The notes beneath the pieces were generated by a model. That model was not told the origin of the DNA. It worked only from the letters and a program-made list of their open reading frames with translations, and did no database searches. A stretch of 64,000 nt of DNA, taken from Streptomyces griseiscabiei (GTDB lineage: Bacteria > Actinomycetota > Actinomycetes > Streptomycetales > Streptomycetaceae). The DNA lies in contig NZ_JAGJBZ010000002.1 of assembly GCF_020010925.1 (NCBI RefSeq), positions 1,054,001-1,118,000 of the forward strand. The letters run 5' to 3'. The first letter of the stretch is position 1, and every line of letters starts with the position of its first letter. Both the position numbers and the translations under genes were made by a program. Below are positions 1 through 64,000 of this stretch, piece after piece.

Positions 1-2
1 CG

Positions 3-818
3 GTCCGCAACCCGGAGACGGCGGAGCTGATGAACCAGCTCCGCTGGCAGCCGTGGACGTCCCCGCGCGTGTGGCAGCCGTACCCCACGATCTTCCAGCT
101 GGCCGACCAGGCGGGTGTGCACACCGCCCAGGTCACCGCCCCCGCCTTCCAGAACACCCCCCTCACCCAGATCGCGCTGAGCGGCGGCACGTTCCACGGC
201 AGGCTCTCCGGCGAGGACCGCATGGATGTGGCCGCCGAGCAACTGGCGGCCGGCGACCGCGCGTTGATCTACACGTACTACTCCGAGCTGGACGGCGCCG
301 GACACCGCTTCGGTGTCGACTCGGACGCCTGGCGCGGCCAGCTCATGCACGTCGACCGGCTGGTCCAGCGCCTCGCCGAGCAACTCCCGCCGCGCACCGC
401 GCTGTACGTGACCGCCGACCACGGCATGATCGACATCCCGTTCGACGAACAGCACCGCATCGACTTCGACGAGGACTGGGAGCTGCGCGCCGGGGTCGCC
501 CTGCTGGGCGGCGAGGGCCGCGCCCGCCATGTGTACGCCGTACCGGGCGCCCGGTCGGACGTCCTGACCTGCTGGCGCGAGGTCCTCGGCGAGCAGTTCT
601 GGATCGCCTCCCGCGACGAGGCGATCGAGGCGGGCTGGTTCGGCCCGCACATCGACGAGCGGGTGTACGCCCGCCTCGGCGACGTGATCGCGGCCGCCCG
701 CGACGACGTCCTGATCATCGCCTCCGAGCGGGAGCCCAAGGAGTCGGCGATGGTCGGCAACCACGGCTCGATGACCCCCGTGGAACAGCTGGTCCCGCTG
801 CTCGAAGTACGCTCCTGA
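3..818 (+). CDS. Alkaline phosphatase superfamily phosphodiesterase, 5'-truncated
   Basis: The reading frame is open to the left window edge, so the N-terminus lies outside. The visible 271 residues are the C-terminal two thirds of a nucleotide pyrophosphatase/phosphodiesterase-type enzyme of the alkaline phosphatase superfamily. Two metal-site motifs are visible: a YYSELDGAGHRFG stretch (Asp and His ligands) and TADHGMID (Asp-His pair). A last His follows in GNHGSM near the C-terminus. Family members hydrolyse phosphodiester or pyrophosphate bonds with two zinc ions; the substrate cannot be told. Thymidine kinase follows 69 bases downstream on the same strand, so co-transcription is possible. 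Confidence 0.85.
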   Translation, partial: VRNPETAELMNQLRWQPWTSPRVWQPYPTIFQLADQAGVHTAQVTAPAFQNTPLTQIALSGGTFHGRLSGEDRMDVAAEQLAAGDRALIYTYYSELDGAGHRFGVDSDAWRGQLMHVDRLVQRLAEQLPPRTALYVTADHGMIDIPFDEQHRIDFDEDWELRAGVALLGGEGRARHVYAVPGARSDVLTCWREVLGEQFWIASRDEAIEAGWFGPHIDERVYARLGDVIAAARDDVLIIASEREPKESAMVGNHGSMTPVEQLVPLLEVRS

Positions 819-887
819 GGCTCCGCCGGCCCTGCCGTCCGCCCCGCCGCCCCCTCGCCCTCCTCACCGAAAGGTGCTCAACCCACC

Positions 888-1535
888 ATGCCCGAGCTGG
901 TGTTCTTCTCCGGAACCATGGACTGCGGGAAGTCGACGCTGGCCCTCCAGATAGAGCACAACCGTTCGGCACGCGGCCTCCAGGGCATGATCTTCACGCG
1001 TGACGACCGCGCGGGCGAGGGCAAGCTGTCCTCGCGGCTGGGCCTGGTGACCGACGCCGTGGAGGTCGAGGACGGCCAGGACCTGTACGCGTACCTCGTC
1101 GACCACCTCTCCCGGGGCCGCCGCGCGGACTATGTGATCGCCGACGAGGCCCAGTTCCTCGCCCCCGAGCAGATCGACCAGCTCGCCCGCGTCGTGGACG
1201 ACCTCAGCCTCGACGTCTACGCCTTCGGGATCACGACCGACTTCCGCTCCAAGCTCTTCCCCGGCTCCCAGCGCCTCGTCGAGCTGGCCGACCGCGTGGA
1301 GGTCCTCCAGGTCGAGGCCCTGTGCTGGTGCGGCGCCCGCGCCACGCACAACGCCCGGACCATAGGCGGCCAGATGGTCGTCGAGGGCGCCCAGGTCGTC
1401 GTCGGCGACGTCAACCAACCGGACGACATCGGCTACGAGGTCCTCTGCCGCCGTCACCACCGTCGCCGTCTGACAGCCGCCACGGCACGCGCGAGCGCCC
1501 TCTCCCCGGACGTCCTGCCGGTCGAGACGGTCTGA
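888..1535 (+). CDS. tdk: Thymidine kinase
   Basis: This 215-residue protein phosphorylates thymidine to dTMP in the salvage pathway. The P-loop SGTMDCGKST lies at residues 8-17. A DEAQF motif at about residue 85 supplies the Walker B Asp and catalytic Glu. A C-terminal zinc lasso follows, with CWCG at about residue 145 and CRRHH near residue 188, as expected for type II (TK1-like) kinases. The length fits the family, slightly long because of a C-terminal tail. The ATG is preceded by GAAAGG. It ends 60 bases from the convergent VOC gene. Confidence 0.95.
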   Translation: MPELVFFSGTMDCGKSTLALQIEHNRSARGLQGMIFTRDDRAGEGKLSSRLGLVTDAVEVEDGQDLYAYLVDHLSRGRRADYVIADEAQFLAPEQIDQLARVVDDLSLDVYAFGITTDFRSKLFPGSQRLVELADRVEVLQVEALCWCGARATHNARTIGGQMVVEGAQVVVGDVNQPDDIGYEVLCRRHHRRRLTAATARASALSPDVLPVETV

Positions 1536-1595
1536 GCGGAACACCCGGGGCCGCGCGCGGAATCACCCGACCGTGTGAACGCCCCCGCGCACGGA

Positions 1596-2396
1596 TCAGT
1601 GTTCCGTGCGCACCACCGCGAACTTCGCCCCCTCCGGGTCGGCGAGCGATGCCACGGGGCCGTGCGGGGTGTCATGGGTGGGTTTCAGGACGTGCCCGCC
1701 CAGCTCGATGACACGGTTGGCGGCCTCGTCGGGGTCGGTCACCTCGAAGTAGGTCAGCCAGTGCGGGCCGCGGTCGCGGGGGAGGGCGTCGCCCACACCG
1801 TGGATACCGGCGACGGGACGGCCCTCGATGCGGAGGGTGACGTAGTCGAGGTCGTCCGAGACGACCGGCTCCTCCTCGTAACCGAAGGTCGTCTCGTAGA
1901 ACTTGGCGACCAGCGAGCTGTCCACGGTGAGGAGTTCGTCCCACGCCGGGGTGCCGGGGACACCGGTGATGTCCGCGCCCAGGTGCTCGGCCGCCTGCCA
2001 GATGCCGAAGACGGCGCCCGCGGGGTCCGAGGCGATCGCCAGCCGGCCCGCCTCACCGGCGTCCAGCGGCCCCACACCGACGGTGCCGCCGCAGTGCCGT
2101 ACCGTCTCCGCCGTCCGATCCGCGTCGGCCGAGGCGAAGTACGGCGTCCAGGCGATCGGGAGATGGCGGTCGGGCGGCAGCTGGCCGATGCCCGCCACCT
2201 GACGCCCGTCGAGCAGTGCCCGCGCGTACGGGCCGAGCTGCTGGGGGCCGGGCTGGAACTCCCAGCCGAACAGTGCCCCGTAGAAGTCCTGGGTCGTGGC
2301 CATCCCGTGCACCATCAGGCTCACCCAGCAGGGTGTGCCCGGTGGATACGCCCCAGCATGCCGGCCGGTCGACCCCCGTGCCTCGGTCATCGTCAC
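1596..2396 (-). CDS. VOC family protein with two glyoxalase-like domains
   Basis: This 266-residue protein carries two tandem vicinal-oxygen-chelate domains. The first (about residues 20-135) starts with CWVSLMVHG and contains FYGALFGWEF. The second (about residues 145-262) starts with PAWDELLTVD and contains FYETTFGYE. This layout is common in Streptomyces glyoxalase/bleomycin-resistance-like and extradiol-dioxygenase-like proteins, most of them uncharacterised. A strong GAGGAG ribosome site precedes the ATG at 2396. The gene is divergent from the rhodanese gene, with a palindrome-bearing region between them. Substrate unknown. Confidence 0.88.
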   Translation of the reverse strand: MTMTEARGSTGRHAGAYPPGTPCWVSLMVHGMATTQDFYGALFGWEFQPGPQQLGPYARALLDGRQVAGIGQLPPDRHLPIAWTPYFASADADRTAETVRHCGGTVGVGPLDAGEAGRLAIASDPAGAVFGIWQAAEHLGADITGVPGTPAWDELLTVDSSLVAKFYETTFGYEEEPVVSDDLDYVTLRIEGRPVAGIHGVGDALPRDRGPHWLTYFEVTDPDEAANRVIELGGHVLKPTHDTPHGPVASLADPEGAKFAVVRTEH

Positions 2397-2712
2397 TCTC
2401 TCCTCGGCCCCTCGCGGTGGCCGTGTCCGTCCGCCCTCCGTACACGTGTACCGCGTCCACGCGCGATCACGCCCCGTGCCGATGCTCGCACCACCCGTAG
2501 TGCCACAGGCCCGCGCCGCACCGCCGCGCGACGCGTACGTACGCGAGGATGCCCGGCTCGCCGGTACCCGTCGCTTGCCGTGTCACTGCCGTGCGGTGTC
2601 CATCGGTTGTACGGCATGTGCCCGAGCCCGTACGCCCGGTGATCGGCACCGCCCGGCGGGCAGAGTAGCCCGACCCGGGCGAGGCGGCCACCCCGTGCGC
2701 GAGGATGGGGCC
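2397..2712. promoter_or_regulatory. Divergent intergenic region with two perfect palindromes
   Basis: This 316-base gap separates the divergent VOC and rhodanese genes. It holds a perfect 12-bp palindrome GTACACGTGTAC at 2440-2451, about 45 bases upstream of the VOC start, and a perfect 14-bp palindrome CGCGTACGTACGCG at 2532-2545. Either could be an operator for a dimeric repressor. No coding frame with convincing Streptomyces codon use was seen. Confidence 0.45.
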
Positions 2713-3540
2713 ATGAACGCCATCATCTCGGCCCCCGACCTCGTCGACGAGCTGACGGGAGCCCGCCCGCCGGTCCTCCTGGACGTCCGCTGGCAGTTGG
2801 GCGGCCCGAACCTGCGCCCCGAGTACGAGAAGGCGCACATCCCGGGAGCGGTCTTCGTCGACCTGGACGCCGAACTCGCCGGCCCGGCGGGCTCCGCCGG
2901 CCGCCACCCGCTGCCCGACACCGACGCCTTCGGTACGGCGATGAGGGCGGCCGGGGTCTCGGCCGACCGCCCCGTCGTCGTGTACGACGGCGGCCTCAAC
3001 TGGGCGGCGGCGCGCGCGTGGTGGCTGCTCCGCTGGGCGGGCCACCCCTCGGTCCGGGTCCTGGACGGCGGTCTGGCCGCCTGGGAGGGCCCGTTGACGG
3101 CCGAGGTCCCCGAGCCCGCGCCCGGCACCTTCGAGCCCGCCCCCGGCGCGCTCCCGCTGCTCGACGCGGACGGCGCCGCCGCGCTGGCCCGCGGCGGGCT
3201 CCTGCTGGACGCACGGGCCGCCGAACGCTACCGGGGCGATGTGGAGCCCATCGACCCGGTCGGCGGCCACATCCCGGGCGCGGTGTCGGCGCCGACCACG
3301 GAGAACGTGGCCGGATCCGGCCGCTTCCGGACCGCCGCCGAACTCGCCGACCGCTTCAAGGGACTCGGCGCGACCGCCGGGTCCGAGGTCGGCGTCTACT
3401 GCGGCTCCGGGGTCTCCGGTGCCCACCAGGTGCTGGCGCTGGCCGTCGCGGGCATTCCGGCGGCCCTGTATGTGGGCTCGTGGTCGGAGTGGTCCCGGGA
3501 CGGCAGCCGCCCGGTCGCCACCGGGCCCGACCCCTTGTGA
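2713..3540 (+). CDS. sseA: Sulfurtransferase with two rhodanese domains
   Basis: This 275-residue protein has the tandem rhodanese layout of thiosulfate or 3-mercaptopyruvate sulfurtransferases. The inactive N-terminal domain spans about residues 5-125 (LLDVRWQLGG, HIPGAVFVDLD). The catalytic C-terminal domain spans about 145-270 (LLDARAAERY, HIPGAVSAPT) and carries the active-site cysteine in YCGSGVSGAH near residue 235. Such enzymes move a sulfane sulfur from thiosulfate or mercaptopyruvate to a thiol acceptor or cyanide. The ATG at 2713 is chosen because upstream codons are not Streptomyces-like; a GAGGAT hexamer six bases upstream would allow leaderless transcription. Confidence 0.92.
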   Translation: MNAIISAPDLVDELTGARPPVLLDVRWQLGGPNLRPEYEKAHIPGAVFVDLDAELAGPAGSAGRHPLPDTDAFGTAMRAAGVSADRPVVVYDGGLNWAAARAWWLLRWAGHPSVRVLDGGLAAWEGPLTAEVPEPAPGTFEPAPGALPLLDADGAAALARGGLLLDARAAERYRGDVEPIDPVGGHIPGAVSAPTTENVAGSGRFRTAAELADRFKGLGATAGSEVGVYCGSGVSGAHQVLALAVAGIPAALYVGSWSEWSRDGSRPVATGPDPL

Positions 3541-3561
3541 CCCGGCGCTGACGGGCACGCC

Positions 3562-3594
3562 GTGGGGCCCGCGTCTGAACGACGCGGGCCCCAC
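3562..3594 (+). terminator. Hairpin after the sulfurtransferase gene
   Basis: There are two perfect 14-base arms (3562-3575 and 3581-3594) with a TGAAC loop, 21 bases after the sulfurtransferase stop. The stem is very GC-rich and has no long U-tract, as is usual in Streptomyces. It can also serve the convergent sepH gene. Confidence 0.75.
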
Positions 3595-3635
3595 ACACGT
3601 ATGAATGACCGATCCTGCAACGATCCCGCGACCAA

Positions 3636-3690
3636 CAGAAACGAACTCGACAGAAACGAACTCGACAGAAACGAACCCGAGAGAAACGGA
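3636..3690. repeat. 15-bp tandem repeat, about 3.5 copies
   Basis: The unit CAGAAACGAACTCGA occurs exactly at 3636-3650 and 3651-3665. A copy with one change follows at 3666-3680, then a partial, more diverged copy from 3681. It lies between the sulfurtransferase terminator and the 3' end of sepH. It is A-rich against the background, so it stands out from the surrounding sequence. Confidence 0.85.
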
Positions 3691-3735
3691 TCTGCTTGAG
3701 AAGCGACCTGCCAACTCCCCACCGCTGTGGGCCCG

Positions 3736-4773
3736 CTACTCCTGCTTCTTGCGTCTCGTACCGAACACGATCTCGTCCCAGCTGGGCACCGCCGCACGCC
3801 GGCCCGGCCGGACGCCGTCGGCCTCGGCCTGACGGTCGGTGGCACCGATGAGCCGGTCGCGGTGGCCGTTGACCGACCGCGGCATGAGGATGTCCGCGTA
3901 GGCGGAGCCGGCCGACGCCGCGGGGGCCGCGGACTCCTCCTCCGCCACCTCCTCGACGGAGGCGGACTCCTCCTGCGGTTCGGCGGACGGCAGTTCGGGC
4001 ACCACCAGGTCGCCCCGGTAGCTGGGCACGGCCTCCAGGATGCTCGTCAGCGAGTCGCGCTCGCTCACCAGCTCCTCGTCGGACTCGGGGGGCGGCGAGG
4101 GCAGGGCGGGACGTTCCGCCTGGCGGTCCAGGGGGCGGTCACGGGGCAGCCGCGCGATCCTCGGCACGAACGGGAAGCTGGGCTCGGGCGTCCCGAGGTC
4201 GTCCGACTCGCCGATCAGCGAGCGCGCCTCGTCGTCGACGGCCTGGACGAGCCGCCGGGGCGGGTCGTACGTCCAGCTCGCCGAGTGCGGTTCGCCCGCG
4301 ACGCAGTAGACCAACAGGACTTCCCAGGTGCCGTCGTCGCGGCGCCACGAGTCCCACTGGACGGTGTCCTTCTCGGCGCCGCGCAGCAGCAGCCGCTCCT
4401 GGACGGCCTCGCCGAGCTGGGGCCCCGCGGCGTTCTCGCCGGGGCGGCGGACCGAGGTCTTGCGGGCCCGCTCGGCCATGAAGGCGCGCTCGGCCAGGAC
4501 GGGGCCCTCGAACCGGCGGACCCGGTCGACGGGGATGCCGGCGAGCTGCGCGACCTCCTCGGCCGTGGCACCCGCGCGTATCCGCGCCTGGATGTCACGG
4601 GGACGGAGATGGCTCTCCACCTCGATCTCGATCTGACCGAGACGGGGACGGTCGCCGCGCACGGCGGCACGCAGCCGTTCGTCGATCGGAAGCGTGTACT
4701 CCGTGGAATCGGCAGCCTTCAGCACCAGCCGTGTGCCGTCATTGGAGACGGCCACGACACGCAGTTCGGGCAT
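3736..4773 (-). CDS. sepH: Septation protein SepH (DUF3071)
   Basis: This 345-residue protein matches SepH, an actinobacterial cell-division factor that stimulates FtsZ assembly. The N-terminus begins MPELRVVAVSNDG and continues with a DUF3071 domain holding a helix-turn-helix-like part (RPRDIQARIRAGATAEEVAQ, about residues 65-90). The rest is an acidic, proline-rich variable linker. A conserved basic C-terminal segment contains PSWDEIVFGTRRKK. The start at 4773 is chosen over upstream options because the conserved N-terminus begins there and GGGAGG precedes it. The protein acts at the septum in the cytoplasm. Confidence 0.93.
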   Translation of the reverse strand: MPELRVVAVSNDGTRLVLKAADSTEYTLPIDERLRAAVRGDRPRLGQIEIEVESHLRPRDIQARIRAGATAEEVAQLAGIPVDRVRRFEGPVLAERAFMAERARKTSVRRPGENAAGPQLGEAVQERLLLRGAEKDTVQWDSWRRDDGTWEVLLVYCVAGEPHSASWTYDPPRRLVQAVDDEARSLIGESDDLGTPEPSFPFVPRIARLPRDRPLDRQAERPALPSPPPESDEELVSERDSLTSILEAVPSYRGDLVVPELPSAEPQEESASVEEVAEEESAAPAASAGSAYADILMPRSVNGHRDRLIGATDRQAEADGVRPGRRAAVPSWDEIVFGTRRKKQE

Positions 4774-5175
4774 GGGGACCTCCCGGGTGGTGCCTGCCGA
4801 CGTCACGTGCGTCGCTGCTTCCGCTAGTCGAGTGTGGCCTGCCCGGGTGCAGCCTGCCACAACCTTGCCGAGTTGCCCGGCGTGTCGGGCGTGAGCCCGA
4901 GGCCGCCGTTATGGCACGGTTACCTATTCGCAACGCTAAGTGACGAACCTCATCACCCTGTGCAACGAGCCCCCTCCCGGCGGTCCTTGACGGCCCCGGA
5001 CACCCTGGCGGGAGTCCGGACCCAGGGCTCGCAACAGTACTCCATTCGGGCCACTTGCGTGGATCGGCACGCCGCTCAACTTCTCATGGCAGACGTCGAT
5101 CCGCCGCCGGAACAGACCATTTCGTGACCCCGGGAGGGACCCGCTTCACACGATCGTCGACAACCGCCCGCCCGG
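4774..5175. other. Non-coding gap upstream of sepH
   Basis: About 400 bases separate the sepH start from the 3' end of the lactone oxidase gene, both on the minus strand. The region should carry the sepH promoter. I see no gene, no clear hairpin and no operator. A somewhat AT-richer stretch around 4915-4945 is the best promoter area. Confidence 0.4.
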
Positions 5176-6495
5176 CTACGCCCCGAGCACCCGGCGCAAG
5201 TAGTCGTTCTGGAACCGCCGTTCGGGGTCGAGCCGGTCACGGAGCGCGGTGAACTCCCCGAAGCGGGGGTAGACCTTGGCGAAGTAGTCCGTGTCCCGCG
5301 TGTGCACCTTGCCCCAGTGCGGACGCCCCTCGTGCGCGGTGAAGATCCGCTCGGCGGCGGTGAAGTACGCCTGATAGGGCGTGCCTCTGAACATGTGCAC
5401 GGCGACGTAGGCGCTCTCGCGGCCGGAGGCGGTCGAGAGCGTGATGTCGTCGGCCGGCGCGGTGCGGACCTCCACGGGGAAGCTGACGCGCAGGTTCGAC
5501 CGGTCGACCATCGCCTTGAGTTCACGCAGCGTGTCCACCACGGCCTCGCGCGGGACGGCGAACTCCATCTCCACGAAGCGCACTCGGCGCGGAGACGTGA
5601 AGACCTTGTAGGGGATGTCGGTGTAGGTCCGCGCGGACAGGGCGCGGCTGGAGATCTGGGCGATCGTCGGGATGGTGGCGGGCACCGCCTGGCCGACCCA
5701 GTTGGCCACCTGGAACAGGCCGTTGGAGAGGAACTCGTCCTCGAACCAGCTGTTCAGCTGTGGTACTGGCTTCTCGGGGCCCGCGCTGCGGTTGTTGCGC
5801 TTGGTGTTGGTGTTGCCGGTGTGCGGGAACCAGTAGAACTCGAAGTGCTCGTTCTCGGCGTGCAGTTCGTCGAACTCGGCGAGCACCCGCTCGAACGGCA
5901 TCGGTTCCTCGCGTGCCGTGAGCAGGAAGATCGGCTCCACGGCGAAGGTGATCGCGGTGACGATGCCGAGAGCGCCGATGCCGACGCGGGCGGCGGCGAA
6001 GACATCGGGGTTCTCCGTCGCGGAACAGGTGAGGATCGAGCCGTCGGCGGTGACCAGTTCGAGTGCGCGGATCTGGGCGGCGATCGACGCCGAGTCGCGG
6101 CCGGTGCCGTGGGTGCCGGTGCTGGTCGCCCCGGAGACCGTCTGCTCCATGATGTCGCCCATGTTCGTGAGCGACAGCCCCTCGCGCGCGAGAGCCATGT
6201 TGAGTCTCTTGAGCGGCGTACCGGCGGCCACCGTGACGGTCATGGCCTCACGGTCGATCTTGCGTATACCGGTCAACAGTTGAGGGCGGATCAATACGCC
6301 GTCGGTCGCGGCGGCGGCCGTGAAGGAGTGGCCGGCGCCGACCGCCTTCACCCGGAGGTCCTCCTCGGCGGCCTGCCGTACGGCGGCGGCGAGTTCCTCG
6401 ACGGTGGCCGGGGTGACCTCCCGTACGGGCCGGGCGGTGACGTTCCCCGCCCAGTTACGCCACGTGCCGCTCTTGCCGATCACTGTGGTGCTCAT
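5176..6495 (-). CDS. FAD-linked sugar-lactone oxidase (D-arabinono-1,4-lactone oxidase type)
   Basis: This 439-residue protein has the VAO/PCMH flavin fold of aldonolactone oxidases. The N-terminal FAD-binding domain contains VGAGHSFT (residues 52-59; the His in this motif is the usual covalent flavin site) and STGTHGTGRDS at about 125-135. The C-terminal half is a D-arabinono-lactone-oxidase domain ending with FQNDYLRRVLG. Relatives oxidise gulono-, galactono- or arabinono-lactones, or alditols, using oxygen; the substrate here is unknown. The start overlaps the end of the upstream MFS gene by 41 bases, so the two are probably translated from one message. Confidence 0.88.
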   Translation of the reverse strand: MSTTVIGKSGTWRNWAGNVTARPVREVTPATVEELAAAVRQAAEEDLRVKAVGAGHSFTAAAATDGVLIRPQLLTGIRKIDREAMTVTVAAGTPLKRLNMALAREGLSLTNMGDIMEQTVSGATSTGTHGTGRDSASIAAQIRALELVTADGSILTCSATENPDVFAAARVGIGALGIVTAITFAVEPIFLLTAREEPMPFERVLAEFDELHAENEHFEFYWFPHTGNTNTKRNNRSAGPEKPVPQLNSWFEDEFLSNGLFQVANWVGQAVPATIPTIAQISSRALSARTYTDIPYKVFTSPRRVRFVEMEFAVPREAVVDTLRELKAMVDRSNLRVSFPVEVRTAPADDITLSTASGRESAYVAVHMFRGTPYQAYFTAAERIFTAHEGRPHWGKVHTRDTDYFAKVYPRFGEFTALRDRLDPERRFQNDYLRRVLGA

Positions 6496-7696
6496 GGGGC
6501 CCTCCCCGCCTTGGAGCCGGCCTGCGCAGCCGGCGGTACCCGAGGAAACCCACCGCGACCGCGACGGCCCCGGACGCCGCCGGAACCACGTACCCCGCCT
6601 TCGCCCCGGCCGCGTCGATCACCCAGCCGGAGACCGAGGAGCCGAGCGCGACCCCGACCGCGAGCCCGGTGCCCACCCAGGTCATGCCCTCGGTCAGTTG
6701 CGTGCGTGGTACGTGTTCTTCGATCAAGGACATGGTCGTGATCATCGTGGGTGCGATGGACAGTCCGGCAACGAAGAGCGCCACGGCCAGAAACGGCAAG
6801 TTTCCGACCAGTAGGAGGGGGATCATACTCACGGCCATGCCGCACACGCCCAGCAGCCACCGGCGTTCCGGCGCCCCGCCGAAGCGCAGCAGCCCGAAGA
6901 CGATGCCCGCGGCGCACGAACCGGCCGCGTAGAGGGCCAGCACGACGCTCGCGGCGGCCTTGTGGCCCCGCTCGTCGGCGAAGGCCACGGTGACCACGTC
7001 GACCGCCCCGAAGATCGCCCCGGTCGCGACGAAGGTGGCCACCAGGACCTGGAGTCCGGGCGAGCGCAACGCCGAACCGCTCTTGTCGTCCCGCGCGCGC
7101 GGGTGCGGCGCCGGCTCGGTGGAGCGCTGCGCGGTCAGCCAGAAGACCCCGGCCGCGAGGAAGCAGGCGGCGAGCAGCGGCCCGGCCTCCGGGAACCACG
7201 CGGTGGACAGCCCGATGGAGATGATCGGCCCGAAGATGAAGCAGATCTCGTCGACGACCGACTCGAAGGAGTACGCGGTGTGCAGCTGCGGGGTGTCCCG
7301 GTACAGGGCGGCCCACCGCGCGCGGGTCATCGCCCCGAGGCTCGGCACACAGCCGATGCCGGCCGAGCAGAGGTAGAGCACCCAGTCGGGCCAGCCGTAG
7401 TGCGCGGCGAACAGCAGCCCCGCCGCGGCGGACAGGGCGACCAGCGTGGCCGGGCGCAGCACCCGCCGCTGTCCGTACTGGTCCACCAGCCGCGAGATCT
7501 GCGGGCCGAGCACGGCGGCGGACAGCGCGATGGTCGCCGAGAGCGCGCCGGCCAGGCCGTACCGTCCGGTGAGCTGGGAGATCATCGTGACCACGCCGAT
7601 GCCCATCATGGACAGCGGCATCCGGCCGAGGAGACCCGCGGCGGTGAAGCCCTTGGTGCCGGGGGCGGCGAACAGGGCGGAGTAGGGGCTGGGCAC
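6455..7696 (-). CDS. MFS transporter
   Basis: This 413-residue membrane protein has about twelve hydrophobic segments and the usual mid-protein cytoplasmic loop (RSTEPAPHPRARDDKSG, near residue 200). A basic tail follows the last segment. It resembles drug- or sugar-efflux-type major facilitator proteins of actinomycetes; the substrate is unknown. The last 41 bases overlap the start of the lactone-oxidase gene, which suggests one transcription unit. A 150-base gap separates it from the divergent ferrochelatase gene. Confidence 0.88.
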   Translation of the reverse strand: MPSPYSALFAAPGTKGFTAAGLLGRMPLSMMGIGVVTMISQLTGRYGLAGALSATIALSAAVLGPQISRLVDQYGQRRVLRPATLVALSAAAGLLFAAHYGWPDWVLYLCSAGIGCVPSLGAMTRARWAALYRDTPQLHTAYSFESVVDEICFIFGPIISIGLSTAWFPEAGPLLAACFLAAGVFWLTAQRSTEPAPHPRARDDKSGSALRSPGLQVLVATFVATGAIFGAVDVVTVAFADERGHKAAASVVLALYAAGSCAAGIVFGLLRFGGAPERRWLLGVCGMAVSMIPLLLVGNLPFLAVALFVAGLSIAPTMITTMSLIEEHVPRTQLTEGMTWVGTGLAVGVALGSSVSGWVIDAAGAKAGYVVPAASGAVAVAVGFLGYRRLRRPAPRRGGPHEHHSDRQERHVA

Positions 7697-7846
7697 GGGG
7701 GCTCCGGTCGGTCCGGTAAGAGGAGGAAGTGATTCCTCGTAAGGTGCGAAGGCGGTCGATACAGCTTACGGGTCCGGTCACCCCGAGTCATCCCCGGGCG
7801 TGGGCCGGGATCCCGGCCGGCGGTGCCGGGTGGCAGGATCGACGAC

Positions 7847-8977
7847 ATGCCACACGCGCACGACGCCACCCCCTACGACGCCCTGCTCCTGCTCTCGTTC
7901 GGCGGCCCGGAGGGCCCGGACGACGTGGTCCCGTTCCTGGAGAACGTGACGCGGGGTCGCGGCATCCCCAAGGAACGCCTCAAGGAAGTCGGGCAGCACT
8001 ACTTCCTGTTCGGCGGGGTCAGCCCCATCAACGACCAGAACCGCGCCCTGCTCGACGCCCTCCGCAAGGACTTCGCCGAACACGGCCTCGACCTGCCGGT
8101 CTACTGGGGCAACCGCAACTGGGCGCCCTACCTGACCGACACCCTGCGCGAACTGGTCGCCGACGGCCGCCGCCGCGTCCTGGTCCTCACCACCAGCGCG
8201 TACGCCTCGTACTCGGGCTGCCGCCAGTACCGCGAGAACCTCGCCGACTCGCTGGCCGCCCTGGAGGCCGAGGGCCTGGAACCGCCGCGGATCGACAAGA
8301 TCCGGCACTACTTCAACCACCCGGGCTTCCTGGAGCCCATGATCGACGGTGTCCTGGAGTCGCTCGCCGACCTCCCCGAGGACGTCCGCGACGGCGCGCA
8401 CCTCGCCTTCTGCACGCATTCCATCCCGAACGCCTCGGCGGACACCTCCGGCCCGGCCGAGGACCACGGGGACGGCGGCGCGTACGTCGCGGAGCACCTG
8501 GACGTCGCGAAGCTCATCGCCGACGCCGTGCGCGAGCGGACCGGCGTCGAGCACCCCTGGCGGCTCGTCTACCAGTCCCGCTCGGGCGCCCCGCACATCC
8601 CCTGGCTGGAGCCCGACATCTGCGACCACCTGGAGGAGCGGCACGAGGCCGGCGTCCCGGCCGTCGTGATGGCCCCCATCGGCTTCGTCTCGGACCACAT
8701 GGAGGTCCTGTACGACCTCGACACCGAGGCCATGGCCAAGGGGGCGGAGCTGGGCCTGCCGGTCCGCCGCTCCGCCACCGTCGGCGCCGACCCCCGGTTC
8801 GCCGCCGCGATCCGCGACCTCGTCCTGGAGCGCGCGGCGGTCGAGCGCGCCGAGGACGCGGTCACCCCCTGCGCCCTCGGCGCGCTCGGCGCGAGCCACA
8901 ACCTGTGCCCGGTCGGCTGCTGCCCGGCCCGCGCACCCCGGCCCGCCGCCGCGGGCGCCGACAGTCCGTACGTGTGA
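7847..8977 (+). CDS. hemH: Ferrochelatase (coproporphyrin III ferrochelatase)
   Basis: This 376-residue enzyme inserts Fe(II) into the porphyrin in haem synthesis; actinobacteria use coproporphyrin III. Family motifs are [11 protein letters not shown] near the N-terminus, the catalytic-His region FCTHSIP near residue 190, and VYQSRSG with [16 protein letters not shown] towards the C-terminus. The C-terminal region has cysteines in TPCALG and LCPVGCCP. These are plausible ligands for the [2Fe-2S] cluster known from some actinobacterial ferrochelatases. ATG 7847 is chosen at the conserved N-terminus; a CAGGAT hexamer seven bases upstream would fit leaderless transcription. The next gene starts eight bases downstream. 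Confidence 0.95.
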
Positions 8978-8985
8978 GGAGCACC

Positions 8986-9813
8986 ATGACCGACCAGCCA
9001 GAGCGTTCGGAGCGCCCGGACGGCCTGAGGGCCGAGCTGCTGGAGATCGCCCTGGACGCCGCCGCCCGCGCGGGAGCCTTTCTGCGCGACGGCCGGCCCG
9101 CCGATCTCGGTGTGGCCGCCACCAAGTCCAGCGCGGTCGACGTCGTCACCGAGATGGACATCGCCTCCGAGAAGCTGATCACCGGCCTGCTCGCCGAGCG
9201 CAGGCCGCACGACGGCGTGCTCGGCGAGGAGGGCGCCAGCGTCGAGGGCACCAGCGGCGTGCAGTGGGTGATCGACCCCCTCGACGGCACCGTCAACTAC
9301 CTCTACGGGCTGCCCAGTTGGGCCGTGTCCATCGCGGTCCGGGTGGACGGCGAGACGGTCGTGGGCGTGGTGTACGCCCCGGAGCGCGGCGAGACCTTCC
9401 GGGCCGTCCTCGGCGAGGGCGCGTACCTCGACGACCGCCCCGCGCGCGTGCGGCCCGCCCCCGAGCTGGGGCTGGCCCTCGTCGGCACCGGCTTCGGCTA
9501 CCGCGCCGAGCGGCGGGCCAAGCAGGCCGACGTGCTGCGCGCGCTGATCCCCGAGGTGCGGGACATCCGGCGCGGCGGCTCGGCCGCGATCGACCTGTGC
9601 GACGTGGCCGTGGGCCGTCTGGACGCGTACTACGAGCGCGGCCTGAACGCCTGGGACTACGCGGCGGGCGACCTCGTCGCCCGGGAGGCGGGCGCCCTGA
9701 CCGGTGGCCGCCCCGGAGAGCCCCTCTCACCCGACCTGACCATCGCCGCCCCACCCGTCCTCTTCGAGGCCCTCCAGACCCGCCTGGACGCCCTCGGCGC
9801 CTGGCACGACTGA
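8986..9813 (+). CDS. suhB: Inositol monophosphatase family protein
   Basis: This 275-residue Mg-dependent phosphatase shows the metal-site motifs of the inositol monophosphatase superfamily: GEEG near residue 83, IDPLDGTVNY at about 98-107, and WDYAAGDLVAREAG near 220. Substrates in the family include myo-inositol 1-phosphate, histidinol phosphate and sugar bisphosphates. The place next to the dut/DUF4193 block resembles the mycobacterial suhB locus, which favours inositol monophosphate. It lies eight bases after ferrochelatase with GAGGAG before the ATG, so the two are likely co-transcribed. Confidence 0.9.
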   Translation: MTDQPERSERPDGLRAELLEIALDAAARAGAFLRDGRPADLGVAATKSSAVDVVTEMDIASEKLITGLLAERRPHDGVLGEEGASVEGTSGVQWVIDPLDGTVNYLYGLPSWAVSIAVRVDGETVVGVVYAPERGETFRAVLGEGAYLDDRPARVRPAPELGLALVGTGFGYRAERRAKQADVLRALIPEVRDIRRGGSAAIDLCDVAVGRLDAYYERGLNAWDYAAGDLVAREAGALTGGRPGEPLSPDLTIAAPPVLFEALQTRLDALGAWHD

Positions 9814-9878
9814 CGGACACGGCGGCGTCGTCTCTGGACCCACCACAGAAAAGGGCGCCCTACGGCGAGTGAGCCGAA

Positions 9879-9964
9879 GGGGCGCGCCTGTGTCGAGAGC
9901 TCGAACGCGCGGAGGCCCGAAGGGTCGAGCACGATCGGGCTCTCGACACAGGCTCAGGCGCCCC
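9879..9964. repeat. Long stem-loop in an intergenic region
   Basis: Perfect 14-base arms lie at 9887-9900 and 9939-9952. They are extended by a further 7-base match (9879-9885 with 9958-9964) across a small bulge. The enclosed 38 bases are not part of any recognised gene. It follows the inositol phosphatase stop by 65 bases and may act as its terminator or be a structured RNA element. Confidence 0.7.
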
Positions 9965-9991
9965 GGAGGCGAACCGAGCCCTAAAAAACGA

Positions 9992-10025
9992 GCGAGACCC
10001 CGGCCTGGATCTGCCGGGGTCTCGC
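9992..10025 (-). terminator. Intrinsic terminator of the 57-residue gene
   Basis: Perfect 12-base arms lie at 9992-10003 and 10014-10025. On the minus strand the hairpin is followed by a run of six U residues (the A-run near 9983-9988). This is a classical rho-independent terminator, unusually textbook-like for a high-GC genome, placed 22 bases after the stop of the minus-strand small gene. Confidence 0.85.
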
Positions 10026-10047
10026 CGTCATGCGTAAGGGCCGGGAA

Positions 10048-10221
10048 TCAGACGCTCTGCGCGCCGACCTCCACACCGTGGTCGGCGGCGAGGCGGCGCA
10101 GGTCGTCGAGCTCGCCCTGCTCCACCTCGACGAGGAAGTCGTCGCCCTCGTCGCGCGCCCTGGTCAGGTCGGACTCGGTCGTCCTTATGCGCTGCAGAAG
10201 TCCTGCGGTGAATGCGTCCAT
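10048..10221 (-). CDS. Small conserved-type hypothetical protein (57 aa)
   Basis: This short 57-residue protein begins MDAFTAGLLQRI. It is rich in charged residues in a pattern suggesting two amphipathic helices (TESDLTRARDEGDDF, then GELDDLRRLAADHG). It has no signal peptide or membrane segment. I do not recognise a named family. Support comes from strong codon bias, a clean intrinsic terminator right behind it and separation from neighbours. It lies back-to-back with cutR, about 420 bases away. Confidence 0.7.
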   Translation of the reverse strand: MDAFTAGLLQRIRTTESDLTRARDEGDDFLVEVEQGELDDLRRLAADHGVEVGAQSV

Positions 10222-10638
10222 GCTGCGCCCCCTCGTCCTGGGTCGTGGGTCGATGGCACGGGGGTGTGCCGTTCGGAAGGGGCGATCACGTCTCTTTGTG
10301 GATGCCCAGCGCTGCCCTGGCCGGGCGGCGACGGTGCCGGACACCCACGCCCACTCTGCGGAAAAGCGGATGCCGACGTACCGCATGGTGGTGCGGCACA
10401 AGCAGAGCGTGATCGCGGGGTGTAAAGCCGTCCTCCCCCCGGTCTCTCGGACGGAAACCTCAACCGGACGAAAAAATCCCGCATTCCCGGCCGGGCGCCT
10501 TCGCCCTTCCTGTCACGGGGTCGTCTTACAGCCGACTTACGGCCGAAAAAGGCAGGATGGAGGTCACACACCCACGAACACCCTGCCCGCGCGCGCCTCC
10601 CACGCGCTACGCGGGTGGACACAGGAAGGACAAGCGAC
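10222..10638. other. Divergent non-coding region before cutR
   Basis: This gap of about 417 bases between the small minus-strand gene and cutR should carry both promoters. The last part holds an AGGAAGGA ribosome site (10622-10629) before the GTG of cutR. I see no further gene or perfect palindrome. Confidence 0.4.
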
Positions 10639-11292
10639 GTGCGCGTACTCGTCGTCGAGGACGAGCAGCTGCTCGCCGATGCGGTGGCCACCGGACTGCG
10701 CCGGGAGGCCATGGCCGTCGACGTCGTGTACGACGGTGCGGCCGCCCTGGAACGCATCGGAGTCAACGACTACGACGTGGTCGTCCTCGACCGGGACCTC
10801 CCTCTCGTCCACGGCGACGACGTCTGCCGCAAGCTCGTCGAGCTGGGCCTGCCCACGCGCGTGCTGATGCTCACCGCGTCCGGCGACGTCAGCGACCGCG
10901 TCGAGGGCCTGGAGATCGGCGCCGACGACTATCTGCCCAAGCCGTTCGCCTTCAGCGAGCTCATCGCGCGCGTACGGGCCCTCGGCCGGCGTACGAGCCT
11001 GCCGCTGCCGCCCGTCCTGGAGCGGGCCGGCATCAAGCTCGACCCCAACCGCCGCGAGGTCTTCCGCGACGGCAAGGAAGTCCAGCTCGCGCCCAAGGAG
11101 TTCGCGGTCCTGGAGGTGCTGATGCGCAGCGAGGGCGCCGTCGTCTCGGCGGAGCAACTGCTGGAGAAGGCCTGGGACGAGAACACCGACCCGTTCACCA
11201 ACGTCGTGCGCGTCACGGTCATGACGCTGCGCCGCAAGCTCGGCGAACCACCGGTCATCGTCACCGTGCCCGGCTCCGGCTACCGGATCTGA
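10639..11292 (+). CDS. cutR: Two-component response regulator CutR
   Basis: This 217-residue OmpR/PhoB-type regulator begins MRVLVVEDEQLLADAV. The phospho-acceptor is Asp51 in VVVLDRDLP. The conserved Lys lies in YLPKPF near residue 101. A winged-helix DNA-binding domain fills about 130-217 and ends VPGSGYRI. The sequence closely matches my memory of Streptomyces CutR, which with CutS controls secretion-stress and metabolic genes. GTG 10639 has a strong AGGAAGGA site. The kinase gene starts six bases after the stop, so they form one operon. Confidence 0.92.
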   Translation: MRVLVVEDEQLLADAVATGLRREAMAVDVVYDGAAALERIGVNDYDVVVLDRDLPLVHGDDVCRKLVELGLPTRVLMLTASGDVSDRVEGLEIGADDYLPKPFAFSELIARVRALGRRTSLPLPPVLERAGIKLDPNRREVFRDGKEVQLAPKEFAVLEVLMRSEGAVVSAEQLLEKAWDENTDPFTNVVRVTVMTLRRKLGEPPVIVTVPGSGYRI

Positions 11293-11298
11293 TCCGCC

Positions 11299-12561
11299 GT
11301 GGCCGCCACCCCGGCGCCGCCCCAGGCGCCCCCGAAGCCCACCTGGGACCCCCGCCGGGCACAGAACCCGCTCCCCTGGCTGCGCCCGACCATCCGGATA
11401 CGGCTCACGCTGCTGTACGGCGGCATGTTCCTGATCGCCGGGATCCTGCTGCTGTCGATCATCTATCTGCTCGCCGCCCAGGCCGTGAGCACCGGCAACA
11501 CCCCGGTGTTCAAGATCGAGGACGGCACGAACATCAGCGTGTCCAGCAACATATGTCCCGCGGTCGACGCCGACACGGCCCCGACCAACCTGAGGCTGGA
11601 CGACTTCAACCGGGCGATCGCCGCCTGTATCGACCACGAGCGTCAGGTCGCCCTGGACACCCTGCTCAGCCGTTCCCTGCTGGCCCTGCTCGGGCTCGCC
11701 GTGATCGCGTTCGCGTTCGGGTACGCGATGGCGGGCCGGGTGCTCGCGCCGCTCGGCCGGATCACCCGCACCGCGCGCGCGGTGGCGGGCTCGGACCTGT
11801 CCCGCCGGATCGAGCTGGACGGCCCGGACGACGAGCTGAAGGAGCTGGCGGACACCTTCGACGACATGCTGGAGCGGCTCCAGCGGGCCTTCACGGCCCA
11901 GCAGCGGTTCGTCGGGAACGCCTCGCACGAGCTGAGGACACCGCTGGCGATCAACCGCACGCTGCTGGAGGTGCATCTCTCCGATCCGGGCGCGCCGGCC
12001 GAGCTGCAGCAGCTGGGCAGGACGCTGCTGGCCACCAACGAGCGCAGTGAGCAGCTCGTCGAGGGGCTGCTGCTGCTCGCCCGCAGCGACAACCAGATCG
12101 TGGAGCGCAAGCCGGTGGACCTCGCCGAGGTGGCGTCCCAGGCCATCGACCAGGTGCGCTCCGAGGCCGACGCCAAGAAGGTGGAGATCCGCGGCGAGTG
12201 GGCCCCCGCGGTCGTCCAGGGCAACGGCGTGCTGCTGGAGCGGATCGCCCTGAACCTCGTCCAGAACGCCGTCCGGTACAACGTGCCGGGACCGGGCGGC
12301 TGGGTGGAGGTCACCACGGAGCTGCAGCACGGGCAGGCGGTGCTGACGGTCACGAACACCGGACCCGTGGTCCCGGCGTACGAGATCGACAACCTTTTCG
12401 AGCCGTTCCGGCGGCTGCGTACGGAGCGCACGGGCAGTGACAAGGGCGTGGGCCTCGGCCTGTCGATCGTCCGGTCCGTGGCCCGTGCGCACGGCGGCCA
12501 TATCGCCGCCCGGCCACGTGAGGGAGGCGGACTCGTGATGCGCGTGACCCTTCCCGTCTGA
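11299..12561 (+). CDS. cutS: Sensor histidine kinase CutS
   Basis: This 420-residue membrane kinase has a cytoplasmic proline-rich start, a first membrane segment at about 37-60, an extracellular loop at about 61-120, and a second segment at about 125-143. HAMP (about 145-200), a HisKA domain with phospho-acceptor His210 in NASHELRTP, and a HATPase domain with LNLVQNAVRY and GVGLGLSI follow. The short extracellular loop contains exactly two cysteines, Cys86 and Cys110, a feature described for CutS and proposed to sense redox or misfolding outside the cell. It starts with GTG six bases after cutR. Confidence 0.92.
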   Translation: MAATPAPPQAPPKPTWDPRRAQNPLPWLRPTIRIRLTLLYGGMFLIAGILLLSIIYLLAAQAVSTGNTPVFKIEDGTNISVSSNICPAVDADTAPTNLRLDDFNRAIAACIDHERQVALDTLLSRSLLALLGLAVIAFAFGYAMAGRVLAPLGRITRTARAVAGSDLSRRIELDGPDDELKELADTFDDMLERLQRAFTAQQRFVGNASHELRTPLAINRTLLEVHLSDPGAPAELQQLGRTLLATNERSEQLVEGLLLLARSDNQIVERKPVDLAEVASQAIDQVRSEADAKKVEIRGEWAPAVVQGNGVLLERIALNLVQNAVRYNVPGPGGWVEVTTELQHGQAVLTVTNTGPVVPAYEIDNLFEPFRRLRTERTGSDKGVGLGLSIVRSVARAHGGHIAARPREGGGLVMRVTLPV

Positions 12562-12626
12562 GAAAATGACCCCCGGTTCCGGGACGTGTTCGCTTTGCGC
12601 GGAATTTCCCGGGCGCCTGATCGAAA

Positions 12627-12659
12627 CGGTCGTGCACGACCGATGTGTGATCGATCACA
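12627..12659. promoter_or_regulatory. Two adjacent perfect palindromes between cutS and the DUF4193 gene
   Basis: CGGTCGTGCACGACCG (12627-12642) and TGTGATCGATCACA (12646-12659) are perfect palindromes separated by three bases, inside the 406-base gap 12562-12967. They could be operator sites or a weak terminator for cutS. The second looks Crp-like but has two bases fewer between its GTG and CAC than the classical site. The rest of the gap contains no gene I can support and should hold the promoter of the DUF4193 gene. Confidence 0.5.
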
Positions 12660-12967
12660 GAGGCGAATTTCCAGCCATATACCGAGCGTGATCATGTGAC
12701 CGTCGGAAAGCCGGGAAAATCCGGGTTTTCGGGGGTTGAGATCACGGGAAGTACATGCTGAGGCGCCTTTGATATGCAGCCTCAGGACCGTGTACGGTCC
12801 CGTTCGCCATCCAAGCCGATCACTCTTGAGGAGTCCGGTTGGGTGTCGATTGAGTAACAGACCTTGATGTGAGGCAAAATCTCCGCCTCAGGTCGGGCAC
12901 AAGTCCGGCCTCTCACGCGTTACGTGCGCTGGAGACACCGCAGACACCCAGAGGGGGAGAGCGCGAC

Positions 12968-13264
12968 ATGGCAACGGATTACGACACCCCACGCAAGACC
13001 GACGACGACGTCGACTCGGACAGCCTGGAAGAGCTCAAGGCTCGCCGGAACGACAAGTCGACTTCCGCCGTGGATGTAGACGAGTTCGAGGCCGCCGAAG
13101 GCCTGGAACTGCCCGGGGCCGACCTCTCGAACGAGGAGCTGGCCGTCCGGGTGCTGCCCAAGCAGCAGGACGAGTTCACCTGCATGAGCTGCTTCCTGGT
13201 GCACCACCGCAGCCAGCTGGCCCGCGAGAAGAACGGTCAGCCGATCTGCCGCGACTGCGACTGA
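12968..13264 (+). CDS. DUF4193 zinc-ribbon protein
   Basis: This 98-residue protein begins MATDYDTPRKTDDD and matches the actinobacterial DUF4193 family. The N-terminal half is acidic and probably flexible. The C-terminal half has a likely zinc knuckle built from CMSCF (near residue 75) and CRDC at the very end, with conserved HHRSQLA between them. The family is highly conserved in actinobacteria and its role is unknown. GGGGGAG precedes the ATG. The next gene starts 13 bases after the stop. Confidence 0.9.
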   Translation: MATDYDTPRKTDDDVDSDSLEELKARRNDKSTSAVDVDEFEAAEGLELPGADLSNEELAVRVLPKQQDEFTCMSCFLVHHRSQLAREKNGQPICRDCD

Positions 13265-13277
13265 GGCAGGGTCGGCC

Positions 13278-14228
13278 GTGACTGGCTCGACCCCACCTTG
13301 GAAGCGCCGCTCCCGCAAGGGGGCGGACCAGGAGCCGTACGACGGCTCCGACGGCGTGCGTGACGACGAGCGGGGCTCCTCCGACCAGGGAGCGGCCTCG
13401 CTCGAACGTGCGTCCGGCACGGCGTCGGGGGGCGCCACGGATGAGCAGGGACGCCTGCCCGTACCGGTGGACACTCCGGCGCCGGTCGCCCGACGGCGCG
13501 CGGCCGTCGTCCGCGACGGACTCAAACAGGGCCTGAAGGTCGGGGCCCGCAAGAGCGGTGACGGGGCCAGAGCGGGCCTCGCGTACATCACCGACCGGGT
13601 CATCGAGATCGCCCCACGGATCCCCGTGCGCGATCTCGCGGCTCTGCGTGCCCAGTTCCCGGGGCTGGGGCCCGAGCAGATCGCCGACAAGCTCGTCGCG
13701 GGGGCCGCCAACGCGACCTCCACGGTGGGCGCGGGGGTCGGGGCCGCCGCGATGCTGCCGACACCGCCCGCGATGCCCGCGGAGCTCGCCGCCGAGATCA
13801 CCGGGGTCGCCGCGATCGAGCTGAAGCTCATCGCCGAGCTGCACGAGGTGTACGGGGTGCGGCCGCCGGGGAATCTGCGGCAGCGCAGTACCGCGTATCT
13901 GGACTCCTGGTCCGGGGAGCGCGGGATCGACGTGACCAAGCCGTCGACGATCAACTCGGCGCTCGGCGGGCAGATGAAGCGCCAGCTGCGGCAGCAGATC
14001 ATGAAGCGGATGGTGCGGAATCTGCCGAACCTGATGCCGTTCCTGGTCGGGGCCGCGGTCGGGGCGGTCATGAACCGCCGGGAGACCAGACACCTCGCCG
14101 AGCGCATCCGCAAGGACCTGCGGCGCACCCAGGTGCCGTGGGAGGCGCTGCCGGCACTGCCGCCGCTGGAGGAGCCGGTGGATCCGCTGACGGTGGGGGA
14201 GCTGCCGAAGGAACTCGGCGGGGGCTGA
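13278..14228 (+). CDS. Hypothetical protein with a hydrophobic Gly/Ala core
   Basis: This 316-residue protein of no family I can name has a disordered, charged N-terminus to about residue 75. A central region contains a glycine/alanine-rich hydrophobic stretch (about 145-185) and AAEITGVAAIELKLIAELHEVYG. A second hydrophobic patch (NLMPFLVGAAVGAVMNR, about 250-268) follows. This pattern recalls EcsC-like proteins that embed in membranes, but that is only an inference. It starts with GTG 13 bases after the DUF4193 gene and probably shares its transcript. The 40-bp palindrome downstream ends the unit. Confidence 0.8.
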   Translation: MTGSTPPWKRRSRKGADQEPYDGSDGVRDDERGSSDQGAASLERASGTASGGATDEQGRLPVPVDTPAPVARRRAAVVRDGLKQGLKVGARKSGDGARAGLAYITDRVIEIAPRIPVRDLAALRAQFPGLGPEQIADKLVAGAANATSTVGAGVGAAAMLPTPPAMPAELAAEITGVAAIELKLIAELHEVYGVRPPGNLRQRSTAYLDSWSGERGIDVTKPSTINSALGGQMKRQLRQQIMKRMVRNLPNLMPFLVGAAVGAVMNRRETRHLAERIRKDLRRTQVPWEALPALPPLEEPVDPLTVGELPKELGGG

Positions 14229-14268
14229 GCGGTGGTGGCCGACGCCGCCTCGGCTGATCGCCGTCGCG

Positions 14269-14308
14269 GCGGCCGGGAACCGGCTGTCGACAGCCGGTTC
14301 CCGGCCGC
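14269..14308. terminator. 40-bp perfect palindrome, bidirectional terminator
   Basis: The two halves (14269-14288 and 14289-14308) are exact reverse complements, centred on TCGA. It lies between convergent genes, 41 bases after one stop and 46 bases from the other, so it can stop transcription from both sides. Confidence 0.85.
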
Positions 14309-14353
14309 ACGCGGTAAGAGTTCGACGAGAGACCGCCCCGCCGGCGGGGCGGG

Positions 14354-14815
14354 CTACGCGGCCGTCCTCGCCGCTTCCAGGGCGGCCACCAGACGCTCCG
14401 GTTCCCGGGTCGACAGGTACACGTACGGGGTGGGGTCGGTCGGGTCCACGACGGGGATGCGCAGGGCCGTCGGGATGTAGGCGCGCAGGAGCATGAAGGC
14501 GTGCGGGTTGGCCTTGTGGGTGCGCCAGGCCTGGGCCTCCTCGCGGTCCAGGATCTCCGGTTCGCCGAGGGCGCCGACCGGGATCTTCGCCTCGCCCGCG
14601 ATCAGTGAGTCGCCGACGACCCGGATACGGACCGAGCCGTAGGAGCTGGCCGCGACCGCCGCGACCGCGGTGCCGCCCGCCAGTCCGCCCAGCAGGGGCA
14701 GCGTGCCGAACGGCAGCAGGATGAGGGCCATCGAGACGCCGACCAGGAAGCAGACGAGCCACCAGGTGCGGGGAGCGGTGAGGCGTTCTTCGTACGGCGA
14801 GGCGGAGAGCTGCAT
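14354..14815 (-). CDS. DUF3093 membrane protein
   Basis: This 153-residue protein begins MQLSASPYEERLTAPRTWW, with two closely spaced membrane segments (about residues 18-36 and 38-57). A soluble C-terminal domain carries the GDSLIAGEAKIPVGALGE and LREPERLV-like parts of the DUF3093 family. The family is widespread in actinobacteria next to dut and its function is unknown. The start at 14815 is chosen because the conserved N-terminus begins there. It is divergent from the thioesterase gene. Confidence 0.87.
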   Translation of the reverse strand: MQLSASPYEERLTAPRTWWLVCFLVGVSMALILLPFGTLPLLGGLAGGTAVAAVAASSYGSVRIRVVGDSLIAGEAKIPVGALGEPEILDREEAQAWRTHKANPHAFMLLRAYIPTALRIPVVDPTDPTPYVYLSTREPERLVAALEAARTAA

Positions 14816-14927
14816 GGCGTCAAGCTTGGCATGCGGCTCCGCCCGCCCCGGAATAGGGGCGTCCGAGGGGAAACCCTGCCCGTAGGGACGGTGGCCGGAC
14901 GCTGACGGACGGGTAAGGTCTGCGCCT

Positions 14928-15512
14928 GTGAGAGGTACTTCCGCGGCCCTGCGGCCCCCGGCGGACGCCAAGGCGCCCGTACGGCATCCCGAGGCACCCG
15001 CCCCCGGAGAGTCGCTGGGCGCGCACTACGGGCAGTGTTTCGGCTGTGGCGGCGAGCAGCCCCACGGACTGCATCTGGAGGCGACGGCCGGTGAGGGCGT
15101 CACCCTCACCGCCGAGTTCACCGTGCGGCCCGCGCACCAGGGGGCGCCGGGCCTCGCGCACGGCGGGGTCCTGGCCAGCGCCCTCGACGAGACCCTCGGC
15201 TCCCTCACCTGGCTGCTGCGCACCATCGCGGTGACCGGACGGCTGGAGACCGACTTCCTGCGGCCCGTCCCCGTCGGCACCGTGCTGCATCTGCGGGCCG
15301 AGGTGACCGCGGTGGCCGGGCGGAAGATCTTCGCCAGTGCCGAGGGCCGCATCGGGGGTCCCGACGGAGCCCTCGCCGTGCGTGCCGACGCGCTCTTCGT
15401 CGAGGTCAAGGTCGACCACTTCATCGACCACGGCCGTGACGAGGAGATCCAGGCGGCCATGAACGACCCGGACCAGGTCCGGCGGGCCCGTGCCTTCGAG
15501 GTGAATCCGTGA
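14928..15512 (+). CDS. PaaI-type hotdog thioesterase
   Basis: This 194-residue protein has a single hotdog domain. The N-terminal part contains CFGCGGEQPHGLHL; the active-site helix region AHGGVLASALDETLG (about residues 83-97) is typical of PaaI/4HBT acyl-CoA thioesterases. The substrate is unknown. The start is GTG, with a TAAGGT hexamer eight bases upstream and no ribosome site, which fits leaderless initiation. Its stop overlaps the GTG of dut by four bases, so the two are translationally coupled. Confidence 0.88.
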   Translation: MRGTSAALRPPADAKAPVRHPEAPAPGESLGAHYGQCFGCGGEQPHGLHLEATAGEGVTLTAEFTVRPAHQGAPGLAHGGVLASALDETLGSLTWLLRTIAVTGRLETDFLRPVPVGTVLHLRAEVTAVAGRKIFASAEGRIGGPDGALAVRADALFVEVKVDHFIDHGRDEEIQAAMNDPDQVRRARAFEVNP

Positions 15513-16066
15513 GCGGCGAACGTCCCCCTCTCGACGTCCTGATCCGGCGCGTCGACCCCGATGTGCCGCTGCCGGACTATGCGCGGCCCGGTGACGCGGG
15601 AGCCGATCTGCGCACCACGGAGAGCCGGGAGCTGAAGCCCGGTGAACGGGCCGTGCTGCCCACGGGAGTGTCCATCGCGCTCCCGGAGGGGTACGCGGCC
15701 TTCGTGCACCCGCGGTCCGGTCTCGCGGCCCGCTGCGGCGTCGCCCTGGTGAATGCCCCGGGGACGGTTGATGCCGGGTACCGTGGGGAGATCAAGGTGA
15801 TCGTGGTGAATCTCGACCCGTATGAAGCCGTACGGTTCGAGCGCTTTGACAGGATTGCCCAACTGGTCGTCCAGCAGGTCGAGAAGGTGCGCTTCCAGGA
15901 GGTGGCGGAGCTTCCCGACTCGGCGCGGGCCGAGGGGGGCTTCGGGTCCACCGGCGGTCATGCCGCCGTGGACGGCACAACCGCCGGCACGACGAGCGGC
16001 GCAACAAGCGGCACAACGGGTGGGAATCGATACGCATCGGTCGTATCCGACCGGGAAGGACAGTGA
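15509..16066 (+). CDS. dut: dUTP diphosphatase
   Basis: This 185-residue enzyme hydrolyses dUTP to dUMP, keeping uracil out of DNA and feeding dTMP synthesis. All five trimeric dUTPase motifs are visible: PGDAGADL (28-35), HPRSGLAA (near 70), GTVDAGYRGEI (near 87), RFDRIAQLV (near 112) and GGFGSTGG (near 145). A Thr/Gly-rich low-complexity tail of about 35 residues follows motif V. It overlaps the thioesterase gene by four bases. Confidence 0.95.
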   Translation: MSGERPPLDVLIRRVDPDVPLPDYARPGDAGADLRTTESRELKPGERAVLPTGVSIALPEGYAAFVHPRSGLAARCGVALVNAPGTVDAGYRGEIKVIVVNLDPYEAVRFERFDRIAQLVVQQVEKVRFQEVAELPDSARAEGGFGSTGGHAAVDGTTAGTTSGATSGTTGGNRYASVVSDREGQ

Positions 16067-16067
16067 C

Positions 16068-16847
16068 GTGTTCGGACGTCGCAAGAAGAAGGGTTCCGCC
16101 GAGGACGCGGCGGACGCGGCGAGCGAGGCCGAGCAGGTCGACGGCGTTGCCGGGGAGGCCGACGGCGAGACGGACGAGGTCGAGCGCGAGCGTGTGCGGC
16201 TCGAGCCCGAGCCGCGGCCGGACGGCCCGTGGGACAGCACCGAGGTGCGCGAGCCCGGCGAGGGCCGGGTGGACCTCGGCGGCATCTTCGTGCCCGGAGT
16301 CGACGGCATGGAGCTGCGGGTCGAGGTCGCGGGCGACGCGATCGTCGCGGCGACCGTCGTACTGCGGGACAGCGCGGTCCAGCTGCAGGCTTTCGCCGCA
16401 CCCAAGCGCGAGGGCATCTGGGGCGAGGTCCGTGAGGAGATCGCCTCCGGCATCACCCAGCAGGGCGGGGTCATCGACGAGGTCGAGGGTCCGCTGGGCT
16501 GGGAGCTGCGCGCACAGGTGCCGGTGCAGCTGCCGGACGGCACGGGCGGCTTCCAGGTCGTCCGGTTCGTCGGCGTGGACGGGCCCCGCTGGTTCCTGCG
16601 CGGGGTGATCTCCGGGCGGGGCGCGGTGGAGCCGCAGACCGCCGGGCTGCTGGAGCAGATCTTCCGGGACACGGTCGTCGTCCGCGGCGAGGGCCCCATG
16701 GCGCCGCGTGACCCGATCGTCCTGAAGCTGCCGAACGACGCGCAGATGGTCCCCGAGGGCGTCCAGCAGGAGGAGCAGGCGGGTTCCCGCTTCTCCGGCG
16801 GCATGGGGCAGCTGCAGCGCGGGCCGGAGATCACCGAGGTCCGCTAG
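16068..16847 (+). CDS. DUF3710 protein
   Basis: This 259-residue protein begins FGRRKKKG after a GTG start. An acidic disordered N-terminus (to about 60) precedes the DUF3710 domain. Conserved blocks are RVDLGGIFVPGVDGMELRVE and DGPRWFLRGVISG. The family is actinobacterial, adjacent to dut in many genomes, and uncharacterised. It begins one base after the dut stop codon, with GGAAGGA overlapping the dut end, so it is co-translated. Confidence 0.9.
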   Translation: MFGRRKKKGSAEDAADAASEAEQVDGVAGEADGETDEVERERVRLEPEPRPDGPWDSTEVREPGEGRVDLGGIFVPGVDGMELRVEVAGDAIVAATVVLRDSAVQLQAFAAPKREGIWGEVREEIASGITQQGGVIDEVEGPLGWELRAQVPVQLPDGTGGFQVVRFVGVDGPRWFLRGVISGRGAVEPQTAGLLEQIFRDTVVVRGEGPMAPRDPIVLKLPNDAQMVPEGVQQEEQAGSRFSGGMGQLQRGPEITEVR

Positions 16848-16874
16848 GCGCGATCGCGTCCGAGGCCGTTCGTC

Positions 16875-16909
16875 AGGGAACTGCGGGTCCTTCGTGGTCG
16901 CGCAGTTCC
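16875..16909 (+). terminator. Hairpin of the GCGCAGTTCCCC repeat type
   Basis: Ten-base arms lie at 16875-16884 and 16900-16909, 28 bases after the DUF3710 stop. The right arm carries GCGCAGTTCCCCGCG, shared with the long repeat at 49911. It is a compact member of a dispersed intergenic repeat family acting as a terminator. Confidence 0.7.
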
Positions 16910-17043
16910 CCGCGAGGCGTCGGCGGTCGGCGTCAGGGTTGTGTCAAAGAGGCGGCCTCCGGTCGCCTCTGTCCATTTTGCCGTGATTATTGGCCGTAAG
17001 GTCGACGCTGCGTAGGCGGCGGTCACGGGAAGACAATGGGGAC

Positions 17044-19740
17044 ATGGCACGCGGGAAGCTTCGGATCTACCTCGGCGCGGCACCTGGCGTCGGCAAGACG
17101 TACGCCATGCTGTCCGAAGCGCACCGCCGGATCGAGCGCGGCACCGACTGTGTGGTCGCCGTCGTGGAGCACCACGGCCGTCCGCGCACCGAGGTGATGC
17201 TGCACGGCCTCGACCGGATCCCGCGCCGGGAGCTGGAGTACCGGGACGCGGTCTTCACCGAGATGGACGTGGACGCCGTGCTCGCCCGGCGGCCCCGGGT
17301 GGCCCTCGTGGACGAGCTGGCCCACACCAATGTGCCGGGCTCGCGCAACGACAAGCGCTGGCAGGACGTCGAGGAACTGCTGGCCGCCGGCATCGACGTG
17401 GTCTCGACCGTCAACATCCAGCACCTGGAGTCGCTCGGCGATGTCGTCGAGTCGATAACGGGTGTACGGCAGCGCGAGACCGTGCCTGACGAGATGGTCC
17501 GTCGGGCCGATCAGATAGAGCTGGTCGACATGTCGCCCCAGGCACTGCGGCGGCGGATGGCGCACGGCAACATCTACCAGCCGGACAAGGTCGACGCGGC
17601 CCTGTCGAACTACTTCCGGCCCGGGAACCTGACCGCGCTGCGGGAGCTGGCGCTGCTGTGGGTGGCGGACCGGGTCGACGAGTACCTCAACGCGTACCGC
17701 AGCGAGCACCAGGTGTCGCGGATCTGGGGTTCGCGGGAACGGATCGTGGTCGGGCTGACCGGCGGCCCCGAGGGACGCACCCTGATCAGGCGGGCCGCCC
17801 GGCTGGCCGAGAAGGGCGCGGGCGGCGAGGTCATGGCCGTCTACATCGCCCGCAGCGACGGGCTGACCTCCGCCTCGCCCAAGGAACTCACCGTCCAGCG
17901 CACCCTCGTCGAGGATCTGGGCGGCACCTTCCACCATGTCGTCGGCGACGACATCCCGGCCGCGCTGCTGGCCTTCGCGCGCGGGGTCAACGCCACCCAG
18001 ATCGTGCTGGGTGTCTCGCGCCGCAAGAGCTGGCAGTACGTGTTCGGGCCGGGCGTGGGCGCGACCGTGGCCCGGGACTCGGGGCCCGACCTGGACGTCC
18101 ACCTGATCACCCACGACGAGGCGGGCAAGGGGCGCGGGCTGCCCGTCGCCCGGGGCGCGCGGCTCGGGCGGGCCCGGATGGTCTGGGGCTGGCTGGTCGG
18201 GACCGCCGGGCCCCTGTTGCTCGCGCTGTTGCTGGCCGACGTCGAGACCGATCTCGGTCTCGCCAACGACATGCTGCTGTTCCTGTCCCTGACGGTGGCC
18301 GCGGCCCTGCTGGGCGGACTGCTGCCCGCGCTCGCCGCCGCCGTGCTGGGCTCGCTGCTGCTCAACTGGTTCTTCACCCCGCCGGTGCACACCCTGACGG
18401 TCGACGACCCGACGAACATCGTCGCCATCGTCGTCTTCATAGGGGTCGCGGTGGCGGTGGCGTCCGTGGTGGACCTCGCGGCCCGGCGCACCCACCAGGC
18501 GGCCCGGCTGCGCGCCGAGTCGGAGATCCTGTCCTTCCTCGCGGGCAGCGTGCTGCGCGGGGAGACCAGCCTGGAGGCGTTGCTCGAACGGGTGCGCGAG
18601 ACCTTCGGGATGGAGTCGGTGGCCCTGCTGGAGCGCGGGAGCGACGTGGACCCGTGGACCTGCGCGGGCAGCGTCGGACCCCGGCAGGTGGACCGCCCGG
18701 AGGCCGCGGACGTGGACATGCCGGTCGGCGACCACATGGCGCTCGCCCTCTCCGGACGCGTCCTGCCCGCCGAGGACCGCCGGGTGCTGGCCGCGTTCGC
18801 CGCCCAGGCCGCCGTCGTACTGGACCGGCGGCGCCTGCGGCAGGAGGCCGACCAGGCCAAGGAGCTGGCCGAGGGCAACCGCATCCGCACCGCGCTGCTC
18901 GCCGCCGTCAGCCACGATCTGCGCACCCCGCTGGCCGGGATCAAGGCCGCCGTGTCGTCCCTGCGCTCCGACGACGTGGCCTGGTCCCAAGAGGACGAGG
19001 CCGAACTGCTCGCGGGCATCGAGGAGGGCGCCGACCGCCTCGACCACCTCGTGGACAACCTCCTGGACATGTCCCGTCTGCAGACCGGCACGGTCAGCGC
19101 GCTGATCCGTGAGATCGACCTCGACGAGGTGGTGCCGATGGCCCTCGGCGGCGTCCCCGCGGGCAGCGTGGGACTGGAGATCCCCGAGAGCCTGCCCATG
19201 GTCGCCGTCGACCCCGGGCTGCTGGAGCGCGCGGTCGCCAACGTCGTCGAGAACGCCGTCAAGTACAGCCCGCCCGGCACGCCCGTCCAGGTCTCCGCCA
19301 GCGCCCTCGGCGGCCGGGTCGAGGTCCGGGTCACCGACCGGGGCCCCGGCGTCCCGGACGAGGCCAAGGACCGCATCTTCGCCCCCTTCCAGCGGCACGG
19401 CGACGCCCCGCGCGGGACCGGCGTCGGGCTGGGGCTCGCGGTCGCCCGGGGCTTCGCCGAGGCCATGGGCGGCACCCTCGACGCCGAGGACACCCCCGGT
19501 GGCGGGCTCACCATGGTGCTCACCGTGCGGGCCGCGGCGAACGGCTCCGGGCCCGGCACGGCCGTGCCGCCGGGCGTCGAGCGGTGGTCGGACACGGGGA
19601 CCGGGCCGGATACGCCCCCGTCGTCGGGCACCGACCCGCCGCCGGAGACGTCTACGTCGGCAGACGCCGCCGCGTCGGCGGACACGGCCGCCGGCACACC
19701 GGCCGGCGGGGCCACATCGGCAGAGAGGCGAACCACATGA
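17044..19740 (+). CDS. kdpD: Sensor histidine kinase KdpD
   Basis: This 898-residue protein has full KdpD architecture. A KdpD N-terminal domain carries Walker A GAAPGVGKT (residues 11-19) and LVDELAHTN. A Usp-like domain lies at about 230-360, four membrane segments (DUF4118) at about 385-485, and a GAF-like part at about 505-600. HisKA with His624 in SHDLRTP and HATPase (NAVKYSPPG near 735) follow. A Thr/Pro/Ala-rich tail of about 65 residues after the ATPase is unusual. KdpD senses potassium limitation and phosphorylates KdpE. ATGA overlap with kdpE. No kdpFABC genes are nearby. Confidence 0.94.
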   Translation: MARGKLRIYLGAAPGVGKTYAMLSEAHRRIERGTDCVVAVVEHHGRPRTEVMLHGLDRIPRRELEYRDAVFTEMDVDAVLARRPRVALVDELAHTNVPGSRNDKRWQDVEELLAAGIDVVSTVNIQHLESLGDVVESITGVRQRETVPDEMVRRADQIELVDMSPQALRRRMAHGNIYQPDKVDAALSNYFRPGNLTALRELALLWVADRVDEYLNAYRSEHQVSRIWGSRERIVVGLTGGPEGRTLIRRAARLAEKGAGGEVMAVYIARSDGLTSASPKELTVQRTLVEDLGGTFHHVVGDDIPAALLAFARGVNATQIVLGVSRRKSWQYVFGPGVGATVARDSGPDLDVHLITHDEAGKGRGLPVARGARLGRARMVWGWLVGTAGPLLLALLLADVETDLGLANDMLLFLSLTVAAALLGGLLPALAAAVLGSLLLNWFFTPPVHTLTVDDPTNIVAIVVFIGVAVAVASVVDLAARRTHQAARLRAESEILSFLAGSVLRGETSLEALLERVRETFGMESVALLERGSDVDPWTCAGSVGPRQVDRPEAADVDMPVGDHMALALSGRVLPAEDRRVLAAFAAQAAVVLDRRRLRQEADQAKELAEGNRIRTALLAAVSHDLRTPLAGIKAAVSSLRSDDVAWSQEDEAELLAGIEEGADRLDHLVDNLLDMSRLQTGTVSALIREIDLDEVVPMALGGVPAGSVGLEIPESLPMVAVDPGLLERAVANVVENAVKYSPPGTPVQVSASALGGRVEVRVTDRGPGVPDEAKDRIFAPFQRHGDAPRGTGVGLGLAVARGFAEAMGGTLDAEDTPGGGLTMVLTVRAAANGSGPGTAVPPGVERWSDTGTGPDTPPSSGTDPPPETSTSADAAASADTAAGTPAGGATSAERRTT

Positions 19741-20420
19741 CCCGGGTGCTCGTGGTCGACGACGAGCCGCAGATCGTCCGCGCGCTCGTGATCAACCTGA
19801 AGGCCCGCACGTACGAGGTCGACGCGGCCCACGACGGCGCGGGCGCCCTCGAACTCGCCGCCGCCCGCCACCCCGACGTCGTCGTTCTCGACCTGGGGCT
19901 GCCCGACATGGACGGCGTCGAGGTGATCAGGGGGCTGCGCGGCTGGACCCGGGTACCGATCATCGTGCTCTCCGCCCGGCACACCTCCGACGAGAAGGTC
20001 GAGGCCCTCGACGCGGGCGCCGACGACTACGTCACCAAGCCCTTCGGCATGGACGAACTGCTCGCCCGGCTGCGCGCCGCCGTCCGCCGTGCCGAACCCG
20101 TCGCGGGCGAGGAGGGCGACGTGATCGTGGAGACCGACGACTTCACCGTGGACCTGGCCGCGAAGAAGGTGCACCGGGACGGCAGGGACGTCCGGCTCAC
20201 CCCCACCGAGTGGCACCTCCTGGAGGTACTGGTCCGCAACACCGGGCGGCTGGTCGGCCAGCGACAGCTGCTCCAGGAGGTCTGGGGGCCGTCCTACGGG
20301 ACGGAGACCAACTACCTGCGGGTCTACATGGCCCAGCTGCGGCGCAAGCTGGAGGGCGACCCCTCACGGCCCCGGCACTTCATCACCGAGGCGGGGATGG
20401 GGTACCGCTTCGAGAAGTGA
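19737..20420 (+). CDS. kdpE: Response regulator KdpE
   Basis: This 227-residue OmpR-type regulator begins MTRVLVVDDEPQIVRAL, with phospho-acceptor Asp52 in VVLDLGLPDMDG and Lys in VTKPFGMDELLARLR. The winged-helix domain ends GMGYRFEK. The effector domain contains LTPTEWHLLEVLVRN, close to KdpE proteins. It overlaps kdpD by four bases (ATGA). The classical targets, the KdpFABC potassium pump genes, are not in this window, so regulation must be in trans or directed at the nearby potassium genes. Confidence 0.94.
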   Translation: MTRVLVVDDEPQIVRALVINLKARTYEVDAAHDGAGALELAAARHPDVVVLDLGLPDMDGVEVIRGLRGWTRVPIIVLSARHTSDEKVEALDAGADDYVTKPFGMDELLARLRAAVRRAEPVAGEEGDVIVETDDFTVDLAAKKVHRDGRDVRLTPTEWHLLEVLVRNTGRLVGQRQLLQEVWGPSYGTETNYLRVYMAQLRRKLEGDPSRPRHFITEAGMGYRFEK

Positions 20421-20493
20421 GCGGCCGTCCTGGTCCGGCGGCCCGTTCCGTACGGGGTGCGGCTCTGTCGGCGGGCCCCGGTACGCTTTTGTC

Positions 20494-20892
20494 ATGAGTG
20501 CTGTTCCTCGTTCCGAGAAGCCGGCGGGCCGGTTCCGCCGCATGCTCGACCGGCTCTCCTCGTCCCAGACGGACCTGGAGTCGGAGGAGCTGCGCGAGGA
20601 CGCGGACACCGCGGGCTGCACGCGCATCTGTGACTGCCACGACCGGCAGATAGTGACGGTTACTGGTACCTTGCGCACGGTCACGCTGCGCCCCCGTGCC
20701 GGTGTCCCGGCCCTGGAGGCCGAGCTGTTCGACGGTTCGGCCGCGCTGGACGTGGTGTGGCTGGGCAGACGCTCCATCGTCGGGATAGAGCCGGGGCGCA
20801 AACTGATCGCATCCGGCCGGGTCTCGATGAGCCGGGGCCGTAGGGTGCTGTTCAATCCGAAGTACGAACTCAGACCGCTCGGACGGGAGTAG
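20494..20892 (+). CDS. OB-fold nucleic-acid-binding protein
   Basis: This 132-residue protein has an OB-fold in its second half (QIVTVTGTLRTVTLRPRAG, ALEAELFDGSAALDVVWLG). Two cysteines lie before it in CTRICDCHD. Homologues sit next to DUF3159 genes across actinobacteria, including M. tuberculosis, and their role is unknown. A TACGCT hexamer six bases before the ATG suggests leaderless transcription. The DUF3159 gene follows three bases after the stop. Confidence 0.87.
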   Translation: MSAVPRSEKPAGRFRRMLDRLSSSQTDLESEELREDADTAGCTRICDCHDRQIVTVTGTLRTVTLRPRAGVPALEAELFDGSAALDVVWLGRRSIVGIEPGRKLIASGRVSMSRGRRVLFNPKYELRPLGRE

Positions 20893-20895
20893 CCG

Positions 20896-21663
20896 GTGAC
20901 GTCGCTCGACAAGCCGACGGAAGACGCCCAGCGCGGCGTCCAGGACGCCGAGGGCGGACCGGACGGCTCGGACGCCTCGCACGACTCCAGGGCGGTGACG
21001 GAGGCGGCGCTGTTCGAGGCGTTCGGCGGCGTGCGCGGCATGGTCGAGACCGTGCTCCCGGGGCTGCTCTTCGTCTCCATCTTCACGATCAACAAGGACC
21101 TGCACTCGGCCGCCCTCGCGGCGCTCGGTGTCTCCGTCCTGCTGGTCGTGGTGCGGCTGGTCATGAAGGACACCGTCAAGCACGCCTTCAGCGGTGTCTT
21201 CGGGGTCGCCTTCGGTGTGGTCTTCGCGATGATGACCGGCAACGCCAAGGACTTCTATCTGCCGGGCATGCTCTACACGCTGGGCCTCGGGCTCGCGTAC
21301 ATCATCACGACGGTGGCCGGGGTGCCGCTGATCGGGCTGATGCTCGGCCCGGTCTTCAAGGAGAACCTGTCCTGGCGGACCCGGAACCCGGGCCGGAAGA
21401 AGGCGTACGCGAAGGCGAGCTACGCCTGGGGCGCGATCCTGCTCGCCAAGTGCGCGATCCTCTTCCCGCTGTACTGGTGGGCCGACACCACCCAGCTGGG
21501 CTGGGTGCTCATCGCCCTGAAGATCCCGCCGTTCCTGCTCGCCGTCTGGCTGACCTGGATCTTCCTCGCGAAGGCGCCGGCGCCGATCGACGTGTTCGCG
21601 GAGATGGAGGCGGAGGAGCGCGCGGCGGAGGAGCGGAAGGCCGCGGCTCGGGCGGGCGAGTAG
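20896..21663 (+). CDS. DUF3159 membrane protein
   Basis: This 255-residue membrane protein begins at a GTG three bases after the OB-fold gene. An N-terminal soluble part of about 40 residues precedes five to six hydrophobic segments (for example VETVLPGLLFVSIFTINKDL, about 52-70). A short charged C-terminus rich in Glu/Ala/Arg follows. It matches the DUF3159 family, related in topology to intracellular-septation or transporter-like proteins but uncharacterised. The constant linkage to the OB-fold protein and TrkA genes suggests a shared role. Confidence 0.88.
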   Translation: MTSLDKPTEDAQRGVQDAEGGPDGSDASHDSRAVTEAALFEAFGGVRGMVETVLPGLLFVSIFTINKDLHSAALAALGVSVLLVVVRLVMKDTVKHAFSGVFGVAFGVVFAMMTGNAKDFYLPGMLYTLGLGLAYIITTVAGVPLIGLMLGPVFKENLSWRTRNPGRKKAYAKASYAWGAILLAKCAILFPLYWWADTTQLGWVLIALKIPPFLLAVWLTWIFLAKAPAPIDVFAEMEAEERAAEERKAAARAGE

Positions 21664-21690
21664 GCACCCCGGGCGTGCGTGCGGGCCTCA

Positions 21691-21760
21691 CTGGGGGCTG
21701 CCGCCCCCAGGCCCCCGCTTCGGCCTGAACGGCCTCGTCCTCAAACGCCGGACGGGCTGG
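21691..21760. repeat. Dispersed Streptomyces intergenic repeat with terminator hairpin
   Basis: The block starts with a hairpin, arms CTGGGGGC and GCCCCCAG (21691-21698, 21703-21710). It continues through CGCTTCGGCCTGAACGG and CTCAAACGCCGGACGGGC. I recognise this wording from many Streptomyces intergenic regions. It follows the DUF3159 stop by 27 bases and probably terminates that operon. Confidence 0.7.
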
Positions 21761-21792
21761 TTGTACCTGGACCGGGCTGTGAAGGGTACCGA

Positions 21793-21838
21793 GAACGGCT
21801 GCCAGAGCCACAGACGAACGGCTGCCAGAGCCACAGAC
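21793..21838. repeat. Exact 23-bp tandem duplication
   Basis: The 23-base unit starting GAACGGCTGCCAGAGCC occurs at 21793-21815 and again directly at 21816-21838. It sits just before the terminator shared by the convergent genes. It looks like a recent slippage duplication. Confidence 0.85.
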
Positions 21839-21878
21839 GACGGAGGGGCGCCCGGAATCTTCCGGGCGCCCCTCCGTC
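21839..21878. terminator. Strong hairpin terminator of the TrkA operon
   Basis: There are 19-base perfect arms at 21839-21857 and 21860-21878 with almost no loop. It lies 16 bases beyond the stop of the minus-strand TrkA operon and can act in both directions. Confidence 0.85.
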
Positions 21879-21893
21879 GTCGTATCGTCCGGC

Positions 21894-22571
21894 TCAGCTC
21901 GTCGCGTCCTCGCGGCGGACCGAGAGGAGGTCCTCCAGCTGCTCCTCGCGCGCCTGGGCGGCCACGAACAGGAGTTCGTCGCCGGCCTCCAGGGAGTCGT
22001 CCGAGGTCGGGGTGAGGACCCGGGTGCCGCGGATGATCGTGACCAGGGAGGTGTCCTCCGGCCACTCGACGTCGCCGACCTGGGTGCCGGCGAGGGCCGA
22101 CTCGGGCGGCAGGGTCAGCTCGACCAGGTTGGCGTCGCCGTGGCTGAAGCGCAGCAGCCGGACCAGGTCGCCGACGCTGACGGCCTCCTCGACCAGGGCC
22201 GACATCAGCCGGGGGGTCGACACGGCCACGTCCACGCCCCAGGACTCGTTGAAGAGCCACTCGTTCTTGGGGTTGTTGACGCGGGCGACGACGCGCGGAA
22301 CGCCGTACTCCGTCTTCGCCAGCAGCGAGACGACCAGGTTGACCTTGTCGTCGCCGGTCGCGGCGATGACGACGTTGCAGCGCTGGAGCGCGGCCTCGTC
22401 GAGGGAGGTGATCTCGCAGGCGTCGGCGAGCAGCCACTCCGCCTGGGGGACGCGCTCGACCGAGATGGCGGTCGGCGCCTTGTCGATGAGAAGGACCTCG
22501 TGGCCGTTCTCCAGCAGTTCGCCCGCGATCGAGCGGCCGACCGCTCCGGCTCCGGCAATGGCGACCCTCAT
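21894..22571 (-). CDS. trkA: TrkA-type RCK potassium-channel/transporter regulator (second copy)
   Basis: This 225-residue protein begins MRVAIAGAGAVGRSIAGELL, a Rossmann fold for NAD(H) or nucleotide (RCK_N). Asp in LLIDKAP follows at the end of strand 2. An RCK_C (TrkA_C) domain fills about 130-215. It has no membrane segment and should act as a cytoplasmic gating subunit of a potassium uptake protein. It corresponds in position to mycobacterial CeoC. Its ATG overlaps the stop of the first copy by one base (TGATG), so the two are coupled and may form heteromers. Confidence 0.9.
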   Translation of the reverse strand: MRVAIAGAGAVGRSIAGELLENGHEVLLIDKAPTAISVERVPQAEWLLADACEITSLDEAALQRCNVVIAATGDDKVNLVVSLLAKTEYGVPRVVARVNNPKNEWLFNESWGVDVAVSTPRLMSALVEEAVSVGDLVRLLRFSHGDANLVELTLPPESALAGTQVGDVEWPEDTSLVTIIRGTRVLTPTSDDSLEAGDELLFVAAQAREEQLEDLLSVRREDATS

Positions 22572-23242
22572 CAGTGACCGCCCTCCTCGTCGGGGCCCTC
22601 GGCGAAGGACGCCTCGACCTTCTCCACGTCGTCCGTACGCATCATCACGTGCACGAGGTCGCCCTCCTGCAGCACCGTCTGGGAGGACGGCAGGATCGCC
22701 TCGCCCAGCCGGGTCAGGAAGGCCACGCGGACGCCGGTCTCCTCCTGCATCTTGCTGATCTTGTGGCCCACCCAGGCCGACGAGGCGTGCACCTCGGCGA
22801 GCTGGACGCCGCCGGTGGGGTCGCGCCACAGCGGCTCCGCCCCGGACGGCAGCAGCCGGCGGAGCATCTGGTCGGCGGTCCAGCGGACCGTGGCGACCGT
22901 CGGGATGCCCAGGCGCTGGTAGACCTCGGCGCGGCGGGGGTCGTAGATCCGGGCCGCCACGTTCTCGATGCCGAACATCTCGCGGGCCACGCGGGCGGCG
23001 ATGATGTTGGAGTTGTCGCCGCTGGAGACGGCGGCGAACGCGCCCGCCTCCTCGATGCCGGCCTCACGGAGGGTGTCGCGGTCGAAGCCGATCCCGGTGA
23101 CGCGCCGGCCGCCGAATCCCGAGCCCAGACGACGGAACGCCGTGGGGTCCTGGTCGATCACGGCGACCGTGTGCCCCTGTTGCTCGAGGGTCTGGGCGAG
23201 GGTGGAACCCACTCGCCCGCAGCCCATGATGACGATGTGCAC
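22571..23242 (-). CDS. trkA: TrkA-type RCK potassium-channel/transporter regulator (first copy)
   Basis: This 223-residue protein begins MHIVIMGCGRVGSTLAQTLE (RCK_N, GxGxxG-type loop GCGRVG) with VAVIDQD at the end of strand 2. A C-terminal TrkA_C domain (about 140-215) follows. It corresponds in position to mycobacterial CeoB. It is divergent from the KimA-like permease gene, the likely membrane partner by location. Classical Trk membrane subunits (TrkH/KtrB type) are absent from the window. Confidence 0.9.
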   Translation of the reverse strand: MHIVIMGCGRVGSTLAQTLEQQGHTVAVIDQDPTAFRRLGSGFGGRRVTGIGFDRDTLREAGIEEAGAFAAVSSGDNSNIIAARVAREMFGIENVAARIYDPRRAEVYQRLGIPTVATVRWTADQMLRRLLPSGAEPLWRDPTGGVQLAEVHASSAWVGHKISKMQEETGVRVAFLTRLGEAILPSSQTVLQEGDLVHVMMRTDDVEKVEASFAEGPDEEGGH

Positions 23243-23360
23243 GACCGTCCTTCCGGTGTCAATAGCTACTGTTCAGCCGAAACGTCGAAAACAGGGTCTC
23301 AGACCGTCGCCCAAGCTACACACGTGCGGTCCACCGGGGGCACCCCTGTGCGGGCCCCGG

Positions 23361-23471
23361 TCACATCGTGGGACGACGTCGGCTGATCCGGCGGACGCTG
23401 ACCCCCGTCAACAGACCGAGTCCGACGAGGGAGACGAGCGCGCCGATCAGCTCCGCGGTCGCGGCCTGCAT
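23361..23471 (-). CDS. Putative 36-residue single-pass membrane protein
   Basis: A short frame on the minus strand begins MQAATAELIGALVSLVG and has one strong hydrophobic segment (about residues 7-26) ending in a basic RRISRRRP tail. GGAGA sits eight bases before the ATG, and third positions are strongly G/C. An upstream in-frame ATG at 23540 would give 59 residues, but the added part is low-complexity Ser/Pro/Thr. It lies alone between the divergent TrkA and permease genes, which hints at a small subunit of potassium transport. No family is recognised. Confidence 0.5.
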   Translation of the reverse strand: MQAATAELIGALVSLVGLGLLTGVSVRRISRRRPTM

Positions 23472-23686
23472 GGGGTCTCCAGTGGGTGAGATGGACGAGG
23501 GCGTCCTCGAGGCGGACGAGGGCGTCCCGGGATTCGTCATACAGACGTGAGGACGCCGCCCATCAGACCGGAGGATGCGTGACGTGACGCACTTCGCAGT
23601 CGCCGCGGTACGGATTTCACCCCGGGGCCCGCCGGGATTTCACCCGGATGTGCCCAGAACCAGTCGGGGCGCTTACGATCCTCTGC

Positions 23687-25756
23687 GTGTCCAAACTGAC
23701 CGACGTGCCCAAACGGATCCTGATCGGGCGCGCTCTGCGCAGCGACCGGCTGGGCGAAACGCTCCTGCCGAAGCGCATCGCACTCCCCGTCTTCGCTTCC
23801 GACCCGCTCTCGTCCGTGGCGTACGCGCCCGGCGAGGTGCTGCTGGTCCTCTCCATCGCGGGCGTGTCGGCCTACCACTTCAGCCCCTGGATCGCGGTCG
23901 CGGTCGTCGTGCTGATGTTCACCGTGGTGGCGTCGTACCGGCAGAACGTGCACGCGTACCCGAGCGGCGGCGGCGACTACGAGGTGGCCAACACCAACCT
24001 CGGCCCCAAGGCCGGCCTCACCGTGGCCAGCGCGCTCCTCGTCGACTACGTCCTCACCGTCGCCGTGTCCATCTCCTCCGGTGTGGAGAACCTCGGCTCG
24101 GCCGTCCCCTTCTTCGTCGAGCACAAGGTGCTCTGCGCGATCGGCATCATCGTGCTGCTGACGCTGATGAACCTGCGCGGGGTGAAGGAGTCCGGGAAGC
24201 TCTTCGCGATCCCGACGTACGTCTTCGTCGTCGGTGTCTTCCTGATGATCGCCTGGGGCGCGTTCCGCGGCCTGGTCCTCGACGACACGATGCGGGCGCC
24301 CACCGCGGATCTGGAGATCAAGCCCGAGCACCAGGGCCTCGCCGGTTTCGCGCTGGTGTTCCTGCTGCTGCGCGCCTTCTCCTCCGGCTGTGCCGCGCTC
24401 ACCGGCGTCGAGGCGATCTCCAACGGCGTCCCCGCCTTCCGTAAGCCCAAGTCGAAGAACGCGGCCACCACGCTCGCCGCGATGGGCCTGCTCGCCGTGA
24501 CCATGTTCTGCGGCATCATCGGCCTGGCCATGGTCACCAAGGTCAGGATGGCCGAGAACCCGGCGGTCGACCTGGTGCGCGACGGCACCCCGGTCGGCGA
24601 CTCCTACGTCCAGAACCCGGTGATCTCCCAGGTCGCGGCGGCCGTCTTCGGCGACGGCACCTTCCTCTTCGTGGTGCTGGCCGCCGCCACCGCCCTGGTC
24701 CTCTTCCTGGCCGCCAACACCGCCTACAACGGCTTCCCGCTGCTCGGCTCGATCCTCGCCCAGGACCGCTACCTCCCGCGCCAGCTGCACACCCGGGGCG
24801 ACCGTCTCGCCTTCTCCAACGGCATCGTGCTCCTCGCGGGCGCCGCCGTGCTGCTGGTGTGGATCTACGGCGCCGACTCCACCCGCCTGATCCAGCTGTA
24901 CATCGTCGGTGTGTTCGTCTCCTTCACGCTCAGCCAGACCGGCATGGTCCGGCACTGGAACCGCCATCTGCGCACCGAGAAGGACCCGGCCAAGCGCCGC
25001 CACATGGTCCGCTCCCGCGCGATCAACACCTTCGGCGCCTTCTTCACCGGCCTCGTCCTGATCGTCGTCCTCGTCACCAAGTTCACCCACGGCGCCTGGG
25101 TCGCCCTGCTCGGCATGGTGATCTTCTACGCGACGATGACGGCCATCCGTAAGCACTACGACCGGGTCGCCGCGGAGATCGCCGCGCCGGACGGCCCGAG
25201 CGACGACGTCGTACGGCCGTCGCGGGTCCACTCCGTGGTGCTGATCTCCAGGATCCACCGCCCCACCCTGCGCGCCCTCGCCTACGCCAAGCTGATGCGC
25301 TCCCACACGCTGGAGGCGCTCAGCGTCAACGTCGACTCCGCGGAGACCAAGGCGCTCCAGGAGGAGTGGACCCGGCGCGGCATCGACGTACCGCTGAAGG
25401 TCCTCGACTCGCCGTACCGCGAGGTGACCCGGCCGGTCATCGAGTACGTCAAGGGCCTGCGCAAGGAGTCGCCGAGGGACGCGGTGTCCGTGATCATCCC
25501 CGAGTACGTGGTCGGCCACTGGTACGAGCATCTGCTGCACAACCAGAGCGCGCTCCGACTCAAGGGACGGCTGCTCTTCACGCCGGGTGTCATGGTGACC
25601 TCCGTGCCCTACCAGCTGGAGTCCTCCGAGGTCGCCAAGCGCCGGGCGCGCAAGCGGCAGGAGTGGAGCGCGCCGGGGTCGGTACGGCGCGGGCCGGCGC
25701 ACGACCGTCCGAAGGACAAGAACGGGACGAAGGAGTCTGCGGCCCACAAGAGCTGA
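23687..25756 (+). CDS. APC-superfamily permease, KimA-like potassium importer
   Basis: This 689-residue protein has about twelve membrane segments to about residue 490 and a cytoplasmic C-terminal domain of about 190 residues. It closely resembles Bacillus KimA (YdaO): PVFASDPLSSVAYAPGE (about 36-52), VASYRQNVHAYPSGGGDY and LLVDYVLTVAVSISSG. KimA is a proton-coupled high-affinity potassium symporter inhibited by cyclic di-AMP through its cytoplasmic domain. GTG 23687 is chosen because homologues start SKLTDVPKRILIG and a TACGAT hexamer lies seven bases upstream (leaderless). ATG 23648 is the alternative. Divergent TrkA genes support a potassium role. Confidence 0.88.
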   Translation: MSKLTDVPKRILIGRALRSDRLGETLLPKRIALPVFASDPLSSVAYAPGEVLLVLSIAGVSAYHFSPWIAVAVVVLMFTVVASYRQNVHAYPSGGGDYEVANTNLGPKAGLTVASALLVDYVLTVAVSISSGVENLGSAVPFFVEHKVLCAIGIIVLLTLMNLRGVKESGKLFAIPTYVFVVGVFLMIAWGAFRGLVLDDTMRAPTADLEIKPEHQGLAGFALVFLLLRAFSSGCAALTGVEAISNGVPAFRKPKSKNAATTLAAMGLLAVTMFCGIIGLAMVTKVRMAENPAVDLVRDGTPVGDSYVQNPVISQVAAAVFGDGTFLFVVLAAATALVLFLAANTAYNGFPLLGSILAQDRYLPRQLHTRGDRLAFSNGIVLLAGAAVLLVWIYGADSTRLIQLYIVGVFVSFTLSQTGMVRHWNRHLRTEKDPAKRRHMVRSRAINTFGAFFTGLVLIVVLVTKFTHGAWVALLGMVIFYATMTAIRKHYDRVAAEIAAPDGPSDDVVRPSRVHSVVLISRIHRPTLRALAYAKLMRSHTLEALSVNVDSAETKALQEEWTRRGIDVPLKVLDSPYREVTRPVIEYVKGLRKESPRDAVSVIIPEYVVGHWYEHLLHNQSALRLKGRLLFTPGVMVTSVPYQLESSEVAKRRARKRQEWSAPGSVRRGPAHDRPKDKNGTKESAAHKS

Positions 25757-25849
25757 ACGCTCGTGGTCGGCGGCCGGACGGCACCCACGTAGACTGGTGG
25801 GCTGTTGTCCGGCCGTTGTCGCTTTCCTCTCTTCTGGAGTCACCCCACC

Positions 25850-27178
25850 ATGCAGGCAGAACCCAAGAAATCGCTGGTGGGGGAGGAGTACGAGGTCGAG
25901 GTCGGCCCCGTCGCCCACGGCGGCCACTGCATCGCGCGGACGTCCGAGGGCCAGGTCCTCTTCGTACGGCACGCGCTGCCCGGCGAGCGCGTCGTGGCGC
26001 GTGTGACCGACGGCGAGGAGGGCGCGCGCTTCCTGCGGGCGGACGCGGTGTCGGTCCTGTCGGCCTCCAAGGACCGCGTCGAGGCCCCCTGCCCCTACGC
26101 CGGCCCCGGCCGCTGCGGCGGCTGCGACTGGCAGCACGCGAAGCCGGGTGCCCAGCGCCGTTTCAAGGGCGAGGTGATCACCGAGCAGCTGGAGCGGCTC
26201 GCTGGTCTCACGCCCGAGGACGTGGGCTGGGACGGCACCGTGATGCCGGCCGAGGGCGACAAGCTGCCGGCCGGCGAGGTCCCGGCGTGGCGTACGCGGG
26301 TGCAGTACGCGGTGGACGAGTCGGGGCGCGCCGGTCTGCGCCGCCACCGCTCGCACGAGGTGGAGCCGATCGACCACTGCATGATCGCGGCGCCGGGCGT
26401 CTCGGAACTGGGCATCGAGAAGCGTGACTGGACGGGCATGGCGTCGATCGACGCGATCGCGGCGACGGGGTCGCAGGACCGTCAGGTCATCCTGGAGCCC
26501 CGGCCCGGGGCGCGGCTGCCCATCGTCGAGCTGGACAAGCCGGTGTCCGTGATGCGGGTCGAGGAGAAGGACGGGGGCGTGCACCGCGTCCATGGCCGCC
26601 CCTTCGTCCGCGAGCGCGCGGACGACCGCACGTACCGGGTCGGCAGCGGCGGCTTCTGGCAGGTCCACCCCAAGGCCGCCGAGACCCTCGTCAAGGCCGT
26701 CATGCAGGGACTGCTGCCGCGCAAGGGCGACATGGCGCTCGACCTCTACTGCGGGGTGGGGCTGTTCGCGGGCGCCCTCGCCGACCGTATCGGCGACAAG
26801 GGCGCGGTCCTCGGCATCGAGTCCGGCAAACGCGCCGTCGAGGACGCGCGGCACAACCTCGCCGGCTTCGAACGCGTCCGCATCGAACAGGGCAAGGTCG
26901 AGGCGGTGCTGCCGCGCACGGGCATCTCGGAGGTCGACCTCATCGTCCTCGACCCGCCCCGCGCCGGAGCCGGCCGCAAGACCGTCCAGCACCTGTCGTC
27001 CCTGAGCGCCCGCCGCATCGCGTACGTCGCCTGCGATCCGGCTGCGCTGGCTCGGGATCTGGGGTACTTCCGGGAGGGCGGGTATCGGGTGCGGATGCTT
27101 CGGGCGTTCGATCTGTTTCCGATGACGCATCATGTGGAGTGCGTTGCCATCCTTGAACCGGCTGCCAAGGGGTCCTGA
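25850..27178 (+). CDS. TRAM-domain SAM-dependent RNA (uracil-5-)methyltransferase
   Basis: This 442-residue member of the TrmA/RlmD (RumA) family starts with a TRAM domain (about 8-65). An iron-sulfur cysteine set follows in CPYAGPGRCGGC (about 83-94). The SAM-binding site is DLYCGVGLFAGAL (about 298-310). The Pro-rich LDPPRAGAG and catalytic-Cys YVACDPAALARDL motifs are intact. It probably methylates a uridine in rRNA or tRNA. The ATG has CTGGAG before it. The gene's 3' end is partly duplicated 2.1 kb downstream. Homologues sit beside the same permease in mycobacteria. Confidence 0.92.
   Translation: MQAEPKKSLVGEEYEVEVGPVAHGGHCIARTSEGQVLFVRHALPGERVVARVTDGEEGARFLRADAVSVLSASKDRVEAPCPYAGPGRCGGCDWQHAKPGAQRRFKGEVITEQLERLAGLTPEDVGWDGTVMPAEGDKLPAGEVPAWRTRVQYAVDESGRAGLRRHRSHEVEPIDHCMIAAPGVSELGIEKRDWTGMASIDAIAATGSQDRQVILEPRPGARLPIVELDKPVSVMRVEEKDGGVHRVHGRPFVRERADDRTYRVGSGGFWQVHPKAAETLVKAVMQGLLPRKGDMALDLYCGVGLFAGALADRIGDKGAVLGIESGKRAVEDARHNLAGFERVRIEQGKVEAVLPRTGISEVDLIVLDPPRAGAGRKTVQHLSSLSARRIAYVACDPAALARDLGYFREGGYRVRMLRAFDLFPMTHHVECVAILEPAAKGS
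27117..27139. repeat. Left copy of a 23-bp direct repeat at the methyltransferase 3' end
   Basis: This stretch encodes PMTHHVE near the methyltransferase C-terminus and recurs exactly at 29220-29242. Similarity continues weakly past the stop codon in both copies. The pair brackets the accessory islet and looks like attachment sites left by integration into the 3' end of this gene. Confidence 0.7.
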
Positions 27179-27830
27179 GCTGGGGTGTCAGGCGCCTTCG
27201 GGCAGGTCGAACCCTGTCGGTGGGGCGGGTACCCAAGGGGGCGAGGAGGGCATGCGGCGCTGGGGGCAGACCGGCTGGGTGCGGCTGGTCGGATGTCCCG
27301 GAAGAGACCAGTGAACGCGGTGACCTGCCGCGATGAGTGACTTGTGGTCGATGACCTGCGTGAATGACCTTTCGGCTGTTTCACGCTCGTGCCGCTAGAG
27401 GGGACCGGAAGTCCCAGAAGAGTTCCAGGGGACTCCCGTGCGGGCCGAGCCGACGGTCCCGGCGGCGAGGGTGACCTTGAGGGCGGTGGGCGACTTGGCC
27501 AACGGGGTCTCCGCCGCCTCCTTCGTGGCGGGGCCTCTGGATCACATCCTCCAGATGGGCGTTGTCAGGTGCCACCCGGGTCAGCGGATCCCCGCCACCC
27601 GTGATCGAGGGGGCCTCGACGATCTTCGGTACGGCGGCCGGCGCGTCGCCCACACTGTCCCGCTCCAGCCGGTCGAGCCGGGCCCGCAGCGGGGCAGTGG
27701 GCCGCGCCGAGGATGCGGGTGTACGCGCGCACGCTTGCGTGATCCGTCGGTCCGCCGATGGACGTGCCCGGACCGATACGCCGTGCCGATGGCACAGCGT
27801 ATTCGGAACCGCTTGAGCCAGGAGGGACAA
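27179..27830. other. Degenerate accessory DNA without an intact gene
   Basis: About 650 bases after the methyltransferase stop contain only frames with poor or conflicting codon use. On the minus strand, fragments such as PLRARLDRLERDSVGD and AYTRIL appear in different frames, as expected of decayed genes. I cannot assign a parent. GC is somewhat lower and more even over codon positions than in the flanks. Confidence 0.45.
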
Positions 27831-28220
27831 GAGCGCCGCACCGCAGCCTTGCCATGTGCGGGAGAAGCGCGCGCCTGTCTACTGCACGAGTCGGCCGGTG
27901 TGTTCTTGTGGGTGTCCACGAAAAGATCCTGCCCGACGGCAGTGGCTCGACGCCGAGTTGCGACCTGCTCAGCAGTGAGGCCGGATGCGTACCGGAGGTC
28001 GGCAAGTGCCTCGGTCCCGCTCGGCGTATCCCTGAGATCGGAGGTGGCGCATCCCAGGGCATCGGCGAGACGCCGTACATTGCGGGCTTGCGGCATGTGC
28101 CTGCCCTGCTCCCAGTTCATGACCACGAGGTACGTGACTCCCAGGCGGTCAGCACGTACCTGCGGAGTCGGCAGCCGGTTCTCAACCGATCTTGGAACGC
28201 GGGAATCGAACGGCCCCGCT
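27831..28220 (-). pseudogene. Remnant of an XRE-type helix-turn-helix regulator
   Basis: The minus-strand frame encodes RADRLGVTYLVVMNWEQG followed by HMPQARNVRRLADAL, a clear second half of an XRE-family DNA-binding domain. A second partial motif, LRYASGLTAEQVATRR, comes before the sequence loses similarity. No usable start codon precedes the domain, and the first helix region is not recognisable. I therefore read it as a truncated or frameshifted regulator. It is divergent from the orphan gene at 28243, which it may once have controlled. Confidence 0.5.
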
Positions 28221-28242
28221 CGCTCGACGGTGAGGAGAGTAA

Positions 28243-28701
28243 GTGCCCACTCTGATCAACGCTGTTGATGTCCGGCCGCGCGTGTACTACCGGACCATCC
28301 AGATCGGCCCCATCCTCTTCGAACAAGCACCGGCGGAGGACGACATTGTTCAGATCCCCGGAGAAGGCTGGAGCCTCACCTCCAGTGACAATGATTTCTA
28401 CCCTTTGGTGCGTTTGGAGGTGTGGGACGGGCCCGCTCCTCAGCCATCAGGCTCTTGGGAGTACGAACGGACTTTCCATTCCCCGATGGCGGATCGCCTC
28501 ACGGTGGTCGATTTGAATGGCGTCTGCTACGGCGAGATCGTGCTGCGGCCGGGGCGCTATCACCTACGGTTACTCTGCCGAGGGCGGGATCATGTTGAGG
28601 CCGCGCTGGCACTCGATCCCTTCCCTCCTGAAGGGCCGCATGAGGATCCCCTTGAGGTGTGGGTTGTCCAGCTTTGGCCTGTTGAGTTCCTGGTCGGGTG
28701 A
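28243..28701 (+). CDS. Orphan hypothetical protein (152 aa) in the accessory islet
   Basis: This 152-residue acidic protein is rich in predicted beta strands (VRPRVYYRTIQIGPILFEQ, LVRLEVWDG, GEIVLRPGRYHLRLLCRGRD). It has no signal peptide or membrane segment. I recognise no family. A GAGGAGAG ribosome site before GTG 28243 and an intact frame suggest it is expressed. Codon third positions are visibly less G/C than neighbours, consistent with acquisition. The divergent HTH remnant and downstream transposase remnant make a mobile or defence-type origin possible; an immunity-like role is only a guess. Confidence 0.65.
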   Translation: MPTLINAVDVRPRVYYRTIQIGPILFEQAPAEDDIVQIPGEGWSLTSSDNDFYPLVRLEVWDGPAPQPSGSWEYERTFHSPMADRLTVVDLNGVCYGEIVLRPGRYHLRLLCRGRDHVEAALALDPFPPEGPHEDPLEVWVVQLWPVEFLVG

Positions 28702-28777
28702 TCATCCGGCGGTACGCGCATAAGGACAGAGCCGCCTGGTTTCCGGTGCCGGCTGGCTTCAGGGGCGGGGTGGACGG

Positions 28778-29092
28778 CTCGAGGGCTACACCCACCGGCA
28801 GCTGCTGGACGCGATCCGTTACCTGATCGCGGGCGGGATCTCGTGGAGGGCGATGCCCGCGGACTTCCCCGCATCGGGCCGGGTCGACGCCTTCTTCCGG
28901 CGCTGGCGGGAGCACGGGCTGATCGCCGAGTTCCACGACCGGCTGCGCGGGAAGGTCCGTGAACGCGAGGGCTGTGAGGCCGAGCCCACGGCGGGGATCA
29001 TTGACGCGCAGTCGGTGCGGGCCGGCCCGGGACGTGGCGTGGATCATGGAGCGCGACTCGGCGTTCGGAGTGAGCGGGGCGGCTGCCTGGGG
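28778..29092 (+). pseudogene. Truncated IS5-family transposase
   Basis: The frame encodes GYTHRQLLDAIRYLIAGG, SWRAMPADFP, FFRRWREHGLIAEFHDRL and AEPTAGIIDAQSVR. This is the N-terminal DUF4096-type region and first part of the catalytic domain of an IS5-group transposase. Both ends are missing. The sequence after SVRA loses similarity and runs into a stop, so the DDE catalytic core is incomplete. No intact terminal inverted repeats were found. It marks past insertion activity in the islet. Confidence 0.8.
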
Positions 29093-29219
29093 TGAGTTGG
29101 CTGCCGCAGGCTGCTCAGCTCTGAGTAGGGCTGACGCTCTGGGCGCCTGCGCGGAGGGTCATGAGCCGATAAGGCGCCTCTGAGGTGGCATTTCACGGAC
29201 GCAGTTCAGGCTGACATGA

Positions 29220-29257
29220 TTCCGATGACGCATCATGTGGAGCCCGTGACCAAGGGC
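29220..29257. repeat. Right copy of the methyltransferase 3' end
   Basis: Positions 29220-29242 repeat 27117-27139 exactly. The copy continues in frame to a stop (ending MTHHVEPVTKGA), parallel to the intact C-terminus MTHHVECVAILEPAAKGS but lacking six residues. It is an orphan fragment with no start. It marks the right border of the accessory islet. Confidence 0.7.
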
Positions 29258-29289
29258 GCCTGAGCCGGGGGTCCGTGGGGGCGTGGTGG

Positions 29290-30420
29290 TCACCAGTTGA
29301 GGTCGGCTGCCACCGGCAGGTGGTCGCTGCTGGTCCGGGGCAGGACACGGGAGTCTTGTGGTTGTAGGCCGCGGACCAGGATGTGGTCGATGCGGGCCAC
29401 CGGGAACCGGGCCGGCCAGGTGAAGCCGAAGCCGTTGCCGGAGGCGGTCTGGACCGAGCGCAGTTGTGTGGTGATGCCGGAGAGCGCGCGGTCGTCCGTG
29501 GTGCCGTTCAGGTCGGCGAGGAGGACCACTCGTTCGTTCCGCTCGGTGGTGAGGGCCTCGGCGAGTGCCTGGGCGTTCCGGTCCCGGTCGGAGGTCCAGA
29601 AGCCCGCTCGGGGGTTCACCCGTACCGACCCCAGGTGGGCCACGTACACGGCGAGGGGGCCGTGGTCGGTGGTGACCGTGGTGCGCAGGGCCCGGTTGTA
29701 GGCCAGCTTGACGTCGGCCGGCTTGGTGTCCGCCAGGGGGCCGTAGTCCATGGCGGTGTCGACCGGCCGGGTGTCCGACAGGGGCAGCCTGCTCCACAGG
29801 CCGACCGTGCCCTGCACCGTGTGGTACGGGAATGTCCGCGCCAGCTCCTTCTCGTACGTGCTCCGGGCCCGGGGTGTCAGCTCCAGCAGGGCCAGCAGGT
29901 CGGCCCCGGAGGCGGCCAGGGCGTGTGCGGTGCCGGTCGGGTCGGGGTTCTCGGCGCCGACGTTGTGGCTGACCACGGTGAGGTCGCCGGTCCCGTGGGA
30001 GCCGTCTGCGAGCAGCCCGCCGAAGAGGTGCAGCCACATCACCACCGGCAGCAGCAGCGCGGCCGTCGCGGAGGCGGAGCGGCGGCGCAGCGCGCCGGCC
30101 AGCAGCAGGGGGATGAGCAGACCGAACCACGGCAGGAACGTCTCCACCAGGCTGCCGAGGCCGCCGAGGCCGTTCGGGATCCACGCGTGCAGGGGCAGGA
30201 GCAGGCCCAGCAGCAGTGCCGACGCGGCGAGCGGCAGGCCGCGCCTCCAGGGTTCCGGACGGGAGGTGGCGCGGAGCGCCCGGCGGATGTCCGCCCGCCA
30301 GGCCGCGGCGCCGGTGTCCGGGCGCTCGGCGCCGGTGGGGTGGCATGTCGCGGGGTGCTGGGTGTCCTGGCGTCGTGCGTCCTGGTGAGGGGTCCGGTCC
30401 GGGCGAGGTGTGCTCGTCAT
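29290..30420 (-). CDS. VanJ-like membrane endonuclease/exonuclease/phosphatase-fold protein
   Basis: This 376-residue protein has a disordered N-terminus (about 50 residues), three membrane segments (about 62-140) and an extracellular EEP domain. That domain begins DLTVVSHNVG and shows the LLELTP, VAHLGSVR, LLADLNGT and SSDHLPV metal/catalytic motifs. This is the layout of Streptomyces VanJ, a teicoplanin-resistance protein thought to act on undecaprenyl-pyrophosphate-type lipids. Function here is by analogy. It is divergent from a two-component system 88 bases away, which probably controls it. Confidence 0.85.
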   Translation of the reverse strand: MTSTPRPDRTPHQDARRQDTQHPATCHPTGAERPDTGAAAWRADIRRALRATSRPEPWRRGLPLAASALLLGLLLPLHAWIPNGLGGLGSLVETFLPWFGLLIPLLLAGALRRRSASATAALLLPVVMWLHLFGGLLADGSHGTGDLTVVSHNVGAENPDPTGTAHALAASGADLLALLELTPRARSTYEKELARTFPYHTVQGTVGLWSRLPLSDTRPVDTAMDYGPLADTKPADVKLAYNRALRTTVTTDHGPLAVYVAHLGSVRVNPRAGFWTSDRDRNAQALAEALTTERNERVVLLADLNGTTDDRALSGITTQLRSVQTASGNGFGFTWPARFPVARIDHILVRGLQPQDSRVLPRTSSDHLPVAADLNW

Positions 30421-30507
30421 GGTGGCAGTCAAGGCGGTGCGGTGTTCTCGGTACGTATGCGGTTTTCGATACGCCGCCGATACACGGCGGCTCGTAGCCT
30501 CGACGAC

Positions 30508-31248
30508 ATGCGTGTGCTGATAGTCGAGGACGAGCCCTTTCTGGCCGAAGCCGTCCGGGACGGCCTGCGCCTGGAGGCGATCGCGGCCGACATCGCGGGG
30601 GACGGCGACACCGCTCTGGAGCTGCTGCGCGTCAACACCTACGACATCGCCGTCCTCGACCGTGACATCCCCGGTCCCTCCGGCGACGAGATCGCCGAAC
30701 GGATCGTCGCGTCCGGCAGCGGTACGCCGATCCTCATGCTCACCGCGGCCGACCGCCTCGACGACAAGGCCTCCGGGTTCGAACTCGGCGCCGACGACTA
30801 CCTCACCAAACCCTTCGAACTCCGAGAACTCGCGCTCAGACTCAGGGCACTCGACCGTAGACGTGCCCATCACCGGCCGCCCGTACGGGAGATCGCGGGC
30901 CTGCGGCTGGACCCGTTCCGCCGCGAGGTCCACCGCGACGGGCGCTATGTCGCGCTGACCAGGAAGCAGTTCGCCGTGCTCGCCGTGCTCGTCGCCGCCG
31001 AGGGCGGTGTCGTCAGCGCCGAGGAACTGCTGGAGCGGGCCTGGGACGAGAACGCGGATCCCTTCACCAACGCCGTACGCATCACCGTCTCGGCCCTGCG
31101 GAAACGGCTCGGCGAACCCTGGGTCATCGCCACCGTGCCGGGGGTCGGCTACCGGATCGACGCGAGGCCGGTCGACATGCGGCCGGTCGACATGCGTCCG
31201 ATCGGCGCGCGGCCGGAGGCCGGGCATGAGGGCGGCGAACGTGGATAG
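30508..31248 (+). CDS. OmpR-type response regulator, CutR paralogue
   Basis: This 246-residue regulator begins MRVLIVEDEPFLAEAVRDGL. Asp51 in VLDRDIPGP is the phospho-acceptor. Its effector domain contains VSAEELLERAWDENADPFTN, nearly matching the same region of CutR at 10.6 kb, so the two are paralogues. After the winged helix (ends VGYRID) comes an extra tail of about 30 residues with a VDMRP repeat. A TAGCCT hexamer seven bases before the ATG suggests a leaderless mRNA. It overlaps the kinase gene by 23 bases. Confidence 0.9.
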   Translation: MRVLIVEDEPFLAEAVRDGLRLEAIAADIAGDGDTALELLRVNTYDIAVLDRDIPGPSGDEIAERIVASGSGTPILMLTAADRLDDKASGFELGADDYLTKPFELRELALRLRALDRRRAHHRPPVREIAGLRLDPFRREVHRDGRYVALTRKQFAVLAVLVAAEGGVVSAEELLERAWDENADPFTNAVRITVSALRKRLGEPWVIATVPGVGYRIDARPVDMRPVDMRPIGARPEAGHEGGERG

Positions 31249-32431
31249 GGCAGCCGGGCCGAGCGTCCGCCTCAGGCTCACCCTCAGCTATGCCGGGTTC
31301 CTCATGGTGGCGGGTGGGCTGCTGCTCGCCGCCGTGTGGGTCTTTCTGCTGCGCCATGTCCCCGAGCGGGCGACGCTCATCAACCAGGACGACGACCCCA
31401 CCCATGGTGTGTTTCCCGTCCGGTCCAGCCTCCTGGACTTCTTCGCCCCGCGGGCGGCCGGGGTGCTGGCCTTCCTGCTGGTGTTCGGCCTCGTGGGAGG
31501 GTGGATCCTCGCCGGCCGCATGCTCGCCCCGCTGAACCGGATCACCGACGCCACCCGCAGGGCGGCGGACGGATCGCTCTCCCACCGGATCAGGCTGCCG
31601 GGGCGCAGGGACGAGTTCCGCGAACTCTCCGACGCCTTCGACACCATGCTCGCCCGGCACGAGGCGCATCTCGCCGAACAGCGGAGGTTCGCGGCCAACG
31701 CCTCGCACGAGTTGCGCACCCCGCTCGCGATATCGAAGGCACTCCTCGACGTGGCGCGCTCCGATCCGGAACGCGACACCGGCGAACTCCTCGACCGCCT
31801 CCACGCCGTCAACACCCGGGCGATCGACCTCACCGAGGCGCTGCTCCTGCTCAGCCACGCCGACCGGCGCTCCTTCCCCCGGGAGACGGTCGACCTGTCG
31901 CTCCTGGCGGAAGAGGCCACCGAAACGCTCCTCCCTCTCGCGGAGAAGCGGGGCGTCACCATCGAGACCCGCGGCGAGATCACCGCCACGAGCGGATCGC
32001 AGGCGCTTCTGCTGCAGCTGACCATGAACCTCGTGCACAACGCGATCGTCCACAATCTGCCCGACCGGGGCCCCGAACAGGGTGTGGTGCGGGTGACCAC
32101 CGGCCTTCGCCCCGGGGCCGTGGTGCTCACGGTCGAGAACACCGGCGACAAGCTCACCCCCGAACTGGCCGCGACCCTCACCGAGCCGTTTCGGCGCGGC
32201 ACCGACCGTATCCACACCGACCACGCGGGTGTCGGTCTCGGCCTGGCCATCGTCAGGACCATCACCCGGGCACACGACGGAACGCTCACCCTCGCCCCGC
32301 TCCCCACCGGCGGGATGCGTATCACCGTGGAGCTTCCCGCGATACGCGTCCCGTCCGTGTCTTCCTCGGTGTCCCCGACGGTGTCTTCGTCGGTGCCTTC
32401 GTCGGCGTCCCCGTCAGCTCTCGCCGGGTGA
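31226..32431 (+). CDS. Sensor histidine kinase, CutS paralogue
   Basis: This 401-residue kinase has a membrane segment at about 17-43, a short extracellular loop of about 30 residues without cysteine, and a second segment at about 75-97. HAMP, HisKA with His161 in NASHELRTP, and HATPase (NLVHNAIVHN, GVGLGLAIV) follow. A Ser/Pro/Val low-complexity tail ends the protein. ATG 31226 is chosen for the GGAGG just upstream; GTG 31241 is possible. The loop is smaller than in CutS and lacks its two cysteines, so it senses something different. Its 3' end overlaps the convergent gene by 18 bases. Confidence 0.88.
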   Translation: MRAANVDRAAGPSVRLRLTLSYAGFLMVAGGLLLAAVWVFLLRHVPERATLINQDDDPTHGVFPVRSSLLDFFAPRAAGVLAFLLVFGLVGGWILAGRMLAPLNRITDATRRAADGSLSHRIRLPGRRDEFRELSDAFDTMLARHEAHLAEQRRFAANASHELRTPLAISKALLDVARSDPERDTGELLDRLHAVNTRAIDLTEALLLLSHADRRSFPRETVDLSLLAEEATETLLPLAEKRGVTIETRGEITATSGSQALLLQLTMNLVHNAIVHNLPDRGPEQGVVRVTTGLRPGAVVLTVENTGDKLTPELAATLTEPFRRGTDRIHTDHAGVGLGLAIVRTITRAHDGTLTLAPLPTGGMRITVELPAIRVPSVSSSVSPTVSSSVPSSASPSALAG

Positions 32432-32854
32432 GTGGCGTGAGGGCGAGGGTTCGGTGGCCTGGGTCGGGGACCCCGGGGGTGCGAGGGTCCCGGCGTCGGA
32501 CTTGGCGGGCGGTGCCGAGGGGACGGAGCTCGGGGTCTGTTCGCTGGGGGGCCGGGAGTCGGACGGCGAGGGAGTGGGGGAGTCGCTGGTCGCGGGGGGC
32601 GGGGCCAGCGGGACCGAGGGGGAGGCGGGGGCGTCGTTCCCGGCGAAGCGCAGGGGGAGGGCGACGAGGGCCACGGCCGCGCACGCCGCGGCGGCTCCGG
32701 CCGCGGCCCGGACCAGGCGGCGGCGGGCGGCCGTACGGCGGATCGTCGCGTAGCGGCCGGGGGGCGGGCCGAGACGGTCGGCGGGAGGACGCAGCAGGAC
32801 GGTGAGCGGGTCGTCGGGCTCGAAGTCCGGGCCCTCGTCAGGGCGTGTGATCAA
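32414..32854 (-). CDS. Single-pass membrane protein downstream of an ECF sigma factor
   Basis: This 146-residue protein has a cytoplasmic N-terminus (about 55 residues, basic near RRTAARRRLVR), one membrane segment (about 51-70) and a Pro/Ser-rich extracellular tail. It has no zinc anti-sigma (HxxxCxxC) motif. It starts inside the end of the sigma-factor gene (17-base overlap), the usual place for an anti-sigma factor. An anti-sigma-like role is inferred from position only. It is the last gene of a four-gene overlapping operon. Confidence 0.75.
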   Translation of the reverse strand: MITRPDEGPDFEPDDPLTVLLRPPADRLGPPPGRYATIRRTAARRRLVRAAAGAAAACAAVALVALPLRFAGNDAPASPSVPLAPPPATSDSPTPSPSDSRPPSEQTPSSVPSAPPAKSDAGTLAPPGSPTQATEPSPSRHSPGES

Positions 32855-33356
32855 GGCTTCTCCTCAGATGGGCGCGGAGCAGTTCGCGGGCCGCGTGAAG
32901 GTCGGCCTTGACGGTTCCTTCCTTGCGTCCGGTCAGTTCGGACACCTCCCGGATCGGCATGTCAGCGTAGTAGTGCAGCAGGATCGGCACGCGCAGCCGT
33001 TCCGGCAGCGACTGCACGAGCATGCGGACCGAGGGGTCGGACTGTTCCGTGTGGGTCGACCGCGGGTGGACGACCGCCTCGGTGGTGGCCCGGTGCATCG
33101 CCCTGCGCTCGCGTTCGAGCTTGCGCCAGTGGTCCCGTACGAGGTTGGCCGCGGTGACGTAGAGGAAACCGTGCGGCTCCGCCACGGACGTCCAGCGGGC
33201 CCAGAGCCGGGTGAACGCCTCCGACGCGATCTCGTGGGCCGTCTCGTCGTCGTCCACCAGCCGACGGCACCAGCCGGCGAGGCGCGGGTAGAGGACGGCG
33301 AACAGCTCGGACGCGGCCTTCTCGCGGGATCCTCGGGATCCCCGGGATCGTTTCAA
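32838..33356 (-). CDS. ECF-type RNA polymerase sigma factor
   Basis: This 172-residue sigma factor has region 2 at about 20-85 (LFAVLYPRLAGWCRRLVDDD, AFTRLWARWTS) and region 4 at about 115-165 (SLPERLRVPILLHYYADM, LTGRKEGTVKADLHAAREL). The start is read as TTG 33356, overlapping the sortase stop by four bases (TTGA). No ATG or GTG lies near the domain start. The first residues (KRSRGSRGSRE) are low complexity. It sits in an operon with a sortase and a surface protein, so it may control cell-envelope genes including its own operon. Confidence 0.87.
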   Translation of the reverse strand: MKRSRGSRGSREKAASELFAVLYPRLAGWCRRLVDDDETAHEIASEAFTRLWARWTSVAEPHGFLYVTAANLVRDHWRKLERERRAMHRATTEAVVHPRSTHTEQSDPSVRMLVQSLPERLRVPILLHYYADMPIREVSELTGRKEGTVKADLHAARELLRAHLRRSLDHTP

Positions 33357-34012
33357 CGCTCCCCGTTCCGCTCGGAGTTCTCTGAGTTCTCGGAGTTCTC
33401 TGAGTTCAGCGTGGCGAAGACGATCACGTTGTCGCGGTACTCGTCTCCCGTGCGGGGGCCGCCGCAGGTGATGAGGCGCAGCGCGGGGCGGTCCACGTTG
33501 CCGTAGACGTCGTCCACGGGGAAGTCGGCCTTGGCGACCGTCCGTACGGAGTCGACGGTGAACTCCGGTGTCGTGCCGTTCTCCAGGCGCGCCTCGATCG
33601 TCTCGCCCCGCCGCAGCCGGGCGAGACGGCGGAAGACCCCGTCTCCGTAGGAGCCGACCGTGACATGGCCCAGGATCACAGACGGGCCGGTCTGCCCCGG
33701 TGTCGGTGAGTGCTCGTACCAGCCCGCCCGGTCGTGCGCCGTCACCGGCGGCACCTCCACCGTGCCGTCCGGGGCCAGGCCCAGCCGGATGACCGGGGTG
33801 TCGACCCCGATGGCCGGGATCAGCAGCCTGACCGGGACCGAACGGCCGAGGGGGCGCCCGGCGCCGGTGGCGGACGGGGAGGCGGCGGAGGACGGGGGAG
33901 CGTCGCCCGCGGCGGGCGAGGTCGTGGCGCGGCCGGATCGTCGGCCCTCGCAGCCCACGAGCAGCGCGGCCGTCGCCGCGGTGGCGAAGGCGCGCCTGGA
34001 GAGCGGTGTCAC
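33353..34012 (-). CDS. Class F-type sortase
   Basis: This 219-residue protein has an N-terminal lipoprotein-like or signal-anchor stretch (SRRAFATAATAALLVGCEG). A Ser/Ala/Pro linker follows, then a sortase domain (about 65-210). Catalytic His lies in VILGHVTVG (near 115), Cys in LRLITCGG (near 182) and Arg in DEYRDNVIVFA. Sortases cleave sorting signals and join surface proteins to the cell wall. The GTG start overlaps the stop of the upstream LAxTG protein gene by four bases, a strong hint that this protein is its substrate. The C-terminus ends in NSE repeats. Confidence 0.88.
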   Translation of the reverse strand: MTPLSRRAFATAATAALLVGCEGRRSGRATTSPAAGDAPPSSAASPSATGAGRPLGRSVPVRLLIPAIGVDTPVIRLGLAPDGTVEVPPVTAHDRAGWYEHSPTPGQTGPSVILGHVTVGSYGDGVFRRLARLRRGETIEARLENGTTPEFTVDSVRTVAKADFPVDDVYGNVDRPALRLITCGGPRTGDEYRDNVIVFATLNSENSENSENSERNGER

Positions 34013-34401
34013 GCCTCGTTCGCCCGCTTGCGGCGTACGAGCACGACGGCCGCGCCGCCGCCGAGGAGCAGTGCGGTGGCGCCGGTGCCGGCCAGAACAC
34101 CCGTGCTGCCGGACTCCTCCGACTCCGGCGCCGCGCCGGTGTCGGGCGCGCCGCCGGGGACGACCGAGACCTGGCTGGGCACCGGGCTCGCGTCGCCGTC
34201 CTCCTGGACGTCCGGGACCTGGCTGGGCTCGGACGCGGACGGCGCCTCGTCGGCCGGGGGCGCGGACGGGACCTTGCTCGGTGCCGTGGACGCCTCCTTC
34301 GGTACGGCCGACGGGCTCGTGTCGTCCGCGAACGCGGGCAGCGCGGTCGCCAGCACGGCGGTGAAGGCGAGTGCCGTGGCACTGAGGACGGTTCGGCGCA
34401 T
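34009..34401 (-). CDS. LAxTG-anchored cell-wall surface protein
   Basis: This 130-residue protein has a Sec signal peptide (MRRTVLSATALAFTAVLA, cleavage near AFA-DD) and a Pro/Ser/Ala-rich stalk. Its C-terminal sorting signal is LAGTG, a hydrophobic segment (ATALLLGGGAAVVLV) and RRKR. LAxTG is the motif recognised by Streptomyces class E sortases; here a sortase gene follows at once. It is the first gene of the surface protein, sortase, sigma factor and membrane protein operon. The 166 bases upstream should contain the promoter. Confidence 0.85.
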   Translation of the reverse strand: MRRTVLSATALAFTAVLATALPAFADDTSPSAVPKEASTAPSKVPSAPPADEAPSASEPSQVPDVQEDGDASPVPSQVSVVPGGAPDTGAAPESEESGSTGVLAGTGATALLLGGGAAVVLVRRKRANEA

Positions 34402-34567
34402 GAGTCGCTCTCTCTCGTCGGTTGCTCGGTTGCTCAGCCGTCCGGCCGGTGGTCCGGCACGCGACGGCATCACATGTCGAGCGGAGAGACGAGACAGCGC
34501 GACAGCGCGTTGTAAAGAGATGGCAAAGCCGACGGTCGCCGTCGACCATGGGCGGGTGGGGGAGTGC

Positions 34568-37500
34568 TCAGTACACGTCCCGGACGTACCGCTTCTCCGT
34601 CGACAGTTGCTTGACGTACGCGGCGGCCTCGCCCTCCGTCATGCCGCCGTGGGTGACCGCGATGTCCCGCAGGGCCCGGTCGACGTCCTTCGCCATGCGG
34701 GACGCGTCGCCGCAGACGTAGAAGCGGGCACCGTCCTGGAGCCAGTGCCACAGCTCGGGGCCGTGCTCGCGCATCCGGTCCTGGACGTAGACCTTGGCGC
34801 GCTGGTCACGGGAGAAGGCGGTGTCCAGCCGGCTGAGCACGCCCGACTCCTGAAGGGCGGTCAGCTCCTCCTCGTAGTAGAAGTCCGTCGCCCGGTGCTG
34901 CTCACCGAAGAACAGCCAGTTGGGCGCCCGGTGGCCGAGGGCTCGCCGTTCCTGGAGGAAGCCGATGAAGGGGGCGACGCCCGTGCCGGGGCCGACCATG
35001 ATCATGGGGGTCGCCGGGTCGGCCGGGGGCCGGAAGTGCGGTGAGCGCTGGACGGAGACCGGCACCTCCAGGCCTGCCTCGCCGTCCGCGAGGAAGGGCG
35101 AGCAGACCCCGCCGCGCGGGCGCCCGCGAAGGTTCTCGAACCGTACGACCGACACCGTCAGCGAGATGTGGTGCGGGTCGACGAGCGGGCTCGACGAGAT
35201 GGAGTACAGCCGGGGCTGGAGCCGTTTGAACACACCGGCCCACTCCTGTGCGGAGGCCCGCACGGCGAACTCGGCGACCACGTCCACGGCCTGCCGTCCC
35301 CAGGACCACTGGGCCAGCCCGTCCTTGTTGTCCGGGCGCATCAGCTTCTTCAACTCCCGGTTGTCCCGCGTCCGTTCGGCCGCGAAGCGGAGCAGGTCCG
35401 AGGTGATCCGGGTGACGTCCAGATGCCGGTGCAGGGCCTCGGCGAACGGCGTCTCGCCCACCCCGTCGACCTCCACCGGAGCCGAGCCGTCCAGTCCGGT
35501 CACCGCCAGCCACTCCGCCACCAGGTCGGGGGAGTTGACCGGCCGTACGCCGAGCGCGTCACCCGCCTCGTACGACAGTCCCGTCCCGCTGGTGTCGAAG
35601 GTGAACCGGCGTACCTCCTTGCCCGCCCCGGGCAGGCTGAGCAGCCGGTTGCCGACCAGCCGGGCGGCGGCGGGGGCCGGCTTGGTGGAGCGGGGGCGCG
35701 CCGCGGGGACCGTGACCGCGACCGGAGCCGTCGGAGCCGTCGGAGCCGCGTCCCGGTTCCCGTCCGGCTCCCGGTCCGTGCCCGTGCCCGCGTCCGCGTC
35801 CGCGTCGAGTGCGGTGATGACCTGGCCCAGCCAGGCGTCCGCCGACGGTTCGTAGTCCGGTTCGCAGTCCGTGCGCGGGGCCAGGCGTACCGCGCCCAGT
35901 TCGTCGAGGCGGGCGTCCAGGCGGCGGCCGTGCCCGCAGAAGTCGTCGTAGGAGGAGTCGCCGAAGGCCAGCACGGCGTAGCGCACGCCGTCCAGGCGGG
36001 GGGCCTCCCGGTGGGACAGCGCGTCCCAGAAACCGGAGCCGTTGTCGGGCGCGTCGCCGTCCCCGAAGGTGCTGGTGATCAGCAACAGGTCGGCCCCGAG
36101 CGGCAGTCGGTCCGGGGCGGCCTCGTCCATCCCGACGAGCGTCGCCCGGTGTCCGGCGGCCCCCAGATGCTCGGCGGCGGCCGTCGCGAACTCCTCCGCC
36201 GTCCCGGTCTGCGAGGCCCACAGCACGACGATCTCCCGTCCGCCGGCCTCCCGTCCCGCGGCGCCCTGTCCGGCGGGCTCGGTGGCGACGGGCGCCGTGC
36301 TCGGGGCAGCCGACCGCGAGTACATCCCGGCGAGCACGCCGTTCACCCACATCGCGTGCTCGGGGCTGAACGGCGCGTCCACCGGCAGTACCGGCACCCC
36401 CCGCACCCCGGAGCCGAGCCCGGCCAGGAAGCCGGTGAGGTAACGGCGCTCCTGGGCGGAGAGGACGGGCGGGGGCGAGGGGTCGAGACCGAAGGGATTT
36501 GCGGGGCCCGGGGTCACCGCCGTCGGTACGGTCACCGCTGTCGGTGTAGTCACGGCCGGCGGAGCGGTCGCCACTGCCGGTACGGCCACGGCGGCTGGTT
36601 CGGCCACGGCCCCTGATTCGGTCACGGTCGTCGACGGGGCCGTCACCGGAGCCGTCACCGGCGCCGTCGGTACGGGCGCCGCCACCCGCGCCAGCGACAC
36701 CGCGCACACCTTCAACTCCGGCTGGAACGACAGCGGATCGACCGCGTCGCTGGTCACCGCGTTGATGCTCAGATACTCGCCGAACAGGTCGTTCCAGTGG
36801 AACGGCGCGAACACGCACCCGGGCATCACCCGGTCCGACACCACGGCCGGGAGCACGGCACGGCCCCGCCGGGACGCGACCTCCACGGAGTCCCCGTCCC
36901 TCACGCCCAGTTCACGCGCGTCCTCGGGATGCACCTCCACGAAGGGCCCGGGATTCAGCTTGTTGAGCTTGGCGACCCGGCCCGTCTTGGTCAGCGTGTG
37001 CCACTGGTGCTGCAACCGCCCGGTGTTGAGCACGAACGGATAGTCGTCGTCCGGCATCTCGGCGGCCGGCAGGTGCGGCCGGGCGTGGAAGACGGCCCGC
37101 CCACTGGCGGTGGGGAAGAGGAGCCCGCCGTCCGGCCCGGCCCCGGCGTACCGGATCGGATTCCGGGCGGCCCCGTCCTCCGACGCCGCAGGCCACTGCA
37201 CCGGCCCCGACCGCAGCCGGTCGTACGTCACGCCCCGCAGATCCCACCCGGTCCTGGGGTTCCAGGCCCGCTTGATCTCCTCGAAGATCTGCTCGGCGCT
37301 GTCGTACGAGAAGCCCTTCTCGAAGCCCATCTCCCGCGCCACGGCCGCGATGAGCCGCCAGTCGGCCATCGCCTCGCCCGGCGGGTCGGCGGCGGGGGCG
37401 GCGAGCGTCAGGTTGCGCTCGCTGTTGATGAGGACGCCCTCGGACTCGGTCCACAGCGCGCCCGGCAGGACGACATCGGCGTACGCGTTGGTCTCGGTGT

Positions 37501-38836
37501 CCGCGAAGACGTCCTGGGTGACGACGAACTCGGCGGCCTCCAGCCCCTCGATCACGGTCTTGCGGTTGCCGACCGAGGCGACCGGGTTGGTGCAGATGAT
37601 CCAGCAGGCCTTGATCTCCCCGTCGGCCATCTTCTGGAACATCTCGACCGTGCCCTTGCCGACGCCGTCCTTGCGCAGGCTGTCCGGGGCCAGTTCCCAC
37701 AGCTCCTCGACGAACGCCCGCTCCTCGTCCACCAGCACGGACCGCTGGCCGGGCAGGCCCGGGCCCATGTAGCCCATCTCGCGTCCGCCCATGGCGTTGG
37801 GCTGCCCGGTGAGCGAGAAGGGGCCGCTTCCCGGGCGGCAGATCGCACCGGTCGCCATATGGAGATTGACCAGCGCGTTGGTGTTCCAGGTGCCGTGCGT
37901 GGACTGGTTGAGGCCCATGGTCCAGCAGCTCGTCCACTCGGCGGCCTCGCCGATCAGCCGGGCGGCCTCGCGGATGTCGTCCGCGGGGATGCCGGTGAGG
38001 TCGGCGACGGTGTCCGGCGCGTAGTCGGCGAGGAAGCCGGGCATCGCCTCCCAGCCCTCGGTGTGGGCGGCGATGAAGGCGGGGTCGGTGTGGCCGTTCG
38101 CGTGCAGCAGGTGGAGCAGGCCGTTGAGGAGGGCGAGGTCCGTGCCGGGGCGTATCCGGAGGAACAGATCGGCCTTGTCGGCCGTCGCCGTGCGCCGGGG
38201 ATCGACCACGATCAGTTTCGCTCCCGCCTTGACCCGGTCCATCATCCGCAGGAACAGGATCGGGTGGCAGTCGGCCATGTTCGAACCGATGACGAGGAAG
38301 ACGTCCGCCTTGTCCAGATCCTCGTACGATCCCGGCGGCCCGTCGGCGCCCAGCGACAGCTTGTAGCCGGTGCCCGCGCTCGCCATGCACAGCCGGGAGT
38401 TGGACTCGATCTGGTTGGTGCGGATGAAGCCCTTGGCCAGCTTGTTCGCCAGGTACTGGGCCTCCAGGCTCATCTGGCCGGAGACGTAGAAGGCGAACGC
38501 GTCCGGCCCGTGCTCGTCGATGATCGCGCGCAGCCGCCGGGCGGTCTCGGAGACCGCGTCGGACACGGGCGCGGGGACCGGTTCGTCGCCCCGGTCGTGC
38601 CGGACGAGGGCGCTGGTGAGGCGGCCGGGCGCGGCCAGCATGTCGGCGGTGGTCGCGCCCTTGGTGCACAGGCGGCCGAAGTTCGCCGGGTGGGACTTGT
38701 CGCCGGACGCCCTCAGGACCGTCCGCCGGCCGTCGGGGCCCATCCCGACGTCCAGGAGCATGCCGCAGCCGACACCGCAGTACGAGCACACGGTCCGCAC
38801 CCGGGTCGTGGTGCTCTGCGGGCCCTGTGCGGCCAC
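34568..38836 (-). CDS. Assimilatory nitrate reductase fused to a CysJ-like diflavin reductase
   Basis: This protein of about 1,422 residues has a molybdopterin domain with a 4Fe-4S site ([11 protein letters not shown] ... RLCTKG) and family motifs such as [10 protein letters not shown] and [12 protein letters not shown] molybdopterin dinucleotide-binding part ([20 protein letters not shown]) and a Pro/Thr/Val linker follow. A flavodoxin domain ([15 protein letters not shown]), FAD domain (RLYSISSSP) and NADPH domain ([17 protein letters not shown]) complete it. It should reduce nitrate to nitrite with NADPH as a single polypeptide. GTG 38836 is chosen for its GAGGGG site. GTG 38977 would add 47 low-complexity residues and has no ribosome site. 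Confidence 0.9.
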
Positions 38837-38998
38837 GGGCGGCCCCTCTCTGTCGGCGTCCGGGGTCTCCGGTCGGTCGTCCTGGCGGTCCTCTCGGCGG
38901 TCTTCCCGGCGGTCGGTGCCCTGTGTGGTACGGCCGACGGTCGGCTTCCGCTCAGTGCCCGGGGCGCCGCCCGGCACGATCGATCGTACGAATTGCCC

Positions 38999-39014
38999 GT
39001 TACGCCTGTGTCAC
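38999..39014 (-). promoter_or_regulatory. GlnR-like box upstream of the nitrate reductase gene
   Basis: Read on the minus strand, the site is GTGAC, six bases, GTAAC, matching nine of ten positions of the actinobacterial GlnR half-site pair (gTnAC-n6-GaAAC). A possible minus-strand minus-10 hexamer TACGAT lies at 38983-38988. Nitrate reductase genes are known GlnR targets in Streptomyces, so nitrogen control is expected. Confidence 0.6.
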
Positions 39015-39194
39015 ATGACCTGATCATGGAGCGTTACGCCCGCCACACACGGCGGCGCAAGGGGCTGTGAGGGCGGGTTCCGGCCGTTGTGCGGGACAGG
39101 GGCGTCGCGGTCCGTGTCGCTGTTGGGCCGAACGGGTGACCATGCGTAAGAATTGGCTGATGCAGTCATTCAGTGCGAGCCAGGGGGAGGGCCG

Positions 39195-39593
39195 GTGAAC
39201 AGGGTGAACAGCCACGATGTCACCGACGAACAGTGGGAGGGGCTCGCCCAGGTCGTGCCGCTGCGGGGCCGGGACGCCTGGCCGTCCGCGGTCGGCCACC
39301 GGACCATACCCGAAGCCGAGACCGAGGCCCGGCGGCGCTTCGTGGTGCTGCGCGTCAACGTGTTCGCGGACGCCCGCGAGGTGGCGGAAACGCTGATGGC
39401 GGGCATCCCGGTCCTGCTCGACCTCTCCGGCGCGGAGACCGACACGGCCAAGCGCGTCCTCGACTTCAGCACAGGAGTCGTTTTCGGCCTCGCCAGCGGA
39501 ATGCACCGCGTCGACCGAAACGTGTTCCTTCTCACGCCTCCGGGGACCGAGGTGCGGGGGCTGATGGAGGGCGCGGGGGTTCCCGGGGTGTGA
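39195..39593 (+). CDS. sflB: SepF-like cell division protein
   Basis: This 132-residue protein has a SepF (DUF552) core at about 45-125: RFVVLRVNVFADAREVAETL, IPVLLDLSGAETDTAKRVLDF, and GLASGMHRVDRNVFLLTP. The membrane-anchoring N-terminal helix of true SepF is missing. It therefore fits the shorter SepF-like proteins (SflA/SflB) of Streptomyces, which influence FtsZ behaviour. The SflB name rests on remembered gene order and is tentative. A strong GGGGGAGG site precedes GTG 39195. It is divergent from the nitrate reductase gene. The 244 bases after it, up to 39838, show no supported gene. Confidence 0.82.
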   Translation: MNRVNSHDVTDEQWEGLAQVVPLRGRDAWPSAVGHRTIPEAETEARRRFVVLRVNVFADAREVAETLMAGIPVLLDLSGAETDTAKRVLDFSTGVVFGLASGMHRVDRNVFLLTPPGTEVRGLMEGAGVPGV

Positions 39594-39837
39594 CCGGCGG
39601 TGCGCCCGGTATCCGGTCGGGTTCGGCGTGGTGGTGGTCGGCGTCCTGTGGCTTCGGCCGGTTCGCGGTGCGGGGGGTCGGCGTCCGGTGAATCCGCCCT
39701 TTCCGGGGCGCTCGTTCGGTCCTCGGCGCTCCTGGCCTGCCAGGGGCGCCCTCGTCTCGGCCGGGCGCTCCCTCGATAGCGGGAAGATCCACTCGGCGGA
39801 ACGGTTTGCCTGAGACACGGGCGCCTAGTGTCCGCAT

Positions 39838-41013
39838 ATGACCGTGTCATCCCTGTCGCCGACGGTGCCCGGCGCGGACGCCGGGGCGCGTCCGGAGCGG
39901 CCCAGCGTCACCGAACTGCGGCTGTCGGCCTTCGCGGGACACCGGGGGGCCTACCTTCCGCTGGGGCCGCTGACCCTTCTCGCGGGGCGGAGCGGCAGTG
40001 GCAAGACCACCGCGCTGCGGGCGTACGAGGCGCTGGCGAGACTCGGTGGCGGCGTCCCGCTCGACGAGGTCTTCCCCGACCCGCTGAGCTGTGTCCCCGA
40101 ACGGGCCCGTCCCGACGCCGGGCGGCGGCGCGGCTTCCGCATCGGCTGCACGGCGGACGGACCGGAGGGCCCGGTGCAGCTGGACGTCGCTGTCCAGGCC
40201 GAGCCCGAACTCCGCATCGTGGGCGAGCGGTTGAGGTGCGGCGGGCTCACCCTGCTGGAGACGGCGCTCGTCGACCCGAGCCGCCCCGTAGTCCAGGCCT
40301 CCTGGCACACCGCCGGCACCTCCCCGGTCACCCGAGGCCCCCTGCCGGACGACCGCCTCGGCACCGCACTGCTCCCGCTGCGCGTCGCCGGCAAGACGGA
40401 CGGCCAGCGTCAGGTCCTCGCCGCCGTCGAGCAGATGGTGGTCGCCCTCCGCTCGGTCTACGTCTGCGACCCGCGCCCCCGCCGGATGCGCGCCGCCGTG
40501 CCCCTCGGCTCCGGCCGGCTGCTCCCGGGCTGCGACAACCTCGCCGACGTGCTGTGGCGTACGCGCACGGAGTGCGGCCGGCGCCACGCGCTGCTCGTCG
40601 ACGCCGTACGCGACGGCTGCGCGGGACCGGTCCTCGACCTCCTCGCCGAACCGCTGCGCGACGGCGCGGTACGGGCGGTGCTGGACCGGGGCGACGGCGT
40701 ACGGACGGCCCTGGGGCTGCTCGGGGACGGGGAGTTGAGGTATCTGGCGCTCGCCCTCGTGCTGTTCACCGGGCCCGGCGTGCTGGAGATCGACCCGGTC
40801 GTGGAGGTGCCCGCCGCCCTGCAGACCCTCACGGTCCTCGCCGACGGCTTCGACCGCGCCCTCGACCCCGGGCAAGCCCTGGAGTTGGTGCGGCTGGCGG
40901 CCCGGATGTGCGAGCGGGGGCACATCCGGCTGGTCGGCGCGGTGAGCGACGCGTCCTGGGCCGCCGGGACGGCGGGTGTGACGGTGGTAGACCTGAACCG
41001 TGAACGATCCTGA
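39838..41013 (+). CDS. AAA-type ATP-binding protein overlapping a MazG-like gene
   Basis: This 391-residue protein has an N-terminal RecF/SMC-like core: VTELRLSAFAGHRG, then Walker A AGRSGSGKTTALRAYEAL (about 49-66). A C-terminal block GDGELRYLALALVLFTGPG (about 305-323) sits where the signature and Walker B lie, but the canonical acidic Walker B residues are unclear. It resembles AAA_15/21-type ATPases found in single-strand nucleic-acid handling or defence proteins; no specific role is known. A TAGTGT hexamer six bases upstream of ATG suggests leaderless transcription. The next gene starts 14 bases before its end. Confidence 0.8.
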   Translation: MTVSSLSPTVPGADAGARPERPSVTELRLSAFAGHRGAYLPLGPLTLLAGRSGSGKTTALRAYEALARLGGGVPLDEVFPDPLSCVPERARPDAGRRRGFRIGCTADGPEGPVQLDVAVQAEPELRIVGERLRCGGLTLLETALVDPSRPVVQASWHTAGTSPVTRGPLPDDRLGTALLPLRVAGKTDGQRQVLAAVEQMVVALRSVYVCDPRPRRMRAAVPLGSGRLLPGCDNLADVLWRTRTECGRRHALLVDAVRDGCAGPVLDLLAEPLRDGAVRAVLDRGDGVRTALGLLGDGELRYLALALVLFTGPGVLEIDPVVEVPAALQTLTVLADGFDRALDPGQALELVRLAARMCERGHIRLVGAVSDASWAAGTAGVTVVDLNRERS

Positions 41014-41350
41014 ATCCGGGCGCGCGCCCGACCTGGCGGCCTTGCAGCGGCGGCTCGTCGAGTTCGCCGCCGCGCGTGACTGGCAGCCGTACCACACGCC
41101 CAAGAACCTGGTCTCCGCGCTGAGCGTCGAGGTGTCCGAACTCGTCGAGATCTTCCAGTGGTTGACACCGGAGGAGTCCGCGCGCGTGATGGCGGACCCG
41201 GAGACCGCGCACCGGGTCGCGGACGAGGTGGCCGACGTCCTCGCCTATCTGCTCCAGTTCTGCGCGGTGCTGGGCGTCGATCCGTTGTCGGCGCTGGATG
41301 CGAAGATCGACCGCAACGAACGGAGATTTCCGGCGCCGGGGACGTCCTGA
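41000..41350 (+). CDS. MazG-like nucleotide pyrophosphohydrolase
   Basis: This 116-residue all-alpha NTP pyrophosphatase-type protein begins with GTG inside the end of the ATPase gene. The metal-binding pattern ExxE...ExxD is present: EVSELVEIFQW (about 47-57) and DEVADVLAYLLQF (about 74-86). It is close to the short RS21-C6/MazG group that removes non-canonical dNTPs such as 5-substituted dCTP. Overlap with the ATPase suggests a joint role in nucleotide-pool or nucleic-acid quality control. Confidence 0.88.
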   Translation: MNDPESGRAPDLAALQRRLVEFAAARDWQPYHTPKNLVSALSVEVSELVEIFQWLTPEESARVMADPETAHRVADEVADVLAYLLQFCAVLGVDPLSALDAKIDRNERRFPAPGTS

Positions 41351-41414
41351 CCGTGTTTCACCGCCCTTGATGGTGACCCCGATCCTCCGTTTGTCACTCT
41401 CCGGAGTTGAAATG

Positions 41415-41441
41415 TTGTCCACAGCCGACTTGTTATCCACA
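41415..41441. promoter_or_regulatory. Pair of perfect DnaA boxes
   Basis: TTGTCCACA (41415-41423, the Streptomyces consensus) and TTATCCACA (41433-41441, the E. coli consensus) lie in the same orientation, starts 18 bases apart. They sit in the 202-base gap between the MazG-like gene and the gene at 41553. No dnaA, dnaN or other origin genes are nearby, so this is not oriC. Confidence 0.65.
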
Positions 41442-41552
41442 GATTTCCGGCTTCCTCTGGCTTTCTGTCTCAGCGGCCCTCACTGTGGGTAATGAACAGG
41501 CAGGAGTTCGGGCGGACGTGTGAGAGCGCGTCGGGACAGTCGGGGGCAGCGC

Positions 41553-42029
41553 ATGGATGCGGTGCGGCTCATCATGGCGAGCAGGCGTGCTCTGGCGGGC
41601 AGCGCCGAAGGACCTCAGCTCATGGCGGAGGCGTGGCAGTCCTATGCCCTCGCCCAGGCGATCGGCAGTCGTCTCGCGGTCTCGGGGCCACCCGAACTAC
41701 GCGGTGAGGCACTGGGGTTGACCGAGCTGGCCGGCAGCGGCTGCGGCATACTCGGCGCCCCGCCGCTCGGCGTGGGCGACTTACGCGCCGCCCAGCTCAC
41801 GGAGTTGGGTGACGCCCACGACTCCCTCGTGCGCCTCGGCATCCTCCTCGGCGAGGTCGGCATCGCGCTCGTGGGGCTGGCGAGCGGAGCGGACGACGAG
41901 GCGACCTACTGGCAGTGCATGGAGGCGATCGACGCGGCGGACGAGGCCCGTGACCGGGTCCTGGAGATGCTGCGCCGCCTGGCCGTGAGAGACCAGGTCC
42001 TGTCGGAGAGGGACGCGGCGACGGGCTGA
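41553..42029 (+). CDS. DUF6099-like hypothetical protein
   Basis: This 158-residue, mostly alpha-helical soluble protein begins MDAVRLIMASRRALAGS. Helices contain PELRGEALGLTELAGSGCG and LGDAHDSLVRLGILLGEVG, and an acidic segment ATYWQCMEAIDAADEARDR follows. I recall similar Streptomyces proteins under DUF6099 but cannot verify this. Function unknown. It stands alone behind a promoter region with two DnaA boxes and is followed by a bidirectional terminator. Confidence 0.75.
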   Translation: MDAVRLIMASRRALAGSAEGPQLMAEAWQSYALAQAIGSRLAVSGPPELRGEALGLTELAGSGCGILGAPPLGVGDLRAAQLTELGDAHDSLVRLGILLGEVGIALVGLASGADDEATYWQCMEAIDAADEARDRVLEMLRRLAVRDQVLSERDAATG

Positions 42030-42131
42030 GTCGACGAGGGCCGGGGCGGGGGCTGGGGCTGGGCGCGGCCCCGGTTTCCCGAGGGGTGCGCGGACCGGGC
42101 GAGCGGCCCCCGCCGGGCCCGCGTATGACGA

Positions 42132-42156
42132 ACGCCCGGCCGGAAGGGCCGGGCGT
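42132..42156. terminator. Bidirectional terminator hairpin
   Basis: Ten-base perfect arms lie at 42132-42141 and 42147-42156 with a GGAAG loop, between convergent genes ending at 42029 and 42180. Confidence 0.75.
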
Positions 42157-42179
42157 CGGGCTTCATGGCTCAGGGAAGG

Positions 42180-42347
42180 TCAGGCTGTGTCGCTCTCCTC
42201 CGCGACAGCGGTACGCGGTGCCGACAGATCCGCGTCGAGCTGGGACAGGTCCGCGTTCAGCGCGGCCATCAGCTCCTCCATCTGCTGGAGCAGACCCTTC
42301 GGCTGCGCAGGCACGGCAGCCTGCTCCGGCACGGCTTCCTGGGACAT
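42180..42347 (-). CDS. Small 55-residue hypothetical protein
   Basis: This short protein begins MSQEAVPEQAAVPAQPKG. An amphipathic helix follows (LLQQMEELMAALNADLSQLD, about 19-38), then an acidic tail. It has no membrane segment. An excellent AGGAGG ribosome site seven bases before the ATG and a terminator directly behind it argue for a real gene. No family is recognised; the heptad-like spacing of Leu/Met suggests coiled-coil self-association. Confidence 0.65.
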   Translation of the reverse strand: MSQEAVPEQAAVPAQPKGLLQQMEELMAALNADLSQLDADLSAPRTAVAEESDTA

Positions 42348-42586
42348 GTGACGGCCTCCTCGGCCCTCGCCCCCCGAGGGGGCACGTGGTGCGGGCGTCC
42401 CGGCAGCGGCCGCCGGCGACGGGTGCCGGGCGGTCCGGCTCCTCCCGAGCAACGATCATCGTTCCGGCCGGTCACTGGCCCGAGCCCGCCCCATGCGCCG
42501 GATTGACGGATTTCACCCGACCGTGGGCCCGTGGCGCCGATGGGACCGGTGCCGTTGACCGGCGGGTGAGCGTGCAGGATGGAGGC

Positions 42587-43510
42587 ATGGATCTTCGCAT
42601 CTTCACCGAGCCCCAGCAGGGGGCGTCCTACGACACGCTCCTCACCGTCGCCAAGGCCACCGAGGACCTCGGTTTCGACGCCTTCTTCCGCTCCGACCAC
42701 TATCTCCGCATGGGTTCGTCGGACGGCCTGCCCGGCCCCACCGACGCCTGGATCACCCTGGCCGGACTCGCCCGTGAGACCAAGCGCATCCGCCTCGGCA
42801 CCCTGATGACCGCCGGCACCTTCCGGCTGCCCGGTGTGCTCGCCATCCAGGTCGCCCAGATCGACCAGATGTCCGGCGGCCGTGTCGAACTCGGCCTGGG
42901 CGCGGGCTGGTTCGAGGAGGAGCACAAGGCGTACGGCATCCCCTTCCCCAAGGAGAAGTTCGGCCGCCTGGAGGAGCAGCTCGCCATCGTCACCGGCCTG
43001 TGGGCCACCGAGGTCGGCAAGACCTTCTCCTACGAGGGCACCCACTACCAGCTGACGGACTCGCCCGCGCTGCCCAAGCCCGCACAGGCCAAGGTGCCGG
43101 TGCTCGTCGGCGGTCACGGCGCGGTCCGTACTCCCCGGCTGGCCGCGCGCTACGCCGACGAGTTCAACATGCCGTTCGCCTCCATCGAGGACAGTGAGCG
43201 CCAGTTCGGCCGGGTCCGCAAGGCCGCGGAGGAGGCCGGCCGCAAGGGCGACGACCTGGTGTACTCCAACGCCCTGGTCGTCTGCGTCGGCAAGGACGAC
43301 GCCGAGGTCGCCCGCCGCGCCGCCGCGATCGGCCGTGAGGTCGACGAGCTGAAGGCCAACGGCCTCGCCGGTTCCCCCGCCGAGGTCGTCGACAAGATCG
43401 CCCGCTACCAGGCCGTCGGCTCCCAGCGCCTCTACCTCCAGATCCTCGACCTCGACGATCTGGACCACCTGGAACTGATCTCCGCCCAGGTGCAGTCGCA
43501 GCTGTCGTAG
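42587..43510 (+). CDS. LLM-class F420-dependent oxidoreductase
   Basis: This 307-residue luciferase-like TIM-barrel protein begins MDLRIFTEPQQGASYDTLL. Family signatures are FDAFFRSDHYL near residue 30, GRVELGLGAGWFEEEHKAYG (about 101-120) and KVPVLVGGHGAVRTPRLAARY (about 165-186). Members use F420 or FMN to reduce or oxidise diverse substrates; the substrate is unknown. The ATG is preceded by GGAGG; CAGGAT lies just upstream of it. A hairpin follows the stop. Confidence 0.9.
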   Translation: MDLRIFTEPQQGASYDTLLTVAKATEDLGFDAFFRSDHYLRMGSSDGLPGPTDAWITLAGLARETKRIRLGTLMTAGTFRLPGVLAIQVAQIDQMSGGRVELGLGAGWFEEEHKAYGIPFPKEKFGRLEEQLAIVTGLWATEVGKTFSYEGTHYQLTDSPALPKPAQAKVPVLVGGHGAVRTPRLAARYADEFNMPFASIEDSERQFGRVRKAAEEAGRKGDDLVYSNALVVCVGKDDAEVARRAAAIGREVDELKANGLAGSPAEVVDKIARYQAVGSQRLYLQILDLDDLDHLELISAQVQSQLS

Positions 43511-43521
43511 ACCGGGTCGCG

Positions 43522-43547
43522 CCCCGCGCCCCTCACAAGGCGCGGGG
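43522..43547 (+). terminator. Hairpin after the LLM oxidoreductase
   Basis: Nine-base arms CCCCGCGCC (43522-43530) and GGCGCGGGG (43539-43547) enclose an eight-base loop, 11 bases after the stop. The wording belongs to the dispersed CCCCGCGCCCCT repeat family. Confidence 0.7.
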
Positions 43548-43662
43548 TGCGCAACCCCGAGGGAGAAGGGGCGGCGGGGGCGGAAAAGCCCGGGTGCACC
43601 CGCCCCCTGCCCCTGTACGTTGGGATCTCCGCAGCTCAAACACTTACTACGAGGCACCCACC

Positions 43663-45249
43663 GTGTTCCTGACGATCAGTACCACCGGTACCCAAGAACG
43701 CCCCGCGACCGATCTCGGCTGGCTGCTGCACAAGCATCCCGACAACGCGCAGGCGTTCTCCACCTCCTACGGCAGGGCGCACGTCCTCTACCCCGAGGCG
43801 GACGCCGAGCGGTGCACGGCCGCGCTGCTGCTGGAGGTGGACGCGGTGGCGCTGGTCCGGCGCGGCAAGGGCAAGGGCCGCGGCGGAGCACCGGACGCGG
43901 CACTCGCCCAGTACGTCAACGACCGCCCGTACGCGGCCTCGTCGCTGCTCGCCGTCGCGCTGAACGACGTGTTCTCCAGCGCGATGCGCGGTCACTGCAA
44001 GGCCCGGCCCGAACTCCCTGAAAAGGTCCGCCCGTTGCGCGTCGAGATACCGGCGCTGCCCGCACGCGGCGGCCCGGACCTCGTCGTCAAGCTCTTCGAG
44101 CCGCTCGGCTGGACGGTCACCGCCGAACCGGTGGCGCTGGACACCGCGTTCCCGGAATGGGGCGCCTCCCGCTATGTCCGGCTGGTGCTGGAGTCGGAGT
44201 CGCTGACCCTGGCCGAGGCGCTGCGCCACCTGTACGTCCTGCTGCCGGTGCTCGACGACGCCAAGCACTACTGGGTGTCGTCCGACGAGGTCGACAAGCT
44301 GCTGCGGGCGGGCGAGGGCTGGCTCCCGGCCCACCCGGAGCACCAGCTGATCACCAGCCGCTATCTCTCCCGCCGCTGGTCGCTGACCCGGCAGGTCATG
44401 GAGCGCCTGGAACTCGTACGTCTGGCCGAGGCCGACGACAGCGAGGTCGAGGAGATCGACAACGCCGTCGAGGACACCGAAGAGCCCGAAGAGCCCGAAG
44501 AGACTGAAGCGACCGAGGGGGCCGGGGGAGCCGGGAACGGCGGGGACGGGACCGCGAACCGTCACGAGGGCGAGACGAAGGCCGAGGAGAAGGCCAAGGA
44601 GAAGGCCGTACCGCTCGCGGTCCAGCGCCGGGACGCGATCATCGCCGCCCTCAAGGAGTCCGGGGCGTCCCGGGTCCTCGATCTCGGCTGCGGGCAGGGC
44701 CAGTTGGTGCAGGCGCTGCTGGGGGACGTCCGGTTCACCGAGATCGTCGGCACGGACGTGTCGATGCGCGCGCTCACCATCGCCTCCCGCCGGCTCAAGC
44801 TCGACCGCATGGGCGAGCGCCAGGCCTCCCGCGTCCAGCTCTTCCAGAGCTCCCTCGCCTACACCGACAAGCGGCTCAAGGGCTACGACGCCGCCGTGCT
44901 CTCCGAGGTCGTCGAGCACCTCGACCTGCCCCGGCTGCCCGCCCTGGAGTACGCGGTCTTCGGCTCGGCCCGCCCCCGGACCGTGCTCGTGACCACCCCG
45001 AACGTCGAGTACAACGTCCGCTGGGAGACCCTCCCCGCCGGGCACGCCCGGCACAGCGACCACCGCTTCGAGTGGACCCGCGAGGAGTTCCGCGGCTGGG
45101 CGGCCACGGTCGCCGAACGGCACGGCTACGACGTGGAGTTCGTGCCCGTCGGCCCGGACGACCCCGAGGTGGGACCGCCCACCCAGATGGGCGTGTTCAC
45201 CCGCCGCGACCCCGACACGACCAGCGAGAAGGAGGCGAAGGCAGCATGA
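43663..45249 (+). CDS. hen1: 3'-terminal RNA ribose 2'-O-methyltransferase Hen1
   Basis: This 528-residue two-domain bacterial Hen1 has an N-terminal domain (about 1-265) that activates the partner ligase. An acidic, low-complexity linker rich in Glu and Pro (about 265-315) follows. The C-terminal SAM methyltransferase carries LDLGCGQGQLVQALL, the metal-site SEVVEHLD and RHSDHRFEWTREEF. Bacterial Hen1 methylates the 2'-OH at the 3' end of cleaved RNA before Pnkp seals it, making the repaired RNA resistant to re-cleavage. The GTG start has GAGG upstream. Its stop overlaps the ATG of pnkp by four bases. Confidence 0.93.
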   Translation: MFLTISTTGTQERPATDLGWLLHKHPDNAQAFSTSYGRAHVLYPEADAERCTAALLLEVDAVALVRRGKGKGRGGAPDAALAQYVNDRPYAASSLLAVALNDVFSSAMRGHCKARPELPEKVRPLRVEIPALPARGGPDLVVKLFEPLGWTVTAEPVALDTAFPEWGASRYVRLVLESESLTLAEALRHLYVLLPVLDDAKHYWVSSDEVDKLLRAGEGWLPAHPEHQLITSRYLSRRWSLTRQVMERLELVRLAEADDSEVEEIDNAVEDTEEPEEPEETEATEGAGGAGNGGDGTANRHEGETKAEEKAKEKAVPLAVQRRDAIIAALKESGASRVLDLGCGQGQLVQALLGDVRFTEIVGTDVSMRALTIASRRLKLDRMGERQASRVQLFQSSLAYTDKRLKGYDAAVLSEVVEHLDLPRLPALEYAVFGSARPRTVLVTTPNVEYNVRWETLPAGHARHSDHRFEWTREEFRGWAATVAERHGYDVEFVPVGPDDPEVGPPTQMGVFTRRDPDTTSEKEAKAA

Positions 45250-47819
45250 GCGAGACGAACGAGACCACCGAGGGCATCGTCGAGCACACCCCGAGGGGCC
45301 GCACCCTGCCCGTCACCGACCTCTCCCTCGTCGTGCTGGTCGGCGCCTCCGGCTCCGGCAAGTCGACGTTCGCCCGACGTCACTTCAAGCCCACGGAGAT
45401 CATCTCCTCCGACTTCTGCCGGGGCCTGGTCTCCGACGACGAGAACGACCAGAGCGCGACGAAGGACGCCTTCGACGTGCTCCACTACATCGCGGGCAAG
45501 CGCCTCGCGGCCGGCCGCCGTACCGTCGTCGACGCGACCAGCGTGCAGCAGGAGTCCCGCAAGCAGTTGATCGAACTGGCGCGCAAGCACGACGTGCTGC
45601 CGATCGCGATCGTGCTCGACGTGCCGGAGGAGGTGTGCGCCGCACGCAACGCGGGCCGCACCGACCGCGCCGACATGCCGCGCCGTGTCATCCAGCGACA
45701 CACCCGCGAACTCCGCCGCTCCCTGCGGCACCTGGAGCGCGAGGGCTTCCGCAAGGTGCACGTCCTGCGGGGTGTCGAGGACGTCGAGAACGCCACCATC
45801 GTCACCGAGAAGCGGTTCAACGACCTCACCCACCTCACCGGCCCGTTCGACATCGTGGGTGACATCCACGGCTGCGCGAGCGAACTGGAGGCGCTGCTCG
45901 GCACGTTGGGCTACGTCGACGGCGTCCACCCGCAGGGCCGTACGGCCGTCTTCGTCGGCGACCTCGTCGACCGCGGCCCGGACAGTCCCGGTGTGCTGCG
46001 GCGCGTGATGTCCATGGTCGGCTCCGGCCACGCCCTGTGCGTACCCGGCAACCACGAGAACAAGTACGGCCGCTACCTCAAGGGCCGCAACGTCCAGCAC
46101 ACGCACGGACTCGCCGAGACCATCGAGCAGATGGAGGGCGAGAGCGAGGAGTTCAAGAAGGAGGTACGGGAGTTCATCGACGGGCTCGTCAGCCACTACG
46201 TCCTCGACGGCGGCCGGCTGGTCGTCTGCCACGCCGGGCTGCCGGAGAAGTACCACGGCCGTACCTCCGGCCGGGTCCGCAGCCACGCCCTGTACGGCGA
46301 CACCACCGGCGAGACCGACGAGTTCGGGCTGCCCGTGCGCTACCCGTGGGCCGAGGACTACCGGGGCCGCGCGGCCGTCGTCTACGGTCACACCCCGGTG
46401 CCCACCGCCACCTGGCTGAACAACACCATCTGCCTCGACACGGGTGCCGTGTTCGGCGGCAGGCTGACCGCGCTGCGCTGGCCGGAGCGGGAGCTGGTCG
46501 ACGTACCGGCCGAGAAGGTCTGGTACGAGCCGGCCAGGCCGCTGGCCACCGAGGCGCCCGGCGGGCACGAGGGACGGCCGCTGGATCTGGCGGACGTGTA
46601 CGGACGCCGGGTCGTGGAGACCCGGCACGCGGGCCGGGTGGCGGTCCGCGAGGAGAACGCGGCGGCGGCCCTGGAGGTCATGAGCCGTTTCGCGGTCGAC
46701 CCCCGTCTGCTGCCGTACCTGCCGCCGACCATGGCTCCCACGGCCACCTCGCACGTCGAGGGCTACCTGGAGCACCCGGCGGAGGCGTTCGCGCAGTACA
46801 AGGAGGACGGTGTCGCGCGGGTCGTGTGCGAGGAGAAGCACATGGGCTCGCGGGCGGTCGCCCTGGTCTGCCGTGACGCGGACGCGGCCCGCGAACGCTT
46901 CGGCGTCGACGGGCCCACCGGCTCCCTCTACACCCGCACGGGCCGCCCGTTCTTCGACGACGAGGCCCGTACCGAACTGGTCCTCGGCCGCATCCGGGAA
47001 GCCGTCACGGCGGCCGGGCTCTGGGACGAGCTGGACACCGACTGGGTGCTGCTGGACGCCGAGTTGATGCCCTGGTCGCTGAAGGCGTCCGGGCTGCTGC
47101 GCACCCAGTACGCGGCCGTCGGCGCCGCCTCCGGCGCGGTGTTCCCGGGCGCGCTGGCCGCCCTGGAGGGCGCGGCGGCACGCGGTGTCGATGTGGGGGA
47201 CCTGCTGGGCAAGCAGCGGGACCGGGCGGCCGACGCCGCCGCGTTCACCGAGGCGTACCGCCGCTACTGCTGGCCCACGCAGGGCCTGGACGGCGTCCGG
47301 CTCGCCCCCTTCCAGATCCTCGCCGTCCGGGGCCGCAGCCTCGCCGCGCTCCCGCACGACGAGCAGCTGGCCCTCATCGACCGGCTCGTCGAGTTCGACG
47401 GCAGCGGTCTGCTGCAGACCACCCGGCGCCTCTTCGTCGACACCGCCGACGAGGCGTCCGTACGGGCGGGCACCGACTGGTGGCTGGAGATGACCGGCCG
47501 GGGCGGCGAGGGCATGGTCGTCAAGCCCGTCGGGGCGGTGGTGCGGGACGGCAAGGGGCGGATGGTCCAGCCGGGCATCAAGTGCCGGGGCCGGGAGTAC
47601 CTGCGGATCATCTACGGCCCGGAGTACACGCGGCCGGAGAACCTCGCCCGGCTGCGCGGCCGGTTCCTCAACCACAAGCGGTCCCTCGCCCTGCGCGAGT
47701 ACGCCCTCGGTCTGGAGGCCCTGGACCGGCTCGCCGAGGGGGAGCCGCTGTGGCGGGTGCACGAGGCGGTGTTCGGGGTGCTGGCCCTGGAGTCGGAGCC
47801 GGTCGACCCCCGGCTGTGA
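45246..47819 (+). CDS. pnkp: Polynucleotide kinase-phosphatase (RNA repair enzyme Pnkp)
   Basis: This 857-residue enzyme has three modules. The 5'-kinase has a P-loop GASGSGKST (33-41). The metallophosphoesterase has GDIHGC (205-210), GDLVDRGPDS and PGNHENK. The ligase-type adenylyltransferase has its nucleophile Lys531 in CEEKHMGSRAV. The length matches Clostridium Pnkp (about 870). With Hen1 it heals and seals broken tRNAs cut by ribotoxins. Genes overlap by four bases, so the two proteins are made together. Three imperfect 22-bp copies of the gene end follow at the stop codon. Confidence 0.94.
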   Translation: MSETNETTEGIVEHTPRGRTLPVTDLSLVVLVGASGSGKSTFARRHFKPTEIISSDFCRGLVSDDENDQSATKDAFDVLHYIAGKRLAAGRRTVVDATSVQQESRKQLIELARKHDVLPIAIVLDVPEEVCAARNAGRTDRADMPRRVIQRHTRELRRSLRHLEREGFRKVHVLRGVEDVENATIVTEKRFNDLTHLTGPFDIVGDIHGCASELEALLGTLGYVDGVHPQGRTAVFVGDLVDRGPDSPGVLRRVMSMVGSGHALCVPGNHENKYGRYLKGRNVQHTHGLAETIEQMEGESEEFKKEVREFIDGLVSHYVLDGGRLVVCHAGLPEKYHGRTSGRVRSHALYGDTTGETDEFGLPVRYPWAEDYRGRAAVVYGHTPVPTATWLNNTICLDTGAVFGGRLTALRWPERELVDVPAEKVWYEPARPLATEAPGGHEGRPLDLADVYGRRVVETRHAGRVAVREENAAAALEVMSRFAVDPRLLPYLPPTMAPTATSHVEGYLEHPAEAFAQYKEDGVARVVCEEKHMGSRAVALVCRDADAARERFGVDGPTGSLYTRTGRPFFDDEARTELVLGRIREAVTAAGLWDELDTDWVLLDAELMPWSLKASGLLRTQYAAVGAASGAVFPGALAALEGAAARGVDVGDLLGKQRDRAADAAAFTEAYRRYCWPTQGLDGVRLAPFQILAVRGRSLAALPHDEQLALIDRLVEFDGSGLLQTTRRLFVDTADEASVRAGTDWWLEMTGRGGEGMVVKPVGAVVRDGKGRMVQPGIKCRGREYLRIIYGPEYTRPENLARLRGRFLNHKRSLALREYALGLEALDRLAEGEPLWRVHEAVFGVLALESEPVDPRL

Positions 47820-47863
47820 GCCGGTGGGCCCCCGGCCGCGAGCCGGTGGACCCGCGCCTGTGA
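47796..47863. repeat. Triplicated 3' end of pnkp
   Basis: Units starting GAGCCGGT lie at 47796, 47818 and 47840, period 22 bases. The first and third both encode EPVDPRL plus a stop codon. It is a tandem expansion across the natural stop codon. Confidence 0.75.
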
Positions 47864-48049
47864 CGTGACAATGCGGCTGATAATGTCGCGGACAGGCGTG
47901 GCCGCGCACTGCGTTCGAACGGTGCCCATGGTTCCGGCGGTTCCGGCAGTGCTCGGGGACAGTGGTCGCAGATGATCGCTGTCACCCGGGTCGGTCCCAT
48001 CCGTCCCGTCGGTCCTGTCGGTCCCATTCGAAGGTATGTGGGGTTCCCC

Positions 48050-49870
48050 ATGCGTCGCAGCACCACGCGGTCCGTCACCCGGTCCGTCTCGCGGTCCGGG
48101 CGAGAGCGATCGGCACTCGACGCCGCGTACGACGAGTGCCGCCGCCTGGTCCGTACGACGCGTCCCACCGAGCACGCCCTCATGGCGCTCATGCCTCCCG
48201 CCGCCCAGCCCGTGTGCTGGGCGCTGTACGCCGCCTTCGGTCACGCCGACGATCTGCTGGACCGCTCCGAGGAGGCCCCCGAGGAGCGGGGCCGGCTGCT
48301 GCGGGAGTGGCGGGCCGCGCTGGAGGCGGACCTGGCGAGCGGGACCAGCGACGACCCGATCCGGCTGGCGGTCACCGACGCCGTGTGGCACTGGGGCCTG
48401 GACCTCGGGGATCTGCTGGGCGCGCTGGACGCCGTCCAGCGGGACGACGACCGCAAGGGCGTCGCGACCTGGGAGGAGTGGCGAGAGCGGGCGCACGCCC
48501 AGAACGTCAGCTGGCCCGAGCAGCTGATGCGGATGCTGGTGCGCTCGGGGCTGCCCGTCCCCGTACGTCTGCGGGACCTGCCCGGCTTCACCCGTTTCGT
48601 CGAGGGCCTGTTCCTCACCGACATGCTGCGCGACCTCCCCGAGGACCTCGACAGCGGGCATGTGTGGTTCCCCACCGAGGTCCTCGACCGTTTCCAGGTC
48701 ACCGAGGACGATCTGCTCGCCCGGCGGCGGACCCCCGCCGTCCGGGACCTGATCGGCCACCTCGTCGGCGAGGCCCGCTCCTGGCTGGAGGCCTCGCGCC
48801 GGGCCCTGCGCCACTCGCTGCCGCTGGGTCCCGCCATCGTGCTGGACGCCACCGTGGAACTGTTCGGCGCGGAGCTGGACGCGATCCTGCGGGCCGGACC
48901 GGCGGTCCTGCACCGACAGATCCAGGTCCCCGCGCGCACCCGGCTGCGCATCCTCGGTCCGGCCCGCGCCCAGGCCGCCCTGGTGTGGCGGCTGACGCTG
49001 CCGCCCGAACGCCCGGCGGCCGGCGCGCCCGCGAGGACGGCCGCCCCGGACCGTACGGCCGCTCCCGCGCCCACCGGCCCCGAGCAGCACATCCCGAAGA
49101 TCGCCGAGCCGCCCCTGCCGCCCCGCCCGCACCGCGACGGGGCCCGCCCGCCGGCCATAGCCGGGGACCATCTCCCGCAGCACGTGGCGATCGTCATGGA
49201 CGGCAACGGCCGCTGGGCCACCGGCCTCGGGCTGCCCCGCGACGAGGGCCATCGCGCCGGCGCGGTCGCCCTGCGGGACGTCGTCCAGGGCGCCCTGGAG
49301 ATCGGCCTCGCCCATCTGACCGTCTACGCCTTCTCCACCGAGAACTGGAAGCGGTCGCCCGACGAGGTCTCCAAACTCTTCGCGATCATGCGCGCGGAAC
49401 TCCTCGACGGGGAACTGCTCGACCACGACGTACGGCTGCGGTGGGTGGGCTCGCCCGACGGTCTCCCGGACGACGTGGTGGAGGTCCTCAGCGCCCAGGA
49501 GCACGCCACCCGCCACCGCACCGGCCTCACGCTCAATGTCTGCGTCAACTACGGCGGCCGTGCGGAGCTCGCCCGGGCGGGCGCGGCGTTGGCGCGGGCC
49601 GCGGTGGCGGGTGAGGTCGACCCCGCGCGGGTCTCCGAGCAGCTCTTCGCCGCGTACCTGCCCCACCACGCGCTGCCGGACGTCGACCTGCTGTGGCGCA
49701 CCAGCGGGGAGATCCGGACCTCCAACTTCCTGCCCTGGCACGCGCATTACGCCGAACTCCACTTCACCGACCAGCCGTGGCCCGAGGTGGACCGTCGTGA
49801 TCTGTGGGAGGCGGTGGTGGCGTACACCCACCGCAAGCGGCGCAAGGGGGCGGCGTCGGTTTCGGAGTGA
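48050..49870 (+). CDS. Fusion of a squalene/phytoene-synthase-like domain and a cis-prenyltransferase
   Basis: This protein has about 606 residues. The N-terminal part (about 20-295) is a trans-isoprenyl head-to-head synthase-like domain with acidic motifs HADDLLDR (Asp67, 68, 71) and TDMLRDLPEDLDSGHVWFP (about 190-208). A Pro/Ala linker follows. The C-terminal part (about 370-600) is an intact undecaprenyl-diphosphate-synthase-type enzyme: MDGNGRWA (383-390), GHRAG, AFSTENWKR, NVCVNYGGR and RTSGEIRTSNFLPW. The second half should make a Z-polyprenyl diphosphate; the role of the first is open. ATG 47972 is an alternative start adding low-complexity residues. Confidence 0.85.
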   Translation: MRRSTTRSVTRSVSRSGRERSALDAAYDECRRLVRTTRPTEHALMALMPPAAQPVCWALYAAFGHADDLLDRSEEAPEERGRLLREWRAALEADLASGTSDDPIRLAVTDAVWHWGLDLGDLLGALDAVQRDDDRKGVATWEEWRERAHAQNVSWPEQLMRMLVRSGLPVPVRLRDLPGFTRFVEGLFLTDMLRDLPEDLDSGHVWFPTEVLDRFQVTEDDLLARRRTPAVRDLIGHLVGEARSWLEASRRALRHSLPLGPAIVLDATVELFGAELDAILRAGPAVLHRQIQVPARTRLRILGPARAQAALVWRLTLPPERPAAGAPARTAAPDRTAAPAPTGPEQHIPKIAEPPLPPRPHRDGARPPAIAGDHLPQHVAIVMDGNGRWATGLGLPRDEGHRAGAVALRDVVQGALEIGLAHLTVYAFSTENWKRSPDEVSKLFAIMRAELLDGELLDHDVRLRWVGSPDGLPDDVVEVLSAQEHATRHRTGLTLNVCVNYGGRAELARAGAALARAAVAGEVDPARVSEQLFAAYLPHHALPDVDLLWRTSGEIRTSNFLPWHAHYAELHFTDQPWPEVDRRDLWEAVVAYTHRKRRKGAASVSE

Positions 49871-49910
49871 CATGGGGTGGGTCGTCGGGTGCGGGTCCGG
49901 TGGGGGCTGG

Positions 49911-50008
49911 TCGCGCAGTTCCCCGCGCCCCTGAAAAGCAGGGGCTGCGCCCCGTGCTTCTCAGGCCCGCAGGGGCCTGGGCTCTTAGGGGCGCGGGGAA
50001 CTGCGCGA
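49911..50008. repeat. Long inverted repeat of the GCGCAGTTCCCCGCGCCCC family
   Basis: Perfect 22-base arms lie at 49911-49932 and 49987-50008 with a structured 54-base interior. Weaker complementarity extends outward to about 49885 and 50036. It sits between convergent genes and probably terminates both. I recognise this wording from intergenic regions of many Streptomyces genomes. Confidence 0.8.
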
Positions 50009-50063
50009 GAAGCCCCACGCACCCGCACCCGACAACGCACCCCCACTCACCCCCGGCACCCCC

Positions 50064-50963
50064 TCACCCCACCAACCGCAACCGAACCCCCGCCACCCCC
50101 ACCCGCACCGTCTGCCCCCACGTCAGCTCCAGCGCATCCCCCTCCATCCCGTCCCCGAAGACGATGAGCCGATCCGACTCGACGGTGAGCGACAACCCCC
50201 CGTCCCCCGCGAGCACCCCCGCCACCAACGACGTCCCCGTGGCCGGCGACGGCCACGCCTCCCGTACGAACCACAGCAGCCGCGCCTCCGTGGCCCCCGG
50301 CAGCACCAGCTCGCTGGCCCGCTCCTGCCACACCGACCGGATCCACCCGCTCGCCCCGGTCCCGGTCCCGACGAGCACCCCGGACGAGGCCTGGGACTCG
50401 ACGGCACCCCTGTCGCCGTCGAGCCCCAGGCGGTACCGGGCCGTCTGGTGCCCCGCCGCGCCGAGGTAGACCTCGTTGAGCGCCACCAGCCGCTGGGTGT
50501 CGTCGGCGACGGCCTCGACCATGGTCAACTCATCCGCCCCGGAACCCTGTCGCAGCGAGGAGGTGAGCAACTTCCCCGCCTGGTCGGGCCGGTGGCGCAC
50601 CAGCACCCCCGGATTGCGCCGGGGATCGGGGTTGATCCCCACCACCGGCTGCCCCGCGAGGTACTTCGCGGCATTGGCCACCAGCCCGTCCTGCCCGACG
50701 ACCACCACGACGTCCTCGGGGGCGAAGAGGAACCGGTCCAGGTCGGCCCGCTCCACCCGCGCCTGACGCCACGTCAGCGGCACCGACGACGTGACCTCGG
50801 CCAGTGCCCCGCGCTCGCGGCGGTGCCGCTCGGCCACGTCCTCGATGTCCCGCCGCCGGGACCGCAGGAAGAAGGCGGCCTGCCCGTGCGTACCGTGCCG
50901 GGCCACCAACTCCTCGTACTCAGTGGTGCGATGGACCAGCACCACCCGGGGCGCGAGGCTCAC
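50064..50963 (-). CDS. Divergent NAD-kinase-like protein
   Basis: This 299-residue protein begins (GTG) with [19 protein letters not shown]. The NAD-kinase fold is indicated by VVVGQDGLVANAAKYL (about 86-101; canonical GGDGT becomes GQDGL, keeping the Asp), PVVGINPDP, ALNEVYLG and VLVGTGTGASGW. The altered glycine motif suggests changed nucleotide use, or a lipid-kinase-like relative, rather than housekeeping NAD kinase. It starts four bases inside the end of the SPFH gene (GTGA), so the pair is co-translated. Physiological role unknown. Confidence 0.8.
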   Translation of the reverse strand: MSLAPRVVLVHRTTEYEELVARHGTHGQAAFFLRSRRRDIEDVAERHRRERGALAEVTSSVPLTWRQARVERADLDRFLFAPEDVVVVVGQDGLVANAAKYLAGQPVVGINPDPRRNPGVLVRHRPDQAGKLLTSSLRQGSGADELTMVEAVADDTQRLVALNEVYLGAAGHQTARYRLGLDGDRGAVESQASSGVLVGTGTGASGWIRSVWQERASELVLPGATEARLLWFVREAWPSPATGTSLVAGVLAGDGGLSLTVESDRLIVFGDGMEGDALELTWGQTVRVGVAGVRLRLVG

Positions 50964-52138
50964 GTCGCGTCCCCGCCCGCCGCCGCCCCGGTGCCGGTGG
51001 CCGCCCCGCCGCCGGCCCCGCCGAGCTTCGCCAGCAGCCCGGTCAGCACGTCCGGCGACACGGTCACGCTCTCGATCCGCGGCAGGTTCTCCGCGAGCCG
51101 GGTCCCGGTCAGCGCGTGCAGCGTCGCCGTGTCCACCTCGGCGTGCACCCGCAGCCAGGCCGCCTGAGCCTCGGCCCGTGCCTCGCCCACCACCCGCGCG
51201 GCCCGCGCCTCGGCCTCGGCCAGCTTCACCTGCCGCACCGCCTCGGCCTCGGCGAGTCTCACCTTCCGCTCGGCCGCGGCCCCGGCGAGACGGACATCGC
51301 GTGCCGCCTCGGCCTCCGCGAGCTTGACGGTCCGCTCGGCCTCCGCCTCGGTCAGCCGGACCGTCCGGGCCGCCTCCGCGCCCGCCTTCACCGCGTCCGC
51401 GGCGGCCCTCTCCTCCGCCTCCCGCCGGGCGTTGGTACCCCGCTGCTCGACCAACTGCTCCTCGCGCCGGGCGAGTTCGATCTGGCTGGCCAGCTCGTTC
51501 TCCGCGATGGCCCGCTCCCGCTCGACGGCCACCGCCCGGCGCTCGTACGTCGCCCGGTCCGCCTCCTGCTGGATCTGCTCCCGGGCCGGTGTGCGCAGCG
51601 CCCGCTCCACCTCGGGTTCGGGTCGCAGCGCCACCACGCGGACGGCCACGATCTCGATGCCGGTGGCCGGCAGCCGGGGCTCGGCCGCCAGGCCGCTCGC
51701 CACCCGCTCCCGGACCGCCGCGACCCCGTCGACGAGGGCCGACGCCAGAGTCGTACGGGCCAGGACGTCCAGTGCGTGCTGCTGGGCCGTCTCCGTCAGC
51801 AGGGTCGACAACTGCTCCAGGGGAGCGCCGCGCCAGACCCCTGTGTCGGGGTCGATGGAGAAGTCGAGGCGGGCGGCTGCGATCGCCGGGTCGCTCACCC
51901 GGTAGGTCACCGTCGCCTGCACCGCCACGTCCTGGAAGTCGGACGTACGGGCATGGAAGGTCATCGCCAACTCCCGGTCGTCCACCGGGACTTCGGAGAG
52001 GGCGGCGCTCAGCGACCGGTACCAGAAGCTCAGCCCCGGGCCGTCGTGCGCGAGCCGCCCGGAACGGTGGTGGCGGATGTGCGCGGTGGGCGCGCCGCGC
52101 AGATGCCGCCAGCCGAGCCGTCTGGTGATGTCGGCCAT
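50960..52138 (-). CDS. SPFH/Band 7 domain protein with coiled coil
   Basis: This 392-residue protein has an SPFH domain at about 25-215 ([21 protein letters not shown]). A long charged helix follows (about 215-325) with 11-residue repeats of the type [11 protein letters not shown] at about 250-322. A Gly/Ala-rich tail ends it. It has no N-terminal membrane helix. SPFH proteins assemble into rings or rods on membranes (flotillin, stomatin). Start [12 protein letters not shown] at 52138. It is coupled to the NAD-kinase-like gene by a four-base overlap and divergent from arcA. Confidence 0.88.
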
Positions 52139-52166
52139 GGATGATCCCCCTCGTGCACGTCTGGGC

Positions 52167-52216
52167 GACACCGATTAGTGTCACTCAGACGATAAGAGGT
52201 CGGACTCGTTATCGTC
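52167..52216. promoter_or_regulatory. Two inverted repeats in the SPFH/arcA divergent promoter
   Basis: GACAC-n6-GTGTC lies at 52167-52182. GACGATAA at 52188-52195 pairs with TTATCGTC at 52209-52216. Both are perfect and lie 29-78 bases upstream of the SPFH start and 96-145 bases upstream of arcA. They look like operators of one or two dimeric regulators. Confidence 0.55.
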
Positions 52217-52311
52217 AAGGGGACGAGATGAGGTCTTCCGGGGTGGGGTCGAAGCGTTCCGATTCGGTCGACCGGCGGGTGAACACGCGCCCGAATGGTC
52301 AGGATGAGGAC

Positions 52312-53535
52312 ATGGGATTCCATGTCGACTCCGAGGCCGGGCGCCTGCGCCGCGTCATCCTGCACCGGCCCGATCTTGAGCTCAAGAGGCTCACCCCCAG
52401 CAACAAGGACGCGCTGCTCTTCGACGACGTGCTGTGGGTGCGCCGGGCGCGCGCCGAGCACGACGGATTCGCCGATGTGCTGCGCGACAGGGGCGTCGCC
52501 GTCCACCTCTTCGGCGACCTCCTCACCGACGTGATGCGCGTCCCCCAGGCCCGGGAGCTCGTCCTCGACCGCGTCTTCGACGAGAAGGAGTACGGCCCGC
52601 TCGCCACGGACCACCTCCGGGCCGCCTTCGAATCGCTGCCCCTGGCCGAGCTGGTCGAGGCGCTGATCGGCGGCATGACCAAGCGCGAGTTCCTCGCCGC
52701 CCACATGGAGCCGGCCTCCGTCCGCTTCCATGTCATGGAACTCGACGAGTTCCTCCTCGACCCGCTCCCCAACCACCTCTTCACCCGCGACACCTCCGCC
52801 TGGATCTACGACGGGGTCTCCATCAACGCCATGCGCTGGCCCGCCCGTCAGCGTGAGACGGTCCACTTCGAGGCGATCTACCGTCACCACCCGCTCTTCC
52901 GCGCCGAGACGTTCCATGTCTGGTCGGAGGGGCAGGCCGACTATCCGTCCACCATCGAGGGCGGCGACGTCCTCGTCATCGGCAACGGCGCCGTCCTCAT
53001 CGGCATGAGCGAGCGCACCACGCCCCAGGCCGTCGAGATGCTCGCCCACAAGCTCTTCGCCGCAGGCTCCGCGCAGACCATCGTGGCCCTCGACATGCCG
53101 AAGCGCCGGGCCTTCATGCACCTCGACACCGTCATGACCATGGTCAACGGCGACACCTTCACCCAGTACGCCGGACTCGGCATGCTCCGCTCGTACACCA
53201 TCGAACCCGGCGTCGGCGAGAAGGAGCTCAAGGTCACCGACCATCCGCCGGAGCACATGTACCGCGCGATCGCCGCCGCGCTCGGCCTCGACTCCATCCG
53301 GGTGCTGACCGCCACGCAGGACGTGCACGCCGCCGAGCGGGAGCAGTGGGACGACGGCTGCAACGTCCTGGCCGTCGAGCCCGGCGTCGTCGTCGCCTAC
53401 GAGCGCAACGCCACCACCAACACGCATCTGCGCAAACAGGGCATCGAGGTGATCGAGATCCCCGGGAGCGAGCTGGGCCGGGGGAGGGGTGGTCCGCGCT
53501 GTATGAGCTGCCCGGTGGAGAGAGCGCCGGTGTGA
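52312..53535 (+). CDS. arcA: Arginine deiminase
   Basis: This 407-residue enzyme converts arginine to citrulline and ammonia. Motifs of the guanidino-modifying family are present: [13 protein letters not shown] (about 158-170), [23 protein letters not shown], the catalytic-His region [12 protein letters not shown], and the nucleophile Cys in [11 protein letters not shown] near the C-terminus. ATG 52312 is chosen at the conserved [10 protein letters not shown] start with AGGATGAGG upstream; an earlier in-frame ATG at 52228 is possible. Ornithine carbamoyltransferase follows after 96 bases. No carbamate kinase gene is in the window. Confidence 0.95.
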
Positions 53536-53631
53536 CCGTATGAACGATGCGACCGTATAGAAATGTGGAACATCGTATAGACTTCCAGCCTTCCCGATGC
53601 TGTCCCTGTCCCGCCGACCCAGGAGCGCCCC

Positions 53632-54639
53632 ATGGCGACCGTTCCCCACGCCCTCGCCGGGCGCCACTTCCTCAAGGAGCTGGACTTCACCGCGGAGGAG
53701 TTCCGCGGGCTGATCGAGCTCGCCGTGGAGCTGAAGGCGGCGAAGAAGGCCGGGACGGAGACCCAGCGGCTGCGGGGCCGGAACATCGCGCTCGTCTTCG
53801 AGAAGACCTCGACGCGCACCCGCTGCGCGTTCGAGGTCGCCGCGGCCGACCAGGGCGCCCGGACGGTGTACCTGGACCCGTCCGGCTCGCAGATGGGCCA
53901 CAAGGAGTCGGTGAAGGACACCGCACGGGTGCTCGGCCGGATGTTCGACGCGATCGAGTACCGCGGCGACAGCCAGGCGAACGTCGAGGAGCTGGCCGCG
54001 TACGCCGGTGTGCCGGTCTACAACGGCCTCACCGACGACTGGCACCCCACCCAGATGCTGGCCGACATGATGACCATGACCGAGCACAGCGACAAGCCGC
54101 TCGGCGCGATGGCCTTCGCGTACCTCGGTGACGCCCGCTTCAACATGGGTAACTCGTACCTGGTCACCGGGGCCCTGCTCGGCATGGACGTCCGGATCGT
54201 CGCCCCGCGGGCCTACTGGCCGGCCGAGGAGATCGTGACCCACGCGCGCAAGCTCGCGGAGATCAGCGGGGCGCGGATCACGCTCACCGAGCACATCCAC
54301 GACGGCGTCGAGGGCGCCGACTTCGTTGCCACCGACGTCTGGGTGTCGATGGGGGAGCCCAAGGAGGTCTGGGACGAGCGGATCGGGGCGCTGTCCCCGT
54401 ACGCGGTGACCATGGACGTGCTGCGGGCCACCGGCAACCCGGACGTGAAGTTCCTGCACTGCCTGCCGGCCTTCCACGACCTCGGCACGAAGGTGGGGCG
54501 CGAGATCCATGAGCTGCACGGGCTGGACTCGCTGGAGGTGACGGACGAGGTGTTCGAGTCGGCGCACTCCGTCGTCTTCGACGAGTCGGAGAACCGTCTG
54601 CACACGATCAAGGCGGTCCTGGTGGCGACGCTGGCGTGA
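53632..54639 (+). CDS. arcB: Ornithine carbamoyltransferase
   Basis: This 335-residue enzyme interconverts citrulline and ornithine plus carbamoyl phosphate. The carbamoyl-phosphate site STRTRCAF (about 60-67), [12 protein letters not shown] (about 137) and the ornithine/catalytic HCLPAFHD (about 283) are intact. Next to arcA it is more likely the catabolic arginine-deiminase enzyme (ArcB) than the biosynthetic ArgF. The 96-base gap before it holds three spaced CGTAT motifs, suggesting its own regulated promoter. Confidence 0.94.
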
Positions 54640-54650
54640 GCCCTGGGTCT

Positions 54651-54698
54651 GAGGCTCCGGAGGTGCCTGCGGCAGAGGCTCCGGCGGTGCCTGCGGCG
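54651..54698. repeat. 24-bp tandem repeat after arcB
   Basis: Two 24-base copies starting GAGGCTCCGG (54651-54674 and 54675-54698) differ at two positions. They begin 12 bases after the arcB stop. The stretch to 54753 is low-complexity and codes for nothing I can support. Confidence 0.7.
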
Positions 54699-54753
54699 TC
54701 CGATGCGCCCGGTGTGCCCGTCGCGCCTGCCGTGCCCGGTGCGTCCGCCGCGC

Positions 54754-55218
54754 CTACGCGTGCCGGCGCTGCGGCGGCACCGTCGGCAGCCTGAACCACA
54801 CCGCCTTGCCGGAGTCCGTGGGCCGGTGCCCGCAGGCGGAGCTGAGGGCCCGGATCAGCAGCAGGCCGCGGCCGTGCTCCTGCCAGGGGTCGGGGTCGAT
54901 GTGACCCGGGGTGGTGAGGTCGCCCGGCGGCGCCGGGTCCGGGTCGTGGACCTCCACCTTGCAGCCGGTCGGCACCAGCTCCACGACCAGCTCTATGGGC
55001 CCGTCACCGGCCGCGTGCTCGATCGCGTTCGCGACCAGTTCCGCCGTGAGCAGCTCCGCCGTGTCGCAGTCCGCCCCGTGCTCCAGCTCGGTCAGCGCCG
55101 TACGCACCAGGGCACGGGCCACGGGCACGGCCGCGGCGGTCTGCGGCAGCGCGATGCGCCAGGAGGCGGGGGCGGAGGGTTCTTGCAAGGCGGCGGATCC
55201 GTTCATGGAGCAGGTCAT
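54754..55218 (-). CDS. Anti-sigma-factor-type HATPase protein
   Basis: This 154-residue protein has a single GHKL ATPase domain of the RsbW/SpoIIAB-like type widespread in Streptomyces. The N-box LLTAELVANAIEHA (about 55-68), VEVHDPDP (about 90-97) and the short G-box EHGRGLLLIRALS (about 111-123) are present. No membrane or other domain. Such proteins bind sigma factors or anti-anti-sigma factors; partners are not nearby. The start is set at 55218 because AGGACG precedes it; 55206 is also possible. Confidence 0.87.
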   Translation of the reverse strand: MTCSMNGSAALQEPSAPASWRIALPQTAAAVPVARALVRTALTELEHGADCDTAELLTAELVANAIEHAAGDGPIELVVELVPTGCKVEVHDPDPAPPGDLTTPGHIDPDPWQEHGRGLLLIRALSSACGHRPTDSGKAVWFRLPTVPPQRRHA

Positions 55219-55558
55219 GGGTCGTCCTGCTTTCAACGTGACGAATGGTACGGCGAGGACCGGCGAAGTCGCGCGGCGGGAGCCGTGGGGGACCGTCGGC
55301 CCCGTTGCGGGCGGTCTACCCAGGGCAACGCCGCGCCGCGCCCGGCCGATCCCGTCGTTACCGGCTTGTCGAACGTCCGTGACCGAGTCACGGGCGCCTG
55401 CTCACCGCGAACAGTCCGTGCGGTGCCGTGAACCGTCCTATCGCGCACTCGTGACGACAGTCAGATATCAGTGATAACTTCGAGGGGCAGGGAAGCAAGG
55501 CCAGCAGAGGCAGGGAAGTAGCCGCAGCGCAGCGGCAGCCCCGAGGAGGCCGCCCGTC
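55219..55558. promoter_or_regulatory. Divergent promoter region with a small inverted repeat
   Basis: This 340-base gap lies between the anti-sigma-type gene and the enoyl-CoA hydratase gene. TATCA-G-TGATA occurs at 55466-55476, about 83 bases before the hydratase start, in a locally AT-rich stretch. It could be an operator for the aromatic-acid operon. Nothing else was recognised. Confidence 0.4.
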
Positions 55559-56386
55559 ATGAGTCCCTTCACCGGCTCCGCCGCCCGCACCCCCGACTGG
55601 CGACATCTGCGGTGCGCGATCACCGACGGTGTCGCCACCGTCACCCTCGCCCGCCCCGAGAAGCTCAACGCCCTCACCTTCGGCTCCTACGCCGATCTGC
55701 GCGACCTGCTCGCCGAGCTGTCCCGGGAACGGTCCGTACGGGCGCTGGTGCTGGCCGGTGACGGCCGGGGCTTCTGCTCCGGCGGGGACGTCGACGAGAT
55801 CATCGGCGCCACCCTCGCCATGGACACCGCCCAGCTGCTCGACTTCAACCGGATGACCGGCCAGGTCGTCCGGGCCGTACGCGAATGCCCGTTCCCGGTG
55901 ATCGCCGCCGTGCACGGCGTGGCCGCGGGCGCCGGCGCGGTCCTCGCCCTGGCGGCCGACTTCCGGGTGGCCGACCCGACCGCCCGCTTCTCCTTCCTCT
56001 TCACCCGCGTCGGCCTCTCCGGCGGCGACATGGGCGCCGCCTACCTCCTGCCCCGCGTCGTCGGCCTCGGCCACGCCACCCGCCTCCTCATGCTCGGCGA
56101 ACCCGTCCGCGCCCCCGAGGCCGAACGCATCGGCCTCATCAGCCGGCTCACCGACGAGGGCGGCGCCGACGAGGCCGCCCACGCCCTGGCCCGCCGCCTG
56201 GCCGAGGGCCCGGCCCTGGCATACGCCCAGACCAAGGCGCTGCTGACCGCTGAACTGGACATGCCGCTGTCGGCCGCCGTCGAACTGGACGCGGCCACCC
56301 AGGCGTTGCTGATGAACGGCGACGACTACGCCGAATTCCACGCCGCGTTCACCGAAAAACGCCCCCCGAAGTGGCAGGGCCACTGA
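55559..56386 (+). CDS. Enoyl-CoA hydratase/isomerase family protein
   Basis: This 275-residue crotonase-fold protein has its oxyanion-hole segments in ALVLAGDGRGFCSGGDVDE (about 62-80) and VHGVAAGAGAVLALAADFRV (about 117-136). Glu/Asp near LSGGDMGAAYLLPR sits where catalytic residues occur. The length is typical. The TGA stop overlaps the ATG of the next gene by one base (TGATG), so it is coupled to the monooxygenase/reductase fusion. A role in hydration or ring opening of a dearomatised aryl-CoA is likely. Confidence 0.9.
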   Translation: MSPFTGSAARTPDWRHLRCAITDGVATVTLARPEKLNALTFGSYADLRDLLAELSRERSVRALVLAGDGRGFCSGGDVDEIIGATLAMDTAQLLDFNRMTGQVVRAVRECPFPVIAAVHGVAAGAGAVLALAADFRVADPTARFSFLFTRVGLSGGDMGAAYLLPRVVGLGHATRLLMLGEPVRAPEAERIGLISRLTDEGGADEAAHALARRLAEGPALAYAQTKALLTAELDMPLSAAVELDAATQALLMNGDDYAEFHAAFTEKRPPKWQGH

Positions 56387-58776
56387 TGCGGCCCTCACTT
56401 CACGGGCAGAGCCCAGAAGCACCGGAGTCAGGGGCGCGGGGCGTTGTCGATATGCGGCTCCGCCGCGGGGCGCGACCAGCCCCCACGGACCCGCAGCCGC
56501 CGACGAACCCCACCCGTATCGCGATCATCGGCGGCGGCCCCGCCGGCCTCTACGCCGCGGCCCTCCTCAAACGCCTCGACCCCACCCGCGAGATAACCCT
56601 CTGGGAACGCAACCCCCCGGACCACACCTTCGGCTTCGGCGTGGTCCTCTCCGACGAGACCCTCGGCGGCATAGAACACGCCGACCCGACCGCCTACGAC
56701 GCTCTGCGGCCCCACTTCACCCGCTGGGACGACATCACCATCGTCCACCGGAACACCCGCCACACCTCGGGAGGCCACGGCTTCGCCGCCCTCGGCCGCC
56801 ACCGCCTCCTCCGCATCCTGCAAGACCGCTGCCGCACCCTCGGCGTGGAACTCCGCTTCGGCACCGAGGCCCCCTACCCCGCCTGGCTCTGCGAGACGTA
56901 CGACCTGGTCATCGCGGCCGACGGGGTGCACAGCGCGACCCGCGAGGCGTACGCGCAGGCGTTCCGGCCGACGGTCGAGGAACACCGGTGCCGCTACATC
57001 TGGCTCGCCGCCGACTTCGCCTTCGAGGCGTTCCGCTTCGAGATCGCCGAGACCGAGCACGGCGTGATGCAACTGCACGGCTACCCGTATGCGCCGGACG
57101 CCTCCACCGTCATCGTGGAGATGCGCGAGGAGGTGTGGCGGGCCGCCGGGCTGGACCTCGCGGACGAGCGGGAGTCGGTCGAGCGGTGCGCGAAGCTCTT
57201 CGCGGACGTGCTCGGCGGCAGGCCGCTGCGCTCCAACAACTCCACCTGGACCACCTTCCGCACGGTCGTCAACGAGCGCTGGTCGCACGGCAATCTGGTG
57301 CTGCTCGGCGACGCCGCGCACACCGCGCACTTCTCCATCGGCTCCGGTACCAAGCTGGCCGTCGAGGACGCCCTGGCGCTCGCCGCCTGCCTGGAGGAAC
57401 AGCCCGACCTGGCGACGGCGTTGACGGCGTACGAGGCGGAACGGCGCCCGGTGGTCGCCTCGACGCAGCGGGCGGCGCGGGCCAGCCTGGAGTGGTTCGA
57501 GAACATCGGGCTCCATCTCGACCAGCCCGCCCGGCAGTTCGCCTTCAACCTGCTCACCCGCAGCCGCCGCGTCACCCACGACAACCTGCGGATGCGCGAC
57601 CCGCACTTCACGGACGCGGTGGAGCGCGAGTTCGGCTGCCCGCCGGGAACGCCCCCGATGTTCACCCCGTTCCGGCTGCGCGGGCTGACCCTGCGCAACC
57701 GGGTCGTCGTCTCCCCGATGGACATGTACTCGGCGACCGACGGCGTCCCCGGCGACTTCCACCTCGTCCACCTCGGCGCCCGTGCCCTCGGCGGCGCCGG
57801 GCTCGTGATGACGGAGATGGTGTGCGTGAGCCCCGAGGGGCGGATCACCCCGGGCTGCGCGGGACTGTGGAACTCCCGGCAGGCCGAGGCATGGCGCCGC
57901 ACGGTGGCGTTCGTGCACGAGCGGGCGCCGGGCACGGCCATCGGCGTCCAGCTGGGCCACTCCGGCCGCAAGGGTTCGACCAGGCTGATGTGGGAGGGCA
58001 TGGACGAGCCGCTCGACGCGGACAACTGGCCCCTGGCGGCGGCCTCCCCGATCCCCTACAAGCCCGGCAGCCAGACGCCACGCGCCCTCTCCCGTGCTCA
58101 ACTCACCGACATCCGGGAGCAGTTCACCGCGGCCGCCGTGCGCGCCGCCCGCAGCGGCTTCGATCTCCTCGAACTCCACTGCGCCCACGGCTACTTGCTC
58201 TCCGGCTTCCTCTCCCCGCTGACGAACCACCGCACCGACCGCTACGGCGGCCCGCTCGACCACCGGCTGCGCTACCCCCTGGAGGTCTTCGACGCCGTAC
58301 GGGCGGTGTGGCCGGAGGACCGCCCCATGACCGTCCGGGTCTCGGCCACGGACTGGGCCGCCGGCGGGACGACGGCCGAGGACGCCGTGGCGATCGCCCG
58401 TGCCTTCGCCGCGCACGGCGCCGACGCGATCGACGTCTCGACCGGGCAGGTCGTCGCCGACGAGCACCCCGAGTACGGCCGCTCGTACCAGACCCCGTTC
58501 GCGGACCGGATCCGGCACGAGGCGGGCGTCCCGGTGATCGCCGTCGGCGCCATCTCCTCCTGGGACGACGTCAACTCCCTGATCCTGGCGGGCCGTACGG
58601 ACCTCTGCGCCCTCGGCCGCCCCCACCTGTACGACCCGCACTGGACCCTCCACGCGGCGGCGGAACAGTCCTACGAGGGCCCGGGCGTGACCTGGCCCGC
58701 CCCCTACCGCGCCGGCAGCCGCCGCCCCAACACAGGCCGCACGGACGCCCCCAAGCCACGGCTGACCCTGTCCTAG
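56386..58776 (+). CDS. Aryl-CoA monooxygenase/old-yellow-enzyme fusion (salicylyl-CoA 5-hydroxylase type)
   Basis: This 796-residue two-domain flavoenzyme has an N-terminal FAD monooxygenase with IAIIGGGPAGLYAAAL (about 45-60), an Asp-containing VIAADGVHS and LLGDAAHTAHFS (about 306-317). The C-terminal old-yellow-enzyme domain (about 426-775) shows NRVVVSPMDMYSA, VQLGHSGRKGS and ELHCAHGYLLSGFLSPLTN. The layout equals bifunctional salicylyl-CoA 5-hydroxylase/oxidoreductase and 2-aminobenzoyl-CoA monooxygenase/reductase. The first 45 residues overlap a dispersed repeat (56431-56488). The ATG at 56452 lies inside it and is an alternative start. Confidence 0.9.
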   Translation: MRPSLHGQSPEAPESGARGVVDMRLRRGARPAPTDPQPPTNPTRIAIIGGGPAGLYAAALLKRLDPTREITLWERNPPDHTFGFGVVLSDETLGGIEHADPTAYDALRPHFTRWDDITIVHRNTRHTSGGHGFAALGRHRLLRILQDRCRTLGVELRFGTEAPYPAWLCETYDLVIAADGVHSATREAYAQAFRPTVEEHRCRYIWLAADFAFEAFRFEIAETEHGVMQLHGYPYAPDASTVIVEMREEVWRAAGLDLADERESVERCAKLFADVLGGRPLRSNNSTWTTFRTVVNERWSHGNLVLLGDAAHTAHFSIGSGTKLAVEDALALAACLEEQPDLATALTAYEAERRPVVASTQRAARASLEWFENIGLHLDQPARQFAFNLLTRSRRVTHDNLRMRDPHFTDAVEREFGCPPGTPPMFTPFRLRGLTLRNRVVVSPMDMYSATDGVPGDFHLVHLGARALGGAGLVMTEMVCVSPEGRITPGCAGLWNSRQAEAWRRTVAFVHERAPGTAIGVQLGHSGRKGSTRLMWEGMDEPLDADNWPLAAASPIPYKPGSQTPRALSRAQLTDIREQFTAAAVRAARSGFDLLELHCAHGYLLSGFLSPLTNHRTDRYGGPLDHRLRYPLEVFDAVRAVWPEDRPMTVRVSATDWAAGGTTAEDAVAIARAFAAHGADAIDVSTGQVVADEHPEYGRSYQTPFADRIRHEAGVPVIAVGAISSWDDVNSLILAGRTDLCALGRPHLYDPHWTLHAAAEQSYEGPGVTWPAPYRAGSRRPNTGRTDAPKPRLTLS
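56431..56488. repeat. Dispersed GGGGCGCGGGG...GACCAGCCCCCACG repeat inside an N-terminus
   Basis: The wording (GGGGCGCGGGG, GTCGATATGCGGCTCCGCCG, GCGACCAGCCCC) is that of an intergenic Streptomyces repeat. Here it lies within the first codons of the fusion enzyme or its leader, depending on the start used. Confidence 0.6.
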
Positions 58777-58981
58777 GGCCTGGGCGGGCCGTCGGCGGGC
58801 CCGAAATCCGGTGGAGCGGCACCGCCGTGCGCCACTACCGTGCTGCCGAACCGAGTCGTCTGGGCAAGGACGTGCCGTTGTACACCGTGTGAGACCCCCC
58901 GAGCGCTGATCTGTCGCGCGCCGCACCTGTGCGCCGCGCTGCTTCCTGCTGCGGACTTCTCACTGAAACCGGTGTACTTCT

Positions 58982-59530
58982 GTGCTCACCACCTGGGTGG
59001 TCATGCCCACCTGCCTGCCGCTCGTCCGGCGTCGCTGCCACACATGCGGGTCCGACCGCTTCCGGGCCGACGGCAGGTTTCGCGTCAACGCCCACCACAA
59101 ACTCCTCGACGCCTGGCTCCTCGTCCTGTGCGCCGGGTGCGGGGAGACGGCGAAACTCACGGTCCTGGAGCGCGCGAACGTACGCTCCGTACGGCCCGGA
59201 CTGCTGGACCGCATGCACGCCAACGACCCTTCCCTGGCGGCCGAACTGCTCCGGCATCCGGTCCTGCTGCGGCGCAACCGTGTCGCCCTGGACTGGGGCG
59301 GCGCCTGGCGTCTGGACACCGGCGGAACGGATCAGCTGGACCATGAGGTGCTCGACGTCTCGGTCCGCTTCGCGGCGCGGATCCCGGTCCGCCCGGTGCG
59401 CCTGATCGCCGAAGGCTGCGGACTGCGACGGGCCGACGTCGAGCGACTGATCACGGACGGGAGACTCGTCTCGACGGTCCGGCTGAACGGCCGGGTCTCC
59501 GGCGACTTCACCTTCACGCTCAAGCGCTGA
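58982..59530 (+). CDS. DUF1062 protein
   Basis: This 182-residue protein starts with GTG. Zinc-finger-like cysteine pairs lie in CHTCGSDRF (about 19-27) and CAGCGE (about 50-55). Conserved VNAHHKLLDAWLLVL lies between them. The C-terminal half contains GLRRADVERLITDGRL, reminiscent of an S4-like RNA-binding element. It matches the DUF1062 family, function unknown. The 205 bases before it contain no recognised gene. A strong terminator follows. Confidence 0.82.
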   Translation: MLTTWVVMPTCLPLVRRRCHTCGSDRFRADGRFRVNAHHKLLDAWLLVLCAGCGETAKLTVLERANVRSVRPGLLDRMHANDPSLAAELLRHPVLLRRNRVALDWGGAWRLDTGGTDQLDHEVLDVSVRFAARIPVRPVRLIAEGCGLRRADVERLITDGRLVSTVRLNGRVSGDFTFTLKR

Positions 59531-59533
59531 GCC

Positions 59534-59573
59534 CTCCCCGCGACGCCCTGTCCGGGGAGGGCGTCGCGGGGAG
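59534..59573. terminator. Bidirectional hairpin terminator
   Basis: Perfect 16-base arms lie at 59534-59549 and 59558-59573 with an eight-base loop. It is between the convergent DUF1062 gene and cysN. Confidence 0.85.
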
Positions 59574-59589
59574 GTGGAGGGCGTGACCG

Positions 59590-60813
59590 CTACGGCAGTT
59601 CCGCCATCCCCGCCGTCAGCGTCGCCCCGTCCGCCGGGTCGACCAGGATGAACGCGCCCGTCCGCCGCACCGCCGCGTAGGCGTCCAGCGCCAGCGGCTC
59701 CGCCGTGCGCAGCACGATCCGGCCCAGGTCGTTCGTGGTCAGCTCGGGGGACGCGCCGAGGTCCCTGACGATCGCCTTCACGGTGCGGGTGGTGTGGCGG
59801 AGCAGGACGCGGTCGCCCACCCGGAGGGGCCGCTCCGCGAGATGGCAGACCGCCGCCCGGACGTCCCGCGTCAGCGTCGGCGCGTCCGGCGCGTCCGGTC
59901 CGCCCGCCGTGATCATGTCCCCGCGGGAGATGTCCCGCTGGTCCGCCAGCCGCACACTGATCGACTGCGGCGCGTACGCGGCCCGCGCCGCCTCGCCCAG
60001 GACGTCGATCCCCGTGATCTCGGAGGTCTCCCCGGACGGCTGCACGGTCACCCGGTCACCCACCCGCAGCGCCCCCGACACCAACTGCCCCGCGTAGTGC
60101 CGGACTTCACCGTGCCGGATCACATACTGCACCGGGAAGCGGACCGGCGCGTCGGCCGCCGCCACGCCCACCGGCACGGTCTCCAGGAACTCGAGAAGCG
60201 CCGGGCCGTCGTACCAGTCCGTCCGCCCGGACCGCTCGACGACGTTGTCACCGGCCAGCGCCGAGACCGGGATCGGTGTGAAGCCGGGCAGCCCCAGCTC
60301 GTCCGCGTGGCGCCCGAAGTCCTCGACGATCCGCCGGAACTCCTTCTCCTCGTACCCGACGAGGTCCATCTTGTTGACCGCGAGGACCACGTGCGGCACC
60401 CGCAGCAGCGCGGCGACGCCCGCGTGCCGCAGCGTCTGCTCGACCACGCCGTTGCGGGCGTCGACCAGGATGATCGCCAGCTCGGCGGTGGAGGCGCCGG
60501 TGACCATGTTGCGGGTGTACTGCACATGGCCGGGGGTGTCGGCGAGGATGAACCGGCGCTTGGCGGTGGCGAAGTAGCGGTAGGCCACGTCGATGGTGAT
60601 GCCCTGCTCGCGCTCGGCCCGCAGCCCGTCGGTGAGCAGGGCGAGGTCCGGGGTGTCCTGGCCACGGCTCGCCGAGGCCCGCTCCACGGCCTCCAACTGG
60701 TCCGCCAGCACCGACTTGGAGTCGTGCAGCAGCCGCCCGACGAGGGTGGACTTGCCGTCGTCGACCGAACCGGCGGTCGCGAAGCGCAGGGTGTCGATGG
60801 TCATCGTGCTCAT
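59590..60813 (-). CDS. cysN: Sulfate adenylyltransferase large subunit (GTPase)
   Basis: This 407-residue elongation-factor-like GTPase has a G1 loop GSVDDGKST (15-23), G3 DTPGHVQYTRN (about 92) and G4 NKMDLVGY (about 146), then two beta-barrel domains. With CysD it makes APS from ATP and sulfate, driven by GTP. It is shorter than the E. coli protein (about 475). It is the last gene of the operon, two bases after cysD. The absence of cysH in the operon points to PAPS for sulfation. Confidence 0.93.
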   Translation of the reverse strand: MSTMTIDTLRFATAGSVDDGKSTLVGRLLHDSKSVLADQLEAVERASASRGQDTPDLALLTDGLRAEREQGITIDVAYRYFATAKRRFILADTPGHVQYTRNMVTGASTAELAIILVDARNGVVEQTLRHAGVAALLRVPHVVLAVNKMDLVGYEEKEFRRIVEDFGRHADELGLPGFTPIPVSALAGDNVVERSGRTDWYDGPALLEFLETVPVGVAAADAPVRFPVQYVIRHGEVRHYAGQLVSGALRVGDRVTVQPSGETSEITGIDVLGEAARAAYAPQSISVRLADQRDISRGDMITAGGPDAPDAPTLTRDVRAAVCHLAERPLRVGDRVLLRHTTRTVKAIVRDLGASPELTTNDLGRIVLRTAEPLALDAYAAVRRTGAFILVDPADGATLTAGMAELP

Positions 60814-60815
60814 GC

Positions 60816-61718
60816 CTAGAAATACCCCTCGCGCTTACGGTCCTCCATCGCGGCCTCGGACATCTTGTCGTCCGCGCGCGTCGCGCCCCGCTCGGTCAGC
60901 CGGGAGGCCGCGATCTCGGCGATGACCTGGTCCAGCGTCACCGCGTCCGAGTCCACGGCGCCCGTGCAGGACATGTCACCGACCGTCCGGTACCGCACCT
61001 GCCGCTTCTCGACCGTCTCGCCGCCCTTCGGGCCGCCCCACTCACCGGCGGTCAGCCACATCCCGCCCCGCATGAACACCTCGCGGTGATGGGCGAAGTA
61101 GATCTCCGGCAGCTCGATGCCCTCACGGGCGATGTACTGCCAGACGTCCAGCTCGGTCCAGTTGGAGAGCGGGAAGACACGCACATGCTCACCGGGAGCG
61201 TGCCGCCCGTTGTACAGGTTCCACAACTCCGGCCGCTGCCGCCGCGGGTCCCACTGCGAGAACTCGTCCCGCAGCGAGAACACCCGCTCCTTGGCGCGCG
61301 CCTTCTCCTCGTCCCGGCGCCCGCCGCCGAAGACCGCGTCGAACCGCTCCGCCTGGATCCTCTCCGTCAACGGCACGGTCTGCAGCGGATTCCGCGTCCC
61401 GTCCGGCCGCTCCCGCAGCACCCCCCGGTCGATGTAGTCCTGCACCGAGGCGACATGCAGCCGCAGCCCGTGCGCGGCCACCGTACGGTCGCGGTACTCC
61501 AGCACCTCGGGGAAGTTGTGCCCGGTGTCCACGTGCAGCAGCGAGAACGGCACGGGCGCGGGCGTGAACGCCTTCAGTGCCAGGTGCAGCATGACGATGG
61601 AGTCCTTGCCGCCGGAGAAGAGGATCACCGGCCGCTCGAACTCACCCGCCACCTCACGGAAGATATGGACCGCCTCCGACTCCAGCGCGTCCAGATGGGA
61701 CAGGACGGGGGCGGTCAT
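60816..61718 (-). CDS. cysD: Sulfate adenylyltransferase small subunit
   Basis: This 300-residue PP-loop ATPase has SGGKDSIVMLHLALKAF (about 32-48), HVDTGHNFPEVLEYRD and GGRRDEEKARAKER. The C-terminus ends DRKREGYF as in CysD proteins. It is the catalytic subunit of ATP sulfurylase. Start ATG 61718 overlaps the cysC stop by four bases (ATGA); cysN follows after two bases. Confidence 0.94.
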   Translation of the reverse strand: MTAPVLSHLDALESEAVHIFREVAGEFERPVILFSGGKDSIVMLHLALKAFTPAPVPFSLLHVDTGHNFPEVLEYRDRTVAAHGLRLHVASVQDYIDRGVLRERPDGTRNPLQTVPLTERIQAERFDAVFGGGRRDEEKARAKERVFSLRDEFSQWDPRRQRPELWNLYNGRHAPGEHVRVFPLSNWTELDVWQYIAREGIELPEIYFAHHREVFMRGGMWLTAGEWGGPKGGETVEKRQVRYRTVGDMSCTGAVDSDAVTLDQVIAEIAASRLTERGATRADDKMSEAAMEDRKREGYF

Positions 61719-62275
61719 ACGAGGCCCCGTCCGGCCAGCAGCGCGTACACGGAAGCGGCCGACTCGTCGGGCGTCCGGTCCTGCGTGGGGAGGACGAGCG
61801 CGGGGTCGGCCGGCGGCTCGTACGGGTCGTCGACACCGGTCAGGCCCTTGAGCTGTCCGGCGGCCTGGCGGGCGTAGAGACCCTTCACGTCGCGTTCGCT
61901 GCACACCTCGACGGGGGTGGCGACATGCACCTCGAAGTACGGGGTGCCGCTCACGTCGTGGCGTTTGCGGACGGCCTCGCGGCTGTCGGCGTACGGCGCG
62001 ATGACGGGGACGAGGGAGAGCACGCCGTTGCGGGCGAGGACCTCGGCGACCAGCCCGATGCGCTGCACGTTGGTGTTGCGGTCCTCGCGGGAGAAGCCGA
62101 GACCGGCGGAGAGGAAGCGGCGGATCTCGTCACCGTCGAGCACCTCCACCCGGTGCCCCTCGGAGCGCAGCCGGCCGGCGAGGACGCGGGCGATCGTGGT
62201 CTTGCCCGCGCTCGGCAGTCCGGTGAGCCAGACCGTGGCTCCCTGGGCCCTGGGAGCCCTGGACGAGGTGGTCAT
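61715..62275 (-). CDS. cysC: Adenylylsulfate kinase
   Basis: This 186-residue kinase phosphorylates APS to PAPS. P-loop GLPSAGKTT (19-27), DGDEIRRFLSAGLGFSREDR (about 48-67) and NVQRIGLVAEVLARNG are canonical. Length is typical. It overlaps both cysD and the glycosyltransferase gene by four bases. PAPS is the sulfate donor for sulfotransferases, which supports a dedicated sulfation operon. Confidence 0.94.
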   Translation of the reverse strand: MTTSSRAPRAQGATVWLTGLPSAGKTTIARVLAGRLRSEGHRVEVLDGDEIRRFLSAGLGFSREDRNTNVQRIGLVAEVLARNGVLSLVPVIAPYADSREAVRKRHDVSGTPYFEVHVATPVEVCSERDVKGLYARQAAGQLKGLTGVDDPYEPPADPALVLPTQDRTPDESAASVYALLAGRGLV

Positions 62276-63516
62276 GCGTGGGTTCCTTTCGCGGCGCCGG
62301 CGGCGATGCCGTGCCGTTGTTCGTGGAGGGAGGTGAAGAGGGACTCCCAGCGGTGGTGCACGGAGTCCGGACCGTAGGAGGCGGCGGTGAGGACCGCGGC
62401 CACGCCCATGTCGGCGCGCAGCACCTCGTCGGCCATCAGCCCGGCCATCGCGTCGGCGAGCGCGTCGGGGTCCTCGGGTGCGACGAGCAGCCCGTCCACG
62501 CCGTGCGTGAGCACGTCGGCGGGGCCGGTCGGGCAGTCGAAGCTGACCACGGGCAGGGCGTGGCTCATCGCCTCGATCATCACCATCGGCAGTCCCTCGA
62601 AGCGTGAACTGAGCACGTAGAAGGAGGCCTTGGCGAGTTCGTCGTCCAGGCGGTCGGTGTGTCCCATGAGGAAGACGTGATTGTAGAGATGGTGTTCTTC
62701 GATGAGATGACGGAGTTCCGACTTCTTCTCGCCGCTGCCGTAGATTCTGAGGCGCCAGTCGGGGTAGGTCTCGACGAGCTTCGCCCAGGCCGGGATCAGC
62801 AGGTCGAAGCCCTTCTGCGGGAAGAGCCGGCCGGCCGCCACCGCGATTTTCGACCGGGGGTCGGCGGGGATCTGGTCCAGGGAGTGCACGGCGTTGGGGA
62901 TGCGCACGACCTCGGTCCCGGGCAGGAGTTCGGCGTACTCCTCGCGGTCCCGTTCGGTGAGCACGGCGACGGTGGCGAAGCTCGGGTAGGTCTCCCGGAT
63001 GCGCTGCCGCACGTCCCGTTTGTGGGTGCCGAGGTTCATGTGCTCCTGGGCGATCCGGACGACCCCGCCCGTGGCGTGCTCGGCGGCCAGGAAGTTCAGC
63101 GCGGGCCGGGTGGTGACCAGGACGCCGTCGGTCAGCGACCGCAGATAGGCGATGAGCCGGTCCTCGACGTACCGGTTGAAGTAGCGGTAGCCGAACTCGC
63201 CCTTCGGGATGTGCCGGGCGGGCGCCTCCAGCAGTTCGCCGCGCCTGCGGTCGCGCCAGCGGGCGAGAAGGCCGGACGGCGGGGTGTGGGCGCCCTCGCG
63301 CATGTCCACGACCGTGGAGACCCTCACCCGGGGGTCGAGCGGGAACTGGATGTCGTCGCGGCGGCGCAGCGCGCTGACGATCTCCACGGTCCAGCCCGCC
63401 GCGACCAGGGAGTTGGCCTGGTTCATCACCGTGCGGATGGTGCCGCCCCGCCCGTAGGCGTGGAGCAGCAGATAGCGGATGCGGGGGCGCTGGGGGAGCG
63501 GGCGGCGGTCGGTCAT
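62272..63516 (-). CDS. GT-B glycosyltransferase (family 4 type)
   Basis: This 414-residue glycosyltransferase has an N-terminal acceptor domain starting RIRYLLLHAYGRGGTIRTVM, whose GRGG loop is typical of GT4. The C-terminal nucleotide-sugar domain shows VAAGRLFPQKGFDLLIPAW (about 225-243) and the EX7E-like region SRFEGLPMVMIEAMSHALP (about 318-336). It has no signal peptide, so it works at the cytoplasmic membrane face. It is fused by four-base overlaps to cysC and to the upstream gene, suggesting synthesis of a sulfated glycan or cell-wall polymer. Confidence 0.9.
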   Translation of the reverse strand: MTDRRPLPQRPRIRYLLLHAYGRGGTIRTVMNQANSLVAAGWTVEIVSALRRRDDIQFPLDPRVRVSTVVDMREGAHTPPSGLLARWRDRRRGELLEAPARHIPKGEFGYRYFNRYVEDRLIAYLRSLTDGVLVTTRPALNFLAAEHATGGVVRIAQEHMNLGTHKRDVRQRIRETYPSFATVAVLTERDREEYAELLPGTEVVRIPNAVHSLDQIPADPRSKIAVAAGRLFPQKGFDLLIPAWAKLVETYPDWRLRIYGSGEKKSELRHLIEEHHLYNHVFLMGHTDRLDDELAKASFYVLSSRFEGLPMVMIEAMSHALPVVSFDCPTGPADVLTHGVDGLLVAPEDPDALADAMAGLMADEVLRADMGVAAVLTAASYGPDSVHHRWESLFTSLHEQRHGIAAGAAKGTHA

Positions 63517-63938
63517 GCGGAGCCTCCCGTGCGGCACTCCAGAGACAGGTTGTCCTTGATCGTGTAGTAGGGGCGCACCCGGAGGTCCCCGGTGCGCTGC
63601 TCCGGATACACGAAGATCTTCTTCTTGCCGCGTACGTCGTCGAGGTGCTTCCCGGCGCGCAGTTCGACCTCGCCGTCGGTGAGGTGGATGTCCCACTCCT
63701 CGACGGCCGCGTGGCCGGGGGCGGCGAGGTCGGCGACGGGCAGTTCGCTCTCGAAGCGGTCGTCCCTGACGTCGGCGGCGTAGCGCAGGGTGTGGCCGGC
63801 CCGCGCGCGGCGGGTGAGGACCAGCTGCCAGGTGCCGTCCGCCGGGACCCCGTGGATGCGTCCGATGAGTCTGATGCGTCCGTCGCGCGGCCAGACCTCG
63901 GTCATCTCGGCGTGCGGCTTCACTTGCTGTAGCCCCAT
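63513..63938 (-). CDS. Hypothetical beta-rich protein in the sulfation/glycan operon
   Basis: This 141-residue protein begins MGLQQVKPHAEMTEVWP. It is dominated by beta strands (RIRLIGRIHGV, TWQLVLTRRARAG, WDIHLTDGEVELRAG) and ends with YTIKDNLSLECRTGG. It has no signal peptide or catalytic motif I recognise. Similar short beta domains accompany glycerophospho- or glycosyltransferases in cell-wall polymer clusters, but that is only an impression. GTG 63947 is an alternative start. It overlaps the glycosyltransferase gene by four bases. Confidence 0.7.
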   Translation of the reverse strand: MGLQQVKPHAEMTEVWPRDGRIRLIGRIHGVPADGTWQLVLTRRARAGHTLRYAADVRDDRFESELPVADLAAPGHAAVEEWDIHLTDGEVELRAGKHLDDVRGKKKIFVYPEQRTGDLRVRPYYTIKDNLSLECRTGGSA

Positions 63939-64000
63939 GCCTCGCACATCGGCCGCAGGAGATCGGGGATGTCGTCCTCGGCGGGCAGCGCCCGTCCGGC
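63920..64000 (-). CDS. C-terminal end of a further operon gene (truncated by the window)
   Basis: An open minus-strand frame runs from the right edge to a stop at 63920. Its 26 residues end in DLLRPMCEAWGYSK, with strongly G/C third positions. It overlaps the next gene start by 19 bases, as is usual in this operon. The family cannot be told from this fragment. Confidence 0.6.
   Translation of the reverse strand, partial: AGRALPAEDDIPDLLRPMCEAWGYSK

What the first reader, a model, noticed from the sequence alone, without database searches (positions are those of the whole stretch)
59590..64000. PAPS synthesis genes embedded in a glycosyltransferase operon
Two unassigned genes, a GT4 glycosyltransferase, cysC, cysD and cysN follow one another with overlaps of 4-19 bases or a 2-base gap. 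APS kinase but no PAPS reductase points to sulfation. This suggests an undescribed sulfated cell-wall or capsular glycan; the rest of the cluster probably continues to the right of the window.
Basis: partly seen in the sequence, partly recalled or inferred. Interest (0 to 1): 0.7.

Follow-up and report, generated by a model that had tools for sequence, protein, structure and literature searches.

The report
Self-supplied glycan sulfation operon in Streptomyces
This operon of a soil bacterium appears to make its own activated sulfate and use it to sulfate a sugar added by a teichoic-acid-type glycosyltransferase, so it may decorate the cell surface with sulfate, which is little documented in these bacteria.

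Summary
Confirmed and extended. The window ends inside a six-gene minus-strand operon: sulfotransferase (ST, 63920-64816, mostly outside), a 136-aa domain, a TarM-like GT4, cysC, cysD, cysN, joined by four 4-base overlaps and a 2-base gap. In a 295-genome Streptomyces sample, 22 of 22 close GT4 relatives lie directly downstream of an ST. The small domain is fused to the ST in some relatives and beside or inside GT4s in others; cysCDN is variably present. One promoter-like element heads the module at this site whichever genes remain. One relative of the ST sits in a Stealth/GT/methyltransferase cluster. I conclude: a dedicated PAPS-plus-sulfotransferase cassette that sulfates a GT4-made sugar, probably on a surface glycopolymer (inferred; no polymer genes were recognised nearby). 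Dedicated PAPS cassettes are already known in Streptomyces (adp, for a small molecule) and in marine capsule clusters; the GT4/small-domain pairing is the new part. Side finding: in 7 of 9 genomes compared, not this one, cysD is closer to that genome's own assimilatory copy than to other operon copies, as gene conversion would give.

The parts
63920..64000 (-). 3' end of the sulfotransferase gene (Sulfotransfer_3); the whole gene is 63920-64816 in extended coordinates (C2:1117920-1118816), 298 aa
   Evidence: PF13469 1e-27; R71 S72 G73 S74 T75, R170 and S178 kept in at least 97% of 78 aligned relatives; their reading as PAPS-binding loops is recalled
63513..63923 (-). 136-aa small domain, no Pfam, NCBIfam or PDB-sequence match; fused to the sulfotransferase C-terminus in some relatives, beside or C-terminal in GT4s in others
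62272..63516 (-). GT4 glycosyltransferase, 414 aa; best solved relatives are TarM chains (C-terminal half only)
61715..62275 (-). cysC, APS kinase (one of two in the genome over the cut-off)
60816..61718 (-). cysD, sulfate adenylyltransferase small subunit (second copy)
59590..60813 (-). cysN, sulfate adenylyltransferase large subunit (second copy)

Best explanation
A dedicated sulfation cassette. CysD-CysN make APS and CysC phosphorylates it to PAPS (inferred from close family membership). The sulfotransferase at the head of the operon moves the sulfate onto a hydroxyl of a sugar that the TarM-like GT4 has added to an acceptor (inferred from linkage, domain sharing and gene context). The small domain is probably a docking or acceptor-binding module, because it rides on either enzyme. 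The acceptor is most likely a surface glycopolymer precursor (teichoic-acid- or Stealth-type) made elsewhere in the genome and exported after sulfation. The module has its own promoter-like element downstream of PaaX. My odds: sulfation step about 0.9; sugar made by GT4 as substrate about 0.65; surface glycopolymer as carrier about 0.5.
For: Sulfotransferase in the operon; separate assimilatory set. In the 295-genome sample, 22 of 22 GT4 hits at E<=1e-100 (18 genomes) have an ST upstream on the same strand, 407-584 bases between the matches. ST-linked GT4s form one clade (support 0.91) apart from three own-genome paralogs, with a branching order much like that of the ST; several nodes are weak. 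The small domain is fused to the ST in L093-L095 and L168, L169, L172, L175, L195. Of the 29 best-scoring small-domain loci fetched from a class-wide sample, 27 have a GT4 next to it or in the same protein. In the slot before small domain-GT4, one relative has a different, weakly matching sulfotransferase (20.5 bits, cut-off 22) and one an FkbM methyltransferase. The former lies among GLF, GlfT2-type, GT2 and ABC exporter genes; a direct ST relative (L178, 58% identical) lies among Stealth, GT4, GT2 and TylF-type methyltransferase genes. Own GT4 paralogs sit beside a glycerophosphotransferase (L077) and Stealth proteins (L075). In G184, G047 and G105 the only CysC at E<=1e-40 is the operon copy. 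The same ~50-bp element lies upstream of ST and, in 22 of 22 loci with cysC but no ST at this site, upstream of cysC.
Against: No polymerase, flippase or exporter recognised near the operon in this genome. At the same site some genomes keep only the ST and at least 22 keep only cysC with or without cysD/cysN, so neither half strictly needs the other in cis. Many ST-GT4 loci carry no cys genes (e.g. L094, L095, L171-L174), and G120 has the triad but no CysC hit at E<=1e-40. The TarM match covers only query residues 162-396, and protein O-glycosyltransferase models (SdgA 1e-28, SdgB 1e-26, far under their cut-offs) match as well. The ST's nearest solved relatives are CurM (polyketide) and protein-tyrosine sulfotransferases. 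The shared element is absent upstream of 29 of 30 ST loci outside this site. No structure could be predicted. Acceptor and carrier are untested.
Confidence: 0.6

Rival explanations
1. A natural-product sulfation cassette: GT4 and ST glycosylate and sulfate a small molecule or peptide, as the adp cassette does (without a GT) for adipostatins.
For: adp of S. davaonensis is PKS-ST-APS kinase-CysD-CysN in one operon, and adding the PAPS genes raised di-sulfated product (passages of PMC12135136); its section 2.5 says the ssl and ssc lanthipeptide clusters also carry PAPS cassettes. ST's best solved relative is CurM. The site lies in an aromatic acyl-CoA catabolic cluster. In one relative (L187) a PKS-like reading frame lies a few kb beyond GT4 on the other strand (my reading).
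Against: No PKS, NRPS or lanthipeptide gene was recognised by eye in the window or 52 kb to its right (no natural-product predictor was run). GT4 and the small domain belong to families seen with Stealth, glycerophosphotransferase, GLF/GlfT2-type genes. The ST-small domain-GT4 triad occurs in varied gene settings.
Confidence: 0.2
2. A sulfoglycolipid pathway: GT4 glycosylates a membrane lipid and ST sulfates the sugar.
For: GT4 also matches PimA and PimB-type mannosyltransferases (E 5.5e-12 to 2.1e-11); no polymer genes are needed, which fits the compact operon; mycobacterial sulfolipid is a recalled precedent.
Against: The TarM match is stronger (1.4e-25); no acyltransferase or lipid exporter in the operon.
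Confidence: 0.17
3. The extra cysCDN is a general PAPS booster and its place beside ST-GT4 is incidental.
For: At least 22 genomes of the 295 have cysC, mostly with cysD and cysN, at the same site without ST or GT4; in 6 of these 22 no strong ST match was found elsewhere either.
Against: 16 of those 22 have a strong ST elsewhere, against 38 of 263 other genomes (not corrected for ancestry, cut-off set after seeing the list); ST and cysC share the same upstream element; ST-GT4-cysC-cysD-cysN recurs at other loci (L093; L169, L195).
Confidence: 0.1

Closest known systems
adp sulfation cassette of Streptomyces davaonensis (adpPKS-adpST-adpP1-adpP2-adpP3), PMC12135136
   Same: ST followed by APS kinase, CysD and CysN in one operon, with two further PAPS gene sets in the genome (passages read)
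   Different: The scaffold enzyme is a type III PKS, not GT4 plus small domain; the relation of AdpST to this ST was not tested (its sequence was not at hand)
Sulfated capsule clusters of Vibrio sp. KMM 8419 (PMC11641403) and Cobetia marina KMM 1449 (PMC11766843)
   Same: PAPS genes with sulfotransferases and glycosyltransferases; second copies of cysC/cysN/cysD in the Vibrio cluster (passages read)
   Different: Clusters of about 70-80 genes with export genes in Gram-negative bacteria; here six genes and no export genes
wps-1 cluster of Actinoplanes missouriensis (PMC13390465)
   Same: Actinomycete glycan cluster with two predicted sulfotransferases; its authors say the sulfated product awaits verification (passages read)
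   Different: Wzx/Wzy type; the term 'PAPS' does not occur in its text
TarM wall-teichoic-acid glycosyltransferase
   Same: Best solved-structure match of the GT4 (1.4e-25)
   Different: Match limited to the C-terminal part; the GT4 here is shorter and has a separate small domain beside it

Membership tests
PAPS-dependent sulfotransferase (Sulfotransfer_3) | Profile match above the curated cut-off | tested here: met
   98.3 bits against 27
PAPS-dependent sulfotransferase (Sulfotransfer_3) | 5' and 3' phosphosulfate-binding residues conserved | tested here: met
   R71-R78 (RSGSTLLR), R170 and S178 kept in at least 97% of 78 aligned relatives; motif meaning recalled
PAPS-dependent sulfotransferase (Sulfotransfer_3) | Transfers sulfate from PAPS | not testable with these tools
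   needs an assay
Dedicated sulfation cassette (adp type) | ST plus cysC, cysD, cysN in one operon | tested here: met
   (gene order and overlaps; transcription not tested)
Dedicated sulfation cassette (adp type) | Separate PAPS/assimilatory genes elsewhere in the genome | tested here: met
Dedicated sulfation cassette (adp type) | Scaffold-making gene for a small molecule in the operon | tested here: not met
   GT4 and small domain instead
Sulfated capsule cluster | Glycosyltransferase, ST and second PAPS set together | tested here: met
Sulfated capsule cluster | Export and polymerisation genes in the cluster | tested here: not met
   none recognised by eye among called genes of the window and 52 kb to its right
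TarM teichoic-acid glycosyltransferase | GT4 catalytic domain similarity | tested here: met
   E 1.4e-25
TarM teichoic-acid glycosyltransferase | Sequence match over the N-terminal half too | tested here: not met
   the TarM stretches lie within query 162-396

The most novel reading that the evidence does not exclude
Actinomycetes carry a widespread, modular surface-glycan modification system in which a small domain couples a TarM-type GT4 to exchangeable sugar-modifying enzymes (this sulfotransferase family, another one, an FkbM methyltransferase), and in Streptomyces it can come with its own PAPS supply and promoter, giving sulfated wall polymers of teichoic type.
Probability: 0.35. Interest if true: 0.75.

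Novelty: new variant of a known kind. Interest (0 to 1): 0.5.

Why it matters
The authors of PMC13390465 hold that bacterial sulfated polysaccharides are reported only from cyanobacteria (passages); marine capsules of Vibrio and Cobetia are further cases. A compact, self-supplied sulfation module in many Streptomyces would give a simple handle on sulfated surface glycans in soil actinomycetes, and would give a role to an unnamed domain found in 65 of 394 genomes and 18 of 137 genera of a class-wide sample. The cysD pattern offers a natural case of partial concerted evolution between a housekeeping and a specialised pathway.

Tried and rejected
Rejected: that this is the only cys set. Rejected: that the module must be read with PaaX, since ST-GT4 occurs without PaaX and a conserved element lies between PaaX and ST. 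Rejected: a palindrome (GAACCCTCAGGGTTC) as the conserved signal; a loose palindrome pattern matched 5 of 53 ST sites and 6 of 22 cysC sites. A first weight matrix failed because one sequence only passed my filter; the second used 41 of 49 unique upstream sequences. The sigma-70/terminator scan found nothing, which says little for Streptomyces. Profile search of the small domain against PDB sequences: no match up to E 10. Plasmid collection: one record, Nonomuraea gerenzanensis, ST-GT4 without the small domain; no annotation there. Literature: searches (held open-access library) listed no paper that I recognised as describing this operon; one gave no usable source for the CysH motif rule, which is recalled. 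Toned down: gene conversion in cysN. The G014 pair whose cysD is not homogenised (G014a) still runs at 82-90% in the first five cysN windows, so most of the likeness there may be constraint.

Dropped rows and limits: for the Fisher test I left 11 genomes with only weak ST matches out of the ST-positive set and left out the 10 genomes with the operon at the site. Duplicate sequences were removed before trees. Many named loci end at contig ends just after cysC, so absence of cysD/cysN there means nothing; in L081 and L084 the next gene follows in the sequence. Genes in fetched stretches were called by my own codon-score script, not by a standard gene finder.

Full report
Observation. The window (G000:C2:1054001-1118000) ends inside an operon on the minus strand. 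Reading 5' to 3': sulfotransferase ST (63920-64816), a 136-aa protein (63513-63923), GT4 (62272-63516), cysC (61715-62275), cysD (60816-61718), cysN (59590-60813). Four 4-base overlaps and a 2-base gap join them. A gap of 84 bases separates ST from PaaX, which is preceded by an acyl-CoA ligase gene on the same strand. No polymer or export genes were recognised in the window or the 52 kb to its right, by eye.

Separate assimilatory set. The genome has two APS kinases over the cut-off. The second lies at C2:1.513 Mb in a run with genes for cysH, cysC, cysD, cysN, a sulfite-reductase-like protein and what look like transporter genes (the last two named by eye). CysH passes the PRK02090 phosphoadenylyl-sulfate reductase model (274.8 bits, cut-off 154) and nearly reaches the APS reductase model (223.4, cut-off 235.3); it has CC at 146 and CxxC at 229, a pattern I recall for iron-sulfur APS reductases.

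ST and GT4 are a pair. In 295 Streptomyces genomes (evenly drawn), ST had matches in 75, of which I count 64 as strong. GT4 at E<=1e-100 gave 22 hits in 18 genomes, and 22 of 22 lie downstream of an ST, 407-584 bases from it on the same strand. The public scan, whose patterns came from this ST, gave 52 named loci: 26 with ST-small domain-GT4 at the PaaX site, 1 such on a short contig, 9 with ST alone at that site and 1 more cut at a contig start, 10 with ST and GT4 elsewhere (among them Streptomonospora and Sphaerisporangium), 1 in a glycan cluster (Actinophytocola MAG), 3 with ST alone elsewhere, 1 fragment. ST and small domain are one protein in L168, L169, L172, L175 of these, and in L093, L094, L095, L195 of the unnamed set. 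The small domain was not found in L174 and in Nonomuraea, where GT4 follows ST directly. ST and GT4 trees are broadly congruent, with weak support at several nodes.

The small domain. It has no match in Pfam or NCBIfam at E<=0.01, nor in PDB sequences. In the own genome it recurs beside or inside GT4 paralogs at three places. In a class-wide sample of 394 genomes, 65 have it, in 18 of 137 genera; only 10 candidates a genome were scored, so these are lower bounds. Of the 29 best-scoring loci fetched from that sample, 27 have a GT4 adjacent or in the same protein; L250 and L255 do not in the stretch held. In the seven best of these the upstream slot holds ST (L241-L243), a weak Sulfotransfer_1 match below cut-off (L246), an FkbM methyltransferase (L247), or no gene on that strand (L244, L245). 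L246's neighbourhood has Sulfatase, GT2, GLF, GlfT2-type and ABC transporter genes. L178's has Stealth, two GT4, GT2 and TylF methyltransferase genes.

Locus states. At the PaaX site three states exist in the 295-genome sample: cysC, mostly with cysD and cysN, without ST or GT4 in at least 22 genomes; ST-small domain-GT4-cysC in 10, of which 7 with cysD and cysN, 2 without, 1 cut by a contig end; and ST only in at least 8, plus 1 cut at a contig start. Of the 22, 16 have a strong ST elsewhere, against 38 of 263 others, operon genomes left out (Fisher p=1e-8, uncorrected for ancestry). A ~50-bp element ends about 10 bases before ST; a matrix from 41 sites scores 37 to 82 upstream of cysC in 22 of 22 ST-less loci, which were not in the training set, and 33.9 upstream of the operon of L169 at another site. 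The other 29 of 30 ST loci outside the site score -26.9 or less, and the rest of the window and the fetched own-genome stretches -10.7 or less. I read this as one module promoter that stays while genes behind it are lost or gained; which came first is not settled.

Gene conversion. cysD of the operon is more alike to the assimilatory copy of the same genome than to any other operon copy compared in 7 of 9 genomes (G059, G145, G109, G128, G228, G014, G063), up to 99.7%; not in G000 (this genome) or G254. cysC is so in 1 of 11 (G145). In cysN the first five windows run at 79-100%, later ones at 51-89%; since the non-homogenised G014a pair also has 82-90% at the start, constraint may explain much of this, though one 100-base stretch in the own genome is 99% identical. 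In the CysD tree operon and assimilatory copies interleave, partly by genome; CysC copies mostly separate.

Function. Shown: gene order, families, linkage, fusions, second PAPS set. Inferred: PAPS made by the operon feeds ST; ST acts on the sugar placed by GT4; the carrier is a surface glycopolymer. For the glycan reading: GT4's TarM match, paralogs beside a glycerophosphotransferase and Stealth genes, relatives in glycan clusters, and a weak NoeE match of the ST (3e-7, far under its cut-off). Against: no polymer genes nearby, protein O-glycosyltransferase models match GT4 too, ST's nearest solved relatives are not glycan enzymes, and ST stays alone at the site in some genomes.

Known systems. 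PMC12135136 (abstract, passages and section 2.5) reports a Streptomyces ST-cysC-cysD-cysN cassette for adipostatins and that the PAPS genes raise di-sulfation; it says ssl and ssc clusters have such cassettes too. PMC11641403 and PMC11766843 (passages) report PAPS genes in marine capsule clusters. PMC13390465 (passages) predicts but does not show sulfated glycan in Actinoplanes. PMC11481543 (two passages) treats Streptomyces wall polymers; no word beginning 'sulf' occurs in its main text. So the kind is known; I found the variant in no listing of my searches.

Noticed in passing
window 60816-61718 and start of 59590-60813: Operon cysD is closer to the same genome's assimilatory cysD than to other operon copies in 7 of 9 genomes (not in this one), as gene conversion would give; cysC in 1 of 11. 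One 100-base stretch of own cysN is 99% identical to the other copy.
   Followed up: yes
L003:8827-8876 (extended window 64827-64876, outside the window): Conserved ~50-bp element upstream of ST with two CTCAG-like repeats about 21 bases apart, also upstream of cysC where ST is absent.
   Followed up: partly
window 55559-58776 and L003:8901-11360: Salicylyl-CoA 5-hydroxylase/oxidoreductase fusion and enoyl-CoA hydratase on one side, acyl-CoA ligase and PaaX-like regulator on the other: the operon sits inside an aromatic-acid catabolic cluster.
   Followed up: partly
L270 (G519:C24): Small domain-GT4 pair with a weak sulfotransferase match, a sulfatase, GLF, GlfT2-type and ABC exporter genes: a candidate sulfated galactan cluster.
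   Followed up: partly
L006:14438-15217: Assimilatory CysH has a CC...CxxC cysteine pattern, which may mean APS rather than PAPS as substrate.
   Followed up: no
window 58982-59530: DUF1062 protein of unknown function convergent with cysN.
   Followed up: no
L098-L100: ST alone beside genes that look like galT, galE and galK in three genomes (named by eye).
   Followed up: no
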